Of a stretch of 64,000 nucleotides of DNA, positions 1-64,000 are shown piece by piece. The translations under genes and the position numbers were made by a program. The stretch covers positions 62,001 to 126,000 of the forward strand of contig NZ_CP024313.1 of NCBI RefSeq assembly GCF_002944315.1. Direction: 5' to 3'. The number at the start of each line of letters is the position of its first letter. Within the stretch, counting starts at the first letter, position 1. This DNA is from Rhizobium sp. NXC24 (lineage in GTDB: Bacteria; Pseudomonadota; Alphaproteobacteria; Rhizobiales; Rhizobiaceae). The notes beneath the pieces are model-generated. The model did not search any database. It was not told the origin of the DNA and worked only from the letters and a program-made list of their open reading frames with translations.

Positions 1-2142
1 ATGGCATTCACCATGGCGGCTTCTGCCAAGACCCCGATGACCACTGTTGCCAAGCCGATCGATTCCAACCCTAACAACGCTCCCAACGACGCCGCCGACC
101 CTCGCGCCTATCTGAATGAGATCGACGGCGAAAAGGCGGTTGTCTGGGTCAAGGCGCATAACCAATCAACCGTCAACAAACTGTCGAAAGATCCACGCTA
201 TGGCGAATATCAGGCTGACATTCTGAAGATCCTGCACGCCACCGATCGCATTGTTCCGCCCGGCTTCGTGCATGGCGGCATGATCGACAACTTTTGGCAG
301 GACGGCACGCACGTGCAGGGTCTATGGCGGCGTACGAGCTGGGAAGCCTACAGGTCTGGAAGCCCGCAATGGCACGTCGTTCTTGACGTCGAGGCGCTGT
401 CCAAACTCGAGGATAAGACCTGGGTGCTCAGAAGCGAGAACTGCCTGCCGCCCGTCGACAATCTGTGCCTGCTCAGCCTGTCTGATGGCGGCAAGGATGC
501 AGATGTGGTGCGCGAATTCGACATCGCCAAGGGCGAGTTCGTTAAGGAAGGCTTCGTCCTGCCCGAGGGCAAGCAGTCGGCAACTTGGGTGGACGAGAAC
601 ACCATCTACGTGACCCGGGAATGGAGGCCGGGCGAAGTGACGACTTCCGGCTACGGCTACGTTACCAAGGTGCTAAAGCGGGGCCAGAGCCTGGATCAGG
701 CGGTCGAGATTTTTCGCGGCGACAAGAAAGACGTCTCGTCTGGACGCAGCGTGATGCGCGACATTGATGGCAAGTATGTGATGGACATCTCCTATCGGGG
801 CCTCGACTCCTTCAACACAGAACTAGCCTTTTATCCGAACGGTCACACCGATAACCACAAGGTTGTTCTGCCATTCCCGACCACAGCTGCTTTAAGTCGC
901 TACTTCAAGGGCCAGGCAATCTACACTTTGAAGTCGGACTGGGTCTCGGCCAAGGGCACCGTCTTCCACAACGGAGCGATTATCGCTTTCGATCTCCGCG
1001 CGGCACTCGCCGATCCGGCACATGTCGAACCACTTGTGCTGTTCATGCCCAACGACCACCAGTCTGTTCAAGGGATTACCCAGACCAAGAACCGCCTCGT
1101 GCTGTCGATCCAGACGGATGTCAGCAGCGAGCTACGTAGCTTCGATTTCGGCGAGAATGGCTGGACATCCTTTAAGTTGGCACTGCCGGAAAATGCGACT
1201 TTGTCCGTGACCTCCAGCGACAATGAGAGCGATCACCTGTTCATCTTCTCGGAAAGTTTTCTTGAACCTTCAACCCTTTTTTACGCCGATGCTGCAAGCG
1301 GCAATGTCGAGAAGCTCAAGTCGAGCCCGGAACGCTTCGATGCTGAAGACTTGCAAGTACAGCAGTTCTGGGCGACCTCGGAGGATGGAACGAAGGTTCC
1401 GTACTTCCTTGTGGCGCGCAAGGACATTAAGCTCGACGGCACGAACCCGACCATTCTTTATGCTTATGGCGGTTTTGAAATTTCAATGCGTCCCACCTAT
1501 TTGGCAGCGCTTGGCAAGTTGTGGCTGGAAAAGGGGGGTGCCTACGCGCTGGCCAATATACGAGGGGGTGGCGAATTCGGACCAAAATGGCACGAGGCCG
1601 GTTTGAAAACCCATCGTCAGCGCGTCTATGACGACTTCCAGGCTGTGGCCCAGGACCTGATCGCGAAGAAGGTTACCTCGGCACCGCATCTCGGGATCAT
1701 GGGTGGTTCGAACGGCGGCCTGCTGATGGGCGTGCAACTGACCGAGCGCCCTGATCTATGGAACGCGGCCGTGATCCAGGTGCCGCTTCTCGACATGGTC
1801 AACTTCACCCACATGTCGGCAGGAGCCTCGTGGCAGGGCGAATATGGCAATCCGGACGATCCGGTCGAAGGCGCCTTCCTGCGCTCAATCTCGCCTTATC
1901 ATAACGTCAGGGCGGGTGTGGCCTATCCGGAACCTTTCTTCGAAACTTCGACCAAAGATGACCGCGTCGGTCCGGTGCACGCGCGCAAAATGGCCGCCCT
2001 GTTCGAAGATATGGGTCTGCCCTTCTACTATTATGAAAACATCGAGGGGGGCCACGCCGCTGCCGCCAACCTGCAGGAACGCGCGCGCCTCTACGCGCTC
2101 GAATACACCTACATGTCTCAAAAACTCATGGACAATAAGTGA
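1..2142 (+). CDS. Prolyl oligopeptidase family serine peptidase (S9A)
   Basis: 713-residue protein in which an N-terminal beta-propeller-like half precedes an alpha/beta-hydrolase domain (from about residue 460). The catalytic serine is Ser570 in GGSNGG, the acid is Asp653 or Asp654 in TKDDRV, and the histidine is His685 in EGGHAAA, so the triad is complete. The family cleaves short peptides, usually after proline, and normally acts in the cytoplasm; I see no signal peptide. The length fits the family. Similar peptidases occur on rhizobial symbiotic plasmids, but the role there is unknown to me. The reading frame is open from base 1 of the window, so an upstream start cannot be excluded, and the first in-frame ATG may not be the true one. 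The substrate cannot be told from sequence. Confidence 0.85.
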   Translation: MAFTMAASAKTPMTTVAKPIDSNPNNAPNDAADPRAYLNEIDGEKAVVWVKAHNQSTVNKLSKDPRYGEYQADILKILHATDRIVPPGFVHGGMIDNFWQDGTHVQGLWRRTSWEAYRSGSPQWHVVLDVEALSKLEDKTWVLRSENCLPPVDNLCLLSLSDGGKDADVVREFDIAKGEFVKEGFVLPEGKQSATWVDENTIYVTREWRPGEVTTSGYGYVTKVLKRGQSLDQAVEIFRGDKKDVSSGRSVMRDIDGKYVMDISYRGLDSFNTELAFYPNGHTDNHKVVLPFPTTAALSRYFKGQAIYTLKSDWVSAKGTVFHNGAIIAFDLRAALADPAHVEPLVLFMPNDHQSVQGITQTKNRLVLSIQTDVSSELRSFDFGENGWTSFKLALPENATLSVTSSDNESDHLFIFSESFLEPSTLFYADAASGNVEKLKSSPERFDAEDLQVQQFWATSEDGTKVPYFLVARKDIKLDGTNPTILYAYGGFEISMRPTYLAALGKLWLEKGGAYALANIRGGGEFGPKWHEAGLKTHRQRVYDDFQAVAQDLIAKKVTSAPHLGIMGGSNGGLLMGVQLTERPDLWNAAVIQVPLLDMVNFTHMSAGASWQGEYGNPDDPVEGAFLRSISPYHNVRAGVAYPEPFFETSTKDDRVGPVHARKMAALFEDMGLPFYYYENIEGGHAAAANLQERARLYALEYTYMSQKLMDNK

Positions 2143-2332
2143 GCCTGGACCCTCCCAAGTGGAACGGATTTGCAATCCGCTCGTGTAAAGGATCGCACCA
2201 TTGAAGCGTGCGTTTCTTTGGCAGCGGACACTGACGACAAAACCGGATTGTATCAAGCGCCACTCCCTCTTCCGCGCTCTGAAGACTTATCTGGTCATGC
2301 GTAAGATCGCCTTACGTCCCTCGAGAATTTCT

Positions 2333-2348
2333 TGGCACGGTATTTGAT
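2333..2348 (+). promoter_or_regulatory. Imperfect sigma-54-like -24/-12 element before doxX
   Basis: TGGCACG, four bases, then TTGAT. The -24 half is perfect but the -12 half has GA instead of GC. About 150 bases upstream, TGT-N10-ACC (near 2180) is one base away from a NifA upstream site. The site lies about 100 bases before the DoxX gene, in the otherwise empty gap 2143-2449. The -12 mismatch makes it doubtful. Confidence 0.3.
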
Positions 2349-2449
2349 TTGATCAACGCAGGTTCGTTTCTATCGACTCCGGCGTCCCTGATCCGAATGC
2401 CGGTCGACCGGAAATTTGTTACGAGACAACTGGAAAACTGGAGACTGCT

Positions 2450-2854
2450 TTGGAGGATGATTCAAAACGTGAGCAGACGGCACTTGCCGTGCTCAGAATC
2501 GTTACCGCGCTGCTGCTCATTGAACATGGCGCCATGAAGCTAGTCGGATTCCCCGCGCTCGGCGTGGGCAGAGCAGGGGACGAAGGTAATTTATCCACTC
2601 TAATGCTGATTTTAAGCCTTCGGGAGGTGTTCGGCGGCCTGGCTGTGCTGACTGGCCTCCTGACTAGACCGGTTGCACTCCTTTTGTCCGGGCAGATGGG
2701 CCTCGGCTACTGGACTACCCATTTCTCAGGCAAGAGCGTCTTTCCCATGCTGAACGGCGGCGATGATATGCTCCTGTTTGGCTTCATCTTCCTTTATCTG
2801 GCCTTTACAGGACCCGGGGCGTGGAGCTTTGACGCAAAGTTGAAGCGAATATGA
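2450..2854 (+). CDS. DoxX family membrane protein
   Basis: 134 residues with four hydrophobic stretches (about 10-30, 50-70, 75-95 and 105-125), typical of DoxX/SURF4-like inner-membrane proteins. The family is linked to thiol or redox homeostasis, but the biochemical role is unsettled. The motif LRIVTALLLIEHGAMKL and the C-terminal FLYLAFTGPGAWS are family-like. The start is the ATG after TTGGAGG. A decayed copy lies inverted at 6820-7075, and its sequence matches this gene from just upstream of the start codon, so the two arose by duplication. A possible but imperfect sigma-54 element lies about 100 bases upstream. Confidence 0.85.
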   Translation: MEDDSKREQTALAVLRIVTALLLIEHGAMKLVGFPALGVGRAGDEGNLSTLMLILSLREVFGGLAVLTGLLTRPVALLLSGQMGLGYWTTHFSGKSVFPMLNGGDDMLLFGFIFLYLAFTGPGAWSFDAKLKRI

Positions 2855-3348
2855 GAGGGGCTTCGCGACTGCAGCGAGAACAGTCATGTGTCCGGATCCA
2901 GCCATGTTGAGTTTCCAGCTTTGGATCGTATCGGGAAGTCGCCGTATGACATGTGGTCAGCAAACATGCTGAAGCTCTCTCAGACTACCAATACTTTTGA
3001 TCGCGCGACAACCGGTATTTTTGCGGTTGACAACGCCGATGGCCTTTCGACATAGCTAGTCACCGACATTAGGTCGACAATAAACGGGTCGAGGTGGAAC
3101 CCACCCCGGGCGCTGTTTACTGCTGTGCTCGTAATCGGCCACTCAATTCAGTCGGCGCTGATGAGGCGAAGGAGGCTGAAGATCCGAAGGACGGAATGTC
3201 ATGCCTGACAATACTCGGATAAGAGTGGGAAGGGAAAACTCCGGCAAGCTATATTCAATTAAAAAATGGTTGTCGCAAGCTCTATGAAACCCGAGAGACG
3301 ATCTTGTATGAACCGACAGGAACGATCTCGCTGGCACCTGGAGAACAC
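2855..3348. other. Intergenic, no gene assigned; coding-like stretch without a start
   Basis: About 490 bases between doxX and the AraC gene. An open stretch of about 60 codons on the + strand, ending at the TAG near 3052, reads like protein but has no convincing start, no RBS and no family I recognise. It may be the tail of a lost gene. No nod box or -24/-12 element was seen. Confidence 0.3.
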
Positions 3349-4365
3349 ATGATGGAAAATAGCGCAGATGATGCCGTTTTTCGATATCGCGGCTCAACGT
3401 TCGACAGCATGATCGAAACTCTCAGCGAGGTTTTCGGGACATTCGACGCTGAACTCGTCAGTCGCTCGCAAGACTTCCATTGGGGGATCGATCTTTCGGC
3501 CTGTGAAGGCGCCGTATTGATTACCGGTTCCCATCAGGATGGGTTTCAGTTCCGTGCGGAATGGTGCTCGGGCGCAACGGAGCATCTATCGATCGTGGTG
3601 CCGCGCAGCGGTGGCATGGGGGTTACCTACGGTCCGCGCACCGCCGAGGCAGCACAAGGGAAATTGCTGCTTTACCGGAATTTCGAGCCTGACGGCATCG
3701 TGATGCACGGGCAATCCAATCTTATAGATGAGCTGGTGCTTGATTGGTCCTTATTCCAACGGGCAATTGGCGAGACTTTCGACGTGCCTTTCAATGGCTC
3801 CCTCGACCTCTTGCCTGAGCTGGATCTGTCAACGCCAGTTGGTCGCACGATCGGCAATCTCACCGAAACAATCATCGACGGATTACGCGATAATGGTCCG
3901 CTTTTGAAGTCTCCTATAGCCATGGCACATATTTCGCAGGCGCTCGCCGATGTGGTGATAAGGATGGTGCCTCATCGGCTATTGCATCTACTGGATAGGA
4001 AACCCAGCATGATCGCTCCCAGACATGTTCGACGCGGCATCGAGTTCATGCGAGCCAATATCGACCAGCCGATTACAATGCCGATGGTGGCAGAAGCAGC
4101 GGGTGTTTCCACCCGAGCACTCGAAGCTGGTTTTCGTGCTTTTAAGGACATGACACCCGCAGCCTATCTACAAATGCTTCGGTTGCGGGCAGCACGGGAG
4201 GACCTGCTAGATCCAGAGAACCGTATGCTTTTGAAAGACATCTGCCTGAAATGGGGATTCTTTCAGTTCGGAAGATTTTCCGCAGTTTATAGGGCGCACT
4301 ATGGAGAAAATCCGTCTGAAACAAGGAGACGGGCTTGCGGGTTGCATTCTTTCAGGACACCGTGA
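3349..4365 (+). CDS. AraC family transcriptional regulator (copy 1)
   Basis: 338 residues from the chosen start (ATG 3349; a second ATG follows at 3352). The start is set by alignment with the paralogue at 61678-62712, which begins at the equivalent place; the frame continues upstream to 3304. The N-terminal ~200 residues form a sensing domain (IVVPRSGGMGVTYG is shared by both copies). The C-terminal ~100 residues carry the two AraC helix-turn-helix units, with MPMVAEAAGVSTRALE as the first recognition region and ICLKWGFFQFGRFS as the second. Similar AraC proteins (y4fK type) sit on other rhizobial symbiotic replicons. It lies about 3 kb from nodD copy a, and its paralogue also neighbours nodD and nodA. 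The ligand and targets are unknown. Confidence 0.85.
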   Translation: MMENSADDAVFRYRGSTFDSMIETLSEVFGTFDAELVSRSQDFHWGIDLSACEGAVLITGSHQDGFQFRAEWCSGATEHLSIVVPRSGGMGVTYGPRTAEAAQGKLLLYRNFEPDGIVMHGQSNLIDELVLDWSLFQRAIGETFDVPFNGSLDLLPELDLSTPVGRTIGNLTETIIDGLRDNGPLLKSPIAMAHISQALADVVIRMVPHRLLHLLDRKPSMIAPRHVRRGIEFMRANIDQPITMPMVAEAAGVSTRALEAGFRAFKDMTPAAYLQMLRLRAAREDLLDPENRMLLKDICLKWGFFQFGRFSAVYRAHYGENPSETRRRACGLHSFRTP

Positions 4366-4624
4366 CGAAAAAAGAGGAATGACGCGGCCGATTGTTTTTT
4401 CAATACGAGACGAGCGCGCAGGACTTTCCACCCTTACCTTCTCCTCGTTATTCTTGCCGTCGGTTCCACAGCGTTGCAACTCCGTCAGTACGCGACAAAA
4501 ATCAGGTCGCAGACCCGCGAAGGCCGAGATCAGAAATCCAGAGCTAACGCACATCTTTAAATTTGTGCTGAACGTGCAAGTCGCAAAACAAAGCGTTCCT
4601 TGATCGTCACGGCGCTTTCGATGG

Positions 4625-5098
4625 CTATGCTTTGATGAGCACTGCCTCCTCCTTGGTCTGAAGCTGGACGGTCGTGCTGTAATATGGCCAGATATACGGA
4701 CCCCCGGCGCCCTGGTTTAGGTCTTGGTTGATCGCCTGGTAACCGGCAATATGCGGAGGTGAGGACTGACCCGTCACGAGCAACTGGAGAGCTGTGATGG
4801 GCTGTTTGCCGGGCTCGCCGTTTTTCCAGACCATGTAGATGAATTTTCCGCCTGCGCCTTCTTTCAAGTCTTGTCCGGTCCAACTCCAACCAGAGGGAGG
4901 GTTCGCCTGTGCTTGACTGTAAGCGACAAAGTCGACCGACGTCACCGGATTTTCCTGGCCTAAAGTGTAGCCGATGTAGATGTACTTTCCGCCCACGCCA
5001 GTATTCGTATCGATCGATAGGAATTCCCATGGCGGTTGATATCTCGGCCCGGGATTGTCATCGACCTGATTAGTCAATTGCTGAATTGGCGTAGCCAT
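4625..5098 (-). CDS. Triple-repeat protein resembling the MABP beta-prism domain
   Basis: 157 residues, starting at the ATG preceded by GAGGAG; the frame runs further upstream but without a better RBS. The protein is essentially three units of about 47 residues, each with a core of the form D-x-N/K-x-G-x-GG-x-Y/F-I-Y followed by a PIT/PVT-like strand. The GG pairs are at 36-37, 83-84 and 132-133; in the third unit the second half is worn. This three-fold pattern resembles the MABP (MVB12-associated beta-prism) domain, better known in eukaryotic membrane-trafficking proteins and found in some bacterial proteins. No signal peptide or membrane segment is visible. If the fold is right, lipid or membrane binding is an inference. 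It is transcribed alone; no regulatory site was recognised. Confidence 0.7.
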   Translation of the reverse strand: MATPIQQLTNQVDDNPGPRYQPPWEFLSIDTNTGVGGKYIYIGYTLGQENPVTSVDFVAYSQAQANPPSGWSWTGQDLKEGAGGKFIYMVWKNGEPGKQPITALQLLVTGQSSPPHIAGYQAINQDLNQGAGGPYIWPYYSTTVQLQTKEEAVLIKA

Positions 5099-5663
5099 TA
5101 GAATCTCCTCGGTTGGTAGAATGGTGAGTTGGTTGAGACTCCTCAACACGCGACACAACAGCACAATTCATGCCAAGGAAGAATCTAGCGGGCACACTGT
5201 ATCGGCACAAAACGAACGTCCGGTGTCCGGCGTTGTTCGATAAGCGCTCGGCTGGGTTCTGCACCGGGCGAATAACCACGCCGCGGACAAATCTGAGGTG
5301 AGTGAGACCTGCCAGGTTGAAGAGCACCAGTCACAAGGCAGCCAGAATGTTGTTATCTTGCTGCAATTCGGCGGCGCCAGGCTTGTCCTTGGAATGGGAT
5401 CGTGCGTCCCGACTCCCGCCAAACGGTGAGCCAAAGAACCGTGCCTAAAAAACGTTTGCTCTTGCCCTACGAAGACTGAAATGCCGTCGCTTTCAAAATG
5501 ACCGGTGGTCTCCTCTCGCTCGGTTTCTACCGGTCAACTGTTTGTAGCACGAGACGCCGATAGCCCCTTACGCAAAATGCGCTAGGCGAGAGTGGCAGCA
5601 GTCGAGAAGCATGACGCCGGCGGCTTGCCGATTGCTGCGGCGGCTCGTGGCGTGGCGATTACC
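5099..5663. other. Intergenic region, no gene recognised
   Basis: About 565 bases between the divergent MABP-like gene and the nod box at 5664. Short open frames on both strands lack an RBS and any recognisable family. Confidence 0.4.
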
Positions 5664-5711
5664 ATTTACGAAACGAATTGGTCTTATCCAAACAATCGAT
5701 TTTCAATCGCC
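5664..5711 (+). promoter_or_regulatory. nod box (NodD binding site) upstream of hydroxylase gene
   Basis: The 3' half, ATCCAAACAATCGATTTT at 5686-5703, matches the nod-box core perfectly, and CAATC follows. The 5' half is weaker: ATTTAC in place of ATCCAY at 5664, then AATT in place of RATG at the correct spacing. It reads toward the fatty acid hydroxylase gene, whose start is about 55 bases downstream. It is among the best nod boxes in the window and predicts flavonoid/NodD-dependent expression. Confidence 0.8.
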
Positions 5712-5765
5712 GCCTACATCGCATAGGGCATTTGCGTCGTTCGCCAATTCGTCGGAGCAATTCTT

Positions 5766-6686
5766 ATGTACGTTCTCGATTTTGAGGAGATGGCCCAGTT
5801 CTTCGTGAAATCGTTCACGCTGGTGGCGATTTTCGCTACGACATGCGTCGTACTCGAGGTGATCTTTCCGGCTTATCGATATAGCTTTGCCTCATACGTT
5901 CGGGGCGCGCGGAATTGGGTTATTCGCATTGGATGCGGCGCTGTAATCTGGCACTTGTACGCGGTGGGTCTGAAATTGTTAGGGATTAAGCCGCTCCTAA
6001 CCGTCAATTTTGGTGCCTTGCTTCACTCTAACGATCCAATTATTAACACGGGCCTCGCTGTCCTTTCAGGTGTGCTCGTCGCGATAGCCGGTGACTTCTT
6101 CTATTACTGGATGCATCGCGCTCAACATGCCGTTCCGTTCCTCTGGCGCCTGCATGCTACTCATCATTCAATTCGTGAACTGTCGGCCTGGAATTGCAAT
6201 CATCATCTTACCGAGCCGTTTGTATACGCATTGTTTGTCACGCTACCACTTACGCTGATTAACTTCGAATCAGGCGTTGTGCCCGTCATTGCCATGACGC
6301 TGATTACCTTTCAGGCCCACCTTTCTCACTCTAGCACACGTGTCAATCTTGGGCCGCTCCGATACATTATCGGCGACAACAAATTCCACCGCATTCACCA
6401 CTCGATGGAACCGCATCATCGGCATCGAAACTATGGGTTCTTTACGACGGTATGGGACACGATTTTCCGCACGGCATATTGGCCGAAAAAGGACGAGTGG
6501 CCGCAAGTTGGTCTCCGAGATCAGCCCGAACCACTCACCGTACGTGACTATTTTATGTTTCCGTTTGATAAGCGACGTTGGATCAGAACTAAGGTTGGGA
6601 ATCGTATTCGGGGAGTTGAGGCTGGCGGGTTGAACGCGGCGGAAAGAGATGGACCTGTTCGTTCGGATAGCAGTTCCGCAGCGTAA
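5766..6686 (+). CDS. Fatty acid hydroxylase / sterol desaturase family protein
   Basis: 306-residue integral membrane di-iron enzyme of the sterol desaturase / fatty acid hydroxylase superfamily. The histidine clusters are all present: HRAQH (about residue 118), HATHHS (about 130) and the late NKFHRIHH followed by HHRHRNYG (about 210-225). Several hydrophobic helices occur between about 10 and 180. Such enzymes use O2 and electrons to hydroxylate or desaturate lipids. The start is the ATG after CGGAG; an internal ATG at 5790 has its GAGGAG too close. The gene lies directly behind a nod box, so a role in tailoring the Nod-factor acyl chain, a membrane lipid or a hopanoid is inferred. The exact substrate cannot be read from sequence. 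Confidence 0.85.
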   Translation: MYVLDFEEMAQFFVKSFTLVAIFATTCVVLEVIFPAYRYSFASYVRGARNWVIRIGCGAVIWHLYAVGLKLLGIKPLLTVNFGALLHSNDPIINTGLAVLSGVLVAIAGDFFYYWMHRAQHAVPFLWRLHATHHSIRELSAWNCNHHLTEPFVYALFVTLPLTLINFESGVVPVIAMTLITFQAHLSHSSTRVNLGPLRYIIGDNKFHRIHHSMEPHHRHRNYGFFTTVWDTIFRTAYWPKKDEWPQVGLRDQPEPLTVRDYFMFPFDKRRWIRTKVGNRIRGVEAGGLNAAERDGPVRSDSSSAA

Positions 6687-6819
6687 GGTTCAAAGGGCTA
6701 GGGTCTGATCTAAACTTGTTGGCGCAAGCCTTGATCAGGAGGCTGCTTGATAAAAAGATCAGCAAGGCTGCGGCCCACCCTTCTGCTGATGATCCTGCCC
6801 GGCAAGTTGAGCACGAGGA

Positions 6820-7075
6820 TCGGTTCCATATCATCTTGGCATCAAAGCTCTCCGCTCCCGGCCAAGACCACATACAGGAAGACGAAGCGAAACAGGATCG
6901 CGGCATCGCCGCCGCCTGCTGGCAGCATGGGGCGAAAAATCAACTGCATTCCTGGCCGTCGCCCCGCCGTCAGAGGGGAAGCCAATTAGTTTCACAGGGC
7001 CATGTTCGGTGAATAGCCGCGCGGCAACAATCCTGAGCACGGCAAGTGCCGTCTGCTTGTTTTGAAATGCCCTTC
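6820..7075 (-). pseudogene. Decayed inverted copy of the DoxX gene
   Basis: On the minus strand, bases 7075 to about 6965 closely match the start of the doxX gene at 2450, including GCAGACGGCACTTGCCGTGC. The start codon is lost (ATG to GCA), and small indels put the following LRIV-RLFTEHG-VKLIGFP segment in another frame. About 65 codons of the middle are deleted. The match resumes with PML-GGGDAAILF-FVFLY and ends near FDAK, again in a shifted frame. It cannot make a DoxX protein. Confidence 0.75.
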
Positions 7076-7518
7076 AAAGTAGTATTGAGCCTCTTCCTCT
7101 CATCGTAAACTCCCGGTCTAACGCCACCGTACTAGAAGGCGCTCGACCGTTGGGATGAACCGAATTAATCTCTGGCAAAATCACCAAGAGAAATTCGCAG
7201 AGGACATAAAACCCTTGTTACGCAGGAATGGACAGATCTTTCCGGGCGCCGAAGGGGGCTGCCCCGGACCATCGGCTACGCAGGAAGGCCTGCCGTTCAC
7301 TCGCTGAAGTTCACCGCGATGCGGTGCGGATCGCTCTTTCTTTCAACTGTATGGGGCCGCTATCGGACAGCGCCATATTCATTTTTCCGCTCAATATGCG
7401 ATTTGCGAAGAAAGTTTTCACAACGCGTCTTTGCGCTGTGAAAACGTCAATTTGTATTACTAATGAGGAGTACTAATAGGTTTGGATGGCGTACATACGC
7501 GCTGTGGATAGATAAGAT
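7076..7518. other. nodD upstream region, no gene recognised
   Basis: About 440 bases before nodD copy a. I found no convincing nod box, -24/-12 element or RNA gene. The part next to nodD is AT-rich, as expected for a promoter. Confidence 0.4.
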
Positions 7519-8493
7519 ATGCGGTTCAATGGTCTTGACCTAAATCTCCTAGTTGCGCTCGACGCCCTGATGAGCGAGCGTAATTTGACGGCGGCGGCGC
7601 GCAGCATCAACCTGAGCCAACCTGCCATGAGCGCTGCCGTCTCCCGACTGCGCACCTATTTCCAAGATGAGCTGTTTACGATGGCCGGCCGTGAATTTAT
7701 CCCCACCCGGCGGGCGGAAGGTATTGCGCCCGCGGTGCGCGAGGCTCTGCTGCAGATTCAGCTCTCGATTATTTCCAGGGAGCCGTTTGACCCGGCCAGG
7801 TCGGATCGCCGCTTCAAGATTGTACTTTCCGATTACGTCACACTCGTGTTTTTCGAAAGGATTGCAGAGCGTGTCGCGCGAGAAGCTCCCGGCATCAGCT
7901 TCGAATTTCTTCCCCCCGGCGACGATACGGAGGATCTTCTTCGGCGCGGCGACGTTGATTTTTTCATTCTGCCCGAAATATTCATGTCAAACGCCCATCC
8001 CCAAGCGAGACTGTTCGATGATGTCCACGTGTGCGTAGGCTGCAGCTCGAACAAGCAACTGGAAGAGCCATTTACGTACGAGAAATACATGTCGATGGGG
8101 CACGTTGTAGCCAAATTCTATACGAGGAGGCCGGGGCTCGCGGAATCGTGCCTCCTCGAGCACGGTCGCGAGCGGCGTATCGACGTCGTCGTACATGGAT
8201 TCAGCATGATTCCGTCCATGGTATCAGGCAATGAGCGCATAGGAACCATGCCCTTACGGCTGGCGCAGCATTTCGCAAGAACAATGCCACTGCGGATCGT
8301 CGAGCTTCCGCTGCCACGACCCCTTCCGTTCACCGAAGCCGTTCAATGGCATGAACTTCACAATGGTGATCCGGGAAGCGTCTGGATGCGCGAAATGCTG
8401 TTTGCGGAGGCGTCCCGCATGGATTCGCCGATTGCCACGACCGCGCCGCTCAGCAACCCAAACCAGCACGAATGTTGTCCGGCACACCTATGA
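7519..8493 (+). CDS. nodD: NodD, LysR-type nodulation regulator (copy a)
   Basis: 324 residues. It starts with the canonical NodD N-terminus [17 protein letters not shown] and the helix-turn-helix [19 protein letters not shown] (about residues 28-46). The rest is the inducer-binding domain with NodD hallmarks such as the FILPEIFMS and PLRLAQHFA segments. NodD binds nod boxes and activates them in the presence of flavonoids. This copy is very like copy b (13977-14966) and less like copy c (60531-61469). It is not divergent from a nodABC operon, unlike a classical nodD1. Three copies suggest different inducer ranges. Which numbered nodD it is cannot be decided here. Confidence 0.95.
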
Positions 8494-8536
8494 TCCGAAA
8501 ACTTCATTGGGCCATCACTGTTAAATGGCTGCCATA

Positions 8537-8557
8537 GCGCCGTTTCCGGAGCGGCGC
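8537..8557 (+). terminator. Possible hairpin after nodD copy a
   Basis: GCGCCG and CGGCGC form a 6-bp stem with a 9-base loop about 45 bases after the nodD stop. There is no clear T-run. The rest of 8494-9019 holds no gene I can support. Confidence 0.3.
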
Positions 8558-9019
8558 CTTAATCCTCCCGGCAAGTTTGACTTTCCCGCGCCGTCTCGCC
8601 GACCGCTTTGACAATGGGATTAGGTTAACGCTGGGGATTTCAGTTCAACGGGTAGCCGAGCGCGATCATCGCTCATTCATGACCTCCCGTTTTACCTGTC
8701 GGTCTGCCGCTTAACGATGTCGGAGATGCGACTACGCCGTGAGAGCTACTTGGGTGATCTTGTTCGACAGTGGCACTTTGAGCCATTAGCAGATCCGGAT
8801 AATGCACAAGTCCGCCGAAGAGTAAATGATTGCGTCCATTGCTCGTATGTGACTGCTGGGCTGCCGGAAAATTGCCGCACAGTATCTTGTTGACGTGCGC
8901 ACCACCCGTTTGAAGCAATGTCGCGGACGTTGTGATGAAAAACCCTGGTCAACGCCGTGCCAAGATTGTAGGGCTTGGCGCGGCCATGGCGGCAAATGGA
9001 TTGGTGATCGTAGCGTCGC

Positions 9020-9442
9020 TCACTGCTCTGTGGGTCCGGATTTCTGCAGTTTATCCTCAAGTTTCTTAACGAGAACAGGGTCCTTCTGTGCAGCCGACAG
9101 AATCTCGTTGTATTCGTCCACCGAAATATTGGCAGAGGTCTGAACGGCCTGTATCATCTGTTTTCTTGCCTCGCTCCGTAGCTCTTGCTTCGCTGTCTCA
9201 TCCGGCGCCGCCTCGATCCTGGCCGCATACTCCTGCCTAATCTTGCCCACTTGGAGATACGCGAGGGCAAAAGCTTCGATCTTTTGGTCACTGATGCTCG
9301 TAGCCCCACCATTGCCATCTGGTTGTCCTTGGGCGGGTTGCTTTTCTTGCGGCGTTTGCTGCGCCGGCGCAGGATTGCTGAGAAACATCAAGCCCAAAAA
9401 CGCGGCGGCCAACGATGCGGCAGAGATGTAACGATCGATCAT
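9020..9442 (-). CDS. Secreted DUF4168 family protein
   Basis: 140 residues from the ATG preceded by GAGGAA (an ATG five codons upstream is also possible). A signal peptide (AASLAAAFLGLMFLSNPAPAQ) ends near residue 25. A Q/P-rich linker follows, then the DUF4168 region: SDQKIEAFALAYLQV, a charged helical middle and SVDEYNEILSAAQ. DUF4168 proteins are small exported alpha-helical proteins of unknown function, common in cyanobacteria and alphaproteobacteria. It is a single-gene unit between nodD copy a and y4wF, convergent with nodD. No symbiotic regulatory site was seen upstream. Confidence 0.8.
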   Translation of the reverse strand: MIDRYISAASLAAAFLGLMFLSNPAPAQQTPQEKQPAQGQPDGNGGATSISDQKIEAFALAYLQVGKIRQEYAARIEAAPDETAKQELRSEARKQMIQAVQTSANISVDEYNEILSAAQKDPVLVKKLEDKLQKSGPTEQ

Positions 9443-9737
9443 TTTAATTCCTCTCATATAGTGCGGGGAAAAGGCTTCTTTCCCAAAGTAGAGCCAAACG
9501 CGGCGATATAGCCGGCTCCGGCTGACGAGTACTCGGCGACAATGTGGCCTTCAATGCTTGTCATAGGACAACAGCGAGGCGATCTGCTGACCATGGAGAG
9601 GCCGCTGCAAAAACTTTTCCATCATCAGGAGCATATGAACCGGATGCGACGGCGAGGATTGTTGCTTGACCTTTAGCATTCAACTGGAGGGCCAGCACGG
9701 CGCAGGAAAAAGTTGTTGGGCTCCAAATCATGGCACA
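9443..9737. other. Intergenic, nothing recognised
   Basis: About 295 bases on the upstream side of the DUF4168 gene and just past the end of y4wF. No gene, repeat or regulatory motif was identified. Confidence 0.35.
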
Positions 9738-10766
9738 TCAGTTAAGATGAGCCATAAATTCGGATTGAATAGTAGCTGCTGTGTAAAGGGAAGCGTCCAG
9801 CGGCAGGGTCCCAAATGCAAGTTGACATAGAAGATAGTTGGCGCCTGCCGCATCTATCTGGCTCAGTAAAGTTTGTCTCACCGACGCCGCAGACCCTACG
9901 ACGCATAACTCATTCTCAACTGCCTCGTCGAAAGTCAGCGGCAGGTTTGGTGGAGTCTGCAGTTCATTTACCTCGTAAAGAAATTTAAAGCTGGCGAGCC
10001 AGTGTTCGTAAGCCGGCGCAGCGAGCACACGGGCTTCGCGGTCAGAGCGCCCAATCACGATCATGCGAAGCAACCCACGAAATGAGGATTGATCATCTTC
10101 GCCCGTGTTCTCTTTTCGATGGGCGCGGAAGGCGTCAGTAATTCTACGGACAGAAGAGGACGGTCCCAGGCACGCGATGTTTGCGCCATTCGCAGCGGCC
10201 CAAAGGGCCGACTCGGGTCTACCTGTGGCAATCCACATCGGTGGATGCGGCCTTTGATGAGGTCTTAGTGTCAAAGGTATGCTGCTAAGCTCAAAATGCT
10301 GGCCCTTATGGGACAGGGTGCCGCCTCTCATCGCGGTAATAAGAATTTCACTTGCTTCCGCGTAGCAGCCTGGTGCCGCGTCCGCACACATCCCGAAATA
10401 ACTTAATTCGATCGGGAGAGAACCGCGTCCAATCCCGACCTCAACTCTGCCGCCGCTCAATTGGTCCAGCATACAGATTTCTTCAAAAGCCCGCAGCGGA
10501 TGATAAAGGGGCAGCAGCATGACAAGTGGCCCGATACGAATCCAACGCGTACGCTGCGCGACGCTCGATAAAAACAAATTTGGTGATGGCCCTCTCCCAT
10601 GCGGAGTACAGTGGTGCTCAGCAAGATGATAAGCATAAAAACCAAGGCCGTCGCACGCCTCGGCCAACCTTAGGCGATCTGCGTACTGCTGGGCTATGTC
10701 GCAGCCGTTGTCGTCCAGATGATCGAAGATGCCGAAGGTCAGATTAGAAGGAATGGCATTTCCCAT
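9738..10766 (-). CDS. y4wF: Luciferase-like (LLM) flavin monooxygenase, Y4wF-like
   Basis: 342 residues of the bacterial luciferase-like monooxygenase family. LTFGIFDHLD opens the TIM barrel, AEHH lies near residue 50, LSGGRVEVGIGRG near 105 and PPMWIATG near 175. It would use reduced flavin and O2. It follows the HisC-like aminotransferase gene by about 210 bases on the same strand, behind the nod box at 12479-12526. This is the arrangement of y4wE-y4wF, which in Rhizobium NGR234 and R. tropici is linked to flavonoid-induced indole-3-acetic acid production. The assignment rests on family plus synteny; the exact step in auxin synthesis is not settled by sequence. Confidence 0.8.
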   Translation of the reverse strand: MGNAIPSNLTFGIFDHLDDNGCDIAQQYADRLRLAEACDGLGFYAYHLAEHHCTPHGRGPSPNLFLSSVAQRTRWIRIGPLVMLLPLYHPLRAFEEICMLDQLSGGRVEVGIGRGSLPIELSYFGMCADAAPGCYAEASEILITAMRGGTLSHKGQHFELSSIPLTLRPHQRPHPPMWIATGRPESALWAAANGANIACLGPSSSVRRITDAFRAHRKENTGEDDQSSFRGLLRMIVIGRSDREARVLAAPAYEHWLASFKFLYEVNELQTPPNLPLTFDEAVENELCVVGSAASVRQTLLSQIDAAGANYLLCQLAFGTLPLDASLYTAATIQSEFMAHLN

Positions 10767-10977
10767 TCAATTGTCTCCAATGTTAACTAAAGATGTCGAT
10801 ACAAGCGATCAAGAGGCCGTCTATGCTCCGGCCATGGTTCTCCACGACAAGGCATCATAAGGCACTAGGGAAAGTGCAATGGCCGATACCGGTTGTGTGA
10901 ACCTCATCTGGTGCAGAGATCTCGGTATCTCGGCCAGATCGACTTGGCTGTTTCTGTAGCGTGCGCAAAAACAAAAA

Positions 10978-12090
10978 TTAGCCGTGCGTGACTGGCTGCA
11001 CTTTCAGGCTTTCAGAAATGTCAGCGGCGGCCGATAGGAATGCATCCATTTGGTTTTTTGAACCGATGCTTACGCGAATATGATTTTCCAAGCCGTCATC
11101 GGGAAAGACGGCCACAAGTATCTTGCGTCTTCTCAACGATGCTTGCCACCACGTGCCGTTTTGCCCAGGTGGTACGCGAGCGAGCAAGAAATTTGCATGA
11201 GAAGGTGTCACCGAAAATCCGAGTTTAGAAAGTGCAGCCGTGGTTCGGTGTCTTTCATCTTTGATATGTTTGTGGTTCTCGGCGTAGGCGGCGCGGTGCG
11301 AGAGGATGCTAGTGCCGACCGCGTGGGCGATAAGATTCATGTTGAAGAGATTTTGGCTGTTACGCAGCCTTCCGATAAGTTCAGGATGACCGAAGCCGAA
11401 GCCAATGCGAATACCGGCGGCGGCGTAGCTTTTGGAAAATGTTCTTAAGACCAGCAGATTCGAGTGGCGATTGATAAGTCGTAGAGCATCGTCGGGCGCA
11501 AAATCGACATACGCCTCATCCAACACGATCAAACGGTCGGATTGCGCAGCGAGCCTGTCGATCTCGGCTATCGGAATAAAGGTTCCGCTCGGATTATTCG
11601 GATTGGCCAGCAGGATGAACTTTGCCTCTTTGGCGGGACCGAGAAGCAATTGCTCTATCGGCAACGAATAAGATTTGCCCCATCCGATTTCGAGAAATCG
11701 AGCACCCTGCAACATGGCTAGTTTGCGGTTGAACGAAAAACCTGGCGACATCATCGCCACGCTATCACCGGGAGCAAGGAAAGCCCTGTAGATGAGCGCC
11801 AGCAGTTCAGACGATCCATTGCCGGCGATCACCTGATCGGGGGAGAGGCCATATGCATTGGCGGCCGCTTCCCGCAAGCAGCGATTATCATCTTCGGGAT
11901 AAAGATAATGCCGTTTGAGGGCGGCAATCGCGCTTCGCATCACCAGCATTGGCAACGGAAATGGATTCTCATTCGTGTCCAGCTTAACGCAATTGGCCTC
12001 CGGACCCCGCTGTTTGGGCGGAATAGCGTCTAGCTGTCTCGCCGTCTGCGAAAGAGCCGAAAGCACCCCTTGCAGTTTTGCATCAGACAT
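10978..12090 (-). CDS. y4wE: HisC-like PLP aminotransferase, Y4wE-like
   Basis: 370 residues, class I/II aminotransferase of the histidinol-phosphate type. DTNENPFPLP marks the N-terminus, ANPNNPSG the cofactor region (about 163), LDEAYVDF the Asp/Tyr pair (about 190), and the PLP lysine is Lys220 in TFSKSYAAAG. A plasmid-borne HisC homologue next to an LLM monooxygenase and behind a nod box is the y4wE-y4wF pair. Its likely job is transamination of an aromatic amino acid such as tryptophan to indole-3-pyruvate, rather than histidine synthesis. The function is inferred from context; a true HisC role cannot be ruled out. The leader from the nod box is long, about 390 bases. Confidence 0.82.
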   Translation of the reverse strand: MSDAKLQGVLSALSQTARQLDAIPPKQRGPEANCVKLDTNENPFPLPMLVMRSAIAALKRHYLYPEDDNRCLREAAANAYGLSPDQVIAGNGSSELLALIYRAFLAPGDSVAMMSPGFSFNRKLAMLQGARFLEIGWGKSYSLPIEQLLLGPAKEAKFILLANPNNPSGTFIPIAEIDRLAAQSDRLIVLDEAYVDFAPDDALRLINRHSNLLVLRTFSKSYAAAGIRIGFGFGHPELIGRLRNSQNLFNMNLIAHAVGTSILSHRAAYAENHKHIKDERHRTTAALSKLGFSVTPSHANFLLARVPPGQNGTWWQASLRRRKILVAVFPDDGLENHIRVSIGSKNQMDAFLSAAADISESLKVQPVTHG

Positions 12091-12217
12091 ATCTTTTCTC
12101 CGTTTTCAGTTAGTCGGAATCGCAATCGCGATCGGCAGCGTCGAGACCGGCAGAAATGTGCAGCTCGATAGGACGATCACCACTGAAATCTTCATGAGGG
12201 CTTCCTGGAGCATGAAA

Positions 12218-12415
12218 TTACAAACCGAGAGCTACGGACTCGATCGAGACCTCAAAGACGGCCATGCAAGCGAGATCGATATCGTCCATCGGCAGATTGG
12301 GTATCCTGATCTGCCCAATACCTTCGCCACCGATGAGCCGGCCATGGCGAATGTGATCAATGGGGACATCGTCGACATCCCTGCCGAGGAGGCTTATCTT
12401 CACGTGGACCACCAC
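12218..12415 (-). CDS. Possible small ORF in the nod-box leader of y4wE
   Basis: 65 codons starting about 60 bases after the nod box on the same strand, with an even, protein-like composition, but no RBS I would trust and no family I recognise. The opposite strand is also open here for about 60 codons, ending at 12418. One of the two may be the remnant of a lost gene. The coding call is uncertain. Confidence 0.25.
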   Translation of the reverse strand: MVVHVKISLLGRDVDDVPIDHIRHGRLIGGEGIGQIRIPNLPMDDIDLACMAVFEVSIESVALGL

Positions 12416-12478
12416 TGATTAGCATCGCGGACCCCACTTTCGGTGGAGCACTTCACCGCCTATTTACGCTTGATTGGC

Positions 12479-12526
12479 CCATTGGGATAATCGATTGATT
12501 TGATAGGATTCATCCAAACGTCGGAT
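12479..12526 (-). promoter_or_regulatory. nod box upstream of y4wE-y4wF
   Basis: Read on the minus strand from 12526: ATCCGA, six bases, GATG, six bases, then ATCAAATCAATCGATTATCC. Both halves match the nod-box consensus at the right spacing, with only a few mismatches. It points toward the aminotransferase gene, about 390 bases away. It is one of the two strongest nod boxes in the window. Confidence 0.82.
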
Positions 12527-12757
12527 GGTTCCGGCAAGCTTCACTTCACAGCGGTGAAATCCACCGACCAGCGCGGCAGGCGCCCTCGGTTCGTATTGAT
12601 GCAAGCGCGGCTGCGAGCAACGTCCCAGCGTCGAGAAGCATGTTGCCTTCAGCTGCAAGTCCTAATCCGCCTTCCTTCGGATAAAGGCGTAGCCGCAAAT
12701 GCTCAGCGCGACAGACTATCGTCGATAGATATAGCCATCGGTTCTTTGCTTGGTAAT

Positions 12758-12772
12758 TGGCACGCTTGTTGC
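12758..12772 (+). promoter_or_regulatory. Sigma-54 (RpoN) -24/-12 promoter
   Basis: TGGCACG at 12758-12764, CTTG spacer, TTGC at 12769-12772. This equals the RpoN consensus, with GG and GC separated by exactly ten bases. The metallopeptidase start is about 36 bases downstream. No perfect NifA site (TGT-N10-ACA) was found in the 200 bases upstream, so the activator is uncertain. Confidence 0.8.
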
Positions 12773-12807
12773 GTCGTCTCAGGAAGACAGCGCATTGGGG
12801 AAAGGTC

Positions 12808-13719
12808 ATGATGATTCATATATGCTCGATGGGGATGGTCCTGTGTGGTGGATATCTTCTTGCTGCGTCCGTAGGGGGACTCGGCGGCGCTGAGGATGGT
12901 TTATCTGCGTCGCCATTGTCGATGGCAGATATATCCAATTTCGATACTTTCATGGTTCGCAGCCCACCGACTTCACTCGGCCTGGATCCGTTTTATGCCA
13001 AATATGCTGACGCAGCGGGCATACCTATTATCTCGTCCGAAAAGGTTCCAGACACGGCACTTTTGATCGCACGTGACATTGTCCTATACATGTTGTCAGA
13101 ACGTCGTGATGTTCGCGATGCTTTAATCCGGGCTGGGGCGCGGGTGGGCATTATGGCAATCGACGAGACGACGACTGACATTCCGGAGCAGCGGGATTGG
13201 AAGAAGCCGGCGCCCGATGATCCGCGCCTCACCCCCGACGAACGGCGGAATTACGCCAACACGATCGACAAGATGACTGCCCGGGAATACTGGGCCCAAC
13301 GGGCGCGCGGCATGGGCGGGCTCTACACGACGGGGGCCGTGGAAAATTTGATGGGCGTGCGCGGCACTCGGTATTACGGAGGGAACATTCTTGTTCACGA
13401 ATTCTCCCATAACATCTTCAACGCGCTTCGCACGGTGGATCCTGATCTCGTCGCGCGAGTTGAAAAAGCCTATTTCCACGCCCGCGAAAAAGGACTCTGG
13501 GCGCGTTCGTATATGGAAAACACCGTCGATGAATATTGGGCCGAAGGCACGCGGTTTTGGTTCAATACGAATACGGCTTACAGCCATGGTGAACTCACCG
13601 TCGCCACATCAGACGAGTTCGAGGTTCACGATCCAGAGCTCTACAATATCATGGCTGAAGTCTATCGCCATGATCACCACATTCTGGCGGATGTCTTTTA
13701 CCGGCATTCGGCAAAGTAG
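12808..13719 (+). CDS. Putative exported zinc metallopeptidase-like protein
   Basis: 303 residues from ATG 12808, which follows GGGGAAAGG; an upstream in-frame start at 12757 would overlap the promoter and is rejected. The N-terminus (MVLCGGYLLAAS) is hydrophobic and signal-like. The zinc-binding HEFSH motif (HExxH) is at residues 197-201. Downstream acidic residues include the segment ENTVDEYWAEGTRFW, where a glutamate could be the third ligand. I do not recognise a named peptidase family. The near-perfect RpoN promoter just upstream suggests expression in microaerobic or nitrogen-fixing cells. Periplasmic or secreted location, and peptidase rather than a catalytically dead relative, are inferences. 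Confidence 0.7.
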   Translation: MMIHICSMGMVLCGGYLLAASVGGLGGAEDGLSASPLSMADISNFDTFMVRSPPTSLGLDPFYAKYADAAGIPIISSEKVPDTALLIARDIVLYMLSERRDVRDALIRAGARVGIMAIDETTTDIPEQRDWKKPAPDDPRLTPDERRNYANTIDKMTAREYWAQRARGMGGLYTTGAVENLMGVRGTRYYGGNILVHEFSHNIFNALRTVDPDLVARVEKAYFHAREKGLWARSYMENTVDEYWAEGTRFWFNTNTAYSHGELTVATSDEFEVHDPELYNIMAEVYRHDHHILADVFYRHSAK

Positions 13720-13976
13720 CGGACGAACGTCGATCGGCCTCGATAACGGCTGCTGAGCCTTGTGCCTGCAACCCGCAATCGCGACCTGAGTTATGGCAGC
13801 TCGTCCTTCATGTCGATCGGAGCGCTGAAATTATCCGAGTTTCCGTTCAACTGACGCATCCATGCTATTCTGCTGCGCCCGGACGCAAAATAATGTTGCG
13901 ACTGGTTATGGCCGTGCGGTCGAACCCAATTGGCTTGTGTAAAAAAGGGCAAGACGCATGACTTTACCGGTCGTTA

Positions 13977-14966
13977 TCAAATTCGCCGATCGCAGGTGGG
14001 CCGCACAGGGCCGGTGCTTATCCGGCGGATATGAGGTTCGGCCGCGGCCGGTGGCGAAATCATGTGGGACGTCTCCTTGCACACGAGTTCGCGTATCCAG
14101 AGGCTTGCGGGATCACTATTGTGCAGGGCGGGCCATTGTACGGCTTCGGTGAACGGAAGGAGTAGTGGCAGCGGAAGCTCAACGATTTGCAGGGGTATCG
14201 TTTTTGCGAAATGCTGCGCAAGCCGTAAGGGCATGGTCCCTATGCGTTCGTTGCCCGAAACCATCGGCGGAATCATGCTGAAGCCATGTACGACGACGTC
14301 GATGCGTCTCTTGTGACCATATTCGAGCAAATACCATTCCTCAATGCCAGGCCTACGTACATTCCCAAACTTGACCACAACGTGTGCCATCGACATGTAT
14401 TTATCGAATGTGAGTGGCTCTGCCAGTTGCTTGTTCGAGGTGCAGCCTACGCACACATGGACATCATCGAATAGCCTTGCTCGGGGCTGGGTGTTCGACG
14501 CGAACATTTCCGGCAGAATGAGAAGATCGACTTCGCCGCGCCGGAGTAGATCCTCATTGTCATCGCCCGGCGGTCGAAATTCGAAACTGACAGCAGGAGC
14601 TTCCCGCACCGCGCGCTCCACGACTTTTTCGAAAAATACGAGCGCGTCGTAATCTGAAAGGATAACTTTGAAGCGACGATCCGATTGCGCGGGGTCAAAC
14701 GGCTCTCTGGAAATAATGGAGAGCTGAACATGAAGCAGAGCATCGCGCACCGCGGGCGCCAGGCTTTCTGCCCTAGGTGTGGGGATAAATTCGCGCCCGG
14801 ATATCGTAAACAGCTCATCTTGGAAGAAGGTGCGCAGCCGGGCGACGGCCGCGCTCATGGCTGGCTGGCTCAAGTTGATGCTGCGCGCCGCCGCCGTCAG
14901 ATTACGCTCGCTCATCAGGGCGTCGAGCGCAACCAGGAGATTGAGATCAAGGCCATTGAACCGCAT
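13977..14966 (-). CDS. nodD: NodD, LysR-type nodulation regulator (copy b)
   Basis: 329 residues with the NodD N-terminus [39 protein letters not shown] and the family inducer domain. It is nearly collinear with copy a (7519-8493). It diverges mainly after residue ~300, where the two C-termini differ, as often seen between NodD paralogues with different flavonoid response. It lies 113 bases downstream of nodA copy a on the same strand, an unusual order, since nodD normally faces away from nodA. No nod box is visible in that 113-base gap. Read-through from nodA is possible. Confidence 0.95.
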
Positions 14967-15079
14967 ATCTCTTCATCCGAGGACGGACGGCACGATCCTG
15001 TCGATGACCGGACCGGATTGCGCTTGGGACCGTGAGTTCCACCACGAGCCTGAGCACTCCCGCAAGCAATCGAGGTAGG

Positions 15080-15670
15080 TCATAACTCCGGTCCGTTCCG
15101 GTCGATCATCGTACCGGCCGGCCAGGCGGAGATGGGCTGTCCAATGGGCATAATGATGACCAGGGGATCCTCGACACGGGTGGGCGGCAAGTCGATGCGA
15201 GCGTGTGGCAGCGTGGATCGTACGCTCACCTGTGACACAACAGTCAGCGGGCTGTGTCGGGCGAATCTTTCAATGTGTTTCCGCAGCTCGGGTCGAACCG
15301 TACCGAAGGCGAATGGAACTTGAAACTTCTGCAATGTTGGAAGCATAACCTGGATCGAATGGGCGATGCCGAGCCCCTCAAGATCCGGACGCACTCCATA
15401 CAGACCTAGCTCAGCCACCAAAAGATCTACCCCATCAACTTTGATGAAACGGCGCAGCAAACCCAGATGGGCCGCAACGCCGATCGAGTCATACGCGATC
15501 GCACGAAGCTCAGGTCTTGCGCCGGCCCAGCTTTGACTGCCTTGGAACGGCTTTGCATTAAACGCTCCAGTCGGCCCGTATGTCTTCCGAAAGAACTCGG
15601 CGAGATTAACATGATCGGAGAGTTGCAACTCATTTTCCCAGCACAATTTCCACTGGACGTCTGCGCGCAT
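15080..15670 (-). CDS. nodA: NodA, Nod-factor N-acyltransferase (copy a)
   Basis: 196 residues, the standard NodA length. Hallmarks include [19 protein letters not shown] at the N-terminus, the [20 protein letters not shown] segment, [14 protein letters not shown], and the C-terminal [14 protein letters not shown]. NodA transfers a fatty acyl chain to the free amino group of the chitin oligosaccharide made by NodBC, in the cytoplasm or at the inner membrane. nodB and nodC are not adjacent, so this is an isolated extra copy, as known in the R. tropici group. Upstream there is only a degenerate nod box (15700-15760). Confidence 0.93.
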
Positions 15671-15699
15671 TCAAAGACCTCTTCTTTTGACGTTGGCCG

Positions 15700-15760
15700 G
15701 AGGGTTTACGGCCTAAGATTATTATCGTATCGCTACCAACAATCAATGGTTGTACTACAG
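15700..15760 (-). promoter_or_regulatory. Degenerate nod-box-like sequence before nodA copy a
   Basis: On the minus strand, CCATTGATTG is followed after about 15 bases by GATACGATAATAATC, which resembles the RATCNAAACAATC half with one inserted base. The match is weak. Apart from this, 15671-16240 has no gene or motif I can support. Confidence 0.25.
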
Positions 15761-16240
15761 CACAAGTGCTGCGCGATGGCTTTCGCGCACGGCTGATGCT
15801 CTCCGTTCTATGGACTCGGGCGAGGCGATATTCGTTGTCCCCAGCGGCCAATATCATGAGGCAAACCAAAACTGAAATGGCATTCCTTCATGGATCCATG
15901 AGCAGAGCTCATAATGCCGAGCAGAGAGTGTTCACAAGTGAATCCGAAGTGCTGGCGTTGAAACCGCTCACAGAGCATCCCTGGAGAAGCATCAGCCGCA
16001 ATATCGATCAGACGTCTATTTTAGGCCGTCGGGCTCTGAATACGGACCCAAGTTTTTCCAAATCTGGCCGCCGTCCGATTTTCCAGTCGCGAAAGAAGAT
16101 CAACGCGACCTAAAAGATGAAACTGGAACCGCTTAGGTGATAATGCACGGTGGAAAATGAAATCACGTGATATGTAGCCCCATTGGCTCGGGGCGGGGCG
16201 GTGCACCGTCAAGGAAATGTGAAATCCGTCGAAATCTGGA

Positions 16241-16996
16241 TCAAGGGCGCGACCGGAAGTGGCGAGCTGCATCAGCTCTACTTCGCCCAGCAAGAGTAGT
16301 GCCATTGCGCTTCAGCGCATTGCTTATTGGTCGAAACGCGAGAACTTCAGTGAGTTGCAGAAGGCCCGCCGCAACAGCACCGAGCATTGGTGCAACTATA
16401 TAAAGCCAGAGCTGCGAGCGCGCCGTCTCCCCTGCAAAGAGCGCCGGGCCGAGCGCCCGGGCAGGGTTTACAGAAGCACCCGAAACCGTAATGCCGGCCA
16501 GATGGATTGCAACTAAGGTAAGACCAATTGCAAAACCTGCGACAGTGCCCGCCCCGTCCTCGGCGGTGCTTTTGAGAAATACCGTCACAAACAGGAACGT
16601 GGAGATGAACTCGAACAGGAACGCAGATCTTACCCCATAGGCTCCCCAGCCGTTTTGAGCGAAACCTTCTACGGCAATGTCGTAGCCGCCGACTTTGTCC
16701 ATGGCTATGACATAGAGCGCTCCTGCGGCCGCTATAGCCCCCGCACTTTGAGCCAAGACATACGCGACGAAGTCCCACAGTCCAAACCGTCGCGCAACAA
16801 GAAAACCGAGGCTGACGGCGGGATTGAGATGAGCCCCTGATACTGGGCCAATCGCGTAGGCCATCGCTACCACTGTCATCCCGAAGGCAAGCGCGACACC
16901 GAGAGGCCCCACCTCCGAACGCATAAAGAGGAGTGTGCCGCAGCCGAAGAAAATGAGCGCAAAGGTTCCTAGCAATTCGCAAAAATATCTATTCAT
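16241..16996 (-). CDS. aqpZ: Aquaporin Z (MIP family water channel)
   Basis: 251 residues from the ATG preceded by GGAGTTAAGG. Six transmembrane helices are visible. The two NPA boxes are SGAHLNPAVS (Asn58-Ala60) and SGASVNPARALGPA near residue 180. This is the selectivity pattern of water-specific AqpZ rather than glycerol facilitators. It moves water across the inner membrane. The C-terminal ~20 residues are basic and less conserved. It stands alone between nodA copy a and the phasin gene. A role in osmotic adjustment within infection threads or symbiosomes is an inference. Confidence 0.92.
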   Translation of the reverse strand: MNRYFCELLGTFALIFFGCGTLLFMRSEVGPLGVALAFGMTVVAMAYAIGPVSGAHLNPAVSLGFLVARRFGLWDFVAYVLAQSAGAIAAAGALYVIAMDKVGGYDIAVEGFAQNGWGAYGVRSAFLFEFISTFLFVTVFLKSTAEDGAGTVAGFAIGLTLVAIHLAGITVSGASVNPARALGPALFAGETARSQLWLYIVAPMLGAVAAGLLQLTEVLAFRPISNALKRNGTTLAGRSRADAARHFRSRP

Positions 16997-17649
16997 CCTT
17001 AACTCCGTTGATTGCATCCCTACGGATATTTTTCGCCAACCTCGACGTTCTGGCCGCATGCTGGGTTTTTGGCAGGTTATCGATGCAGTGTTCGCCAGAA
17101 CCCTTTGACACCCACAGGATCAATCGTCCGGGTTCGTTCTGTGCGCTATGTCGTTGACCTCAATTTTTGTGACGACCAGCCGAGACCAGCATCAGTGCCC
17201 TTGCGGCGGCTTGCTCCCGGTGGTCTGCGATAAACACACAAGTTTCGTGCCAAGCAAAAAATGGGTCTACGTCAGAGCGATCACTCCGATGGTCGCTCTG
17301 TCTGGCGTTCAAAAATGTCTTGAGTCAGACAATAAGCGACATAGCAGACGCGTTGCAGTCTGAAGATTTCCGCGTAAGCCGTAGAACAATACTCGGAAAC
17401 ACCCTTTTTGAAAGCGTGTGCATAGTTGGCATCGAGTTTGCACGTACTCGTCGTATGGGCCGGCTTCCTAAACCAGGCGGTAACGGAGCCAATTCGGATC
17501 TCTCAGATCCGGAGTCTGAAAAACGGCCGTCAAACTGAGTTCCGCATTCGTGCATGTACAAACTGCTAGGCGATACTCTCAGGTTAAATTGTTTCAACAA
17601 TATCGCCGTGCCTAGCGACATTAACAAACAAGGTGAGAAGGAAAGCGCT
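16997..17649. other. Intergenic between aqpZ and phasin genes, nothing recognised
   Basis: About 650 bases between divergent genes, presumably holding both promoters. I found no nod box, no -24/-12 pair with correct spacing, and no coding sequence. Confidence 0.4.
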
Positions 17650-18108
17650 ATGACCACCAAGGCTTCAGAAAGGTCCTTTGAAACAATCGAAAATTCAGCA
17701 TCATCGCCTCTGAAGGTGGCCGATCAAATCGGGGCATCCGTAGAAAAGGGGAACAAGCAGTTGACTGAAGCTTTCTTTAAATTCGCGTCGAGCGCTGAAG
17801 AGGCACAAAAAATCCTCACTCCGATCTTCGAAACCGCAACGCTGGCAGGCTACGAATTGTCGCTTAAGTCTGTCGCTGCATTGCATGCTAATGCGGTGGC
17901 CGGTTTCTCGTATTTGCAAGCGTTGCTCGGCGCGAATTCGCCGTCACAAGTGTTCGAACTCCAATCGGCATTCCTGCACAAGCGCGTAGACACCAGCATC
18001 GAGGATGCCAAGGAATTTCGGGCGTTGGCGAGCAAGGCGGTTGCTGAGATCGCCAAGCCGATCAACAATGCATTTGAGAAATTTTTGGCGGACCTCAAGG
18101 CAGTATAA
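17650..18108 (+). CDS. Phasin family protein
   Basis: 152 residues from ATG 17650 (RBS GAGAAGGAAAG); the frame is open upstream to 17554 but the phasin domain begins here. The protein is almost wholly alpha-helical and amphipathic, with the family-like segments FKFASSAEEAQKILTPIFETA, ELSLKSVAALHANA and KEFRALASKAVAEIAKP. Phasins coat polyhydroxybutyrate granules and govern their number and size, which matters in free-living rhizobia and in some bacteroids. No synthase or depolymerase gene is nearby. No sigma-54 or nod-box signal was found upstream. Confidence 0.85.
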   Translation: MTTKASERSFETIENSASSPLKVADQIGASVEKGNKQLTEAFFKFASSAEEAQKILTPIFETATLAGYELSLKSVAALHANAVAGFSYLQALLGANSPSQVFELQSAFLHKRVDTSIEDAKEFRALASKAVAEIAKPINNAFEKFLADLKAV

Positions 18109-18448
18109 GGCTGGCCACTCCAACAACGTCCTATGACTGTCGTACACTCCGCCCTTAATTAGGAGGAAGACGAGCACTATCCTACGATCTATTAGGCCAC
18201 TAAAGACTTGTTGACGAAGGAGCCGTGGGAGGTGATTGCGCTTCATTGCCCAGCCAAGGAAACTGACCGGTCGCAGCCTCGGCAATAACCGCTTTTTTGA
18301 AGCGGTCTGTTCGGGAGGCGCGCGGCTGGCAAGGGCTTACTTGGTCAAAAACTTGTGCCATCCTCATCATCGCAGCGATGGCGACTCTCCCGTTCTACGA
18401 TCGTCAGCAGGTGCGATCTTCACAAGAGAGCGGCTTGATTGGCCGCAC

Positions 18449-18480
18449 CACGCACGATCAGAGACACGCACGATCAGAGA
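18449..18480. repeat. Perfect tandem repeat, 2 x 16 bp
   Basis: CACGCACGATCAGAGA occurs twice in direct succession. It lies in the gene-free stretch 18109-18685, where nothing else was recognised. The biological meaning is unclear; it could be replication slippage or an operator-like site. Confidence 0.9.
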
Positions 18481-18685
18481 AAAGGCTTTGCGATTATTGG
18501 TGGCGGCGGTGGCAAGACTTCATGATATCGCATCGTAACAGGCGACGTTTGCCACCCGCGCTGGCTTGAGCGGTCGCCCCTTCTGGCTCGATCAAGGCGA
18601 CTTCGCGTCGTCGCGACTCTTGAACGCTCGAAAGTTATTCCAATATTTGTTGAATGACCACAGGTGACATTGGAAGGAAAATAGG

Positions 18686-18991
18686 ATGCCGATGACCGAT
18701 GTTTCCTGGACTCGTTTGGTCACTATCCGACTTCAGTGTGGTCTTGAGCGGACGTTTGCGGGCGTATACGACGCTTTGGATTTTCTCGAAAACGAGTGGC
18801 CATTGCGTTATGGCGAACGCCATCAGCGTGCCATCAAGACCTGTCGCGGTGCCCTCAATGGCGGCGTAGCCGCCATCGTTGCACGAGAGGCATTCATGGC
18901 CGCTTGCCTCGAAGCCGGCATGGCGGCTCCTTTGAAAGCCGAACCGAACGCTCACCCGGGGCGAACCGCTCGGCGGGCTCTCGTCCAATGA
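18686..18991 (+). CDS. DUF982 family small protein
   Basis: 101 residues. The pattern matches DUF982: an early W-LVTIRL strand, then DALDFLENEWP, YGERHQRAIKTCRGALNG and a late AREAFMAACLEAGM helix. DUF982 proteins are frequent on rhizobial plasmids, often in several copies, and have no known function. The start follows AAGGAAAATAGG. It is a single gene. The DUF982 assignment rests on the spacing of conserved W, P, C and A-R-E-A-F residues. Confidence 0.75.
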   Translation: MPMTDVSWTRLVTIRLQCGLERTFAGVYDALDFLENEWPLRYGERHQRAIKTCRGALNGGVAAIVAREAFMAACLEAGMAAPLKAEPNAHPGRTARRALVQ

Positions 18992-19579
18992 TTTGGATGC
19001 TCCGCTTGGCTAAGGCTGGACTTGCGCTTTCAAGTCCAATCCAGATCGCGGCCATTTAATCGATGGCTGGTTCCTTGTCTGTCTGGTCGACCTTGGCGAC
19101 GGTTGATCCTGAAACGAGCAAGGTGTGAATGAGTTCGCTTGCCGGGCAGCTTCGCGTAGCGCAGACGCATCTCCTTCATGTCGATCTCAATTTCGATACA
19201 TTATCCAAGAGCACGGCAAATTCGGAGTCGTCGTCTATCGGCGTTCATGCGCGCGCGCAATTGACGTTCTGCTATCTATAGATGGCCGCCCCTGCATGTT
19301 GCCGTCCCCCAAATCGAACTAAGAGCGGCGGGGATAGCAATCCGATCAAGCAGGCCGCTACTTGAAGCAATACCAGACCATAATTGGCCCTTACGCCCGT
19401 ATCGATAGTCTTACGAAACTTTCATTGGGTATCTAAGATTGTGCTGGAGAAAGACATGCTCGCAGACAAAGCGCGAGCGGCCCGTCCGGCGAGATCGATA
19501 CTTTGTGACCTCCCGACAATTAAAACCACAATGGCTCAGCCGCGTCGCTGGCCGTTTCGCCGTCGGGATCGTATGCTGC
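18992..19579. other. Intergenic, nothing recognised
   Basis: About 590 bases without a supported gene, RNA or regulatory element. Short open frames lack RBS and family resemblance. Confidence 0.4.
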
Positions 19580-20923
19580 CTAGATGACCAGCTTCAGGTG
19601 GCTGGACAAGACCAAGCCAGCGGCGCCTCGCAATGCGGTATGGCCTTCTCCGATGCCATTCAGCGTGATCGAAATCTCCTGGTTCGGTCGCTTCTTGACC
19701 AACCGTTCGACATGTTGCCTGACGCGTTCGCCGGCGTCTGCGCCGCCGCCTGCAATGTCCCCATGCAGGACATAGGAGTTGAGCGACAGGGTCTGCTGCA
19801 GGTTGAGAATCCCGAACGCGACGTTTCGGGTATAGCGGTCCAGCAGGCCGTTCGCAGCTTCGGAGCCTTCTGCTGCCTCTTTGATGAGGCGAGCACAGGT
19901 GACGCTTTCAGGGTTTGCGAAGCCAAGTCGGGCCGCTTCACGCCGCAGCCAGGGTAGGGCGGCGACTGTTTCCCAGCATCCGTGCTTACCGCAATTGCAG
20001 AGTTCCCCATCGATCTGCACCACGGTATGGCCCAGTTCGCCGCCGGAGCCGGCAAGGCCCCGGTAGACCCGTCCGTCGATGTAGAAAGCGCCGCCCAATA
20101 CCTCACCGGTATAGATCGCCGCGAAGTTTTGCTGGCCTCGTCCCGGCCCGAACCACCGGTCGCCAACGAGAAGCGCGCGCGGATGATGGTCGATGACAAC
20201 AGGCAATGAGAAATGGGTCTGCAGGATATCGACCAAGTGGAGGCCCGTCAGAACGGGCGCAAGATTGACTGTGAGGATCACCCCGTTATCGCTGTCGATC
20301 ATGCCGCCCGAGGCGATGCCGATCCCGAAAGGTGCCTGGTGGGCTTGGGAAAGCGTCGCGGACAAGGCGTCCTTGATGATCGCCAGGAACGCATCCCTGT
20401 CGCCACGCGGATCGAATTGCGCCTTGGTGAGAGCTTTGATATCGCCGCTGAGCGTCACGAGGCATGTCTGGATGTTGCCGGGCAAGAGAAGCACGGCGCC
20501 GAGCATTGGTGCTTCAGGATTGAAATAAATCGGACGCGCTGGCTTGCCGCCCTTGAAGTCTGATGGCACTGCGTCGCCTTCGACGAGCAGGCCCTCCTCG
20601 ATCATCGGCTGGACGATGCCTGTGATCGTCGTGCGATTGACGCCCGCCAGACGGGCAAGTTCCGCGCGACTTTTGGGACCGTTGTCGTACAACGCCTGCA
20701 GCACCCGACCGCGGTTGATCTCGCCGAGGGTCGACTGTGAAACGAGCTTTACATTGCCACTTTCCCCAGCAAGCGTGTCCTTGTTGGAAGGACCGCGCTG
20801 CCCCAGCGAATAGGATGGCTGATTCTCGAACTTCACCTTGCATCTCCGATTTGCCAGTCCCGTCTTTCTAGCTTGTGAGCGCTTGCTCGACCAGACGGCG
20901 CTTAAAGGCTTGCCGCCAACCAC
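19580..20923 (-). CDS. ROK family transcriptional repressor of the divergent ABC operon
   Basis: Up to 447 residues. The first ~55 residues are atypical, and a GTG about 30 codons in, at the VKFENQ segment, may be the real start. A winged helix-turn-helix (RAELARLAGVNRTTITGIVQPMI) precedes the ROK sugar-binding domain. The zinc motif is CNCGKHGCWE, preceded by GGELGHTVVQ. XylR/NagC-type ROK proteins repress sugar-use operons until the sugar or its derivative binds. It is divergent from the sugar ABC importer at 21102, with about 180 bases between, where its operator probably lies. The paralogue at 31213-32508 is similar over its whole length. Confidence 0.88.
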   Translation of the reverse strand: MVGGKPLSAVWSSKRSQARKTGLANRRCKVKFENQPSYSLGQRGPSNKDTLAGESGNVKLVSQSTLGEINRGRVLQALYDNGPKSRAELARLAGVNRTTITGIVQPMIEEGLLVEGDAVPSDFKGGKPARPIYFNPEAPMLGAVLLLPGNIQTCLVTLSGDIKALTKAQFDPRGDRDAFLAIIKDALSATLSQAHQAPFGIGIASGGMIDSDNGVILTVNLAPVLTGLHLVDILQTHFSLPVVIDHHPRALLVGDRWFGPGRGQQNFAAIYTGEVLGGAFYIDGRVYRGLAGSGGELGHTVVQIDGELCNCGKHGCWETVAALPWLRREAARLGFANPESVTCARLIKEAAEGSEAANGLLDRYTRNVAFGILNLQQTLSLNSYVLHGDIAGGGADAGERVRQHVERLVKKRPNQEISITLNGIGEGHTALRGAAGLVLSSHLKLVI

Positions 20924-21101
20924 ATGGGTCAGCTGCTAGTCACGGGTACTTCCGATCGCATCATGTTGACAGTATCGTAAGTTTGTGCGAAGTACAAACA
21001 AACTGCTGAAAACGGCAGATGAGGGGTACAATCGAAATCGAGCTCGGTGCCGAGAAGGCTTCCCGGATCGGTTGGATTTAAGAACAACTGAGGAGGCACA
21101 G

Positions 21102-22568
21102 ATGACATTCGATATTGTTAATATGTCGCGCCGGAACATGCTGAAGTCAGCATCTGTCGCAGCTCTCTTGGCATCAAGCGCGGGTGCGCTTGTCGCGCCA
21201 CGGCGCGCGTCTGCCCAAGACGCGAAGACCGTACGCGTTCTGTCGGTCGAAGATCCATTCTTCTTTTCGATGAAAGCGATGATCCCGGAGTTCGAAAAGG
21301 AAACCGGCATCAAGGTGGAGCTCGAAAGCCTTTCCTATGACGCGCTGCAGACCCGCCTTGTCTCGGCGTTCGTCGCCAAGACGTCGGACGCGGACGTCAT
21401 CGCCGTCGACCAGATGTGGCTCGGGCAGTATCTCGACAACGGCTGGATCATTTCCCTCAACGACTACATCGCAAAGGACAGCGACATCAATCTTGCCGAC
21501 TTCATCCCCGAGGTCCTCTATTCGTCGAACATGTGGCGGGGACAGATCGCCACCCTGCCGGTCGCGGCCTATGCGCAAGGCGTGATGTACCGCAAGGACA
21601 TCTTCGACAGTTTCGGCATCGCCGCGCCGCCGACCAAGGCCTCTGAAGACTGGACATGGACGAAGTACATCGAGACGCTGAAGTCGCTTGAAGGGAAGTT
21701 CTTCGGGGGCAAGCCGCTCTTCCCGACGGTGATCTGCGGGTCGCAACCCTCCCCGATCACCCATATGTTCACCCAGCTGTCGGCCAGCCACGGCGCGAAT
21801 TGGTTCAAATCCTTCCCCGGCGCGCCCTGGGACTTCTCGCCGCAGATCACCGGTCCCGCCTGGGCGAAATCGGTCGACGTCTACCGGCAGCTTTACAAGC
21901 TCTCGCCGCCCGAAGCGATCAATTATGTCTGGTTCGATGCCGGCACCCGCTTCGCCAAGGGCGATATCGGCATGTTCTACTGGTGGACGCCGTACTTCTA
22001 CCTGGTCAAAAATTCCGGCTATATGACCGGCAAGAAGTCCGATGTCATGGACAAATACGCGACCGCGGCACTGCCGAAGGCCAAGGGCGTAGCCCAGACA
22101 ATCAGCCTCGGCGGCTGGAGCCTTGGCGTGCCGTCCAGTTCCGACCGGCAGGACAACGGTTATGCCTTCATCAAATGGGCGACCTCGAAGGCGACCCAGA
22201 AGAAGATGGCGCAGTGGCCGGATCTAAATTTCCAGTTCTCGGATTTTGCCCGCAAGTCGCTCTATGAAGACGCCGACGTCAAGGCGATCTATCCCTATCT
22301 CGATGTCCAATATGACATGATGAAGCAGGGCAACGGCAAGATCACGCGTCCGCCTGTTCCCGGTTACACCGCCGTCGAAAGCGTGCTCGGCCTGACGCTC
22401 AACCAGCTCCTGACCGGCAGCGAAGATCCGAAGACGGCGCTCGAGCGCACCAACAGCCTGTTCGAAAGCATCCTCAAGGGCAATCTGATGATCCCCTACC
22501 AGAAGGAAAGCTACGCCGACACGCTCGACGGCGCCAAGGCTCTGATCGGCAAGCTCGGCAAGGCGTAA
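21102..22568 (+). CDS. CUT1-type sugar ABC transporter, solute-binding protein
   Basis: 488 residues from ATG 21102, which follows AGGAGG by seven bases. Twin-arginine-like SRRNMLKSASVAALLASS is the export signal, ending near the ASAQD cleavage region. The mature protein is a family-1 extracellular binding protein (EFEKETGIKVELESLSYDALQTRL). It delivers a sugar or sugar derivative to the membrane permeases encoded next. It is the first gene of a five-gene operon (binding protein, two permeases, dehydrogenase, ATPase) opposite a ROK repressor. The third-position GC of this operon is visibly higher than that of the symbiotic genes around it, which suggests a different origin. Confidence 0.92.
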   Translation: MTFDIVNMSRRNMLKSASVAALLASSAGALVAPRRASAQDAKTVRVLSVEDPFFFSMKAMIPEFEKETGIKVELESLSYDALQTRLVSAFVAKTSDADVIAVDQMWLGQYLDNGWIISLNDYIAKDSDINLADFIPEVLYSSNMWRGQIATLPVAAYAQGVMYRKDIFDSFGIAAPPTKASEDWTWTKYIETLKSLEGKFFGGKPLFPTVICGSQPSPITHMFTQLSASHGANWFKSFPGAPWDFSPQITGPAWAKSVDVYRQLYKLSPPEAINYVWFDAGTRFAKGDIGMFYWWTPYFYLVKNSGYMTGKKSDVMDKYATAALPKAKGVAQTISLGGWSLGVPSSSDRQDNGYAFIKWATSKATQKKMAQWPDLNFQFSDFARKSLYEDADVKAIYPYLDVQYDMMKQGNGKITRPPVPGYTAVESVLGLTLNQLLTGSEDPKTALERTNSLFESILKGNLMIPYQKESYADTLDGAKALIGKLGKA

Positions 22569-22620
22569 TAGAATTCTCCTCGGGGCCGGCGCGTGCAGAC
22601 GTTCGCGCCGGCTGAAACGA

Positions 22621-23574
22621 GTGAAGAAGAACTGGACTTCGACAATGCACGCTATCACCCTTCGCTCGCCGCAGGCGCTTGCGCCCGTCCGGCGCGGCTT
22701 CTTACGGCAAAACCTGCCCTACTTCCTGATCGCACCTTCAGTGATCATGCTCTTGGCGCTGATCGCCTATCCGTTGCTCTTTGCCCTGAAGTCGAGCTTC
22801 TATTTCTGGAACCTGCAGGTCGGTCCGCAGCCCTTGGCCTTCGTCGGCTTTGACAATTACGTCCAGGCGCTCAACGCCTTCGATTTCCGCGCGGCCCTGA
22901 CCAACACGCTGATCCTGTCGATCCTAGGCGCGGCGATTGAGTTCTCGCTCGGTCTGGCGATCGCGCTTGTCCTCCTCAAATCGCTGCCCGGCATGAATGT
23001 CGTACGCGCGCTCCTGATTCTGCCAACCACGATCGCGCCGATCGTCGTTGGCTTCCTCTTCCGCTACCTCTACGACCCGGGCGGCGGCCTTGTAACCTGG
23101 GTTCTGCGGTCGCTCTCGCTGCCGCTGCCGGCAGAGGGCATTCTCGGCTCGCCATCGACGGCGCTTGCCGCCATCCTCTTCGTCGATATCTGGCAGTGGA
23201 CACCCTTTTTCGCGATTGTCCTCTATGCGAGTCTGCTTGCCGTTCCCGACGAGATCATCGAGGCCGCCAGGCTCGATCGCGCATCGGCCTGGACGATCCT
23301 GATGCGCATCAAGCTGCCGCTCATTCGGCGCACCGCCATCATTATCGTGATGCTGCGCTTCATGCAGATCTTCAACACCTTCGACACCGTGCTGGTGCTG
23401 ACCCGTGGGGGGCCGGGGACCTCCACCCGCACGCTCGGCTATTCGCTCTACGAGCAAGGCCTCGTCAATTTCAATGTCGGGCTCGTCAGCGCTCAGACCT
23501 GGATCGCTGTGCTGATCGTCAACATCATCGTCGCCCTCTACGTCTTCTTCGCCTTCCGGAATGAGGAGTGGTGA
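22621..23574 (+). CDS. Sugar ABC transporter permease (MalF-like)
   Basis: 317 residues from a GTG; an ATG eight codons later is an alternative start. Six transmembrane helices begin at about residue 35 (YFLIAPSVIMLLALIAYPLLF). The cytoplasmic EAA loop is EIIEAARLDRASAWTILMRIKLPLI (residues about 215-240). It pairs with the next gene product to form the channel. The end is followed after one base by the next permease start, so translation is probably coupled. Confidence 0.92.
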   Translation: MKKNWTSTMHAITLRSPQALAPVRRGFLRQNLPYFLIAPSVIMLLALIAYPLLFALKSSFYFWNLQVGPQPLAFVGFDNYVQALNAFDFRAALTNTLILSILGAAIEFSLGLAIALVLLKSLPGMNVVRALLILPTTIAPIVVGFLFRYLYDPGGGLVTWVLRSLSLPLPAEGILGSPSTALAAILFVDIWQWTPFFAIVLYASLLAVPDEIIEAARLDRASAWTILMRIKLPLIRRTAIIIVMLRFMQIFNTFDTVLVLTRGGPGTSTRTLGYSLYEQGLVNFNVGLVSAQTWIAVLIVNIIVALYVFFAFRNEEW

Positions 23575-23575
23575 T

Positions 23576-24406
23576 ATGAACAGCCGCACGACTTTCTACA
23601 CGGCGCTCACCTATGCCGCGGGCCTGTTGTTCCTGGCCGTCTTCATCGGTCCGATCCTCTGGTTCCTGGCGCTTGCCATCCGTCCGGCCGAAACCGCGTT
23701 TGCGATGCCGCCGCAGCTCACCTTCGAGCCCACGTTCGATGCCTTCCGGCATATCCTCGTCGATCCCGGCACCAATGCACCGCAACTTGTGAACTCGCTG
23801 ATCGTCGCGATCGGCGCGGTGCTACTCAATCTGCCGTTCTCGGTGCCGGCCGCTTACGCGCTCTCCCGCTTCAAGATGCGCGGCAAGAAGAACATCATGC
23901 TGTGGTATCTCGGGCTGCTGATGGCGCCGCCGATCGCCTTCCTGATCCCGTATTTCGTGCTGATCACGCGGGTCGGCCTGCAAGGCTCCTACCTTTCGAT
24001 GGTGCTGGTGTTGCAGACGCTGACGATCCCGTTCTCGGTCTGGCTGATGAAGAGCTTTATCGACGAGGTGCCGGCGGAGCTGGAAGAGGCTGCCCGTGTC
24101 GACGGCGCCCGCTGGGACACGATCATGTGGCGCATCACGCTGCCGATCGTCCGCCCCGGCATCATCGTCACCTCGATGTTCGCCTTCGTCTTCGCCTGGA
24201 ACAACGCGGCCTTCCCGCTGGTGCTGAGTTCGCGCTCGACCGCCACTCTTCCGATCGGGACGCTCGGATATTTCGCAACCAGCGGCGTCACCTGGAACTA
24301 CATCGCCGCGGCCGCCGTGCTCGCGATGATCCCGCCGATGATCATCTTCTTGGTCTTCGACCGCTACGTCGTCCGGGGTCTGACCTTCGGGTCGGTCAAA
24401 GGCTGA
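23576..24406 (+). CDS. Sugar ABC transporter permease (MalG-like)
   Basis: 276 residues from ATG 23576, preceded by GAGGAG; an in-frame ATG at 23561 lies inside the previous gene and is less likely. Six transmembrane helices and the EAA motif ELEEAARVDGARWDTIMWRITLPI (about 165-190) are present. It is the second permease subunit of the operon and stands one base after the first. Confidence 0.92.
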   Translation: MNSRTTFYTALTYAAGLLFLAVFIGPILWFLALAIRPAETAFAMPPQLTFEPTFDAFRHILVDPGTNAPQLVNSLIVAIGAVLLNLPFSVPAAYALSRFKMRGKKNIMLWYLGLLMAPPIAFLIPYFVLITRVGLQGSYLSMVLVLQTLTIPFSVWLMKSFIDEVPAELEEAARVDGARWDTIMWRITLPIVRPGIIVTSMFAFVFAWNNAAFPLVLSSRSTATLPIGTLGYFATSGVTWNYIAAAAVLAMIPPMIIFLVFDRYVVRGLTFGSVKG

Positions 24407-24438
24407 GCTTTTCTAAAGTCTGAATGGAGTAAAAAATA

Positions 24439-25464
24439 ATGAGCAAACTTCGTATTGGCGTTATCGGCGCCGGCCTCTGGGGCAATAATCACGCCCGTAC
24501 CTTCAACGTCCTGCCGGAGACCGAACTTGTCGGCGTCTGCGATCTGGACGAGGGCAGGGCGCTCAAGATGAAGGAAAGCTTCGGCGCGGCGGAAGCGTTC
24601 ACCGACTATAATAAGCTGATCGCCAGCGACCGCATCGACGCCGTGTCGGTGGCCACCCCCGACTTCACGCATACACCGATCATCCTCGCGGCGCTCAAAG
24701 CCGACAAACACGTCTTGAGCGAAAAGCCGCTGGCGACGACCGTCAAGGAAGCAGAAGAGATCGCCGAGGCTGCCGCAAAGTCGAAGGGCAAGCTGATGAT
24801 CGACTTCCACAATCGGGTGAACCCGATCCTGGCGCAGATCCGCGATATGATCCAGGACGGCCAGATCGGGCTTGCCAAGCATGGCACGGCGCGGCTCTCG
24901 AACACGACCTTCGTTCCCTTCGAGATGCTGAGCTGGGCTGCGAAGTCGTCGGCGCTCTGGTTCCTGGGCAGCCATCTGGTCGACGTCCTGCGTTTCATTC
25001 TCGAAGACGAGGTGACCCGCGTCTATGCCGTTGCCCGGTCCGGCACGCTTGCCGCCGGCGGCGTCGACACCAAGGATTTCCACGCCTCGATCCTCGAATT
25101 TTCCAAGGGCACGGTGGTGACCATGGAAAACAGCTGGATCCTGTCGCGCGACAACCCGTCGCTCGTCGATTTCAAAATCGAATTTGTCGGCGAAAAGGGT
25201 CAGATCCAGGCCGATCCCACCCATAGCGGCGGCCTTCGCCGTATCGTCGATGGGGGCATGCGGTTCAACGACTACATCGGCATGACGCCGACAGGCGCCA
25301 CCCGCATCGGCGGCTTCGTGCAGGAATCCATCGCCCGCTTCGTCGACAGCGTGGTGCGCGACGTGCCCCTGCTTGCCGACGCAAATGACGGACTTGCCAA
25401 CACAAAGGTTCTGGCGGCGATCGAGGAGTCCGTCGCCAGCGGCAAGGCCGTTACCGTTGGCTGA
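24439..25464 (+). CDS. Gfo/Idh/MocA family oxidoreductase
   Basis: 341 residues. The N-terminal Rossmann fold has GVIGAGLWGNNHAR (dinucleotide site, residues 7-20) and the family signature SEKPLATT (about residue 95). The C-terminal substrate domain includes GSHLVDVLRFILEDE, with a catalytic-type His. These enzymes oxidise or reduce a hydroxyl of a sugar, inositol or sugar derivative with NAD(P). Encoded between the permease and ATPase genes, it probably acts on the imported compound. MocA of rhizopine catabolism and 3-ketosugar dehydrogenases belong here, but the substrate cannot be chosen from sequence. Confidence 0.9.
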   Translation: MSKLRIGVIGAGLWGNNHARTFNVLPETELVGVCDLDEGRALKMKESFGAAEAFTDYNKLIASDRIDAVSVATPDFTHTPIILAALKADKHVLSEKPLATTVKEAEEIAEAAAKSKGKLMIDFHNRVNPILAQIRDMIQDGQIGLAKHGTARLSNTTFVPFEMLSWAAKSSALWFLGSHLVDVLRFILEDEVTRVYAVARSGTLAAGGVDTKDFHASILEFSKGTVVTMENSWILSRDNPSLVDFKIEFVGEKGQIQADPTHSGGLRRIVDGGMRFNDYIGMTPTGATRIGGFVQESIARFVDSVVRDVPLLADANDGLANTKVLAAIEESVASGKAVTVG

Positions 25465-25539
25465 TGCCGTCACGAATCCCGCGAGGCATTCATCCCAATG
25501 GATAGGCTGCCTCGCCTCTTGAACTGGGAGAAGAATTAT

Positions 25540-26712
25540 ATGGCGTCCATGACCTTTGACGGGATTGGAAAAACCTACCCGGACGGAACCGTCGCCGTCG
25601 CCAATGTGAGCTTCACGGTCGCCGACGGCGAGTTCGTCGTGCTGGTCGGACCGTCGGGCTGCGGCAAGTCCACCCTTTTGAGGATGGCGGCCGGGCTCGA
25701 GTTGCTCAACAGCGGCCGGCTGCTCATGGACGATCAGGATGTCACCAACACCGAGCCGCAGGACCGCGACATCGCCATGGTGTTCCAGAACTATGCGCTC
25801 TACCCGCACATGACGGTCTACGAGAACATGGCCTTCGGACTGCAGCAGCGCAAAATGCCGAAGGACAAGATCGAGAAGCTTGTGCGCGATGCAGCCGAGA
25901 TGCTCGATCTGACCAAATACCTGCATCGCAAGCCGGGTGCGCTCTCCGGCGGTCAGCGCCAGCGCGTCGCGATGGGCCGGGCGATCGTCCGCCACCCGAT
26001 GGCCTTCCTGATGGACGAGCCGCTTTCCAATCTCGATGCCAAGCTGCGTGTCCAGATGCGTGCCGAGCTCAAGCTCCCGAACCAGCGCCTTGGCGTTACC
26101 ACGCTCTACGTCACCCACGACCAGGTCGAGGCGATGACGATGGGGGATCGTGTTGCCGTGCTGAAGCCGGTGGCCAATGCCGGGGAAAGCAACCTGCAGC
26201 AGATCGACACGCCGCAGCGGCTTTACGATCGGCCGGCCAATCTCTTCGTTGCCGGCTTCATCGGTTCGCCGGCGATGAATTTCCTCCGGGTTAACCTGCG
26301 GGAGGAGGGGGGAAGCTTGCACGGCATCATCTCAGGAACCGATATCACCTTTCCAGTTTTCGCGCGGCTTGCGCTTTCTAACTATGTCGGACGCCAGGTC
26401 ATTGTCGGACTGCGGCCCGAGATATTTATGGTGTGTCCCGAATCCGAGACGCTATTCAATGAGCCAATTGCCGTTGTCGAGGCGCTCGGCGCCGATACCT
26501 TCGTCTTCTTCGATATTGCCTCGCTGCCCGTCAAGGTGAGCGAGGCAGAGGCAGCAGATTCGGAAGCTTTAAGGAAAAGAGGCAAGAGCCGTCTGGTGGC
26601 GCGCATCCCGCCGGCGTCAACGCCTTTAACTAACCAGCGGCTTCCGCTGACAGTCGACTTGGAAAAGCTGCATTGGTTCGATCCGCTAACAGGAGCCGCA
26701 ATTCGCGACTGA
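25540..26712 (+). CDS. Sugar ABC transporter ATP-binding protein (MalK/UgpC-like)
   Basis: 390 residues from ATG 25540 (GGGAGAAG upstream); the frame is open from 25498. It has Walker A GPSGCGKST (about 37-45), signature LSGGQRQRVAMGRA (about 133) and Walker B AFLMDEPLSNLDA (about 155), followed by the His-loop THDQ. The C-terminal ~130 residues form the regulatory TOBE-like part. It energises the permeases at 22621 and 23576. Codon use changes near 26290: upstream it is GC-rich like the operon, downstream it is more AT-rich, so the C-terminal part may come from a recombination event. Confidence 0.92.
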   Translation: MASMTFDGIGKTYPDGTVAVANVSFTVADGEFVVLVGPSGCGKSTLLRMAAGLELLNSGRLLMDDQDVTNTEPQDRDIAMVFQNYALYPHMTVYENMAFGLQQRKMPKDKIEKLVRDAAEMLDLTKYLHRKPGALSGGQRQRVAMGRAIVRHPMAFLMDEPLSNLDAKLRVQMRAELKLPNQRLGVTTLYVTHDQVEAMTMGDRVAVLKPVANAGESNLQQIDTPQRLYDRPANLFVAGFIGSPAMNFLRVNLREEGGSLHGIISGTDITFPVFARLALSNYVGRQVIVGLRPEIFMVCPESETLFNEPIAVVEALGADTFVFFDIASLPVKVSEAEAADSEALRKRGKSRLVARIPPASTPLTNQRLPLTVDLEKLHWFDPLTGAAIRD

Positions 26713-26882
26713 TGCGTATGAGAACCAATTGCAATTCTTGCCTCCCAGGGCGCTGGGGTTGCCGTGCGGACCTGTCCAACGGCGGCCCCCTTTTTTTAAG
26801 AGGAGCGCAGCTTGACATCTGGTGAGCCGTTCGAGCTGAGACAGGATTCGTTGACGCGGACCAGTCAATCTGCCGAGTGTTC

Positions 26883-27077
26883 ATGACGATCTGGAAGCTC
26901 TCGCCCATTGAACGTTCGTGTCTTCGCTGGATATCGCTCGGTTGGAGCGTGTCCGAGATTGCACTACTAGAGGGTAAGAGCGAAGCTGAAATCCGATCAC
27001 ACCTAAACCGGGCGCTCGTCTGTCTCGGCGCGACTTCATTACAGGAAGCGCTCGCGAAGGTGGATTGTCCCTCCTGA
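26883..27077 (+). CDS. Orphan LuxR/FixJ-type helix-turn-helix protein
   Basis: 64 residues comprising only a LuxR-type DNA-binding domain: LSPIERSCLRWISLGWSVSEIA, then an HLNRALVCLGA recognition region and an amphipathic C-terminal helix. There is no receiver or ligand domain. The start is ATG 26883; an in-frame GTG two codons earlier is possible. Such single-domain LuxR proteins occur in rhizobia as small regulators or decayed receivers. It follows the ABC ATPase gene by about 170 bases on the same strand. Its targets are unknown. Confidence 0.6.
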   Translation: MTIWKLSPIERSCLRWISLGWSVSEIALLEGKSEAEIRSHLNRALVCLGATSLQEALAKVDCPS

Positions 27078-27139
27078 GCGGCTAAGCAACTGCGCTTGGC
27101 CATAGGCTGAGCTACTCGACAGTGATCACGCTGGCGTAT

Positions 27140-27856
27140 TCACAAACTTCTCACCAGCCGAGGAAAACTTGTCGAGCGCTGCCTGTTTACCTCTTGTACG
27201 ACGCGTGGGAGCGCGCTCTGTTCGAGATCAAGGTGACTCATCAATGCTGATTCCAACGTGCCCGTCGCCTTGCTTAATAACGGCATCGCGTCGATCAGCC
27301 TCGCAAGGCTTTGTTCGTAGGAAGGGCCAAGGTCCGAGTTAATTATTTCCATCCGGACAGGATGTGAGCAAAAACAGAATTTGTCGACAATTCGGCAGAT
27401 TTCGCAGTTTGCCGACAGCTGGGCAATTTGGGCAAAGACGGTTTCCGCATGTATCGCGAGCTGGTCGCGGGGCGGGTTGTCACGTTCGCCGTCAGTTTTC
27501 CGCACCTGCGGCCGCATACGCCAGAGCGCGTAGGTGAGGGTTTGACGTGCGATACCATACAAGTCCAACAATGCTCCCTCCACGAGCGGCCTGGTGAAAT
27601 AGCCTTTCTGAGGGATCGAAAGGATCTTGCCCTCCGCGGCAAGTCGGATCAGTGCTTCGCGTATCGGTGTCCGACCAAGGTCCAGTTCGCAGGCAAGCTC
27701 CTGATCACTAAGATGTTGCACCGGCACGCGCGCATAGCTGTAAAGCAATTGCAGAACCGCATTGTAGGCAGCGTCAGCCTTTGCGGGGACCTGTTCACCA
27801 GCGGAAGTTGGAACGGCTATTCCACGACATTGGAGAGCATTCTCGCAAAGCCACAT
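27140..27856 (-). CDS. GntR family transcriptional regulator
   Basis: 238 residues. The winged HTH occupies about residues 30-90, with LSDQELACELDLGRTPIREALIRLAAEG as the recognition unit, followed by the wing KILSIPQKGYF. The C-terminal domain is helical and FadR-like (FCD-type), with histidines that often bind a metal. FCD regulators respond to organic acids or sugar acids. It is convergent with the ABC operon and the orphan LuxR gene. The true target is not evident; the GNAT-HAD-DegT cassette upstream on the same strand is one candidate. Confidence 0.8.
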   Translation of the reverse strand: MWLCENALQCRGIAVPTSAGEQVPAKADAAYNAVLQLLYSYARVPVQHLSDQELACELDLGRTPIREALIRLAAEGKILSIPQKGYFTRPLVEGALLDLYGIARQTLTYALWRMRPQVRKTDGERDNPPRDQLAIHAETVFAQIAQLSANCEICRIVDKFCFCSHPVRMEIINSDLGPSYEQSLARLIDAMPLLSKATGTLESALMSHLDLEQSALPRVVQEVNRQRSTSFPRLVRSL

Positions 27857-28129
27857 TTTTCAGTTTCCTCTGTCGATGCAATTTGAAGACCGCATGGCGC
27901 TTGGCATTCAAACGCCGCAACGCTTTGGGCTACTTAAGGATTCGTGGGGACGTGATTTTTGAAGTCCACTATAGACGACGGTCTGGCTGAGGTCACGCCT
28001 GCCATGATCTAATGGTCCGAAGCACGATTCATGGCACTCTCCGATATGTTCACACGGACAGATCAGTTGAGTCCCGCAGGAGGTTTGAGTACCCGCAGAC
28101 CAACATAGGCGCACCTTGGCTCGTCTAAC

Positions 28130-28633
28130 CTAGGCCATACGTGCGCGCAGCAAAATCTTTGTCATTAAAGTCGCATCACCATAAGGTGTCTGCACGTGGT
28201 CCATTTCCGACCAGCCGTTCTTCGTGTAGAGGAGCTTTGCGCTCTCCGTGGTAAGATAAAGCCTTTCGTAGCCGAGACGCAAAGCTTCGTGTTCCAGCCT
28301 CTTGACCAGCAATGAAGCTGTACCCTTATTGCGGTGGAATGGATGGACGTACAGCGACTTCAGCCAGGGCGAAAGATCAGGCCTTCCTTTAAAATCACAA
28401 TTGGAAAGGCTGATCATCCCTGTGGGTCTTCTGTCTTCGCTAGCAACCAAAGTCAGCGGCAGAGAACGTCTTGAGGACGCTTGGAACTCACGTTGTGTCA
28501 GCTCGAATGAGCCGTTGGCCTGACAACCCCATTGCCCGAAGGACCAGCTTGCACAAACCGGAACCAGATCGCGACAATTCTCCAGATACTCAATCACTAT
28601 CGGAGCTTGAACGTGTGTTTGCTTCTCAGCCAT
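28130..28633 (-). CDS. GNAT family N-acetyltransferase
   Basis: 167 residues from ATG 28633, preceded by GGAAAAG; the frame is open upstream to 28825 but the GNAT fold starts here. The acetyl-CoA binding region is LYVHPFHRNKGTASLLVKRLE (about residues 105-125), then RLYLTTESAKLLYTKNGW, the beta-5/alpha-4 part of the fold. It transfers an acyl group from CoA to an amine. It lies next to the HAD phosphatase and DegT aminotransferase genes in the same direction, so acetylation of an amino sugar made by them is a reasonable but unproved guess. Confidence 0.8.
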   Translation of the reverse strand: MAEKQTHVQAPIVIEYLENCRDLVPVCASWSFGQWGCQANGSFELTQREFQASSRRSLPLTLVASEDRRPTGMISLSNCDFKGRPDLSPWLKSLYVHPFHRNKGTASLLVKRLEHEALRLGYERLYLTTESAKLLYTKNGWSEMDHVQTPYGDATLMTKILLRARMA

Positions 28634-28835
28634 CGTCTTTTCCTTTTTGCCGGGTGTCGGGTGCTTTAGATTGAAGCTCTTCTTAAAGAGCCTTGCAGCG
28701 GGACAAGTCTGAGGCTGATTAGTAGCCGCAACACAAAAGGGGTCCTCAGCTGCGAAACCCTCCAGCGCGAAAGCATTTTGCGCCTTTGGTTCGCCAGCTA
28801 CGGCTTGAGCCTGCAGGCGGACCATCGCCCAAGCA

Positions 28836-29504
28836 TCAACTTGACAGAATTTCTGGTAACGCCGTCATCTGGCTGAATGTTCTTATGGCGCCTGCTTCCA
28901 GCAATTTTTCTGCATGTCCGAAAGGACAATGAGAACCACCGACGAAACCAATTACCCGCATTTTAGCCGCCACCGCCGCCTGGACCCCGGCAACGCTATC
29001 TTCGATGACCAAGCAATTGTCCGGCGACGCGTTCATTCTCTCAGACGCGAAAAGAAAAAGATCGGGGGCGGGCTTGCCACGTGAGACCTGGGAAGCACTG
29101 AATACATTTGGCGAAAAATAATCATAGAGGTCTGTTAGCTTGAGCGCAAAATGTAGCTCCTTCAGATTGCTGCTCGATGCCACGCAACGCGCCACATTAA
29201 TGGCGTCCAGAACTTGATTGACGCCTGAGATGGCTTTGAGATCGCTGGCATACCGTCTGCCGATTTCTGCCGTAACATATTCATGATGCCCCTCAGGCAA
29301 GCGCAAGCCAGACTCAGCTTCGATGATTGAATAGGTTTGCCGATCAGTCATGCCCGTGAAGCGACGATTGTAAGTCTCGGCAGCTATCTTATATCCGTGC
29401 GCTGCCAACACTTCGATATGAACCGCTGTCGCAATGATTTCGCTGTCGATTAGGACTCCATCACAGTCGAAAATCAGAAGTTTTGGTGTTTTGTACGAGG
29501 TCAT
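28836..29504 (-). CDS. HAD family phosphatase (beta-phosphoglucomutase/phosphatase-like)
   Basis: 222 residues. HAD motif I is FDCDGVLIDSE with nucleophile Asp13 and acid Asp15. Motif II is in the ASSSNLKE region, motif III is the lysine of RGKPAPDLF, and motif IV is VIEDSVAGV. The alpha-helical cap lies between residues 17 and 85, as in subfamily I phosphatases acting on sugar phosphates. It is encoded 59 bases after the DegT-type aminotransferase gene on the same strand, probably in one operon. Removal of phosphate from an amino-sugar phosphate would fit the context; the substrate is inferred. Confidence 0.85.
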   Translation of the reverse strand: MTSYKTPKLLIFDCDGVLIDSEIIATAVHIEVLAAHGYKIAAETYNRRFTGMTDRQTYSIIEAESGLRLPEGHHEYVTAEIGRRYASDLKAISGVNQVLDAINVARCVASSSNLKELHFALKLTDLYDYFSPNVFSASQVSRGKPAPDLFLFASERMNASPDNCLVIEDSVAGVQAAVAAKMRVIGFVGGSHCPFGHAEKLLEAGAIRTFSQMTALPEILSS

Positions 29505-29563
29505 GGATCACTCCATTGTCGTTGGAAAACGACGTTGCAAGAGAGCAGGCGTTGAGGTGCTGT

Positions 29564-30850
29564 TTAGATGGTTGTCGTGATATTGGAAATTTTTGGGCCA
29601 AACTTGGAAAGTGCCGTCCAGACCCGATGAAACGCTTCTGCGTAAAGTTCCATTACCCCGGCTTCATTGGGTGGCGCGATCTCCGATACGCAAAACATCG
29701 TATCCAAGAGCTTTACCGTATTAGGAAAATCGGCGGCTTTCCAATCCTTGGCAATATTCGGCAGATATTCGAACACCGGCTTCCTGAGCCAGATCAAAAC
29801 GGGCACGCCCTCCGCCTGCAGCAGTTTGACGATGGCATCCCTTGCAGTCGGACCCGGACCAAAACCGAGAGCTTCCGGTTCGACGCGAAGTGGGAAGCTG
29901 AGCATGGACTGATTGCAGTCAGATGGGTCGAAGAGTGGAAATATACCGGAGAGATCTCGGATCATCTCCCATAGAATTTTCCCATTATTCCTTCGAATCT
30001 GAAGTTGTGTCTCGAGGTTACCCAGTCGCATTTTTGCTATGGACGAGGAGAAGACGTTCGGACGGTAGTTATATCCTGCTGATGACGGCGAAAAAGTCCG
30101 ATCTCCGTTTCGAGATGAACTCGTCAGTGAAACGCAGTCCACATGTTCAATTAGATCTTTGTCCTCCGTGATCACGAATCCGAGCTCGCCGGCTCCAAGA
30201 TGCTTGGCGCCGTTGCCGGACAAAGCGAGCGCGTCTGTGTCAATGTATGCCCCATTTGCGATCGCTTTTATGGCGCCGATCGATTGGCAGACGTCATCAA
30301 TCACGGCAATCCCTTGAGCGCGCGCGGCAGATCTTGCATGAGGAACACGAATGTTGTTCCCGAAGAGGTGGGTAATGAGAACCGCTCCGACGCCAGGTCC
30401 GAACCGATCGGCTGCCGCGTCTTGATCGATCCCGGCGAGGTTCATGTCGACATCAACAAAGTCTGGCTGAAGGCCACTAATCGCAATTGGCCCCACCGCG
30501 CCCGGCCAATTTAGCGCCGCAGTAACCACGTGCTCGCCTCGGCCTTTAAAATAATCAAGTTCGATATGGATTGCCGCCGTACCGCTGCCGACCGCGCGTA
30601 CCTTCCACTTCCCTGTCCAAGTAGCGAGATCCTGCTCCAAATCGGCCACGACCGGGTGATTGACCCGATGATACCTTCCACTGTCTACAACTTCGCGGAG
30701 TGCATCCAAATGCTCCGTCTGTGTGGCTGGCCAAGGCGTAATCCGCCCGGCAGGAACGGTGGGCTCCCCACCAAGGAGAGCGAGGTCCCTTTCTCGCCAG
30801 TGCCCTCCGGACTCACAGAGGTCCAGATTATTGCTGGCAAATCCGTTCAT
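29564..30850 (-). CDS. DegT/DnrJ/EryC1/StrS family sugar aminotransferase
   Basis: 428 residues of the PLP-dependent sugar aminotransferase family. GSGTAAIHIELDYF (about 88-101) binds the cofactor phosphate, DDVCQSIGA (185-193) supplies the Asp/Gln that contact the ring, and the internal-aldimine lysine is Lys216 in SGNGAKHLGAGE. The N-terminal GGEPTVPAGRITPWP resembles AHBA-synthase and scyllo-inosamine type members. These enzymes aminate a keto-sugar or keto-cyclitol. The HAD phosphatase and GNAT genes follow on the same strand. Together they resemble the aminotransferase and phosphatase of kanosamine-type pathways, whose third enzyme is a Gfo/Idh/MocA dehydrogenase; one is encoded at 24439. 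Confidence 0.85.
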   Translation of the reverse strand: MNGFASNNLDLCESGGHWRERDLALLGGEPTVPAGRITPWPATQTEHLDALREVVDSGRYHRVNHPVVADLEQDLATWTGKWKVRAVGSGTAAIHIELDYFKGRGEHVVTAALNWPGAVGPIAISGLQPDFVDVDMNLAGIDQDAAADRFGPGVGAVLITHLFGNNIRVPHARSAARAQGIAVIDDVCQSIGAIKAIANGAYIDTDALALSGNGAKHLGAGELGFVITEDKDLIEHVDCVSLTSSSRNGDRTFSPSSAGYNYRPNVFSSSIAKMRLGNLETQLQIRRNNGKILWEMIRDLSGIFPLFDPSDCNQSMLSFPLRVEPEALGFGPGPTARDAIVKLLQAEGVPVLIWLRKPVFEYLPNIAKDWKAADFPNTVKLLDTMFCVSEIAPPNEAGVMELYAEAFHRVWTALSKFGPKISNITTTI

Positions 30851-31212
30851 TTATTCCTCCGGCGATGGTTGCGTCGATGTTTGTCGATTTTCTGGAGAGT
30901 TCTAATGTTTTAGGAGGTCAAATCAACAGTATGGCTAAAATATATTTAAAAGTATATTTTGCATTTGTGGATATTTCTGTTGTAGCGCTGGGCTTTTTTG
31001 AAATATTTGTCCGGAGATGCATTGTCTCCTCGAAGGATAATTCTTCTTTTGCGAAATGAACATTCGGACGGCGGTGGAGAAACTCAGGTGTGTGATGGTT
31101 GCTATGCCTGCTCCGGGTCCGGGAGCGTTCGGCAACGCTGGAGGCACTCAGGCGGGGTGGCGCAAGACAATTGAGTATCGATAAAAAGAGAAAGTCGGAT
31201 CAGACGGAGTCC
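30851..31212. other. Divergent promoter region between DegT and ROK genes
   Basis: About 360 bases, strongly AT-rich between 30940 and 31050, which fits promoters for both genes. No nod box or correctly spaced -24/-12 pair was found. An operator for the ROK protein may lie here, but I cannot point to a repeat. Confidence 0.4.
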
Positions 31213-32508
31213 ATGATAAAAAGAACGGAAAAACCATCAATTGCGAGAAACACGAACACTCACGTCGGATCTGGCAAGCGCCTCATCGGGCCGGCCGAGG
31301 GGGACCAGAGCGACAGTAAAGGATTCTGGCCAGCTCATCCTTTAATCGCGGCGCGGACGCTAGGGATTGCAAATCGAGGACGCTTGCTGCAGGCCCTCTA
31401 CGATATGGGTCCGTCCAGCAGGGTCGAGCTTGCGCGCGTCACCGGTGCCAGCCGCGCAACCATCGGCGGCATCGTCCAACCACTGATCAATCAGCGTATT
31501 CTTGAAGAAGGCGACCTGGTACCCCCCGATCGCACCGGCGGAAAACCTGCTACCAAGCTCTGGTTCTCGAAAGGGGCCAAGCCGATCTGCGCAGTTCGGC
31601 TGATGCACGACCGTGTCCACACATGCCTGGTCTCTATGGGGGGCGAGATCTATGCTCAACACGACGTGGATTTGGCGAAAGATCTGACGGCTGCTGCCGA
31701 TGCATTTCAGATCGTCAGTGCTTGCATTGAGAAGTCAATCGCATCTGCTCACCAACAGGTTTTAGGCATCGGCGTGGCAGTTGCCGGAGAGTTCAACCCG
31801 CAAACGGGCTCGATCGTAGCTATGGATCTTGCGCCGTATCTTCATGGCTTTCCGGCAAAAGCAGAGTTGGAAAAGCGTTTCGGAGTTCCGGCTTGTGTCG
31901 ACCAAGATGCTAGAGCCTTGCTTGTTGGCGATCGTTGGTTCGGACGGGGACGTGGACAGAGAAATTTCGCGGTCGTACACATCGGTCAGTCGTTGGACGC
32001 GGCGCTCTATGTCGATGGACATCCTTATAGGGCCGCAGGAGGAAAACACTGCCAAATCGGCCATACCATCGTGCAACTCAATGGGCAAATGTGCAGATGC
32101 GGACGACGCGGATGTTGGGAAACGATCGCCACACTGGGATGGTTACGAGGCGAAGCAAAGGCCAGGGGCCTGCCGCAGGCTCGCTCGTTGGATGCGAGCC
32201 GTTTGGTGTGGCTCGCCGAAACGGGCGCTGAAGGGGCAAAAGAACTGCTTGAAGACTATGCGTCCAATATTTCCGTCGGGTTGGCGAACCTTCAACAGCT
32301 GATGGCACCCAGCTGCATCACTTTGCATGGGGACATCGTGCACGGCGGAAAATTGATGTTAGATCTTATTCGAGAGAGCGTTGGGCAATTGATGTTCAAT
32401 CCCGGGGATACCGAGATCGCCCTTGCCCTCGGCGATCGGGAAGATGTGGCCGGCCTGCGCGGGGCGGCGGGTCTCGTTCTCTGCGAATTGCTGAATTTCA
32501 TAATCTGA
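31213..32508 (+). CDS. ROK family transcriptional regulator (second copy)
   Basis: 431 residues from ATG 31213; the frame is open from 31099, so the start is uncertain. The winged HTH RVELARVTGASRATIGGIVQPLI is followed by a ROK domain with the zinc cluster CRCGRRGCWE. It aligns from end to end with the ROK repressor at 19580-20923, including GRGQRNFAVVHIG against GRGQQNFAAIYTG and LVGDRWFG in both. It is divergent from the DegT-HAD-GNAT cassette, which makes that cassette its likely target, just as the first copy faces the sugar importer. Two related ROK proteins sensing related ligands would link uptake to amino-sugar metabolism. Confidence 0.86.
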   Translation: MIKRTEKPSIARNTNTHVGSGKRLIGPAEGDQSDSKGFWPAHPLIAARTLGIANRGRLLQALYDMGPSSRVELARVTGASRATIGGIVQPLINQRILEEGDLVPPDRTGGKPATKLWFSKGAKPICAVRLMHDRVHTCLVSMGGEIYAQHDVDLAKDLTAAADAFQIVSACIEKSIASAHQQVLGIGVAVAGEFNPQTGSIVAMDLAPYLHGFPAKAELEKRFGVPACVDQDARALLVGDRWFGRGRGQRNFAVVHIGQSLDAALYVDGHPYRAAGGKHCQIGHTIVQLNGQMCRCGRRGCWETIATLGWLRGEAKARGLPQARSLDASRLVWLAETGAEGAKELLEDYASNISVGLANLQQLMAPSCITLHGDIVHGGKLMLDLIRESVGQLMFNPGDTEIALALGDREDVAGLRGAAGLVLCELLNFII

Positions 32509-32744
32509 GCAGAGAACGGCCACAGTCGTTAGAGACGCCGTCCGGTCAAATTGCAATCATCCGCATTTCAATAAACTGCCATCGTTCTCGAACGTCGAAT
32601 TGCAACCAAATGCAAGTGGATTATTGGGTTCCAGTACCACCTGAAGCTGTTGGCGGGTGGGAGTAGTGTACTGGATGTGCTCGATCCAGCCAGGCAACTG
32701 CACGGATCATGCAAGCCCAGCCTGGTGCGTACCGGGGGTGAGGC

Positions 32745-33041
32745 TCAAGAAAAAAACGAGACGAGAACGGACAACCAGATCAAGGCGACCCCCAGCAACA
32801 GCGCTCGCCTGGCGGCTACAATCTTTTCCTGGCCTTCCTCCGCGACAGGGGTCGTTACAATCCAAGGAACTGAGCCAAGCGCCGCAAAACCGATGAGCGC
32901 CAGGACCACCACGATCAGATCGGACCGATCCCAGCCGCCCGGCTCATACACTCCCCAATAGCCGAGGAACGCCATTCCCACAGCGAACATGGTGGCGGAG
33001 GCAGAGCAAAGTCCGGGAACAGAACCTGATGGTGCACGCAT
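32745..33041 (-). CDS. Small membrane protein of unknown function
   Basis: 98 residues from the ATG preceded by AGAGGA. There are three hydrophobic helices: around 12-32 (MFAVGMAFLGYWGVY), 42-62 (LIVVVLALIGFAALGSVPWIV) and 78-95 (LLLGVALIWLSVLVSFF). No family is recognised. It is a single gene between the second ROK regulator and the SyrB-like tandem genes. The frame is open a further 23 codons upstream, without an RBS. Confidence 0.55.
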   Translation of the reverse strand: MRAPSGSVPGLCSASATMFAVGMAFLGYWGVYEPGGWDRSDLIVVVLALIGFAALGSVPWIVTTPVAEEGQEKIVAARRALLLGVALIWLSVLVSFFS

Positions 33042-33424
33042 TTCGTATCCTCTTTGTCGGTCGAACCAAGGGCGATTTCTATGACGGTGGGCTTTGGACA
33101 TGTCTGTCAAGAATTGGGTGCCAAGTGAAGCCGTGATCTATTGCAAATGAATTAGGAAATTCCGAACATTGAACGAAGCGACCGATCGCAGAAGCTGGTA
33201 GGGGGCTCCCTTTCGTGGCAGAGTGTGATCGCCAACTCGTCGTGAACAGACGGTTCGACCTTGCAAGCTCGGCATTTTTTCATTCCATCGTCCGTAAGCC
33301 GCTGCTCGCCCTTTAGCCACGAGTTTTGACAGGTGCTGTCCAAAAAGTGAGCCACAAAAGCACCAATATTGACTCTGTCTTTCACTCAGCCGAAAAGGAC
33401 TCCTGCCGACAGAGGGAGATACTC
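33042..33424. other. Intergenic, nothing recognised
   Basis: About 380 bases between divergent genes. Short minus-strand frames here contain scattered Cys residues but have no RBS or family match. It presumably holds the promoter of the SyrB-like tandem array. Confidence 0.35.
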
Positions 33425-33862
33425 ATGGCTGACGAGAACAATACTGGCACAATCACTGAGATGGCAGACACGAATATACCGGCGAAAACGCCAGCGCCAA
33501 AAAAACAGCGCGCTCCGCGACGTCCGAAAGCAGCTGCCGAGGCAGCGGGTACCACGCAGGTTGCGAAACCTGCGAAGGCGCCGCGAGGTCGCAGGAAGCG
33601 TAGCGAAGAAGCCGCAAGCACAAAGTCCGAGCCTGTCGAAATGCAGGTCGCTGACATCTCCGTCAAGGAACCCATAAAGAACACTGCAGCCAAGAGGCCG
33701 GCACAGCAGTCCGTGCAAAAAGTTACGACGGCCGCTCCGGCAAGGGACGAGATGGCGGATCTTATTCAGCTGGAAGAAGAGAATAAGAGGCTCCGTAAAC
33801 TCTTGGCAGAGAAATTGCGTGGGGAAAATGCCGATCTGCGCAAGCGGCTCGGGCTAGATTGA
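33425..33862 (+). CDS. SyrB-like protein, tandem gene 1
   Basis: 145 residues from ATG 33425 (RBS GAGGGAGA). The first ~105 residues are low-complexity, rich in Ala, Lys, Pro and Arg (PKKQRAPRRPK, APRGRRKRSEE) and probably disordered and nucleic-acid friendly. Residues about 108-145 form a charged coiled coil: DLIQLEEENKRLRKLLAEKL, then ENADLRKRLGLD. Both ends resemble SyrB of Sinorhizobium meliloti, a regulator that antagonises SyrM, but the central helix-turn-helix I would expect of SyrB is absent. It may oligomerise with the two following proteins through the shared tail. Regulator status is inferred. Confidence 0.65.
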   Translation: MADENNTGTITEMADTNIPAKTPAPKKQRAPRRPKAAAEAAGTTQVAKPAKAPRGRRKRSEEAASTKSEPVEMQVADISVKEPIKNTAAKRPAQQSVQKVTTAAPARDEMADLIQLEEENKRLRKLLAEKLRGENADLRKRLGLD

Positions 33863-33930
33863 GCGCCGATCAACAGCGGGATGGTGGCGAAATCAACCTG
33901 AGCTATCCTTCTCGGCAGAAGATGCGTTCG

Positions 33931-33953
33931 CCGGGCTCGCCTTCCGAGCCCGG
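33931..33953 (+). terminator. Perfect 9-bp hairpin after tandem gene 1
   Basis: CCGGGCTCG and CGAGCCCGG with the 5-base loop CCTTC, between the first and second SyrB-like genes. It is GC-rich but lacks a T-run, so it could be a terminator, an RNA-stability element or a protein site. Confidence 0.6.
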
Positions 33954-34004
33954 TGTCAAGCTGCGGCGCCCTTATGGATACGGACTGGTCGAGGTTGAAG
34001 CACT

Positions 34005-34592
34005 ATGAAATTACCCTGGAAATTCCTTGCTCGATTAACTTCGCGGCGACAGTCCGCACCCGAAAGTTCGATCGGGCATGGTGTCCATACCGACGCAAGT
34101 CAAAGCGAAACACAAGATGTACCGCAGCTTGCGTTAAACCCACCAGAGCCCTCCAGTGGCTCCGAGGCCGATGAAAGTCGATCTATTGAGATCATAGGGA
34201 CTGATCCAAAAGAATTCGAAGGTGAGGTCGAAATTGAAGGTGCGGCACCGGTTGAAGGTGACGAGGTTCAAGAACTGTCGCCCCCGGAGGTCGGGAAGCC
34301 GAGCGCTGAAGCTTCTGCGGTGCCGCTTGAAAGCGGTACGCGCTATAAGGCTCCAGGCATACCGCGGACGAAAAAGCCAACACATGCGAAAAGAGTTCAC
34401 ATTGACGTGACTGCGCAGAACGCAGCTGTTGCAAGCAATACTCAAAATGAGACATCCTCATCGTCTGAGGAATGCTTTTTCGAAGAGGTGACAAGCCTGG
34501 ACGAGGAAATCACGCAACTGCGGATTCAATTAGCTCAAAAGCTGCTTTTGCAGAATGATCAGCTTAAAAAAATGCTTGAGCGATTTGACTGA
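34005..34592 (+). CDS. Acidic SyrB-tail protein, tandem gene 2
   Basis: 195 residues. A short basic start (MKLPWKFLARLTSRRQS) leads into a long acidic, Ser/Glu/Pro-rich, probably disordered region. The last ~35 residues form the tail EITQLRIQLAQKL followed by QNDQLKKMLERFD, the same heptad layout as in the genes before and after. No known domain is present. It is opposite in charge to the basic neighbour encoded upstream, so the tails could bring a basic and an acidic partner together. The stop codon overlaps the next hairpin. Function unknown. Confidence 0.6.
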   Translation: MKLPWKFLARLTSRRQSAPESSIGHGVHTDASQSETQDVPQLALNPPEPSSGSEADESRSIEIIGTDPKEFEGEVEIEGAAPVEGDEVQELSPPEVGKPSAEASAVPLESGTRYKAPGIPRTKKPTHAKRVHIDVTAQNAAVASNTQNETSSSSEECFFEEVTSLDEEITQLRIQLAQKLLLQNDQLKKMLERFD

Positions 34593-34613
34593 TCGTAAGT
34601 CTTCCTTACGATC
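34591..34613 (+). terminator. Perfect 9-bp hairpin at the end of tandem gene 2
   Basis: GATCGTAAG and CTTACGATC with loop TCTTC, starting inside the stop codon of the second SyrB-tail gene. The loop is almost the same as that of the hairpin at 33931-33953. The third gene starts 16 bases later. Confidence 0.6.
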
Positions 34614-34628
34614 TAAGATGGGACATAT

Positions 34629-35207
34629 ATGAAAACACAGCAGCGAAAATTCGTTGTCGAGCTCAAATCGGCCCGGCGCAGGCCAACGATCCGGCCAGCT
34701 TCTATCTGGGGGGATACCGACCTCAAGACGCTGGCCCGCGAGGCGGAGGCAGACGCACCACATCTGTTCGAGCCTAAGACCGTCTCAGATGTTCCGAAGC
34801 GAGAAAGCGAGCTATGGTCGGATCCAAAACCAGAGACTCACCTCAACGACGACGTTAAAACCCGCGATGATAAACGGATGTCGACGCCCTCTCTCGAAAT
34901 GGAACCAACGCGTCCGTCTCAGCAGGACAATGGCCCGGTCTTCACCTCTGTTTCACAATCGAAAGAGGGGTCTTCCAGGCGGTCTCCAATGAACATAAGG
35001 CGTCGACGTGAAGCGAATATCGATGATAATGCGGACGCAACGACGAGCATGGTCAGCGCCCAATCAAACGGCATCCACATCGATATCTCAGACGAGGAGC
35101 TAATCGCGCTTGAAGAAGAAAACCGGCGCCTCAAGGCTTTGCTGGTGAAACATCTTCGTCAGGAAAATATGCAAATTCGACAGATGCTCGCGAGATTCAG
35201 CGATTAG
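34629..35207 (+). CDS. SyrB-tail protein, tandem gene 3
   Basis: 192 residues. The N-terminus (MKTQQRKFVVELKSARRRP, then SIWGDTDLKTLAREAE) is basic and seems more ordered than in the other two. A Ser/Thr/Asp-rich middle follows. The C-terminus is again the coiled-coil tail ELIALEEENRRLKALLVKHL, then QENMQIRQMLARFSD. This tail is the closest to that of gene 1. I recognise no domain in the N-terminal part. The three consecutive genes probably arose by duplication with replacement or rapid drift of their N-terminal parts. Confidence 0.6.
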   Translation: MKTQQRKFVVELKSARRRPTIRPASIWGDTDLKTLAREAEADAPHLFEPKTVSDVPKRESELWSDPKPETHLNDDVKTRDDKRMSTPSLEMEPTRPSQQDNGPVFTSVSQSKEGSSRRSPMNIRRRREANIDDNADATTSMVSAQSNGIHIDISDEELIALEEENRRLKALLVKHLRQENMQIRQMLARFSD

Positions 35208-35330
35208 CGCGAGATCTTATGAACCAATCATGTTTGCGTGGCAGCGCTTAGATCTCTTCATGGCCACAGGAGGGAGTACGTGGTTTACCGCGGAAGTCCG
35301 CATGAAAGCTGCTCACCAAGCTCGTTGCTT

Positions 35331-35358
35331 GCTTCACGCACGCATTCTTGCGTGAAGC
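35331..35358. terminator. 10-bp hairpin between the tandem genes and the hyp operon
   Basis: GCTTCACGCA and TGCGTGAAGC with an 8-base loop, between the convergent ends of tandem gene 3 and hypE. It is placed to act as a bidirectional terminator for the hup-hyp operon, although there is no strong T-run. Confidence 0.6.
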
Positions 35359-35375
35359 GATATGCACAGCCGTGC

Positions 35376-36422
35376 TCAGCAGATTCGCGGCAACTGTTCG
35401 CCCCATAACCAATCGACAATACGACTGCCACCAAACGACGTCTCCATCTGGACGAAGCAATGGTCGTCAGCCTCGGCATGGCCGATCAAAGCGGCCTGCG
35501 CACCCAACGGATGCGCGCGCATGACGGCGAGCAGCGCATCCGCAAACTCTGGCGCCACTAATACGACGAGCTTGCCCTCGTTGGCGACGTTGAGCGGGTC
35601 GAGGCCGAGCAATTCGCACGCCGCGGCTACTTCCGGTTTGATCGGAATGGCCTCCTCGTCGATACGGAGGCCGACATTTGAGGCATTGGCGATTTCGTTG
35701 AGTACCGCCGCAAGTCCACCTCGCGTTGGATCTCGCATCAGCCTGATTGACGATCCGGCGACCTCGACCATTGCCGCTACTAACCCGTGCAGCGCAGCGC
35801 AATCCGATATGATGTCCGTATCGAAGTCAAGGTTCTCGCGCTTCGACATCACAGCGACGCCGTGATCGCCTATCGAACCCGAGATGATCACCGCATCGCC
35901 TGGCCGTGCGGCATCGGAGCGTAGGTCGAGGCCAGCTTGAATGATGCCGATGCCGGAGGTAGATATGAACACGCCGTCGGCCTTGCCGCGCTCAACCACT
36001 TTCGTATCGCCAGTGATGATCGGTACACCTGCCTCGCGTGAGGCCGCTCCCATCGCGTCAGCAATTCGATTAAGCTCTGCGAGCGGAAACCCCTCTTCAA
36101 TGATGAAACCTGCCGAAAGATAGAGCGGGCATGCGCCCCCCATGGCAATGTCGTTAATCGTCCCATGCACCGCAAGCGAGCCAATATTGCCCCCCGGGAA
36201 GAACAGCGGCGAGACAACATAGCTGTCGGTGGTCATCACCATGCGCCCTGCCGAAACGGCAAATGCCGACTGATCGTTGGCAGCCCTGAGCCAGTCATTG
36301 TCAAAGGCCTTGTGAAAGATGCCCTTGACCAGCTGGTCCGTGGCGCACCCCCCCGCCCCATGCGAGAGATCAATGCGTCCGTTCCTGAGGTCGAGCCTCG
36401 ACCTTTTGGCTTTCATGGTCAT
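35376..36422 (-). CDS. hypE: HypE, hydrogenase cyanide-ligand synthesis protein
   Basis: 348 residues from ATG 36422, overlapping the hypD stop as ATGA. It is a PurM-like ATPase with LSHGAGGCATDQLV at the N-terminus and DPTRGGLAAVLNEIA in the middle. It ends in PRIC, whose C-terminal cysteine is carbamoylated by HypF and dehydrated to thiocyanate, the source of CN for the NiFe site. It is the last gene of the hup-hyp operon; a hypX/hoxX gene, present after hypE in some rhizobia, is not seen here. Confidence 0.97.
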   Translation of the reverse strand: MTMKAKRSRLDLRNGRIDLSHGAGGCATDQLVKGIFHKAFDNDWLRAANDQSAFAVSAGRMVMTTDSYVVSPLFFPGGNIGSLAVHGTINDIAMGGACPLYLSAGFIIEEGFPLAELNRIADAMGAASREAGVPIITGDTKVVERGKADGVFISTSGIGIIQAGLDLRSDAARPGDAVIISGSIGDHGVAVMSKRENLDFDTDIISDCAALHGLVAAMVEVAGSSIRLMRDPTRGGLAAVLNEIANASNVGLRIDEEAIPIKPEVAAACELLGLDPLNVANEGKLVVLVAPEFADALLAVMRAHPLGAQAALIGHAEADDHCFVQMETSFGGSRIVDWLWGEQLPRIC

Positions 36423-37576
36423 GCGGTCGTCCTGCTGCTTTCGTCCGCCTTTCCCGGCCCGCGGAAACGGCCGTAGATCCAATGCGCGGCGCAGGCGCCT
36501 TCCGACGACACCATGCAGGAGCCCATCGGCGAATCTGGCGTGCAGACCTTATCAAACAGCTTGCAGTCGGAAGGCTTCTTCACGCCGCGCAGGATGGCAC
36601 CGCATTCGCAGGCCGGATTGTCTTGCGCCGCCGGCGTCACCATGTCGAAACGTTTCTCGGCGTCATATTTGGCATATTTAGGCCTGAGGCCAAGCGCACT
36701 ATGGGGCATTGCGCCGAGCCCCCGCCATTCGAAGCTATCCCGCAATTCGAAGACATTTGCGACCTCGCGCTTCGCCTTTTCGCTGCCAAGGTTGGTCACG
36801 GCGCGGATATACTGGTTCTCCACCTTGTGGATGCCGTCATTGACCTGGCGGACCAGCATCAGGATTGAATAGATGACATCAAGCGGCTCGAAGCCTGCCA
36901 CCACGATCGGCGTGTCAAATTCTTCGGCAAGAACTTCAAATGCCTGCGTACCAATGACCGTGCTGACATGTGCAGGGCCGAGCAATCCGTCGATCTTGAT
37001 ATTGCCCAGCGTGCGGGCATCGGAGTTTTCGAGGATACTCTGGATCGCAGCCGGTGTTAGCACGTGGTTTGAGAAGATCGAAAAATTTGGAAGGTCCTTT
37101 GCGATCGCGAACCGCAGCGCCAGCGCCGTCGGCGGTGTCGTGGTCTCGAAACCGATAGCGAAGAAGACGACTTGCCTGTTCGGTTCGGCTTCGGCGATGC
37201 TTAGCGAATCGAGTGTCGAATAGACCATGCGAATATCGGCGCCGGCCGATCTGGCCTTGAGCAGACTCGAGCCGTTTGAGCATGGCACACGCATCAAGTC
37301 GCCATAGGTGCAAAGCGTGATTTCTGGGCGCATGGCAAGCGCGATCGCCGCGTCGATGCGGCCGATCGGCAGCACACAGACTGGACAGCCCGGTCCGTGA
37401 ATCATCTGCACATTGGCCGGCAGCAGGTCTTCAAGGCCATAGCGCGCAATCGCATAGGTATGGCCGCCGCAGAATTCCATGAAATGATAGCTGCGCGCCG
37501 GATCTACCGCCGCCGCTATTTGGCGAGCAATATCTTTAGCGAGCTTGGCATCGCGGTATTCGTCTATATATTTCAC
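36419..37576 (-). CDS. hypD: HypD, Fe(CN)2CO assembly iron-sulfur protein
   Basis: 385 residues. The HypD motifs FCGGHTYAI (about residue 38), GPGCPVCVLP (about 67) and GFETTTPPTA (about 150) are present, as are the C-terminal 4Fe-4S cysteines (CECGAILRG, CKLFDKVC). HypD forms a scaffold with HypC on which Fe(CN)2CO is built. The start overlaps the hypC stop as ATGA. It is collinear and intact. Confidence 0.97.
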   Translation of the reverse strand: MKYIDEYRDAKLAKDIARQIAAAVDPARSYHFMEFCGGHTYAIARYGLEDLLPANVQMIHGPGCPVCVLPIGRIDAAIALAMRPEITLCTYGDLMRVPCSNGSSLLKARSAGADIRMVYSTLDSLSIAEAEPNRQVVFFAIGFETTTPPTALALRFAIAKDLPNFSIFSNHVLTPAAIQSILENSDARTLGNIKIDGLLGPAHVSTVIGTQAFEVLAEEFDTPIVVAGFEPLDVIYSILMLVRQVNDGIHKVENQYIRAVTNLGSEKAKREVANVFELRDSFEWRGLGAMPHSALGLRPKYAKYDAEKRFDMVTPAAQDNPACECGAILRGVKKPSDCKLFDKVCTPDSPMGSCMVSSEGACAAHWIYGRFRGPGKADESSRTTA

Positions 37577-37800
37577 GCCGGACCTCCGAGGGTAGCTTCG
37601 CGGATCAAGGCAAGCGTCCTTTCCGCTTCTTCCGTGTCGAGCTTTGCAAGCGCGTAGCCTACGTGGAGGATGAGATAGTCACCGGGCGTGACATCCTCGA
37701 CGAGTGCAATCGATATGACCTTCAAGACGCCGTCGAGCGTTACCTTGGCCATATTGTCCGGCAGCAGTTCCATCACCTGGACCGGTAGGGCTAGGCACAT
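37573..37800 (-). CDS. hypC: HypC, hydrogenase maturation chaperone
   Basis: 75 residues starting MCLALPVQV; the N-terminal Cys2 exposed after Met removal carries the Fe(CN)2CO unit with HypD. An in-frame upstream ATG would bury this Cys and is rejected. The DYLILHVGYAL segment is typical. HypC hands the iron group to the HupL precursor. Its start overlaps the end of hypF by ten bases. A second HypC-family protein, HupF, is encoded at 43984-44277. Confidence 0.97.
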   Translation of the reverse strand: MCLALPVQVMELLPDNMAKVTLDGVLKVISIALVEDVTPGDYLILHVGYALAKLDTEEAERTLALIREATLGGPA

Positions 37801-40064
37801 GGCCGGTGCTCCCACATCTGGGCGCAGTCGTGTTTGATGACGTGCCGTGCATAGGCGGCCTGACCGAGAGCTATACCCCCATCATTGGGCGGAACCTGGC
37901 GCGGCAGGTAGGGCTCAAGGCCATGGTCGCGCAAGGCGCTGGATAGACCTTCGGCCAGAATGCGGTTCGTGATGCAGCCGCCGCCGAGCATGATCGTGCG
38001 CGTGCCAGCCTGCGATGCACCAAGGGCGGCCCAATCCGCGAGGCCGCTGATCAGCGTGCCATGGAATAGGTCTGCGGCCTGGCGGCGGCCAAGCCGCCGC
38101 TCCGCCAGATGGACGATGAGGGGTCGAAAATCGAGCAGGCCATCGGCGAGACTGTAGCCCCCGGCAAGACATTGGGGATTATCGGCGAGTGCTTCGAGCT
38201 CCATTGCTGCCTGCCCCTCGTAGCTCTGGACGAGGCGGACGCCAGTTATCGCCGCCACTGCATCGAAAAGCCGCCCCAAGCTGGACGTATCGGCTGATTG
38301 CAAGCCGCGGGCAAACATTGCATCAAGTTGCGCGACGCCAGGATGTTCGGGCCAAAGCGTGGCCGAAAGGTCGCGGCGGCCGGCGGCCTGAAGAGCGGCA
38401 ATTCCCATGCGCCAGGGCTCCCGCGCGACTCGATCTGCGCCCGGCGCCGGCAAGGGCAGAAGCGAAGAGAGCCGCTGCCAGCGAGGACCGTCGACGACCA
38501 GCATTTCGCCTCCCCAACTACTGCCATCGACGCCATAGCCATGGCCGTCGAGTGCAAGTCCGAGGACCAAACCGCCGGCCTGATGTTCCGCCGCCACTGC
38601 AGCGACGTGAGCAAGGTGATGTTGCACCGGCAGAAGTGGCAGATCCAAATGTTCCGCGATCCGCGCTGAACGGAAATCCGGATGCAGATCGCAGGCGGCA
38701 AATTCGGGCCTGACATCAAGGATAGAGCAGAGATGCTCGAGAGCTTCCCGCTGGAAACTGATCGCTTTGACATTGTCGAGACCGCCGATGTGCTGCGACA
38801 GGAACGCCTCGCGGCCCCTTGTCACGCAGATGGTGTTTTTGAGGTCCGCGCCGGTGGCAATCACGCATGGGCCGTCCTCGCCAAGATCGACCGGCTCAGG
38901 CACAAAACCCCGGGCGCGCCTCAAAAAGCTCGGCGCGCCGTCAATCACCTGCATGACGGAATCGTCAGCGCGAATGGCAATGTCACGGTCATGTGTGACG
39001 ATCAGGTCGGCAATCCCGGCAAGCCGATGCATGGCATCATCATTATCTGATACGAGCGGTTCACCCTCCGGATTGGCGCTGGTCGCAATCAGAGCGGCGG
39101 GAGCGCCGGCCGCTCCTACTGCAAACGCAGCAAACAACAGGTGGTGCACCGGCGCATGGGCGAGCAGCAGACCGATCCTTCTGAGGCCGGGAGCGATGAG
39201 CTTGGAAAGGTGATCACGCGCCTCGATAAGGACAATCGGGGCGGCGGTCGAGGCAAGCAAATCCTCTTGCGCCCGCGAGGGCCTAGCAAGTATTCGGGCT
39301 GTCTCAATGTCCGGCACCATGATCGCGAACGGCTTCTCGTCGCGCAGCTTGCGTCGTCGAAGACGATCAATTGCGGTATCATTGCGCGCGTCGCAGAAGA
39401 GCTGGAAGCCGCCGATACCCTTGATCGCAATAATCTGGCCATTCATGAGCCGCGCGGAGACCTCCGCGATAGGATGGCTAAGCTGTGGGCCGCAAACCGG
39501 GCAGGCTAGGGGCTCGGTATGGAACCGCCGGCTCTCGGGGTTGGCATAGTCTGCGCCGCAGGCGCGGCACATCCGGAACGCCGCCATCGAGGTCCGGCCG
39601 CGATCATAGGGGAGCGCGCGGGTGATGGTGAAGCGCGGGCCACAATGAGTGCAGTTGACAAAAGGATAACCAAAAAAGCGGTTGTCCGGATCATTCAGTT
39701 CGCGCAGACATTCGGCGCAAGTCGCAGCATCGGCGCCAATGCGCGTTGCGCCGCGGCCGCCGACGCTTTCGAGGATTTCGAACATTTCGTCGCCGGCCGG
39801 CTCCAGTTCCAGCTTGTCGACGGAATCGATACGGGCAAGCGGCGGCGCCTCCTTGCAGACGCGTTTCGCAAAGCAGTCGACAGCGACGCCCTCGACCTCG
39901 ATCAGCACGCCGGCGCTGTCGTTGAGCACGAAGCCGGTAAGCTGCATCATCCTCGCAAGCCTATAGACGAACGGCCGGAATCCCACCCCTTGCACGGCAC
40001 CGCGCACACACACTCGCAACCGCCGGACACGATCTTCCGCCATGGATGCCAAGGCGCTCACCAT
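37791..40064 (-). CDS. hypF: HypF, carbamoyltransferase for hydrogenase CN ligands
   Basis: 757 residues from ATG 40064 (an ATG seven codons later is possible; the frame is open further upstream inside hypB). Domains in order: acylphosphatase-like (RGAVQGVGFRPFVYRLA, about 20), two zinc-finger pairs (CAECLREL, CTHCGPR; CRACGADY, CPVCGP, about 110-190), YrdC-like (about 200-380) and the Kae1-like carbamoyltransferase (VQHHLAHVAAVAAEH, about 480; LGGGCITN near the end). It uses carbamoyl phosphate and ATP to load the HypE cysteine. Length and motifs are complete. Confidence 0.96.
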   Translation of the reverse strand: MVSALASMAEDRVRRLRVCVRGAVQGVGFRPFVYRLARMMQLTGFVLNDSAGVLIEVEGVAVDCFAKRVCKEAPPLARIDSVDKLELEPAGDEMFEILESVGGRGATRIGADAATCAECLRELNDPDNRFFGYPFVNCTHCGPRFTITRALPYDRGRTSMAAFRMCRACGADYANPESRRFHTEPLACPVCGPQLSHPIAEVSARLMNGQIIAIKGIGGFQLFCDARNDTAIDRLRRRKLRDEKPFAIMVPDIETARILARPSRAQEDLLASTAAPIVLIEARDHLSKLIAPGLRRIGLLLAHAPVHHLLFAAFAVGAAGAPAALIATSANPEGEPLVSDNDDAMHRLAGIADLIVTHDRDIAIRADDSVMQVIDGAPSFLRRARGFVPEPVDLGEDGPCVIATGADLKNTICVTRGREAFLSQHIGGLDNVKAISFQREALEHLCSILDVRPEFAACDLHPDFRSARIAEHLDLPLLPVQHHLAHVAAVAAEHQAGGLVLGLALDGHGYGVDGSSWGGEMLVVDGPRWQRLSSLLPLPAPGADRVAREPWRMGIAALQAAGRRDLSATLWPEHPGVAQLDAMFARGLQSADTSSLGRLFDAVAAITGVRLVQSYEGQAAMELEALADNPQCLAGGYSLADGLLDFRPLIVHLAERRLGRRQAADLFHGTLISGLADWAALGASQAGTRTIMLGGGCITNRILAEGLSSALRDHGLEPYLPRQVPPNDGGIALGQAAYARHVIKHDCAQMWEHRPCA

Positions 40065-40071
40065 CGTCAGA

Positions 40072-40938
40072 CTACTGCGAAGCTTTCGCGATCCTGGCCG
40101 TCTCAGCCTCCAGCCAGAAATAGAACGCTTCCATGCCTTCGCCGCTGCACGCAGAAACCGTGAGAGTGCGAAGGTGCGGATTGACGCGTAGCGCATTAGC
40201 GATGCAGCGCCCGACATCGAAGTCGAGATGCGGCAGGAGGTCGGACTTGTTGAGAATCATCAGATCGGCGGCCGCGAACATGTCGGGATATTTGAGCGGC
40301 TTGTCCTCGCCTTCAGTAACCGAAAGCACCACGACCTTGTGGGCTTCGCCAAGATCGAAAGCGGAGGGACAGACAAGATTGCCGACATTTTCGATGAACA
40401 GGACCGAACCGGGCTCGGGCGCAAGGTCGTCCACCGCGTGGCCGACCGTGTGGGCGTCGAGGTGACAGCCCTTGCCGGTGTTGATCTGGATTGCAGGAAC
40501 GCCGGTCTTGCGGATGCGTGCGGCATCGTTGGAGGTCTGCTGGTCGCCTTCAATCACGCTGATCGACATCCGGTCCTTGAGGTCGCGAATGGCGCGCACC
40601 AGAAAGCTGGTCTTTCCCGACCCCGGGCTTGAGACGAAATTCAGCGCAAAGATCCTGTCGCGGCCGAACCGAGCCCGGTTTTCGGCAGCATAGGCATTGT
40701 TTTTGGAGAGGATATCCTTTTCGATCTGGACGATGCGCTCCGGGTTCATGCCCGGAACATGCACGCCGGCAATGCGCTGATGATGTTGGAGTGCACCGTG
40801 TTCCGCGGAGTGTCGATCATGATGATGTCCATAATCGTGCTGGTGACCGCGATGATGATCATGCTCGCCGCCATGCGCGCCTGTCTTGCTCTTGCCATCT
40901 TCCAACGTTGCCATCTCGCAGCCGCATACCGTGCACAT
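40072..40938 (-). CDS. hypB: HypB, nickel-binding GTPase
   Basis: 288 residues. The N-terminus starts MCTVCGCE (high-affinity metal motif) and continues into a histidine-rich stretch (about 24-50, with HDHH, GHHHDRH and QHH) for nickel storage, as in other rhizobial HypB. The P-loop is SSPGSGKTS (about 107), and the G3 and NKSD motifs follow. It drives Ni insertion with HypA. The start shares one base with the hypA stop (TGATG). No hupE nickel permease gene is found in this operon, so this His-rich store may matter more than usual. Confidence 0.97.
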
Positions 40939-41279
40939 CAGATCACCTCCATGTCCTTGATCCTCAATTCATCGCCCGCCGTCGTCTGCACCTGATACCG
41001 CCCACAGTCCGGGCAGGCGCCAAACCGCCTATCGAGGCGCACTGTCTTCCCACAATCGAGGCACCAGCCCTCGCCGGCGATGCGGTTGATTTCGAGTGCG
41101 GCATGTTCGGCGATCGTGCCTCGCCGCACAGCTTCGTAGCAGAACAGGAGCGAATCCGGATTGATATGGCTCAAAACACCGACATCGAGGCGGATCGATT
41201 TGACTTCGCTCGCACCATTTAGCTGCGCCGTCTCGCAGACGATGGCGATCACGCTCTCCATCAACGACATTTCATGCAT
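40938..41279 (-). CDS. hypA: HypA, nickel-delivery metallochaperone
   Basis: 113 residues starting [10 protein letters not shown], whose His2 is the nickel ligand; the longer upstream frame is rejected for that reason. The zinc site is [10 protein letters not shown] followed by CPDCG (about 70-90). It delivers Ni to the HupL precursor with HypB. The start overlaps the hupK end by eight bases. Confidence 0.96.
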
Positions 41280-42417
41280 GGGCGATATCGCGAATGTTAA
41301 GCTTGAACTCGACGCAGGGATCAAAAAGCGCTGCCAGGCGAGAAACCGACGTGGCTGCCGATTCATGAGCACCGATCCGCGATGACAGAAGGGTTTTGAC
41401 AAATGGACCGGCGGGATGAAAATTCCATTCGGTAGGTGCCAGTATGCGGTAGGCGCAAAGTTTCCCGTTCGCGTCGATATCGGCCTGATGATAAAGTCTC
41501 CCACGCCCACATTCCACCACGCCAAAGCCGCCGGCGCCGGGCACCGGACCGCCGGCCATCAGTTCGGTAGGATCATTCTGGCCCTTGGCAAGACGCGCGA
41601 GTTGCTTCAAGCAAAGGCCAACGTCGCCTATGCGTGCCATGAAGCGTTGCGCCAGGTGCGGGTCGTCTGACCTGCTGGTGTCGCAAAGCCGCGCGTAAGC
41701 CCCGGTTTCGACAATCCGACCGGCAAGATGCGGCAAGGCGCAGTAGCGGGCATCTTTGCAAAGATGGGCAATAACTTCGGCATCATCGGCGGCAGTCAGC
41801 GGATCAGGACGCCGGCATGAAAAAGTTCGGTCGTCCTTGATATCTCGAAAAATAGCCGCGCAAGCCGTGCCATCCGGCGACAAGCCGCCGTCTTTGGCGA
41901 TGCCGAGCCCCTCTGCTGCAGCGGCAAGCCGCCGCGCATTGGCAGCCAGGGCACTATGGTTCACTTTTTTCTGCCGCGATGCGTGGATGATTGCCTGCGA
42001 CGCGGCCAGGGCGCCGCGCAGATTTTGGCCCGCGTCAGCCACCAGACGTGACGACATTGATGATGGCCAGTGCAAAATCAGCGCCCTCAATGTTTCGAAT
42101 ATCCGTTCAGCCAGCAATCCGGCTATCGCAGCCAACCGCTCCTCGATTGGCATCGGCAGGCCGGCTGCATTCAGGATGGCAAGGCGCGCCGCCACAGATT
42201 GCGAATAACCACAGAGTGAAAAAAACCGTCCGGCAAGCACGGGCGCCTCTTCGGGTCGGCGGCCGATGAACAAGCGTGCCAATTCTCGCGGACGGTTGAC
42301 CCTCACGTCCACGAAACAGGCAATCGCTTGCGACACTGTCACATCGATCCGGATCGAGCTGGCGCTAGGGAGATAGGTCAAGCAGCAAGCTCCCGAAGCG
42401 GTCGGAAAATCTTCCAA
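41272..42417 (-). CDS. hupK: HupK, hydrogenase large-subunit-like assembly protein
   Basis: 381 residues. FSLCGYSQSVAAR (about 67-80) and the C-terminal LFDPCVEFKLNIRD are degenerate versions of the NiFe-site motifs of HupL, as expected for HupK, which is thought to hold the Fe(CN)2CO group during assembly. The reading frame is intact, in contrast to the frames of hupI and hupJ just upstream. HupK is needed for active uptake hydrogenase in Rhizobium leguminosarum. Confidence 0.9.
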   Translation of the reverse strand: MEDFPTASGACCLTYLPSASSIRIDVTVSQAIACFVDVRVNRPRELARLFIGRRPEEAPVLAGRFFSLCGYSQSVAARLAILNAAGLPMPIEERLAAIAGLLAERIFETLRALILHWPSSMSSRLVADAGQNLRGALAASQAIIHASRQKKVNHSALAANARRLAAAAEGLGIAKDGGLSPDGTACAAIFRDIKDDRTFSCRRPDPLTAADDAEVIAHLCKDARYCALPHLAGRIVETGAYARLCDTSRSDDPHLAQRFMARIGDVGLCLKQLARLAKGQNDPTELMAGGPVPGAGGFGVVECGRGRLYHQADIDANGKLCAYRILAPTEWNFHPAGPFVKTLLSSRIGAHESAATSVSRLAALFDPCVEFKLNIRDIAHA

Positions 42418-42760
42418 CGCAGATCACGGCGTATGGGGCGAGCGGTTGGATTAGCGGCGGGCGCAACGATGTTGAAAAATGTGGGCTTGGCCTTGAACAC
42501 CGTCCGCATCGTTTCAAACTCAAAGGCCATGAAAGACAGCAAGCAGGAATCAACACCGCCAGTCGTCTCGGATTGCCGGCGATGAATTCGGTCACGACGG
42601 CCCGCACATTCCGAGCCGTGCATGCAGTAGCCAAAATCACGAAGCATGGCGTCGCGACGATGCCGGTCGTTTTCCCGCCGAATGCCAGCAAGCTCGTTTC
42701 CGCAGCGCCGAGCACGGGATCGATTGTCGCCCTTTCCTGAAAGTCAGCGTTCATCGCCAA
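42378..42760 (-). pseudogene. hupJ: Frameshifted hupJ remnant
   Basis: Position between hupI and hupK matches hupJ, which normally encodes about 170 residues. Here the first ~70 codons are in one frame (ending near the VTEFIAGNP segment). The HupJ-like continuation, CLLSFMAFEFETM and after, lies in another frame (42378-42647). The total is only about 128 codons, and conserved aromatic residues are missing. HupJ belongs to the HupHIJ group needed to make the small subunit in microaerobic cells. The identity rests mainly on synteny plus short matches, so it could be an unrelated fragment. Confidence 0.55.
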
Positions 42761-42938
42761 GCCTCAAGAACGTCGACGCCAGGATCTCGCAGGCGGAGAG
42801 CCAATCCTTGTGGCGGTGTTCCTGCGAGCATCTGCCGGATCTCATCACCCTTCGCGGGCGCATAGACGTCGAGCATGTGCCGCCTTTCACCCTGTCCTCA
42901 TTCGAAACAAGGGTGCCGATATTCTTTAAGCTGATCAT
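42744..42938 (-). pseudogene. hupI: Frameshifted hupI (rubredoxin) remnant
   Basis: 64 codons whose start overlaps the hupH stop as ATGA, exactly where hupI belongs. The N-terminus (ISLKNIGTLVSNEDRVKGG) looks like HupI. The following rubredoxin core DVYAPAKGDEIRQMLAGTPP is readable only in the +1 frame, and the end (DWLSACEILAS) is back in the first frame. The two Cys-x2-Cys knuckles that bind iron are gone: only single cysteines remain. Paired compensating indels are the simplest explanation, so the product cannot be a working rubredoxin. A sequencing error would need two separate indels. Confidence 0.6.
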
Positions 42939-43681
42939 TTGAAGTAAGCCTCCTCGATATTACGCAGGTGCACCGCGGAGTCGCGGAAATCCTCTTCAGT
43001 GGCGATGGCGATTGATGGGATGTCGACAATCTGCAGCATGTCGAGGACGATCTTATCCATGCTGTCGTAAAACTGTACGGACCAGACGTTTCGGGGCCCT
43101 GCTGCTGCCACGCGACAGGTGCGGTAACCGCGCGATGTCAGTTGTACGGGACCGGCTCCGAGCGTGGCCTGCAGGAAATTCGCATCCTCGATGCTCATCG
43201 GAAACAACGACAAAATGATTGCATGCGCCGGATCGCCATCCCGATACTGGACGATGCGATCACCGATCTCGGTCAGCAGGGGCATGACGTTCATAGCGCC
43301 AGGCGGCGCAGGTCCATGTGTGACCAAAGTGGGCCTTGTCGTGCAGGCCCGCCGCACCGCCATAGGAATGGGGCCGACCTCGATGTATTCCGCAATCAGA
43401 TCGCCGGCGGAGTCGGTAAAGAGCATATGCCACACCCCGGCCATAACCGCCTCCTGGAATTGCGCCAGGATCCCGGAGGGCAGCGCGGCTACCCCGCAAA
43501 CCTCGCCTTTGCCGAGCGTCTGCGTAATCAAATTCTTATCATCGTCGTCGAATTCGAAAATGTCGAATAGCCGCCCCTGCTGGCTGGCCTTTTGCACCGC
43601 AAGCGTTGCCGCAATGTCGGATATGAGCATTGCGGCTCGGCGGTTTCGGCCGTTTAGGGAGCCAACTGGGTAAGCTGGCAT
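42935..43681 (-). CDS. hupH: HupH, hydrogenase expression/assembly protein
   Basis: 248 residues from ATG 43681; the frame is open 16 codons further up. Family-like segments are KGEVCGVAALPSGILAQFQE (about 60-80), the EYIEVGPIP stretch and a C-terminal VWSVQFYDSMDKIVLD. HupH acts with HupI and HupJ on small-subunit maturation under microaerobic conditions in Rhizobium leguminosarum. It is intact here although its two partners look broken. It is slightly short at the N-terminus compared with the ~280-residue family. Confidence 0.85.
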   Translation of the reverse strand: MPAYPVGSLNGRNRRAAMLISDIAATLAVQKASQQGRLFDIFEFDDDDKNLITQTLGKGEVCGVAALPSGILAQFQEAVMAGVWHMLFTDSAGDLIAEYIEVGPIPMAVRRACTTRPTLVTHGPAPPGAMNVMPLLTEIGDRIVQYRDGDPAHAIILSLFPMSIEDANFLQATLGAGPVQLTSRGYRTCRVAAAGPRNVWSVQFYDSMDKIVLDMLQIVDIPSIAIATEEDFRDSAVHLRNIEEAYFK

Positions 43682-43983
43682 TATCTGCTCCAAATCAGCG
43701 TGTAACAATCTCGCACTTGGGATTTGCAAACGGCGTACCAGTTCCTGAGAAAGTTGGGTCGTATGATCTGAAGGAAAATTCCGGCCGCGGCCTCATGCGG
43801 ATACGCACACGCAGCCCCGATGCCTAGGCAGCCCTTTCGCCTCGCAATAGTCAGCGCGCAGGCAATCCGCCCGCAGCCCGCAGGATCGATCTCGTGCGTC
43901 TCCGGCTGTCGTTGGCGACAGTCCACATGACAATGTGGCTGACAAAGATGAGGAGATTGCGTACCGTCACGGAATACGAACTG
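43682..43983. other. Gap where hupG is expected
   Basis: About 300 bases between hupF and hupH. In the usual hup order hupG (about 150 codons, thioredoxin-like) sits here. No reading frame on the minus strand shows a HupG-like sequence. An 81-codon frame ends at the hupH start (TAATG) but is unlike HupG. The gene seems deleted or beyond recognition. Confidence 0.6.
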
Positions 43984-44277
43984 TCAGTTTTCCCGCAAAT
44001 GAGACGGTAATTCCGGCGCGCGGGAGACAAGATCGGCAAACAGCGCTTCGAATGAACGTCCTTCGACGGCTTCAGCAAGACCGGCCAACGCATCGTCTAT
44101 CTTGTGTGCTTCGTCGGCATCAAGCACCCGGATCGCAGATCCTAGATGAGTAAGAACGTACGTCCCAACCGGTTGCCGACCGACCAGCACCATCGAAATC
44201 GCAAACACCGATCCGTGGCGCTGGCACTCCGCTGTAAGTTCGCCGCCTGTCACCTGCATCGGAATTCCTATGCACAC
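43984..44277 (-). CDS. hupF: HupF, HypC-like hydrogenase chaperone
   Basis: 97 residues from a GTG at 44277, giving MCIGIPMQVTGGE; the Cys2 next to the initiator is essential in HypC/HupF proteins, which fixes this start against longer frames. DEAHKIDDALAGLAEA is typical of the C-terminal helix. HupF assists HupL maturation and protects the enzyme at higher oxygen. There is a 139-base gap to hupD upstream where hupE would lie. Confidence 0.92.
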   Translation of the reverse strand: MCIGIPMQVTGGELTAECQRHGSVFAISMVLVGRQPVGTYVLTHLGSAIRVLDADEAHKIDDALAGLAEAVEGRSFEALFADLVSRAPELPSHLREN

Positions 44278-44416
44278 AATCAGCTCCTCGATCCGCCTGG
44301 GTTCACGTATCGGGAGGCCAGAAGCGGTTCCCGCGCGGGTCCTTAGGTTGCAGTTTTGGGCAGCCGGCGAACAGGAACGCAATCGACAACTGGCTCGGTC
44401 GCATCAGAAACCCTGC

Positions 44417-45007
44417 TCAATCGGTCAATTCGCCCGGATCGGCGCGCCGCTCGTAATGTGCAAAATCGATGTCGTTGGCGAGAAGAGCGGGCGCGGCGGC
44501 GCAGCGCGAACTGATGGCGACGCCCCATCGCTCCAGGATGCCGGCGGCTACCATTACGGCGGCCGGGATTACGGCCTTGACGGGCTCAGTCACCGGTCCG
44601 CCCCAGTTATTGAGGTCCACCGGTTGGCAGCCGATCAGTGCGAGGCTTGCTGGATAGCGACCTAGAAGGTCGGCAGCACTCAGAACTTCCTGGAAGCCTG
44701 TCTGGTGCAGGCTCATCTTTTTGGCGCCGGTGAATTTTGGCACGTCGTCATTCTCGACGATCTTCAGCGTGCCGGGCGCGAGGCCGAAGTCGACGGCGTC
44801 GAAGACAATCAGATGATCGGTTTCAGTCACGTACTGCACGAGATAAAGGCCCTGGGTGCCGCCGTCGAGCACGGTAACATTGGTTGGCACCGCATAGGCC
44901 TGGTGGAAGGCTTCCACAGCGCGGACGCCAAAACCTTCGTCCGCCCAGAGGATATTGCCAATGCCGAGCACCAGCACGTTCGGTTTGCGAGAGTTCGCTT
45001 CGTCCAT
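44417..45007 (-). CDS. hupD: HupD, hydrogenase maturation endopeptidase
   Basis: 196 residues from ATG 45007, one base after the hupC stop. NVLVLGIGNILWADEGFGV (about 9-27) has the metal-binding Glu, and LDGGTQGLYL and the later LHQTGF region supply the Asp and His that sense nickel. It removes the C-terminal peptide of HupL after His581 once nickel is in place. Downstream, 44278-44416 holds a 33-codon frame with a signal-like start (MRPSQLSIAFLFAGC), possibly all that remains of hupE. Confidence 0.96.
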   Translation of the reverse strand: MDEANSRKPNVLVLGIGNILWADEGFGVRAVEAFHQAYAVPTNVTVLDGGTQGLYLVQYVTETDHLIVFDAVDFGLAPGTLKIVENDDVPKFTGAKKMSLHQTGFQEVLSAADLLGRYPASLALIGCQPVDLNNWGGPVTEPVKAVIPAAVMVAAGILERWGVAISSRCAAAPALLANDIDFAHYERRADPGELTD

Positions 45008-45008
45008 C

Positions 45009-45722
45009 CTAGTCCTCTTTGTGTTTGGACAGCCGCTCACCCGAAATCATCGACGAAATGGTGCTGTGGCGGCTGACGATGTCCTCGCGCACCGCGACAT
45101 AGATATGGATCATCACGAAGATCAGGATCACCCACATTCCCAGATGATGAAAGGTATGGACGGCCTGGCTGTTCGGCGAGACCCAGAAAACCCAACCGAA
45201 CAGCCTGTATTCCCAACTGTCGTGGCCGACGCCCTCGCCATAGAGCGCAAATCCGGTGATCACCATGAATGTCAGCGGCAGCGTGAACATCAGGAACATG
45301 ACGAACTGCGACAGCGGATTGTGGTCGGCATATTTCAGCGCGTTTCCGGTGAGGAACGTGTAGAAGCGCACCTCTTGCAGCCATTCGCTCCAGAACCGTC
45401 CGCTCCAGAAGGGAACGTAGAAGATTTGCCGTGCATGCACATTGCCGACGAAGACCCAGTAGATTCTGAGGATCAGGGCCACGGCCAGGATCTGGCCAGC
45501 GGCGAAATGGGCAAAACGGATATAGCCCATCAAGAAATTTACGCTCGCCTCGCCGGGTACCGTCAGCAATGGGCTGCCGATGAAATAGCCTGTCAGCGCC
45601 AGCGACAGGATGCAGAAAGCGTTTATCCAATGCCAGAGGCGAACGGGCGCCTCGTAGACGTACGCGTTTTCGTGCTCGCTGGCGCGTTTGTAATCGGCGT
45701 TTGGGATAGCAGAGATGCTCAT
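45009..45722 (-). CDS. hupC: HupC, b-type cytochrome subunit of uptake hydrogenase
   Basis: 237 residues from ATG 45722; longer frames overlap hupL. There are four transmembrane helices, starting with LWHWINAFCILSLALTGYFIG (about 30-50). Histidines that ligate the two hemes include those in HWINA, RFAHFAAGQI and HHLGMWVILIFVMIHIYVAVRED. It anchors HupSL in the membrane and passes electrons from H2 to quinone. It lies 11 bases after hupL. Confidence 0.96.
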   Translation of the reverse strand: MSISAIPNADYKRASEHENAYVYEAPVRLWHWINAFCILSLALTGYFIGSPLLTVPGEASVNFLMGYIRFAHFAAGQILAVALILRIYWVFVGNVHARQIFYVPFWSGRFWSEWLQEVRFYTFLTGNALKYADHNPLSQFVMFLMFTLPLTFMVITGFALYGEGVGHDSWEYRLFGWVFWVSPNSQAVHTFHHLGMWVILIFVMIHIYVAVREDIVSRHSTISSMISGERLSKHKED

Positions 45723-45733
45723 GATCGTCCTCC

Positions 45734-47524
45734 TCACCTGACCTGGACCTTGGCCATTTCCTGACCGTCCGAGCTCATGATATGGGTGGAGCATGCAAGG
45801 CACGGATCGAAGGAATGGAGAGTTCGGAGGATTTCGAGTGGCTGCGACGGATCAGACATAGGCGTGTCAATCAGTGAGGCCTCGAACGCTCCGATATTGC
45901 CGTCCGGATCGCGCGGACTGCCGTTCCAGGTGGTCGGCACCACGCATTGATAATTGTCGATCTTGCCGCCCTTGATCTTGATCCAGTGAGCGAGCGCGCC
46001 GCGCGGGGCCTCGGTGAAGCCGACGCCTTTGACCTCGCAAGGCCAGGTCTCCGGCTTCCATTTGTCGATGAAGGCGGTGGCGCTGTCGCCGGCCTTGATG
46101 TTGGCGACCAGCTTGTTGTGGAAATAGCGCATCTGCCGGCCCGCCCATACGGATTCGAGCGCACGAGCGGCGGTACGCCCTAGTGTCGAAAATAACGCCG
46201 CAGTCGGCAGGCCGAGGTCCTTCAGGACCTTGTCGAGAGGATCCTTGAATTCTGCCTTGCCCTGGGCGTAGCCTAAGACCCAACGGGCAAGCGGGCCGAC
46301 CTCCATTGCGTGGCCGCGCCAGCGCGGCGCCTTGATCCAAGAATATTTTCCGCCTTCGTCCAGCTCTTGAATGTTGGTCTTGGTGCCCTTTGCATTCGGC
46401 CCAAGCTCGTAGTGAGGCACGGTGACACCGTCCCAGGGATGCAGGCCCTTGGCCTCGTCCGGATATTTGTACCAGGAATGACTGACGAATTCCTGGATCT
46501 GCTCTGGATCGCAGTGGTCGACCGGCAGGACTTCGTTGAAATTGCCGTTAATGATCGCCCCGCGCGGGAGCTTCAAGCTCGCCTCGGTGTAGTCATTTGC
46601 GTGTTCCGGAACGTCGCCATAGGCAAGCACGTTCTTGCCCGACAACCCGCCGCCGAAGAGCCAATCCTTGTAGAATGAACCGATCGCCATGATATCAGGC
46701 AGGTATACCTTCTCGTTGAACTCGATCAGCTGGTCGATCACCGACGAAATCAGATTCAATCGTTCCATTGTGATTGCGCCGACGGCTCCCGTACCGTCGA
46801 GGTTGATCGGACAGGGCACTCCGCCGACCAGCCAGTTCGGATGCGGGTTTTTACCGCCAAAGATCGTGTGGATCTTGACGATCTCCCTCTGAAAATCGAG
46901 GGCTTCGAGATAGTGTGCTACCGCCATGAGGTTCGCTTCCGGCGGCAGCTTATAGGATGCATTGCCCCAGTAGCCGTTCTTGAATGGACCAAGCTGGCCG
47001 GATTCGATGAACTTTCTTAGCCGTGTCTGGATGTCTTTGAAGTAACCAGGCGAAGACAATGGCCAATCGGACACCGATTGGGCAAGCGCCGAGGTGGCCT
47101 TCGCATCGGCTGTGAGGGCAGATATGACATCCACCCAGTCGAGCGCATGCAGGTGATAGAAATGCACGATGTGGTCATGAACCTGCAATGCCAGATGCAT
47201 GAGATTGCGGATCGAATTGGCGTTTTCCGGAATGGTGATGCCGAGCCCATTTTCAACCGCCCGCACCGATGTGAGCGCATGGGTTCCGGTGCAGACGCCG
47301 CAGATCCGTTCGGTGAAAGCCCAGGCATCGCGTGGGTCGCGATTTTTGAGAATAACTTCAATTCCGCGCCACATTGTGCCGGTAGAAACGGCATTGCGGA
47401 TGATATTGTCTTCGTCGACATTGACCTCGACGCGCATGTGGCCTTCGATGCGGGTTACCGGATCGACCACAAGACGCTTGCCGGAATTGTCGAGCGTGAA
47501 GCCATCTGGCGTTAGGATGGTCAT
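45734..47524 (-). CDS. hupL: HupL, NiFe uptake hydrogenase large subunit
   Basis: 596 residues. NiFe-site cysteines are Cys75 and Cys78 ([11 protein letters not shown]) and Cys575 and Cys578 (DPCLACSTH). The C-terminal 15 residues after His581 (IMSSDGQ and on) are the peptide removed by HupD. RIEGHMR near residue 25 is also typical. It oxidises H2, recycling hydrogen made by nitrogenase in bacteroids. The start overlaps the hupS stop as ATGA. All active-site residues that I can check are present. Confidence 0.98.
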
Positions 47525-48633
47525 CGTGATCTTTCCTGTCCATTGCCGTTTTTAGGATCGGCTTTGCCGCGCTTGGCGGTGACCTGCTTGACGGCGGTGA
47601 TTGCAGCGTGGGCAGCAATCGCCCCACCGACAACACCAGCTGCGGTCATGCCCACCTGGTCCGCAGTGGTTTCTACCCCGAACGGGCTGACCTCCGTCAG
47701 CCGGGAGTAAAAGCTTCCTGCGTCCCAGAAATTTTGTTCCGAGCAGCCAATGCAGCCATGACCCGACTGGACCGGGAAGGAGACGCCGCCATTCCAGCGA
47801 ATGGTCGAGCAGGCGTTGTAGGTGGTTGGGCCTTTGCAGCCCATTTTGTAAAGGCAGTAGCCCTTGCGCGCGCCCTCGTCGTCCCACTCCTCGACGAACT
47901 GGCCGGCGTCGAAATGAGCGCGCCGATAGCACTTGTCGTGGATGCGCTGCGAATAAAACATCTTCGGCCGGCCCTGATGGTCGAGTTCGGGGAGCTTGCC
48001 GAACGTGGTGATGAAGGTGACGACACCAGTCATCACCTCTGCGATCGGCGGACAGCCAGGCACTTTGATGATCGGCTTGTCGCGGATCACTTTGTCGATC
48101 GGCGTCGCCTTTGTAGGGTTGGGCTTTGCGGCCTGAACGCAGCCCGAAGAGGCACAGGTTCCCCAGGCGATGACAGCCAGGGCGCCTTCGGCCATCCATT
48201 TGAGTTTCTCGACGAAGGGTCGCCCGCCATCGATGCAAAACATCCCGCCTTCGTTGAGCGGCGGATTGCCTTCGACAGCGAGAATGTACTTTCCCTTGTG
48301 CTTCTCCCTGGTCTCTTCAAGAATCGCCTCGGCCTGGTAGCCGGCCGCCGCCATGATAGTATCGTCGTAATCGAGTGAAATCATCGACAGGACCACATCC
48401 TTGGCCAGCGGGTGGGCCGAGCGGATGAAGCTTTCCGAGCAGCAGGTGCATTCGAGCCCATGCATCCAGATTACCGGCACACGCTCGTTGGTTTCGAGCG
48501 CCTCGGCGATCGCCGCGGCCGTATCGGAGCCAAGGCCGAGGCAGGCAGCCGTCAGGCTGCAGAATTTCATGAAACTGCGCCGGGTTATGCCCTGGCGACG
48601 GATAACATCGTAAAACGTTTCGGTCGCGGCCAT
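47521..48633 (-). CDS. hupS: HupS, NiFe uptake hydrogenase small subunit
   Basis: 370 residues from ATG 48633 (after GGAGGAGCAGC); a longer frame starts at 48675. The twin-arginine signal TRRSFMKFC (Arg18-Arg19) exports the folded HupSL complex. Fe-S cluster cysteines include [24 protein letters not shown] and GHGCIGC. A C-terminal membrane anchor lies near residues 325-350. It carries electrons from HupL to HupC. The 92 bases upstream, and the end of the monooxygenase gene before it, show no recognisable -24/-12 promoter, unlike the NifA-dependent hupS promoter of R. leguminosarum; read-through from the monooxygenase gene is possible. Confidence 0.98.
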
Positions 48634-48724
48634 GCTGCTCCTCCACCTTCCCAACCCTGAGGCTTTCTTATCCACTGAGCGATTTTAATCCTCGATCTCA
48701 ACTCGACCCCATGGCGAGCGCCTT

Positions 48725-50668
48725 TCAAACCGCTTCAGCCGATGCCTTTGACTGTGAGCCGACGTTCCCCATCGTGTGGTAGTCACGGAGGTCTGCCTCC
48801 TTCGTCAGGTTCCAATAGTCGATAAGGCGCCAAGGGCTGTTTGTTACGATCCGCCCCCGGGCATTGCGGAAATAGGTGGACATGCCGGGATGGCTCCAGA
48901 TCATCTTCTGGTGCATTTCTTGGATCGTTCGATTGTAGCGTTGACAGACGTCTTGCCGGCATTCCACCTCGGAGAGCTTCTTTTTTCCCATCTGGCGCAG
49001 AACGCTCAGCACGTAATCCAGCTGGCTTTCAATGGTGAAGATAAAGTTCCCGCGATGACCGAGGGCTGTATTGGGGCCGTAAAGCATGAAGAAGTTCGGG
49101 AAACCCGGCACGACGGTACCAAGATACGCCTGACAGTCGTCATCGTTCCAAGCTTCACGTACTGTCACGCCATCGCGTCCGAATATCTGAACTGGAAGCA
49201 AGAAGCGCGTGATATCGTAGCCGGAGGCGACGATGAGAACATCTGCCTCATGGCTGTCGCCATTTATCGCTCGGATCGACTTGCCTTCAACCTGTGCAGC
49301 AGCGCTGTCCACCAGACTGACTTGCGGCTTCAGAAGGGTGCTGTACCAGCCATTGTCCAGGAGCATTCGCTTGCCGAACGGCGGGTAGGGGGGAATGACC
49401 TTGGCCAGTAGGTCGGGCCGCCCGGCCAGCTGTTCTTCGATATATCGTGTACACGTCTCGCGGTGGCCGTCGTTCATGGCATTCACGGAGCGATCGGGAT
49501 GCGGCCACGCCGGATCCTTCTGCAGGGACTCGTGCACTTGGGTATCAAAAATCCAACTGAGCCGGAGCCTATAGAGCCATTCGTAGTGCGGTAGCGCGCG
49601 GAGCAAGAACTGCATCGACTCGGGGACCGACATAAGAAATTTTGGAAAGGGTGCCGCCCATTGGCGAGATCGTTGGAAGATTGTCAAGGCACTCACCCGA
49701 TCGGCGATGGCCGGGACAATCTGCATCGCCGATGCGCCGTTTCCGATCACAGCCACGCGTTTGCCGTCGAGCGTAACCCCGGGGTCCCAATTGGAGGTGT
49801 GCACCAACGGTCCGTCGAAGTCACGCAGGCCGGGAATGTTTGGCCATTTCGGCGTCGTAAATCCGCCCACGGCTGAAATGACCACATTGGTTACAAGGGT
49901 TTCTTCCCGCCCGTCTGGCAAGCGCAATCGAGAATGCCAAGTCCGGCTTTCCTCGTCATAACGAGCAAACAGGCATTCCGTGCCGTAGCGGATTGAGCTT
50001 TCAATCCCGAACTCGCAGGCGACCCGGTTGAGGTATTCATCGATTTCCTGCTGCAACGGGAAGAACTTGCTCCAGTCGCCACTGGCAAATGTGAAGGAGT
50101 ATAGATGTCCGGGCGTGTCGACCCCGCAGCCAGGGTAGCGATGTGAATGCCAGACCCCGCCTGTGCGGTCTTGCTTTTCGATCTGGATGTAAGAAACGCC
50201 CAGTTGTCGCAGCCGAACTGCGGCTGCGATCCCAGACATGCCGGCTCCGATAACAAGTATGCGAAAATTGTCCGGCAAACACACCGGATCAGGAACCGCG
50301 CCTGAATATCTCCGGAGCTTATGGATCATCATGTCAGCATATTCCGGCGGAATAGGCTCAGCCTCTGACATGGAGAGCATGCGGATCAACTCTTCTGCCG
50401 ATAAGTCTGCTCTTGCGATGGGAACGCCTTGGCGCCAAGCCATGATGGCGCTCAGCGCTGCATCGCGAATCTCCGCCTGCAATTCGATTGCCAGACCACC
50501 TGAGTCGTTGTCGTCCCAGCCGCTTTTGGCAGGAATAAACGGTGGACTAAGCCAATATTCTCGTCCTGTGAACTGATAAAGCAGGAGCAACAAGGTTGGG
50601 ATATTGGCCGAAGGGAGTGCTTCGGCGATACGCTGGCGAAACTGGTCGATGTCTTCTAAGTGAGCCAT
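48725..50668 (-). CDS. Baeyer-Villiger-type flavin monooxygenase
   Basis: 647 residues. A non-conserved N-terminal extension of about 130 residues precedes the FAD-binding ILVIGAGMSGIAAAVRL (about 136). The BVMO-type fingerprint FDGPLVHTSNWD (about 285) and the NADPH-binding VAVIGNGASAMQ follow. The long N-terminal extension recalls 4-hydroxyacetophenone monooxygenase. Such enzymes insert an oxygen next to a ketone using NADPH and O2. The gene ends 92 bases before hupS, on the same strand. The substrate is unknown; the nearby EgtD-like methyltransferase and P450-ferredoxin pair suggest a shared pathway, which is inference. Confidence 0.85.
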   Translation of the reverse strand: MAHLEDIDQFRQRIAEALPSANIPTLLLLLYQFTGREYWLSPPFIPAKSGWDDNDSGGLAIELQAEIRDAALSAIMAWRQGVPIARADLSAEELIRMLSMSEAEPIPPEYADMMIHKLRRYSGAVPDPVCLPDNFRILVIGAGMSGIAAAVRLRQLGVSYIQIEKQDRTGGVWHSHRYPGCGVDTPGHLYSFTFASGDWSKFFPLQQEIDEYLNRVACEFGIESSIRYGTECLFARYDEESRTWHSRLRLPDGREETLVTNVVISAVGGFTTPKWPNIPGLRDFDGPLVHTSNWDPGVTLDGKRVAVIGNGASAMQIVPAIADRVSALTIFQRSRQWAAPFPKFLMSVPESMQFLLRALPHYEWLYRLRLSWIFDTQVHESLQKDPAWPHPDRSVNAMNDGHRETCTRYIEEQLAGRPDLLAKVIPPYPPFGKRMLLDNGWYSTLLKPQVSLVDSAAAQVEGKSIRAINGDSHEADVLIVASGYDITRFLLPVQIFGRDGVTVREAWNDDDCQAYLGTVVPGFPNFFMLYGPNTALGHRGNFIFTIESQLDYVLSVLRQMGKKKLSEVECRQDVCQRYNRTIQEMHQKMIWSHPGMSTYFRNARGRIVTNSPWRLIDYWNLTKEADLRDYHTMGNVGSQSKASAEAV

Positions 50669-51452
50669 GGATTAGGTTCCTGCGGTTGAAAGGATCTGGA
50701 CCAATCGGCCAAGGCCTCGCGCCCGGATGCGATTGTTATCCAAGCGCGCGGGTTCCACGACGGGCTTTGGGGGAGATTCTGCAGCAATTCGGCAAATATC
50801 TAATTCAAAACGCGCCGGACGGACGGCATTGATCGCCGCGAGCAAAAAGCCGCCTATTGAGGCGCCGTCAGATTGGAGGTTATGACGACGATGAGGGTTT
50901 GCTCGTGCGTTCGTCGCGACTACCCAAGCACAACCGAATGCGTCTGCGCGGCCACGGCTCGATATTCCTCGGCGAACATGGCTTGTACCTTCTTCCGGAT
51001 CTGGAGCGTCCCGCTCTCGGACGACCGGGCATAGGTCCCGGCAGATAGTTTGGTGCTAGCATTTCGACATCTCCATGCGGTACCCTCGGCGTAACGCGTC
51101 TTCAAATGCTTCGCAGCAATATGCGTGCCAAAGGAAAAATGTTTTCTAGTTCAACATACTCGATCAAACCGCCGGGCGCGCATAACCGGCGTTTGTCGCA
51201 CATCGGACAACAGCCAGCGACTTTGACCCATTAACCGCCTGACGAGCGCGAGAGCCTGCTGCCGATCTCACCGCCCGGACATCGAGTTCGGGGCAGAGCG
51301 TCTCGACGGCGAATGTCGCCCGGTCCGCTACGCCTGATGCTTCCTGGCGCTTTGGCCGAAAGGGCACAACAACTTGTTGCCAGATTTTGGAATGGCTTGT
51401 TATTGCCAATTGCATGCAGGGTTTGGCTCTTCAGTGGCGGGAGGATTTGTTC
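50669..51452. other. Large gap without a recognised gene
   Basis: About 780 bases between the methyltransferase and the monooxygenase genes. Around 50920-51105 the minus strand has a protein-like stretch (RKKVQAMFAEEYRAVA) broken by stops, which may be a gene remnant. Nothing else was identified, including no -24/-12 pair before the monooxygenase. Confidence 0.35.
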
Positions 51453-52475
51453 TTAGGTCGCCTTTTCCAGCACATGAATATCTGAGCCGGCGTCATCTGA
51501 AAGCACATCAACCGACACAAGCCCTGCCAGGTTCGCGCATTCTCTGAAAAACTCTTCCGAAAAAGAAAACGAGTTCTTCAAATGCAGCCGATCACCATTT
51601 TTTAGTTCGATGCTTTTTCCTTTGAGTCGAAACGACAAATTCCTATTCACGATCGCGGTATGGATTACCTGCATGAAGCTGTCATCACCTCTTATATCGG
51701 CCTCATACTCAAACACTCCTGGATCGAAGTTATCGTCGACGGGTAATTCTGCCTTCATCCGATAAAATACGTTTAGCTGAAATTCTGGATGCGCTTCGTA
51801 GTAGGCTTTTGCAACATCCCACCTCAAATCCGAGCCAATGGAGATCGCAAGCCAACACCTCTCAGCGCTGTTCGATATCCTCCGCAACGCGTCGATGACC
51901 GCCGCAACCGGAGGAGCATCACTCATGGCAGCGGCAAGATTCCCAAATGTCCGCCCAAACATGACGACCAAAGCCGTTTCCTCATCGGAAAAAAAGCGTC
52001 GCCCAGAAAATATGTCGTCCCGTATAAATTCGATCTTCAGGTCGAAAGATGGTGGCGACTGCTCTATGTCCGAGAGGAACTCGTTCGAGCGATCAACCAG
52101 TACGCAACGTGCGGTTTTTCCGCGCAACTCCGTTGCAAGGGGAAGGGTCTTCTGCTGAAATGCTCGCACCGTTCCGGGGCCGAAGTCGAGAATTGACACC
52201 CCTTCTGGAGATCGCTCGTCCTGTGGCCATCGGACATACTCTTTTACTCTCTGCTGAAGTTCTCGTGCCAGCCTGATCTCGGCGTCGACCATATTGGTTG
52301 TCCCGGTTTCGAGCGCATTGTTCATCCTCTGGGTTTCAGCCCTTGCCCACAACAGCGAGCCGCTCATCGAATTGCCGTCCCGATCACACCCAGTGTGGTG
52401 AGCGTATTGTTCGGGACCTAAGTCTGGCGCATATTTTTGTTGAAACAGCTTCAAACTCGTTTCAAGAAAGCTCAC
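51453..52475 (-). CDS. EgtD-like SAM-dependent methyltransferase
   Basis: 340 residues of the histidine-specific methyltransferase (EgtD, DUF2260) family. The SAM site is ILDFGPGTVRA (about 94-104) and LVDRSNEFL. FGRTFGNLAAA (about 173) corresponds to the GSTLGNF-like motif of the family, and HLKNSFSFSEEFF (about 300) to the late region. EgtD makes hercynine by trimethylating the alpha-amine of histidine, the first step to ergothioneine. No EgtB gene is nearby, so another amine substrate is possible. A -24/-12-like element lies about 160 bases upstream. Confidence 0.75.
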   Translation of the reverse strand: MSFLETSLKLFQQKYAPDLGPEQYAHHTGCDRDGNSMSGSLLWARAETQRMNNALETGTTNMVDAEIRLARELQQRVKEYVRWPQDERSPEGVSILDFGPGTVRAFQQKTLPLATELRGKTARCVLVDRSNEFLSDIEQSPPSFDLKIEFIRDDIFSGRRFFSDEETALVVMFGRTFGNLAAAMSDAPPVAAVIDALRRISNSAERCWLAISIGSDLRWDVAKAYYEAHPEFQLNVFYRMKAELPVDDNFDPGVFEYEADIRGDDSFMQVIHTAIVNRNLSFRLKGKSIELKNGDRLHLKNSFSFSEEFFRECANLAGLVSVDVLSDDAGSDIHVLEKAT

Positions 52476-52636
52476 AGATGTTCTCCTCTGTGTGTGGCGA
52501 TGGATTAGCGACAGGCGAAACTTCGCACAGGAATTTCATTTTGCGCGGCGGCCCTCTGTGCCATATGTATGTCTACCCGTCTTTCGTGTGCGGCCGACCG
52601 TCGGATTTTGCTCCTCCAGCAAGTCGGCGGCGGTTT

Positions 52637-52654
52637 AGGCATTATTCAGGCCAA
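52637..52654 (-). promoter_or_regulatory. Candidate sigma-54 element upstream of the EgtD-like gene
   Basis: On the minus strand TTGGCCTG, AATA, ATGC: GG and GC are separated by exactly ten bases, with four differences from the consensus. About 55 bases further upstream, 52706-52731 is an imperfect inverted repeat (GGTGTCCG facing CGGAAACACC) that could bind a regulator. It is not a NifA TGT-N10-ACA site. Confidence 0.4.
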
Positions 52655-53134
52655 GCCGGAACATCGTTTTAAAAACAATGAAATGATACTCACGCACCTT
52701 TGACGGTGTCCGGCATTGTCGGAAACACCGCAACGTCGCTACGTTTGCTCTCCACCGTTATGCCAGTTTCTTCCGCGATCACGCTGCGTCGATTTTGTTA
52801 GCTCCCCGACAAAGGCCTTTTCAGCTTGCTCGGATCAAACAGCCGAAGAGCGCCGGGAAGATTGTTTTTCGGCCGACCAACGGAACTGGCATGAATTTTG
52901 AAGTCTCTATACGAGGCGATCGGCGCGTCCGGCACGTTTGAGTGGCCTCGTCATCGGGGGAGTGTCGGGTCGCAATCGACCGAACGACCCGATAGCGACT
53001 GTCACGAGCCGGCGTTGCCGAATATCGGCAATCTTGCCCTCTTGGCTTTTGACGGGCGGGTGAACCGCGACACTGAGACTTCAGCTGCCAAAGAACAACA
53101 CGGCGCAAGGCCGCCGCAAAGGAGATATCAACTC

Positions 53135-54349
53135 GTGAGTCACCCAATTCCAGATCATGTTCCGCGCGAAATGGTGAGTGGCTTCAGCTTGTTCACATCA
53201 CCCGGCATGCAACGCATCTCCAATGGCGATCCCCATGCAGCCGCCGCTCGTGTTCACGCCGGGCCTCCAATCTTTTATTCACTGCACAATACGCGTGATG
53301 GTCGTGGCACTTGGCTCATCACCCGGGCCAAAGACCAACGCAAAGTGCTGCAGGACCTCGATACTTTTTCCAGCAACCGCAGCCTTTTCGCCTCCGCGCT
53401 CGATGACGACTGGCCGTTGATCCCACTTGAGCTCGATCCACCGGCCCACGGCCTTTTTCGCTCCCTGCTTAATCCCCTGTTTTCGCCAAAACGAGTGATG
53501 GCGCTGGAACCCTCCATCCGTATGCGAGCAATCACCATTGTCGAAAACATCTCCGCATCGGGCAGGAGCTGCGAGGTGATGAAAGACTTTGCCATTCCGT
53601 TCACAGTTGGCGTCATTCTTCAGTTTTTGGGAATATCGGCTGAACGGCTCGACATATTTGTCGGCTGGGCGAAAGGCTTGCTTCACGGAGACAAGGTCCA
53701 ACGATCGGCAGCGGCTCGAGCTATTCTGGAGTTTATCGATGAACTTGCGGCCTTGCGCCGCAAAGAACCCGCCGACGATTTCATGACCTTCGTTGTGCAG
53801 GCACAGATTGATAACCGTCCGCTGACCGACAAAGAAGTCCGCGGCATCGGCGTATTATTGTTCGTCGCGGGACTCCATACGGCCGCAGCCGCGATAGGCT
53901 TTGACTTGGCCCATCTGGCGCGCAACCCAAAAGACCAGAGTTTATTGCGCAGTCAACCGGAACGGATTGTGCTCGCAACCGAAGAATTGTTGCGGGCCTA
54001 TTCGACCGTACAAATGATTCGGGTGGCAACAAAAGATATCGTCTTCGAAGGCACGCCGATTCGCAAAGGGGATTATGTTTGCTGCGCCACGATGATTGCC
54101 AATCGTGATCCGGCGGAGTTCGAGGATCCCAATATGATTGACCTGGCACGCGAGGACAACTGCCACACCGCGTTCGCCGTAGGCCCCCATCGTTGTCTTG
54201 GCTCGCACCTTGCCCGGCGGGAGATCATCATCGGGTTGGAGGAATGGCTGTCTCATATCCCTCATTTCCGAATCAAGGAAGGTACCGCCCCAATAACCCA
54301 TGGCGGCCATGTGTTCGGGATCGAGAATCTCGTCCTGGACTGGTCATAA
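53135..54349 (+). CDS. Cytochrome P450
   Basis: 404 residues from a GTG at 53135, chosen because AAGGAGA lies at the right distance and the length is then typical; the frame is open from 52898, which would add 79 non-P450 residues. I-helix LFVAGLHTAAAAIG has the AGxxT oxygen-activation motif, EELLR is the K-helix ExxR, and FAVGPHRCLG carries the heme ligand Cys354. It is a soluble class I P450, so it needs a ferredoxin; one is encoded 34 bases downstream. The substrate is unknown. P450 genes are common on rhizobial symbiotic plasmids, for example in gibberellin clusters, but those partners are absent here. Confidence 0.92.
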   Translation: MSHPIPDHVPREMVSGFSLFTSPGMQRISNGDPHAAAARVHAGPPIFYSLHNTRDGRGTWLITRAKDQRKVLQDLDTFSSNRSLFASALDDDWPLIPLELDPPAHGLFRSLLNPLFSPKRVMALEPSIRMRAITIVENISASGRSCEVMKDFAIPFTVGVILQFLGISAERLDIFVGWAKGLLHGDKVQRSAAARAILEFIDELAALRRKEPADDFMTFVVQAQIDNRPLTDKEVRGIGVLLFVAGLHTAAAAIGFDLAHLARNPKDQSLLRSQPERIVLATEELLRAYSTVQMIRVATKDIVFEGTPIRKGDYVCCATMIANRDPAEFEDPNMIDLAREDNCHTAFAVGPHRCLGSHLARREIIIGLEEWLSHIPHFRIKEGTAPITHGGHVFGIENLVLDWS

Positions 54350-54383
54350 CTCCAGCGCCGCTGTGCAGAAGCGGAGGTTAGGC

Positions 54384-54602
54384 ATGCACATCATCGTCCA
54401 CAATGCCAAATGCCATGGGCACGCGCGATGCTGGTCCCAAGCGCCGGAGATCTTCAAGCTGGATGAGGATGGTTATATCCTGCCCGGCAATATCGACGTT
54501 GCTGCAGGGAACGAGTTCTGCGCATCACGCGGTGCTCGATCATGCCCCGAACGTGCACTAGAAATCATCCGCTCATCCGATACAGCGCCAGTTATGGCGT
54601 GA
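54384..54602 (+). CDS. 3Fe-4S type ferredoxin, P450 electron donor
   Basis: 72 residues from ATG 54384. Cluster cysteines are Cys in NAKCHGHARCW (C-x5-C, with the middle ligand position replaced, as in P450-associated 3Fe-4S ferredoxins) and ARSCPERAL near residue 54. APEIFKLDEDGYI is typical of this family. It follows the P450 by 34 bases, so the two are almost certainly co-transcribed. No ferredoxin reductase is encoded nearby. Confidence 0.88.
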   Translation: MHIIVHNAKCHGHARCWSQAPEIFKLDEDGYILPGNIDVAAGNEFCASRGARSCPERALEIIRSSDTAPVMA

Positions 54603-54691
54603 ACTGGTGCTTTGGACTTGCAAGGATGAGCAGACGTAACAGGCTCTTCAAATGCCGCTAGCTGCTAATATTCGTCGATGTCGCTCAGGTC

Positions 54692-54786
54692 TGTCGGCTA
54701 TGCGACAATGGCGGACTTGCAAGCGAGCTGTTTCAAAAAAGTTACCCCGCAAAACAAAGAGTTTTTCCTGCGGCATGCATATTGCT
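54692..54786 (+). promoter_or_regulatory. NifA site plus sigma-54 -24/-12 promoter
   Basis: TGT-CGGCTATGCG-ACA at 54692-54707 is a perfect NifA upstream activator sequence (TGT-N10-ACA). At 54771-54786, CGGCATG, CATA, TTGCT matches the -24/-12 consensus except for the leading T; GG and GC are ten bases apart. The two elements are 65 bases apart, close for NifA but feasible. The porin gene starts about 300 bases downstream, with no other supported gene between. The remainder of 54603-55088 holds nothing else I recognise. Confidence 0.6.
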
Positions 54787-55088
54787 GCGAGCCATTCGCA
54801 AACGCTTCACGAACAAAGTTAACAGAGCGGAAATGTCGATAATGTCAGCAAAATGCTCTCTGCCGCGGCCTACCTTCTGTCGTCAGATTTCCAGACGCAA
54901 TGGAGGGATCTGGCCTTGTTTCCTAGTCAGGCCGAATTCTCGCTTTTGAAAGCGTAGCAATAGGCTGGCTTGCTCAAGGGAATGAATACCCCAAATCCGA
55001 AGCATTGGAATTCGCATTCAACGGCGATTGCTGAGCACGCGTTCAGCGCGCGTGATGAATTCTCGTCGACCTAAACATTGGAGCCTCA

Positions 55089-56123
55089 GTGAATATCAAA
55101 CCCATTCTTCTCGGCGCGATTGCAACACTTTCGGTCGCGCCTTCAGTCCGCGCTGTCGATCAAGTCGTCGCCATCGAGCCGGAACCGGCTGAACTTGTCG
55201 GTATCTGCGATGTCTACGGCAAGGGCTATTTCTATATCCCTGGATCTGAAACCTGCATGCAAGTCGGGGGTATGGTCCGCACGCAGGCATCGTCATACAA
55301 TCCTTACGCCCCAATTGAACCCAGCGGCACCACCTGGCTGACGCGAAGCGAAATCTATGTCAATTCGGCGTCGGAAACTGAATATGGCATCCTGAAGACG
55401 ACGACGACTCTAAGGTTCGATTATACGGACGATAGTAACACGATCGGTGCCGATCTGCCTTTGGCGAATATCTCGCTTGGTGGTGTCCTTATCGGCCGCG
55501 CCGGCTCTCAATATAATGATTGGATCGGCTACGCCGGCAATGTCATCAATCCGGACGTGATCGGCAACGGCCCTATTAAATTGAATCAGTTGTCGTATTT
55601 TTATGATTGCGGCAACGGCATGTTCGGAGTTGTCTCGATCGAAGACAGTTTCTCGACGAGTGTGAATCCTGGGAGCGCAGATCATTATGCGCCGGACGCG
55701 GTGTTAGGTCTTGGCTACAAGACCGGATCTTGGTCGGTAAGAGTTGTCTCCGGTTATGATTCCATTGTCGGGGAGGGCGCAGTCAAGGCTCGTATCGATG
55801 CCGATTTCGGCCTACTCAGTGCATTCCTTATGGGAGCCTGGAATACAGACGGCAGCAAGATCAACAAATATGCAAACGGTGACGTTACTGGAAGCAGCGG
55901 CGATTGGGCGTTCTGGGGCGGCAGTACCGTCAAGATCAACGATAGGCTAAACTGGAACACGCAGTTCGCATACGCCGACAACAAGACGTTCCAGGCGGCG
56001 ACAACCATCGAATGGTTCGCAACCAGGGACCTGAAAATCGAGCCGGAAATATCCTATGTGAACTACGACAGCATCAAGGATGACACTTGGGCCGGTGCGC
56101 TTCGGATTCAGCGGTCGTTCTAA
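55089..56123 (+). CDS. Porin of the alphaproteobacterial Porin_2 (RopA-like) family
   Basis: 344 residues from a GTG. A signal peptide (KPILLGAIATLSVAPSVRA) ends near residue 22. The mature protein starts in the way of RopA-type porins, with GICDVYGKGYFYIPGSETCMQVGG, a two-cysteine loop. It continues as beta-strands ending in the C-terminal phenylalanine needed for outer-membrane assembly. It forms a general diffusion pore. The length is typical. The strong NifA/sigma-54 signal about 300 bases upstream suggests induction in bacteroids, which would make it a symbiosis-specific porin. Confidence 0.9.
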   Translation: MNIKPILLGAIATLSVAPSVRAVDQVVAIEPEPAELVGICDVYGKGYFYIPGSETCMQVGGMVRTQASSYNPYAPIEPSGTTWLTRSEIYVNSASETEYGILKTTTTLRFDYTDDSNTIGADLPLANISLGGVLIGRAGSQYNDWIGYAGNVINPDVIGNGPIKLNQLSYFYDCGNGMFGVVSIEDSFSTSVNPGSADHYAPDAVLGLGYKTGSWSVRVVSGYDSIVGEGAVKARIDADFGLLSAFLMGAWNTDGSKINKYANGDVTGSSGDWAFWGGSTVKINDRLNWNTQFAYADNKTFQAATTIEWFATRDLKIEPEISYVNYDSIKDDTWAGALRIQRSF

Positions 56124-56219
56124 ATCGACGGGGAGGGAGCAGATAGCCTCTCGAGAAGCTCGCGCTCGATAAAGTCCATGATCGCGTCTCAAGCTTTTTT
56201 GCACTTGCTTCTTGGCGGG

Positions 56220-57608
56220 CTAGAGGGGTGGGCGACCAAGATAGGCGTCGAATGCTGAGGCGACAGCGCGAAGCGCAAAGCGATACTCCTGGCCCACACG
56301 GATTAAACCATTGTCGATGTCCACTATCCCGTCCTCAGCCAGAATGTCCAACTGCTTAGCTGAGCTAAGTAAATGCATTGGATCAAATCCGTGAGCCGCA
56401 CAGATTGCTGGTACGTCTGCTTCCAAGTAGCACATGAGTTGCTCGATGATTGCGGCCCGTACGCGATCGTCGCCGGTGAGACGATAGCCTTTTGATGTCG
56501 CTAAGTGGCCGGAGGCAATCGATCGGTTATAAGGGTTTTGTGTGAGTTCGTTTTGAACGTAACCTTCGCCGCAACGACCGATGGCCGACGCGCCGAAGCC
56601 GATCAAAGTCGGGCGTGTTTCGGCCGAGTAGCCAAGCGAATTGCGCCGCAGACGACCAGTTCTCTCCGCTAATGCAAGCTCATCGTTCGGCAGCGCGAAA
56701 TGATCGAGCCCGATTTGCAGATAGCCGGCGGCGGCTAATGTTTCGGCCATGACTGAGGCCTGCTCGGCGCGCGCGGCAATATCGGGCAACGCTGCCCGGT
56801 CAATCAAGCGCTGATTTGTTCTATAGGACGGAACGTGCGAATAGCCGAAAACCGCGAGACGGTCGGGACGCATCGCAATAGCTAATTTCGCGCTCCGGCG
56901 ACAGGATTGGACTGTTTGATACGGCAAACCGAACATCAGGTCGAAATTGATGCGCCCTATTCCATGCAGGCGCAGGTTCTCGACGGCAGTCATCACCTGC
57001 GCCTCGCTCTGAACGCGGTTGATCGCCTTTTGTACGATGGGATCGAAGCTCTGGACACCGACGCTTGCGCGGGTCACACCGGCTTTTTCCAAGGCCGCGG
57101 CCATATCGGTGGTGAAGGTGCGCGGGTCCACCTCGATGGCGATGCTAGCCGCTTTTTCGAACGCGAAGCGGCCGCGCAGGAGTTCGACTAGCGACAGGAA
57201 GTCTGCAGGCGGCATGATAGTCGGAGATCCGCCCCCGAAGTGCACGTCGTTTACGGGAAGTTCCTTCGGCGCTCGCTCGGCGACCAAGCGGATCTCCTCA
57301 CGCAGCATTGCTAGATAATTGATGATCAGATTATCCAGACGCGTGATGCTCGTCGGAAAACCACAATACCAGCACATCGAACGGCAAAATGGAATGTGAA
57401 GATACAGCGAAACAGCGTCAGCGGTTGGCAGGCTCCTCAGCCATTCCTCATAAGTTTGTGCGCCGATTGCTGAGGAAAACTCCTGTGTCGTTGGATAGAC
57501 GGTATACCAAGGTAAATGCACCCCGCTATGTTTTTTCGAGATGAAAGTTGATGATGACGCGCGCAATGACTTTCGTCTCCAGCCCGGCTTGTCATGTCCA
57601 GATTTCAC
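56220..57608 (-). CDS. hemN: HemN, oxygen-independent coproporphyrinogen III oxidase
   Basis: 462 residues. The radical-SAM cluster is Cys75, Cys79 and Cys82 (HIPFCRSMCWYCG); the further cysteine often found two residues later is Phe84 here. The N-terminal WYTVYPT and the FGGGSPTIMP and SVGVQSFDP segments are typical of HemN rather than the related HemW. It oxidatively decarboxylates coproporphyrinogen III without oxygen, giving heme in microaerobic bacteroids for cytochromes and hydrogenase partners. An exact FNR/FixK box was not found upstream. It is convergent with the porin gene. Confidence 0.93.
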   Translation of the reverse strand: MKSGHDKPGWRRKSLRASSSTFISKKHSGVHLPWYTVYPTTQEFSSAIGAQTYEEWLRSLPTADAVSLYLHIPFCRSMCWYCGFPTSITRLDNLIINYLAMLREEIRLVAERAPKELPVNDVHFGGGSPTIMPPADFLSLVELLRGRFAFEKAASIAIEVDPRTFTTDMAAALEKAGVTRASVGVQSFDPIVQKAINRVQSEAQVMTAVENLRLHGIGRINFDLMFGLPYQTVQSCRRSAKLAIAMRPDRLAVFGYSHVPSYRTNQRLIDRAALPDIAARAEQASVMAETLAAAGYLQIGLDHFALPNDELALAERTGRLRRNSLGYSAETRPTLIGFGASAIGRCGEGYVQNELTQNPYNRSIASGHLATSKGYRLTGDDRVRAAIIEQLMCYLEADVPAICAAHGFDPMHLLSSAKQLDILAEDGIVDIDNGLIRVGQEYRFALRAVASAFDAYLGRPPL

Positions 57609-58059
57609 GCGTCGTCTTCCTTTCGATCAAATGGGATTCTGCGCTTGGGAGCCCGCCAGGCATCATGGCTTCCCGTCTTGCAATGCCGGTCGCGTTCCCG
57701 TCGCCTTTAAGTCGCACGGGCAAAGCTCATGCCATTCGAGTTGAAGATCCAGGACTTGAGCGTCATCGAAGTCGCTGAACGAGCTGTCGTTTGTTTGAAT
57801 GCCGAAAGATGTTTGTGCTCAAATGCCATCATGACGGCATTCGGATTGTGACGGTCGGTGGCCGTGCTTTAGCAGGAAAAGGCAGCACGATGAATACAAC
57901 ATGTCGACGGGGCAGCCGCGAGCCGCATTTTTCAAAGATCACCGGGCATGGACCTTCATGCCCTGGCCGTCGATTTCAAGCTCGGGTTCTGGGTTGGCGT
58001 GATGGGCTCATCGCAAGCGGGACCCTGGCATTTCGCCAGCACGCGTGCTGGCGCCATCC
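57609..58059. other. Gap upstream of hemN, no gene recognised
   Basis: About 450 bases. The hemN promoter should be here; TTTGATCGAA near 57630 is only a partial FNR-like match. A plus-strand frame at 57791-58087 lacks an RBS and resembles no family. Confidence 0.35.
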
Positions 58060-58512
58060 CTATGTCTCGGGCATCGCGGAGGAGTGATGGGTTGTAATCA
58101 TCCATTTTCCGTCCATGAACTCATAGGTGTAGGTGTAACGCGCGGGAAATTTGGTGCCATCGGCGAATGAAAATGTATAAATGCCGCTGTCGGTTGCCAT
58201 ATTACATCCGATCCTTATCACGCGCAGATTGATCGTTCCTTTCGGCCGCTTTTTCAGAAAGTGGTCGAAATAAGCGGCGCGCTCTTCGTGTGTCAGGCGC
58301 GGCGTGTTCGATAGCGTCGGCAGCAGGATCGCGCTTTCCGCATAGTTCGCGGCGACTTTTTCGGAATCGAGCGTTCTGAGCGACGCATTCCAGCGATCGA
58401 ACAATTCAGCTACCTGATGCTCGGTGATCGGTGCGCAGTTTACCGTGCCAGCGACGGCTTGCTGCAAAGATAAAGTGGAAAGTACCGCCGCGGCGGCAAG
58501 TGTAAGACGCAT
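58060..58512 (-). CDS. Secreted NTF2-like (SgcJ/EcaC, DUF4440-type) protein
   Basis: 150 residues. A signal peptide (LTLAAAAVLSTLSLQQAVAG) ends near residue 22. The rest is an NTF2-like cone fold: VAELFDRWNASLRTLDSEKVAANYAESAILLPT, then a middle RYTYTYEFMDGKWMITTHHSS C-terminal sheet typical of the SgcJ/EcaC group. Members are small, often exported proteins of unclear role. The gene is divergent from the RTX gene, and a nod-box-like site at 58561-58607 points toward it. Co-regulation of two exported proteins by NodD is an inference. Confidence 0.8.
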   Translation of the reverse strand: MRLTLAAAAVLSTLSLQQAVAGTVNCAPITEHQVAELFDRWNASLRTLDSEKVAANYAESAILLPTLSNTPRLTHEERAAYFDHFLKKRPKGTINLRVIRIGCNMATDSGIYTFSFADGTKFPARYTYTYEFMDGKWMITTHHSSAMPET

Positions 58513-58560
58513 GCTTCATCTCCAGTTTTAATTGCACGATCAGGTTCTCGGCAGGGCTTC

Positions 58561-58607
58561 TCCTGACTGCTTTTGATTGTTTTCAGCGTCACCCGTGTGC
58601 CGTTGAT
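58561..58607 (-). promoter_or_regulatory. Nod-box-like site facing the NTF2-like gene
   Basis: On the minus strand, ATCAAC then CACA in the YRYR position, a GGGTG near the RATG position, and AAAACAATCA in the 3' half, one base closer than in the consensus. The end of the box is poor. It lies about 50 bases before the gene start. Confidence 0.4.
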
Positions 58608-58659
58608 TTTCGCCAATCCCAATGACCCGCCTGATGCAGCACCGCCATCAATTCGTAAA

Positions 58660-58706
58660 ATCCATTGTTTGAATGTTACGCATTCATGCGATCTATAACA
58701 CCGCGG
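58660..58706 (+). promoter_or_regulatory. nod-box-like site facing the RTX (NodO-like) gene
   Basis: The 5' half ATCCATTGTTTGAATG matches the consensus at nearly every defined base. The 3' half (ATTCATGCGATCTATAACACC region) keeps about 13 of 20 positions, with correct spacing. The RTX start is about 190 bases downstream. In Rhizobium leguminosarum bv. viciae nodO is also behind a nod box. Confidence 0.6.
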
Positions 58707-58896
58707 ACCTCCTGAAGACGCTATCGAGCGGTGAGCGCTTCATGACAGGTCGCGGCGTTCGAGAACAAAGTGCACAGCTATCCATCGGTGACATGGATGC
58801 AACCGATCGAAACAATCAATTATGCCCAATGTCCGATTTAGAAATAGGTAGGCGTCACGCGGCGTTTTGGAGCGCTGCAAACGAAGGAGTATTTGC

Positions 58897-59724
58897 ATGG
58901 AAAAATTTTTCCGTGGTAGCGAAAATGCCGAAACCATTCTTGGCAGCAATGGAGAGGATGTGATCATTGATCATGGGGGCAACGACTGGATCGACTCTCG
59001 ATCTGGCAATGACCGGGTTTTCGGTGGCGAGGGCAACGACCGGATCTTAGGAGGCGCTGGCAATGATCAGGTCTATGGCGAAGACGGCAACGACTATCTT
59101 TCCGGCGACAACGGCCGTGATAAACCGCCGATTTTCGGTGAGGACAACGACTATCTCTCCGGTGGAACCGGCGATGATGTTCTCTTCGTCGGTGATGGTA
59201 GGGATTGGCTGAAAGGGGGCGAGGGGCGCGACACGTTCGTCTTCCAGTTCCACAATCCTCAGCCTGGGGACCACAATCCGATGCCAGGGTTTTTTCCGAC
59301 ACAGGGGCCAGACCCGGACATCTCCACCATCCTCGATTTCGACCCGGCACAGGATACTTTCGCCTTCGATGCGATGGACCTTTACAACGACGGCTTCGGC
59401 GCGAATTTCATCAATCACGCGAGCGTTCAGTCGGGCTCCCCGGTGGACACCTTCTATAGCGGCAAGGCCTCGGGTGCGAACGGCGCGCACGTCGTGGTGA
59501 TCACTGATCGGAGTTTCGCCGATGGCTCTGCCGCTGCACGTGCGATTTCAGGCGAGGCTGCCGGGGATATCCTCGTCTATCACGACAATAAGACGCACAC
59601 CGCAAATCTGGCCTATGTCACCTCGGAAAACAGCGTCGATGCATTGGTTCACCTGGCTGGTGTGCAGACTGTCGTTGATCTTGCCAATATGCATCTGACA
59701 GGGTGGGACTTCACATTCGTCTGA
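58897..59724 (+). CDS. RTX calcium-binding protein resembling NodO
   Basis: 275 residues from ATG 58897 (RBS GAAGGAG). Residues ~15-110 contain about eight GGxGxDxL/I/V-x nonapeptide-like repeats (GGEGNDRIL, GGAGNDQVY, GGTGDDVLF and so on) that bind calcium. The C-terminal ~60 residues, ending in Thr-Phe-Val after WDF, resemble an uncleaved type I secretion signal. Size, repeats and a nod box match NodO of R. leguminosarum, a secreted ion-channel-forming protein that aids nodulation. I do not assign the symbol because the C-terminal half is not clearly NodO. No secretion genes are nearby. Confidence 0.75.
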   Translation: MEKFFRGSENAETILGSNGEDVIIDHGGNDWIDSRSGNDRVFGGEGNDRILGGAGNDQVYGEDGNDYLSGDNGRDKPPIFGEDNDYLSGGTGDDVLFVGDGRDWLKGGEGRDTFVFQFHNPQPGDHNPMPGFFPTQGPDPDISTILDFDPAQDTFAFDAMDLYNDGFGANFINHASVQSGSPVDTFYSGKASGANGAHVVVITDRSFADGSAAARAISGEAAGDILVYHDNKTHTANLAYVTSENSVDALVHLAGVQTVVDLANMHLTGWDFTFV

Positions 59725-60530
59725 TAGGATGATTTGCCGCGAAGCTTTGCCCCTTATCAGGTGCACGGTTTTGCCTTGTCCGGGAGGTTGGCGATTGCAC
59801 TCAAGCAACCCAGTATGGTTTTTCGTGCCCGGCACTGCGATTATTGATTCCTCAAGCGAGTTCTGAAGACCGCAGGGTTCTTCCCACATGTTCGCGGAGT
59901 GCAAATGGACTTTGCAAAATGGTGACGGCCCGAAAGGAAGAGCAAGCCAATTCAGCTTTTCTTTAAACAATTGACAATTTAGCGACGATCAGCGCCCCGG
60001 GCGTCCGTTTGTTGCGGCGCGATTTTGCTGGAGCGCACGCCGAACTCGACAGGGCAGACACGTCCCAGTCAGGAGCCCCGGGACGCCTGGATCCATTTTG
60101 AAGCACGGTGTCGACATGTCTTCCAGCAGCTCGTTCGTAGCCGCGTTCCAGGCAAGTCCGCCCCCTGGGTTAACGATGTGCCAGTTCGCTCCCGTCACTG
60201 TCGAACATCTGACTCGCGTGCAGTTGGACGTTGAAATCATTTGCGACACCATCAAAGTGCCCGTCAGGTCATGACCGGAGGAAGCCAAAATCAACATTCC
60301 GAAGACTGTGAAACGCGCAACGGCAGGCGGTAGCCATAATGTCCAAAATGTCAGGTTACCTACAATCAAAACTGGTCAATTCAATTACAAGATATCCGGA
60401 TTACGCACCGAATGGCCTTTGCGATGCTGATTGATCTTGCTTTGAAAGGTCACGACATCAGATCTGCCCCCAAACATCGGAACACTACTGTTCTTTTCAA
60501 CCCTCACGATAATTCTGGGGCTAAATTGGT
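59725..60530. other. Large gap before nodD copy c, no gene assigned
   Basis: About 800 bases. A minus-strand frame (59989-60369) has a hydrophobic start but would need a TTG start and has no RBS. Around 60341-60395, ATCAAAACTGG and nearby bases loosely recall a nod box, with wrong spacing. No RNA gene was seen. Confidence 0.35.
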
Positions 60531-61469
60531 ATGCGTTTCAAGGGTCTTGATCTTAATCTTCTCGTCGCATTGGACGCTTTGATGACAGAACGTAACGTTT
60601 CGGCAGCGGCGCGCAGCATCAATCTCAGTCAGCCTGCAATGAGCGCCGCTGTCCGCCGGCTGCGCGACTATTTTGGCGATGATCTGTTTACGATGCAGAA
60701 CCGAAAACTTATTCTGACGCCACGTGCGGAAAGCCTCGCCTCCGCGGTCCGAGAGACACTACAGCACATTCAACTCAACATTATTTCTGCCGATAGCTTC
60801 GCATTAGACGAACCGGAGCGGCACTTTACGATCGCGCTTTGTGATTTCATGACGACAGTGTTCTTCCGGAAAATCATAAAGCGCCTGGCAAGGGAAGCTC
60901 CCGCAGTCAGTTTCGAGTTAATTCCGCTCCCAGACAACCCGGACCAGCTTCTGCGACGGGGCAAAGCCGATTTTCTGATTCTTCCGGAATTGTTCATGTC
61001 AAGCGCACATCCCAGAGCGAAGCTGTTCGACGAAAAGCTCGTGTCCGTCGGCTGTACGACGAATACGAAACTATGTCGTCAACTTACGGTCAGAGACTAT
61101 ATGTCGATGGGGCATGTCACAGCTAAGTCTGGGGTTGGCCAACAGCAATCGCTTGAGGACTTTTATCTATCGGAACGAGGCGTCAAAAGGCGCGTCGAAG
61201 TCGCCGTTCAGAGCTTTGGGATGGTGCCGGCAGCGCTGTTGGGCACCGACAGGCTCGCAATTCTACCTCTGCGGCTGGTGAAGCATCTCGCACCATCTAT
61301 GCCCTTGCGAATTGTGGAAAGTCCAATACCTCTTCCGGCGTTCACCGAGGCAATCCAGTGGCCAGCCTCCCATGAAAACGATCCGGCAAGCACCTGGATG
61401 CGTGAGATAATTCTGCAGGAGGCGTGCCGCATAGCAAGGCCTTCGATGTGTCGCGAACGTGACACTTAG
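60531..61469 (+). CDS. nodD: NodD, LysR-type nodulation regulator (copy c)
   Basis: 312 residues. The N-terminus [22 protein letters not shown] and [22 protein letters not shown] are NodD. It is more diverged than copies a and b, mainly in the inducer domain (for example the PDNPDQLLRRGKADFLILPELFMSS region), so it may answer to other flavonoids or act without one. It is followed by an AraC regulator and then, on the opposite strand, nodA copy b. No clear nod box precedes it. Confidence 0.94.
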   Translation: MRFKGLDLNLLVALDALMTERNVSAAARSINLSQPAMSAAVRRLRDYFGDDLFTMQNRKLILTPRAESLASAVRETLQHIQLNIISADSFALDEPERHFTIALCDFMTTVFFRKIIKRLAREAPAVSFELIPLPDNPDQLLRRGKADFLILPELFMSSAHPRAKLFDEKLVSVGCTTNTKLCRQLTVRDYMSMGHVTAKSGVGQQQSLEDFYLSERGVKRRVEVAVQSFGMVPAALLGTDRLAILPLRLVKHLAPSMPLRIVESPIPLPAFTEAIQWPASHENDPASTWMREIILQEACRIARPSMCRERDT

Positions 61470-61478
61470 GAGAGAGAA

Positions 61479-61571
61479 ATGAAGCTGAACGTCTTCGAGT
61501 GGGGTGCTGCCCACAAGATTGCTGAGCGGATCGGGCCCGGTACGACGCGAGGCGTGGATGGACTTCCCTAA
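61479..61571 (+). CDS. Possible 30-residue peptide downstream of nodD copy c
   Basis: ATG 61479 is preceded by AGGAGAGAGAA, an excellent RBS, ten bases after the nodD stop. The predicted peptide begins MKLNVFEWGAAHKIAERIG and ends at 61571. I do not recognise it. It may be the start of a deleted gene that once followed nodD, or a true small peptide. Confidence 0.3.
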   Translation: MKLNVFEWGAAHKIAERIGPGTTRGVDGLP

Positions 61572-61677
61572 GGCCTCACGGCCGTATGAGCCGAAATCGT
61601 AGCCGCGGCGGCTAAGCGCAAATTAAGGCTCTCAAAGAGTGTAGTATCCCAATTGCAACCACGAACAGGCATATCGG

Positions 61678-62712
61678 ATGTCGCATAGCAGCAACCCACA
61701 TTTGACATTTAAGCGTGGTGGATCGTCATTTGATGGCATGATCGAAACACTCGGTACTGCTTTTGGCGAATATAAAGCCGCGCTTGTCAGCCCTGTAGAT
61801 GATTTCCAATGGAGGCTGGATTTTTCGAGCTGCGACTATGCCACTGTGATCAAAGGTTTTCATCAACACGAGTTTGAGTTTCAGATTCAGCCTACCATCA
61901 ACGCCGTGCAGCATTTGTCGATTGTGCTACCGCGTAGCGGAGGCATGGGAGTAACCTACGGCTCACGTGAAGCCACCGCTCGACACGGTAAGTTGCTCCT
62001 ATATAACAATCTTGAGCCAGAGAGCGTCGTGATGTACGGCCGAGCAAACCTCATCGACGAACTTTTGCTCGACTGGAATTTGATTTTGCAGACGCTCGAT
62101 CAAACCTTCGAGACGCCATTCAGTGGATCATTGGACCTTCTGCCGGAATTGGAAATGTCGACGTCGGCCGGTCAGATGATCGGCTCTCTTGCGGAGACCG
62201 TCATTCGTGGGTTGCGCGATCCTTCGGTTCGATCCCCAATCGCAATGGCACACGTCACGCAAGCTTTGGCCGACCTGATCGTGCGCCTTGTCCCGCACAA
62301 GCTTTCCCACCTGCTCGACAGGAAGCCCTACATGATAGCGCCCAGACATGTCCGGCGCGCGATTGAATTTATGGAAGCCAATATCAGCCAGCCGATCAGA
62401 ATGCCGATGGTCGCGAAGGCTGCTGGGGTGTCGACCCGCGCATTGCAACTCGGCTTCCGTGCTTTCCGGGAGACCACGCCGGCCGCTTATTTGGCGATGC
62501 TTCGTTTGCGGGCGGCGCGGGTGGATTTACTTGATCCGGCGAACGGGCACACAACGAGAGAAATTTGCTTGAAATGGGGATTTCTTCACTTCGGACGGTT
62601 CTCGGCGATGTACAAGGCAAACTACGGTGAAAGTCCTTCTCATACGAGAAAGCGTATCAGAGGTATGCAGCCCCGCTCTCGCAGGCAACAACAAACTGTT
62701 GGGGGCAATTGA
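61678..62712 (+). CDS. AraC family transcriptional regulator (copy 2)
   Basis: 344 residues, start at ATG 61678. It aligns along its full length with copy 1 (3349-4365): FDGMIETLG, IVLPRSGGMGVTYG, LLDRKPYMIAPRHVRRAIEFM and the two C-terminal HTH units (MPMVAKAAGVSTRALQ; ICLKWGFLHFGRFS). The N-terminal ligand domain is the more diverged part. Its position between nodD copy c and nodA copy b repeats the linkage of copy 1 with the other nod cluster, hinting at a role in nodulation-gene control. The ligand is unknown. Confidence 0.86.
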   Translation: MSHSSNPHLTFKRGGSSFDGMIETLGTAFGEYKAALVSPVDDFQWRLDFSSCDYATVIKGFHQHEFEFQIQPTINAVQHLSIVLPRSGGMGVTYGSREATARHGKLLLYNNLEPESVVMYGRANLIDELLLDWNLILQTLDQTFETPFSGSLDLLPELEMSTSAGQMIGSLAETVIRGLRDPSVRSPIAMAHVTQALADLIVRLVPHKLSHLLDRKPYMIAPRHVRRAIEFMEANISQPIRMPMVAKAAGVSTRALQLGFRAFRETTPAAYLAMLRLRAARVDLLDPANGHTTREICLKWGFLHFGRFSAMYKANYGESPSHTRKRIRGMQPRSRRQQQTVGGN

Positions 62713-63053
62713 TTCGGGCGATCTGTGCTCGATCGCTTCGGTAAAATAGCCGAACTCGTTGTTGATCATAAACGCGCGAACCGAAACCTGATGCCGCACG
62801 TGTCAAATCATGTCTGGTCGAGCGCCTAATTGTGGGATCGGTGCGCAGCTAGGCATTAGCTTCTCGTCGTTGAGTTCGCGCAAGGCGGAATTGCATGGAC
62901 CGAGGTGAGAAGAAGTGCTGTCATTTGAGTGGCCGTAATGGCTTACGATGATGGCCATCCACAGCTGTTTAGTATTCCATCGCATTCAATAGACACATGC
63001 GCTGGCCAATCCCGTCAGCGCATGCTCGGTGCACGTCGTAAAGGCTTGGTGCG
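62713..63053. other. Intergenic between AraC copy 2 and nodA copy b
   Basis: About 340 bases between convergent genes. No gene or clear terminator hairpin was recognised. Confidence 0.4.
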
Positions 63054-63641
63054 TCATAGCTTCGCCCCATTTCGAGTGATCGTCGTGCCAGCGGGCCAAT
63101 CGGCCAGCGGCCGTCCAGCTGGTACAATGAGGACGAGCGGTTGATCGATGCTCGTGGACGGTTTGTCGAGGTGCGCCTCCGGGAGGGTGGACCACACACG
63201 AATCCCCGACAAGAGCGTTACCGGGCCGTGATGCCCAAATCCGTCAATATGATTGCGCGATGCGGGCGGGACTGTGCCGAAACCGAATGAAACACCGAGA
63301 TCCTGCAGTACGGGCCTAACGCGCATTGAATGGCCGATCCCTAGCCCCTCAAGATCGGGACGAACGCCATATAGTCCGAGCTCTGCCACTAGCAGTTCGG
63401 TTGTACCAACCCGTATGAAGCGGCGTAGCACTCCCAGATGAGCGGCGATACCCTTAGCGTCATAGCCGATGAAGCGAAGCTCGGGTCTCGCGCCGGCCCA
63501 GCTTCGACTGCCCTCGAATGGTTTTGCATTAAAGGCCCCGGTTGGCCCATAGGTCGTCCGAAAGAATTTGGCGAGTTCGACATGATCGGCAAGCTCCAGA
63601 TCGCTTTCCCAGCATAGTCTCCACCGCATTTGAGAGTGCAT
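63054..63641 (-). CDS. nodA: NodA, Nod-factor N-acyltransferase (copy b)
   Basis: 195 residues with all NodA hallmarks: [56 protein letters not shown] and a C-terminal [14 protein letters not shown]. It differs from copy a at many positions, more in the second half, so the two enzymes may prefer different acyl donors. nodB and nodC are not adjacent. A nod-box-like site lies about 190 bases upstream. It performs the same N-acylation step as described for copy a. Confidence 0.93.
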
Positions 63642-63827
63642 GCAAAGATCTCCTTCGCCTAGGTTTTTTCGGGCGCAACCTTTCTCAAGCGAGGCATCAG
63701 TTGCATGTTCAGACGCCTCTCAGGCGACTGCAAGACTCGTCGACAAAGACGAGATGGCATTTCGGTCCTCGGGCTCTCAGGTGATAAGCTTGCAATTCTT
63801 AGAGCATGCTTTTGAAACTCGTAATTT

Positions 63828-63874
63828 TGCATATGTAATCGACAGTTGGGATGCTTATCGGATCGATAGTTAAT
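63828..63874 (-). promoter_or_regulatory. nod-box-like site upstream of nodA copy b
   Basis: On the minus strand, CATCCCAACTGTCGATTACA covers the 3' half with about 13 matches out of 19, and ATTAAC stands in the ATCCAY position at the right distance. The middle RATG is poor. The site is better than that before nodA copy a. The rest of 63642-64000 holds nothing else recognisable. Confidence 0.5.
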
Positions 63875-64000
63875 GCCTCCCTTTGCCAGGTTCGTAAAAT
63901 TGATTGTTCGGATGCCATTCATTCATTCGGTGGATATACCGGCTTTTGAGGCCGTCTTACGTGAAAGGACGACACACATTCACCTCAATTTTGGATGGCA

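Follow-up and report, generated by a model that had tools for sequence, protein, structure and literature searches.

Three consecutive genes in a 64,000-nucleotide stretch of Rhizobium sp. NXC24 (contig NZ_CP024313.1, positions 62,001 to 126,000; hereafter the window) end in one shared tail and recur together in related bacteria. Our preferred reading, to which we give a probability of roughly 0.55, is that they form a portable operon-like cassette. It would encode a regulator complex descended from the OrfA protein of transposases and assembled through a zipper, with gene 1 as the DNA-binding subunit.

Three tandem genes with one C-terminal tail

The genes, g1 to g3, lie in tandem on one strand (Table 1), exactly where the original prediction had placed three open reading frames (ORFs) with a common C-terminal tail. 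None of their products reaches a Pfam or NCBIfam cutoff. The genome (the 'own genome' below) is 7.3 Mb in size, and the window is on its contig C3.

Table 1. Features of the g1-g2-g3 region, in window coordinates.
Feature	Coordinates	Strand	Description	Evidence
Promoter-like element	33369..33396	+	TTGACTC-N11-CAG-N2-GAAAA, starts 56 nt before the ATG of g1	
g1	33425..33862	+	SyrB-like, basic head, 145 aa	
g1 basic motif	33500..33529	+	R-A-P-R, residues 26-35	R[GA]PR counts in g1 heads
g1 AT-hook-like motif	33581..33601	+	PRGRRKR, residues 53-59	RGR[KRP] counts in g1 heads
g1 shared coiled-coil tail	33758..33859	+	residues 112-145	tail alignments and profiles
g1-g2 intergenic hairpin	33929..33955	+	11-pair stem, G-U allowed	shuffles and covariation
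g2	34005..34592	+	acidic head, 195 aa	
g2 N-terminal motif	34005..34049	+	M-K-x-P-W-K-F-L-x-x-L-x-S-R-R	family alignment
g2 shared coiled-coil tail	34485..34589	+	residues 161-195, Ile at core position 9	tail alignments and profiles
g3	34629..35207	+	192 aa	
g3 conserved N-terminal module	34629..34772	+	QRxFVVExKSxRRR...SIWGDTDLKALAREAE	family alignment; dN/dS 0-0.15 in four comparisons
g3 shared coiled-coil tail	35097..35204	+	residues 157-192	tail alignments, profiles, AlphaFold

The last ~32 residues of the three proteins align without gaps. Tail profiles built from other loci only (44 g1, 37 g2 and 47 g3 sequences) each placed the three window genes at ranks 1-3 out of the window's 962 stop-to-stop ORFs, with nine E-values from 8.9e-20 to 0.018 against 0.71 for the best unrelated ORF. 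In searches across the own genome, the g3 profile picked up g2 (1.0e-11) and g1 (4.8e-9), and the g1 profile picked up g3 (7.3e-6); the g2 profile recovered g2 alone, missing g1 and g3. The ranking in the window and the own-genome matches put the likeness of the tails above chance. Elsewhere in that genome, outside the cassette, the g3 profile touches one short place (9.7e-4), as does the g1 profile (0.049).

Over 32 residues, the window tails are identical at fractions of 0.53 (g1-g3), 0.41 (g1-g2) and 0.34 (g2-g3). The motif used to excise the tails holds as many as three columns constant, which inflates these values somewhat, and g2-g3 alone would not be decisive. For comparison, g1 against shuffled g3 tails from 25 loci gave a mean of 0.13 and a 99.9th percentile of 0.344.

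Across 24 g1, 30 g2 and 34 g3 tails, core positions 5, 12, 16, 20, 27 and 31 are leucine in nearly every row, and asparagine is at position 24 in all 88. The core spacing is 3-4-4-4, a 15-residue repeat that occurs twice per tail. Position 9 is asparagine in every g1 (24/24) and g3 (34/34), and isoleucine (29) or valine (1) in the 30 g2 tails; position 23 is glutamate in 24/24 g1, glutamine in 30/30 g2 and mixed in g3. A wider set of genomic loci (45 g1, 38 g2, 49 g3), from which near-identical loci (L003-L005, L035) and rows lacking the motif were left out, agrees with these residues, the excising motif partly fixing columns 23, 24 and 27. The gene-specific residues at positions 9 and 23 therefore give each of the three tails an identity of its own. 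Homogenisation of tails inside a cassette was rejected, since tail identity was equal within the same cassette and between different ones (0.414/0.413, 0.481/0.480 and 0.420/0.421). With no extra likeness within cassettes, the three tails are best seen as old paralogues.

In AlphaFold monomer models, the g3 tail is a single helix (residues 155-190, block pLDDT 87-98) behind a middle mostly below pLDDT 50, and one HTH-type g1 (see below) has a lone helix at residues 122-154 (pLDDT 79-96). Hydrophobic-moment periodicity was uninformative. Searches of solved structures by sequence gave no match for the g3 profile at E<=1 or for the HTH-type g1 profile at E<=5. A single HTH-type g1 sequence gave five weak matches (E 0.011-0.51), none of which we take as kin.

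Conserved heads and a helix-turn-helix lineage

The proteins had been described as carrying swapped, unrelated heads. The heads are indeed unlike one another, but each has a conserved N-terminus within its own family: MADENNTG in g1, MKxPWKFLAxLxSRR in g2, and QRxFVVExKSxRRR followed by SIWGDTDLKALAREAE in g3 (chosen rows: 24 g1, 30 g2, 34 g3). In g2, P4 and W5 are present in 38/38 rows, but starts were placed by a motif that contains P-W. A membrane anchor in the g2 N-terminus was dropped as a candidate, the hydrophobic moment exceeding that of shuffles in 0/38. The opposite head charges also proposed hold in the window, where g1 carries +9, g2 -10 and g3 +1, but they are only a tendency elsewhere: all 45 g1 heads are positive, whereas of 37 g2 heads 27 are negative, 7 positive and 3 neutral.

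Relatives at E<=1e-3 numbered 859 for g1, 191 for g2 and 133 for g3; the best 120 of each list were inspected, and the lists may overlap through the common tail. Several g1 relatives are named SyrB-like regulator (among them P0004, 94%; P0006, 88%; P0007, 73%), and the name SyrB2 regulator also occurs. The window g1 gave no match to the helix-turn-helix (HTH) family HTH_Tnp_1 up to E 1. The original prediction of a SyrB-like gene 1 without an HTH is thus borne out on both counts.

A sister lineage of g1 does carry an HTH, of the IS3-OrfA type. All three HTH-type g1s tested match HTH_Tnp_1 at 40.5-42.6 bits (cutoff 24.1), over a span that covers the HTH together with the tail's first half. An HTH-only profile splits 61 g1-type ORFs into 16 at >=73.6 bits and 45 at <=8.0. 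One such HTH-type relative is on pSymA of S. meliloti 1021 (L080:11632-12087, in an unannotated record). Two basic motifs follow the same division. R[GA]PR occurs in 29/35 HTH-less heads vs 2/11 HTH-type heads (shuffle means 0.6 and 0.1), and RGR[KRP] in 25/35 vs 0/11 (shuffle mean 0.3 for the HTH-less heads). The PRGRRKR of the window g1 has an RGR-type core with basic residues on either side, as in AT-hooks, which is a weak four-residue test, and no Pfam match. On a g3 tree with 42 labelled rows, a single change suffices to explain whether the partner g1 has an HTH.

Many records label the HTH-type g1 a transposase. The HTH was rejected as the cause of every such label, its motif being present in 0/19 JGI-labelled relatives checked. 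Neither a DDE catalytic domain nor, at E<=1 in Pfam and NCBIfam, a domain of the H-NS, Lsr2 or MucR type was found among g1, g2 and g3.

Selection on the ends of the genes

The ends of all three genes are under purifying selection, and their middles hardly so. We compared the window with CB3060, L002, L007 and L010 by the Nei-Gojobori method in a custom script. For the N-terminal 48 residues, dN/dS was 0-0.22 in g1, 0.09-0.40 in g2 and 0-0.15 in g3. The tails gave 0.07-0.44, 0.14-0.40 and 0.07-0.12 (one g3 value undefined through saturation), and the middles 0.58-2.32, 0.69-1.01 and 0.44-1.33. Over whole genes, g2 gave 0.40-0.50, g3 0.25-0.53 and g1 0.24-0.85, the top g1 value coming from the CB3060 pair, which has few changes. 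Neither of the two outcomes named beforehand as capable of overturning the original prediction, a tail peculiar to this strain and a lack of codon-level constraint in genes 2 and 3, came about: the tail is conserved in relatives, tandem sets recur, and g2 and g3 are constrained, with middles that approach or exceed 1 in several comparisons.

Recurrence, rearrangement and fusion

Tandem genes with this tail do occur elsewhere, as had been anticipated. A genome scan with the g3 alignment yielded 72 pattern matches, which collapsed to 65 loci. Thirty-three have g1-g2-g3 on one strand, a count that stands for fewer independent cases (L002-L005 have the same coordinates and scores, and L034 and L035 nearly so). 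A further 13/65 have HTH-type g1 followed by g3, 7/65 have g3 alone, and 4/65 have the g3 head fused to g1 and then g2. The other eight are one-off arrangements, including a fusion without g2 (L061), g3-g1-g2 (L051), g2-g1(HTH)-g3 (L025) and two convergent sets (L059). Four annotated Sinorhizobium plasmids also have g2, HTH-type g1 and g3 in that order, with gaps; the gene identities were checked there.

Among 247 genomes of the family, matches at E<=1e-10 were found to g3 in at least 31, to g2 in at least 15 and to g1 in at least 42, lower bounds in that part of the first-look candidates were scored per genome. Because the tails cross-match, we also counted by hand only those matches that include the N-terminus. 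By this count g3 is present in 28/247 genomes, 27 of which also match g1 (the exception is G178; in fused cases the match is to the same ORF). The nine genomes with a g2 match from position 1 all fall inside those 28. The own genome has one cassette by profile searches, and R. lusitanum P1-7 has four kinds (L002, L008, L026, L057). Of 72,556 plasmid records, 250 match g3, and 181 of the 250 are predicted conjugative; these plasmids come from Sinorhizobium, Rhizobium, Ensifer, Agrobacterium, Aminobacter, Neorhizobium, Roseibium and Pararhizobium. Cassettes are also found on a replicon titled chromosome 2 (L027, L036).

Five loci (L057, L061, L062, L064, L065) have the N-terminal module of g3 joined in frame to a complete g1; in L063 the junction is frameshifted. 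The hand count found 10 places, in 9/247 genomes, where an ORF of 223-375 aa contains one g3-profile match (2-188) and overlaps with a match to g1. The promoter-like element and ATG of g1 persist inside the fused frame in L057, L062 and L065. A g3 head could thus be carried by a zipper of its own or be joined covalently to g1, and this suggests that g1 and g3 act together. Hetero-oligomerisation of the tails is favoured indirectly, because the genes are co-located, their order is shuffled without separating them, and these in-frame ORFs join the g3 head to g1.

A portable cassette in varied surroundings

We compared flanks as two 3-kb stretches, the upstream one offset by 600 nt and the downstream one by 200 nt, with redundant loci and those cut by contig ends included. 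Of the 118 cassette pairs alignable as DNA, 85 share less than 100 nt in each flank stretch and 20 share more than 1000 nt in both. In eight aligned pairs read by eye, DNA similarity begins some 100-550 nt before g1 and ends near the stop codon of g3, or beyond it in some pairs. Because the flanks mostly differ between loci, we regard the g1-g2-g3 set as a portable cassette of ~2 kb. A mobile element with terminal repeats was considered and set aside: no obvious inverted repeats were seen by eye at the edges of eight cassette pairs. Carriage by phages was also rejected, with no g1 match in 50,697 phage records (E<=0.01). Thirty viral stretches matched the g3 pattern, and none of them encodes a relative.

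Clustering the neighbours of the 65 loci revealed no gene family common to them; the largest cluster covers 25/65 loci, its members lying at varied distances and on either strand. A MucR-like ORF is near the cassette in three of the genomic loci and in three annotated plasmid regions, and a MucR neighbour as a rule was rejected on the 3/65. In close relatives, the cassette is flanked by a ROK-family gene and by hyp hydrogenase genes; the latter adjoin it in L002-L007, CIAT 899 and CB3060, and in S. meliloti 4H41 (L047) their relatives are on its other side. The proposed role in tuning nod or syr regulation fares poorly here: relatives adjoin hyp genes, contexts vary and the only link to syr is the SyrB name. 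On pNGR234a, one relative does lie ~1.1 kb downstream of nodD1, from which a single regulator gene separates it.

Candidate control elements

A -35-like core precedes g1 at 49 of the 50 loci with a placed start. Among 45 non-redundant rows it reads TTGAC in 44 and TTGTC in one, 51-58 nt before the ATG, and the element is common to HTH, non-HTH and fused g1 types. The exact motif has one copy in the own genome, and no regulon was seen through it: allowing <=2 mismatches gave three own-genome matches vs one in the reversed control.

Intergenic spacing, measured in 26 loci, is 90-162 nt for g1-g2 and 21-46 nt for g2-g3. The g1-g2 spacer has a hairpin at p<=0.05 against mononucleotide shuffles in 21/24 cassettes. 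Its place varies, being near the g1 stop in Ensifer-type and some other cassettes. For covariation we used the 14 of these 24 cassettes chosen for a Rhizobium-type hairpin place. Pairing is kept in 93.2% of cells (13 distinct rows), with changes on both sides in 5/9 pairs. The covariation score was reached by 0/500 shuffles and the number of double-changed pairs by 3/500. Rfam gave no match at E<=1 in 32500-35600. We read the g1 promoter and the hairpin as probably making the amount of g1 differ from those of g2 and g3.

What the cassette may encode, and alternatives

On our preferred reading, g1, g2 and g3 would assemble with each other through their common ~32-residue helix. The DNA-binding subunit would be g1, acting through HTH_Tnp_1 in one lineage and through AT-hook-like basic motifs in that of the window; g2 and g3 would bring two further conserved N-terminal modules, with other contacts, to the same zipper. 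The complex would probably act in transcriptional or chromatin-type regulation, possibly by repression as reported for SyrB on syrM. The match to HTH plus zipper suggests that the cassette goes back to the OrfA part of a transposase of the IS3 family, with its catalytic partner lost and its zipper copied into two further genes.

Chance or compositional likeness, in which unrelated low-complexity proteins merely end in charged coiled coils, is hardly credible. Coiled coils converge easily, and the g2 profile alone missed g1 and g3 in the own genome. But three profiles rank g1-g3 exclusively among the 962 ORFs, the core residues are near-invariant and gene-specific, and the clustering is kept across loci; the ranking and the clustering refute the idea as far as sequence can. 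It is distinctly unlikely that the cassette is selfish DNA, the remnant of an insertion element or a non-autonomous one, with g1 a leftover transposase fragment. The transposase names and HTH_Tnp_1 matches of HTH-type g1, and the 85/118 pairs without a common flank in the compared stretches, would fit such an origin. Yet no catalytic domain is matched by any of the three genes, no inverted repeats were noticed by eye at the eight pairs of edges, the own genome holds a single cassette, and purifying selection acts on both ends of all three genes.

Regulation of another kind is the nearest competitor, though we think it rather unlikely. As an H-NS/Lsr2/MucR-like silencer, g1 would place its RGR motifs on AT-rich DNA, the zipper would bridge or polymerise, and g2 would be an acidic antagonist. 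Excerpts of PMC8857273 describe xenogeneic silencers as using positively charged residues in AT-rich minor grooves, and the RGR-type motifs and basic heads of g1, the mostly acidic heads of g2 and the helical tail are in keeping with this. However, the sister g1s have an HTH and, in 11 tested, no RGR motif; g2 heads are positive or neutral in 10/37; and g1 is patchy (at least 42/247 family genomes), unlike a housekeeping silencer. A part in plasmid maintenance, with segregation rather than expression as the target, is very unlikely. Its model would be KfrA-KfrC, in which, by an excerpt of PMC7783346, the alpha-helical DNA-binding protein KfrA complexes with KfrC, and the 250 plasmid records, 181 predicted conjugative, agree with it. 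The cassettes on chromosome 2 and the lack of a common neighbour family argue against it. An OrfA-descended regulator complex is our choice. Only tentatively do we go further, to a possible kind of regulator so far undescribed: an OrfA-derived zipper in three co-transferred genes as an obligate hetero-oligomer hub, whose DNA-binding head is interchangeable between HTH and AT-hook, whose other heads plug in separate activities, and whose copies, perhaps insulated from one another, coexist in one cell.

The analysis brings together, as parts of one conserved and portable cassette, hundreds of proteins named 'SyrB-like', 'transposase' or 'hypothetical'. It puts in question the annotation of many records as transposase or DNA transposition. 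It also suggests a route from a transposase accessory protein to a multi-subunit regulator. For work on how acquired genes are regulated on rhizobial symbiotic and accessory plasmids, the cassette offers clear candidate subunits.

Comparison with known systems

The VASP tetramerisation domain has a core spacing of 3-4-4-4. Kuhnel (2004) reportedly described it as a coiled coil on a 15-residue repeat. It is eukaryotic, and its likeness to the g1-g3 tails is in spacing only, with no homology claimed. With H-NS, Lsr2 and MucR the cassette shares basic minor-groove-type motifs and, probably, oligomerisation; it differs in that g1-g3 match none of these families at E<=1. KfrA has a long coiled coil, as against the short common tail of g1-g3. 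Excerpts on plasmid RA3 (PMC7783346) describe KfrA-KfrC as a plasmid-encoded coiled-coil DNA-binding protein with a helical partner, a likeness to g1-g3 in description.

The original SyrB paper is said to be that of Barnett and Long in 1997. According to an excerpt of a review (PMC9957244), SyrB regulates syrM negatively in S. meliloti, and in S. fredii it is itself targeted by MucR. The literature searched, in excerpts, mentions SyrB without g2 or g3 partners, and excerpts of the open PMC literature, beyond which most subscription journals lie, yielded no description of g2, g3 or the cassette. We rate the SyrB-like family as known by name and its multi-gene form as so far unrecognised. Kin of g1 on pSymA of S. 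meliloti 1021 and on pNGR234a have the same kind of N-terminus and tail; in both of these relatives an HTH still separates the head from the tail, whereas the window g1 is without one.

OrfA and OrfAB of IS3 elements pair through a common zipper. Excerpts of PMC6211511 list the parts of these elements as HTH, zipper and DDE, and their products as OrfA, OrfB and OrfAB. The sister g1s have the same architecture of HTH and zipper as OrfA; for g1, by contrast, no DDE partner was found, there is an extra MADE head, and the zipper is present in two other genes.

Database names of cassette relatives

One database protein recorded as a cytochrome P450 (P0205, Rhizobium jaguaris, 114 aa) carries in its C-terminal part a relative of the gene 2 product g2, with 72% identity covering 38% of g2; it is apparently a truncated or disrupted g2 that has been wrongly named. 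'Transposase' is the NCBI label of HTH-type SyrB-like proteins at L079:5289-5744, L077:5286-5741 and L082:5001-5447 and of their relatives, several of these records also bearing the GO term DNA transposition, even though a domain search gave no match to a catalytic domain. HTH-less relatives are labelled 'putative transposase' by JGI.

Arrangements and neighbouring genes

A Shinella locus (L059:9304-11683) holds two convergent sets, g1(HTH)-g3 on the plus strand and HTH-less g1-g2 on the minus strand. On pNGR234a (L082:2893-7105), nodD1 lies upstream of a g1(HTH)-g3 pair, with one HTH regulator gene in between, and a MucR-family gene is found farther along. Downstream of a g1-g2-g3 set, a 56-residue ORF (L056:8194-8361) consists mostly of the g2-type C-terminal tail, an orphan zipper, and in the NXC24 genome itself a tail-like stretch outside the cassette (L074, G000:C1:2921050-2921154) matches the g3 profile at 9.7e-4. 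Within the window, hydrogenase maturation genes follow the cassette and are convergent to it; hypE, hypD and the further hyp genes were named from synteny with CIAT 899.

Genes in the window besides the cassette
Feature	Window position	Strand	Remark
hyp genes	35376-40938	-	
Flavin monooxygenase-like protein	48725-50668	-	partial match, below cutoffs
Cytochrome P450-like protein	52898-54349	+	partial match, below cutoffs
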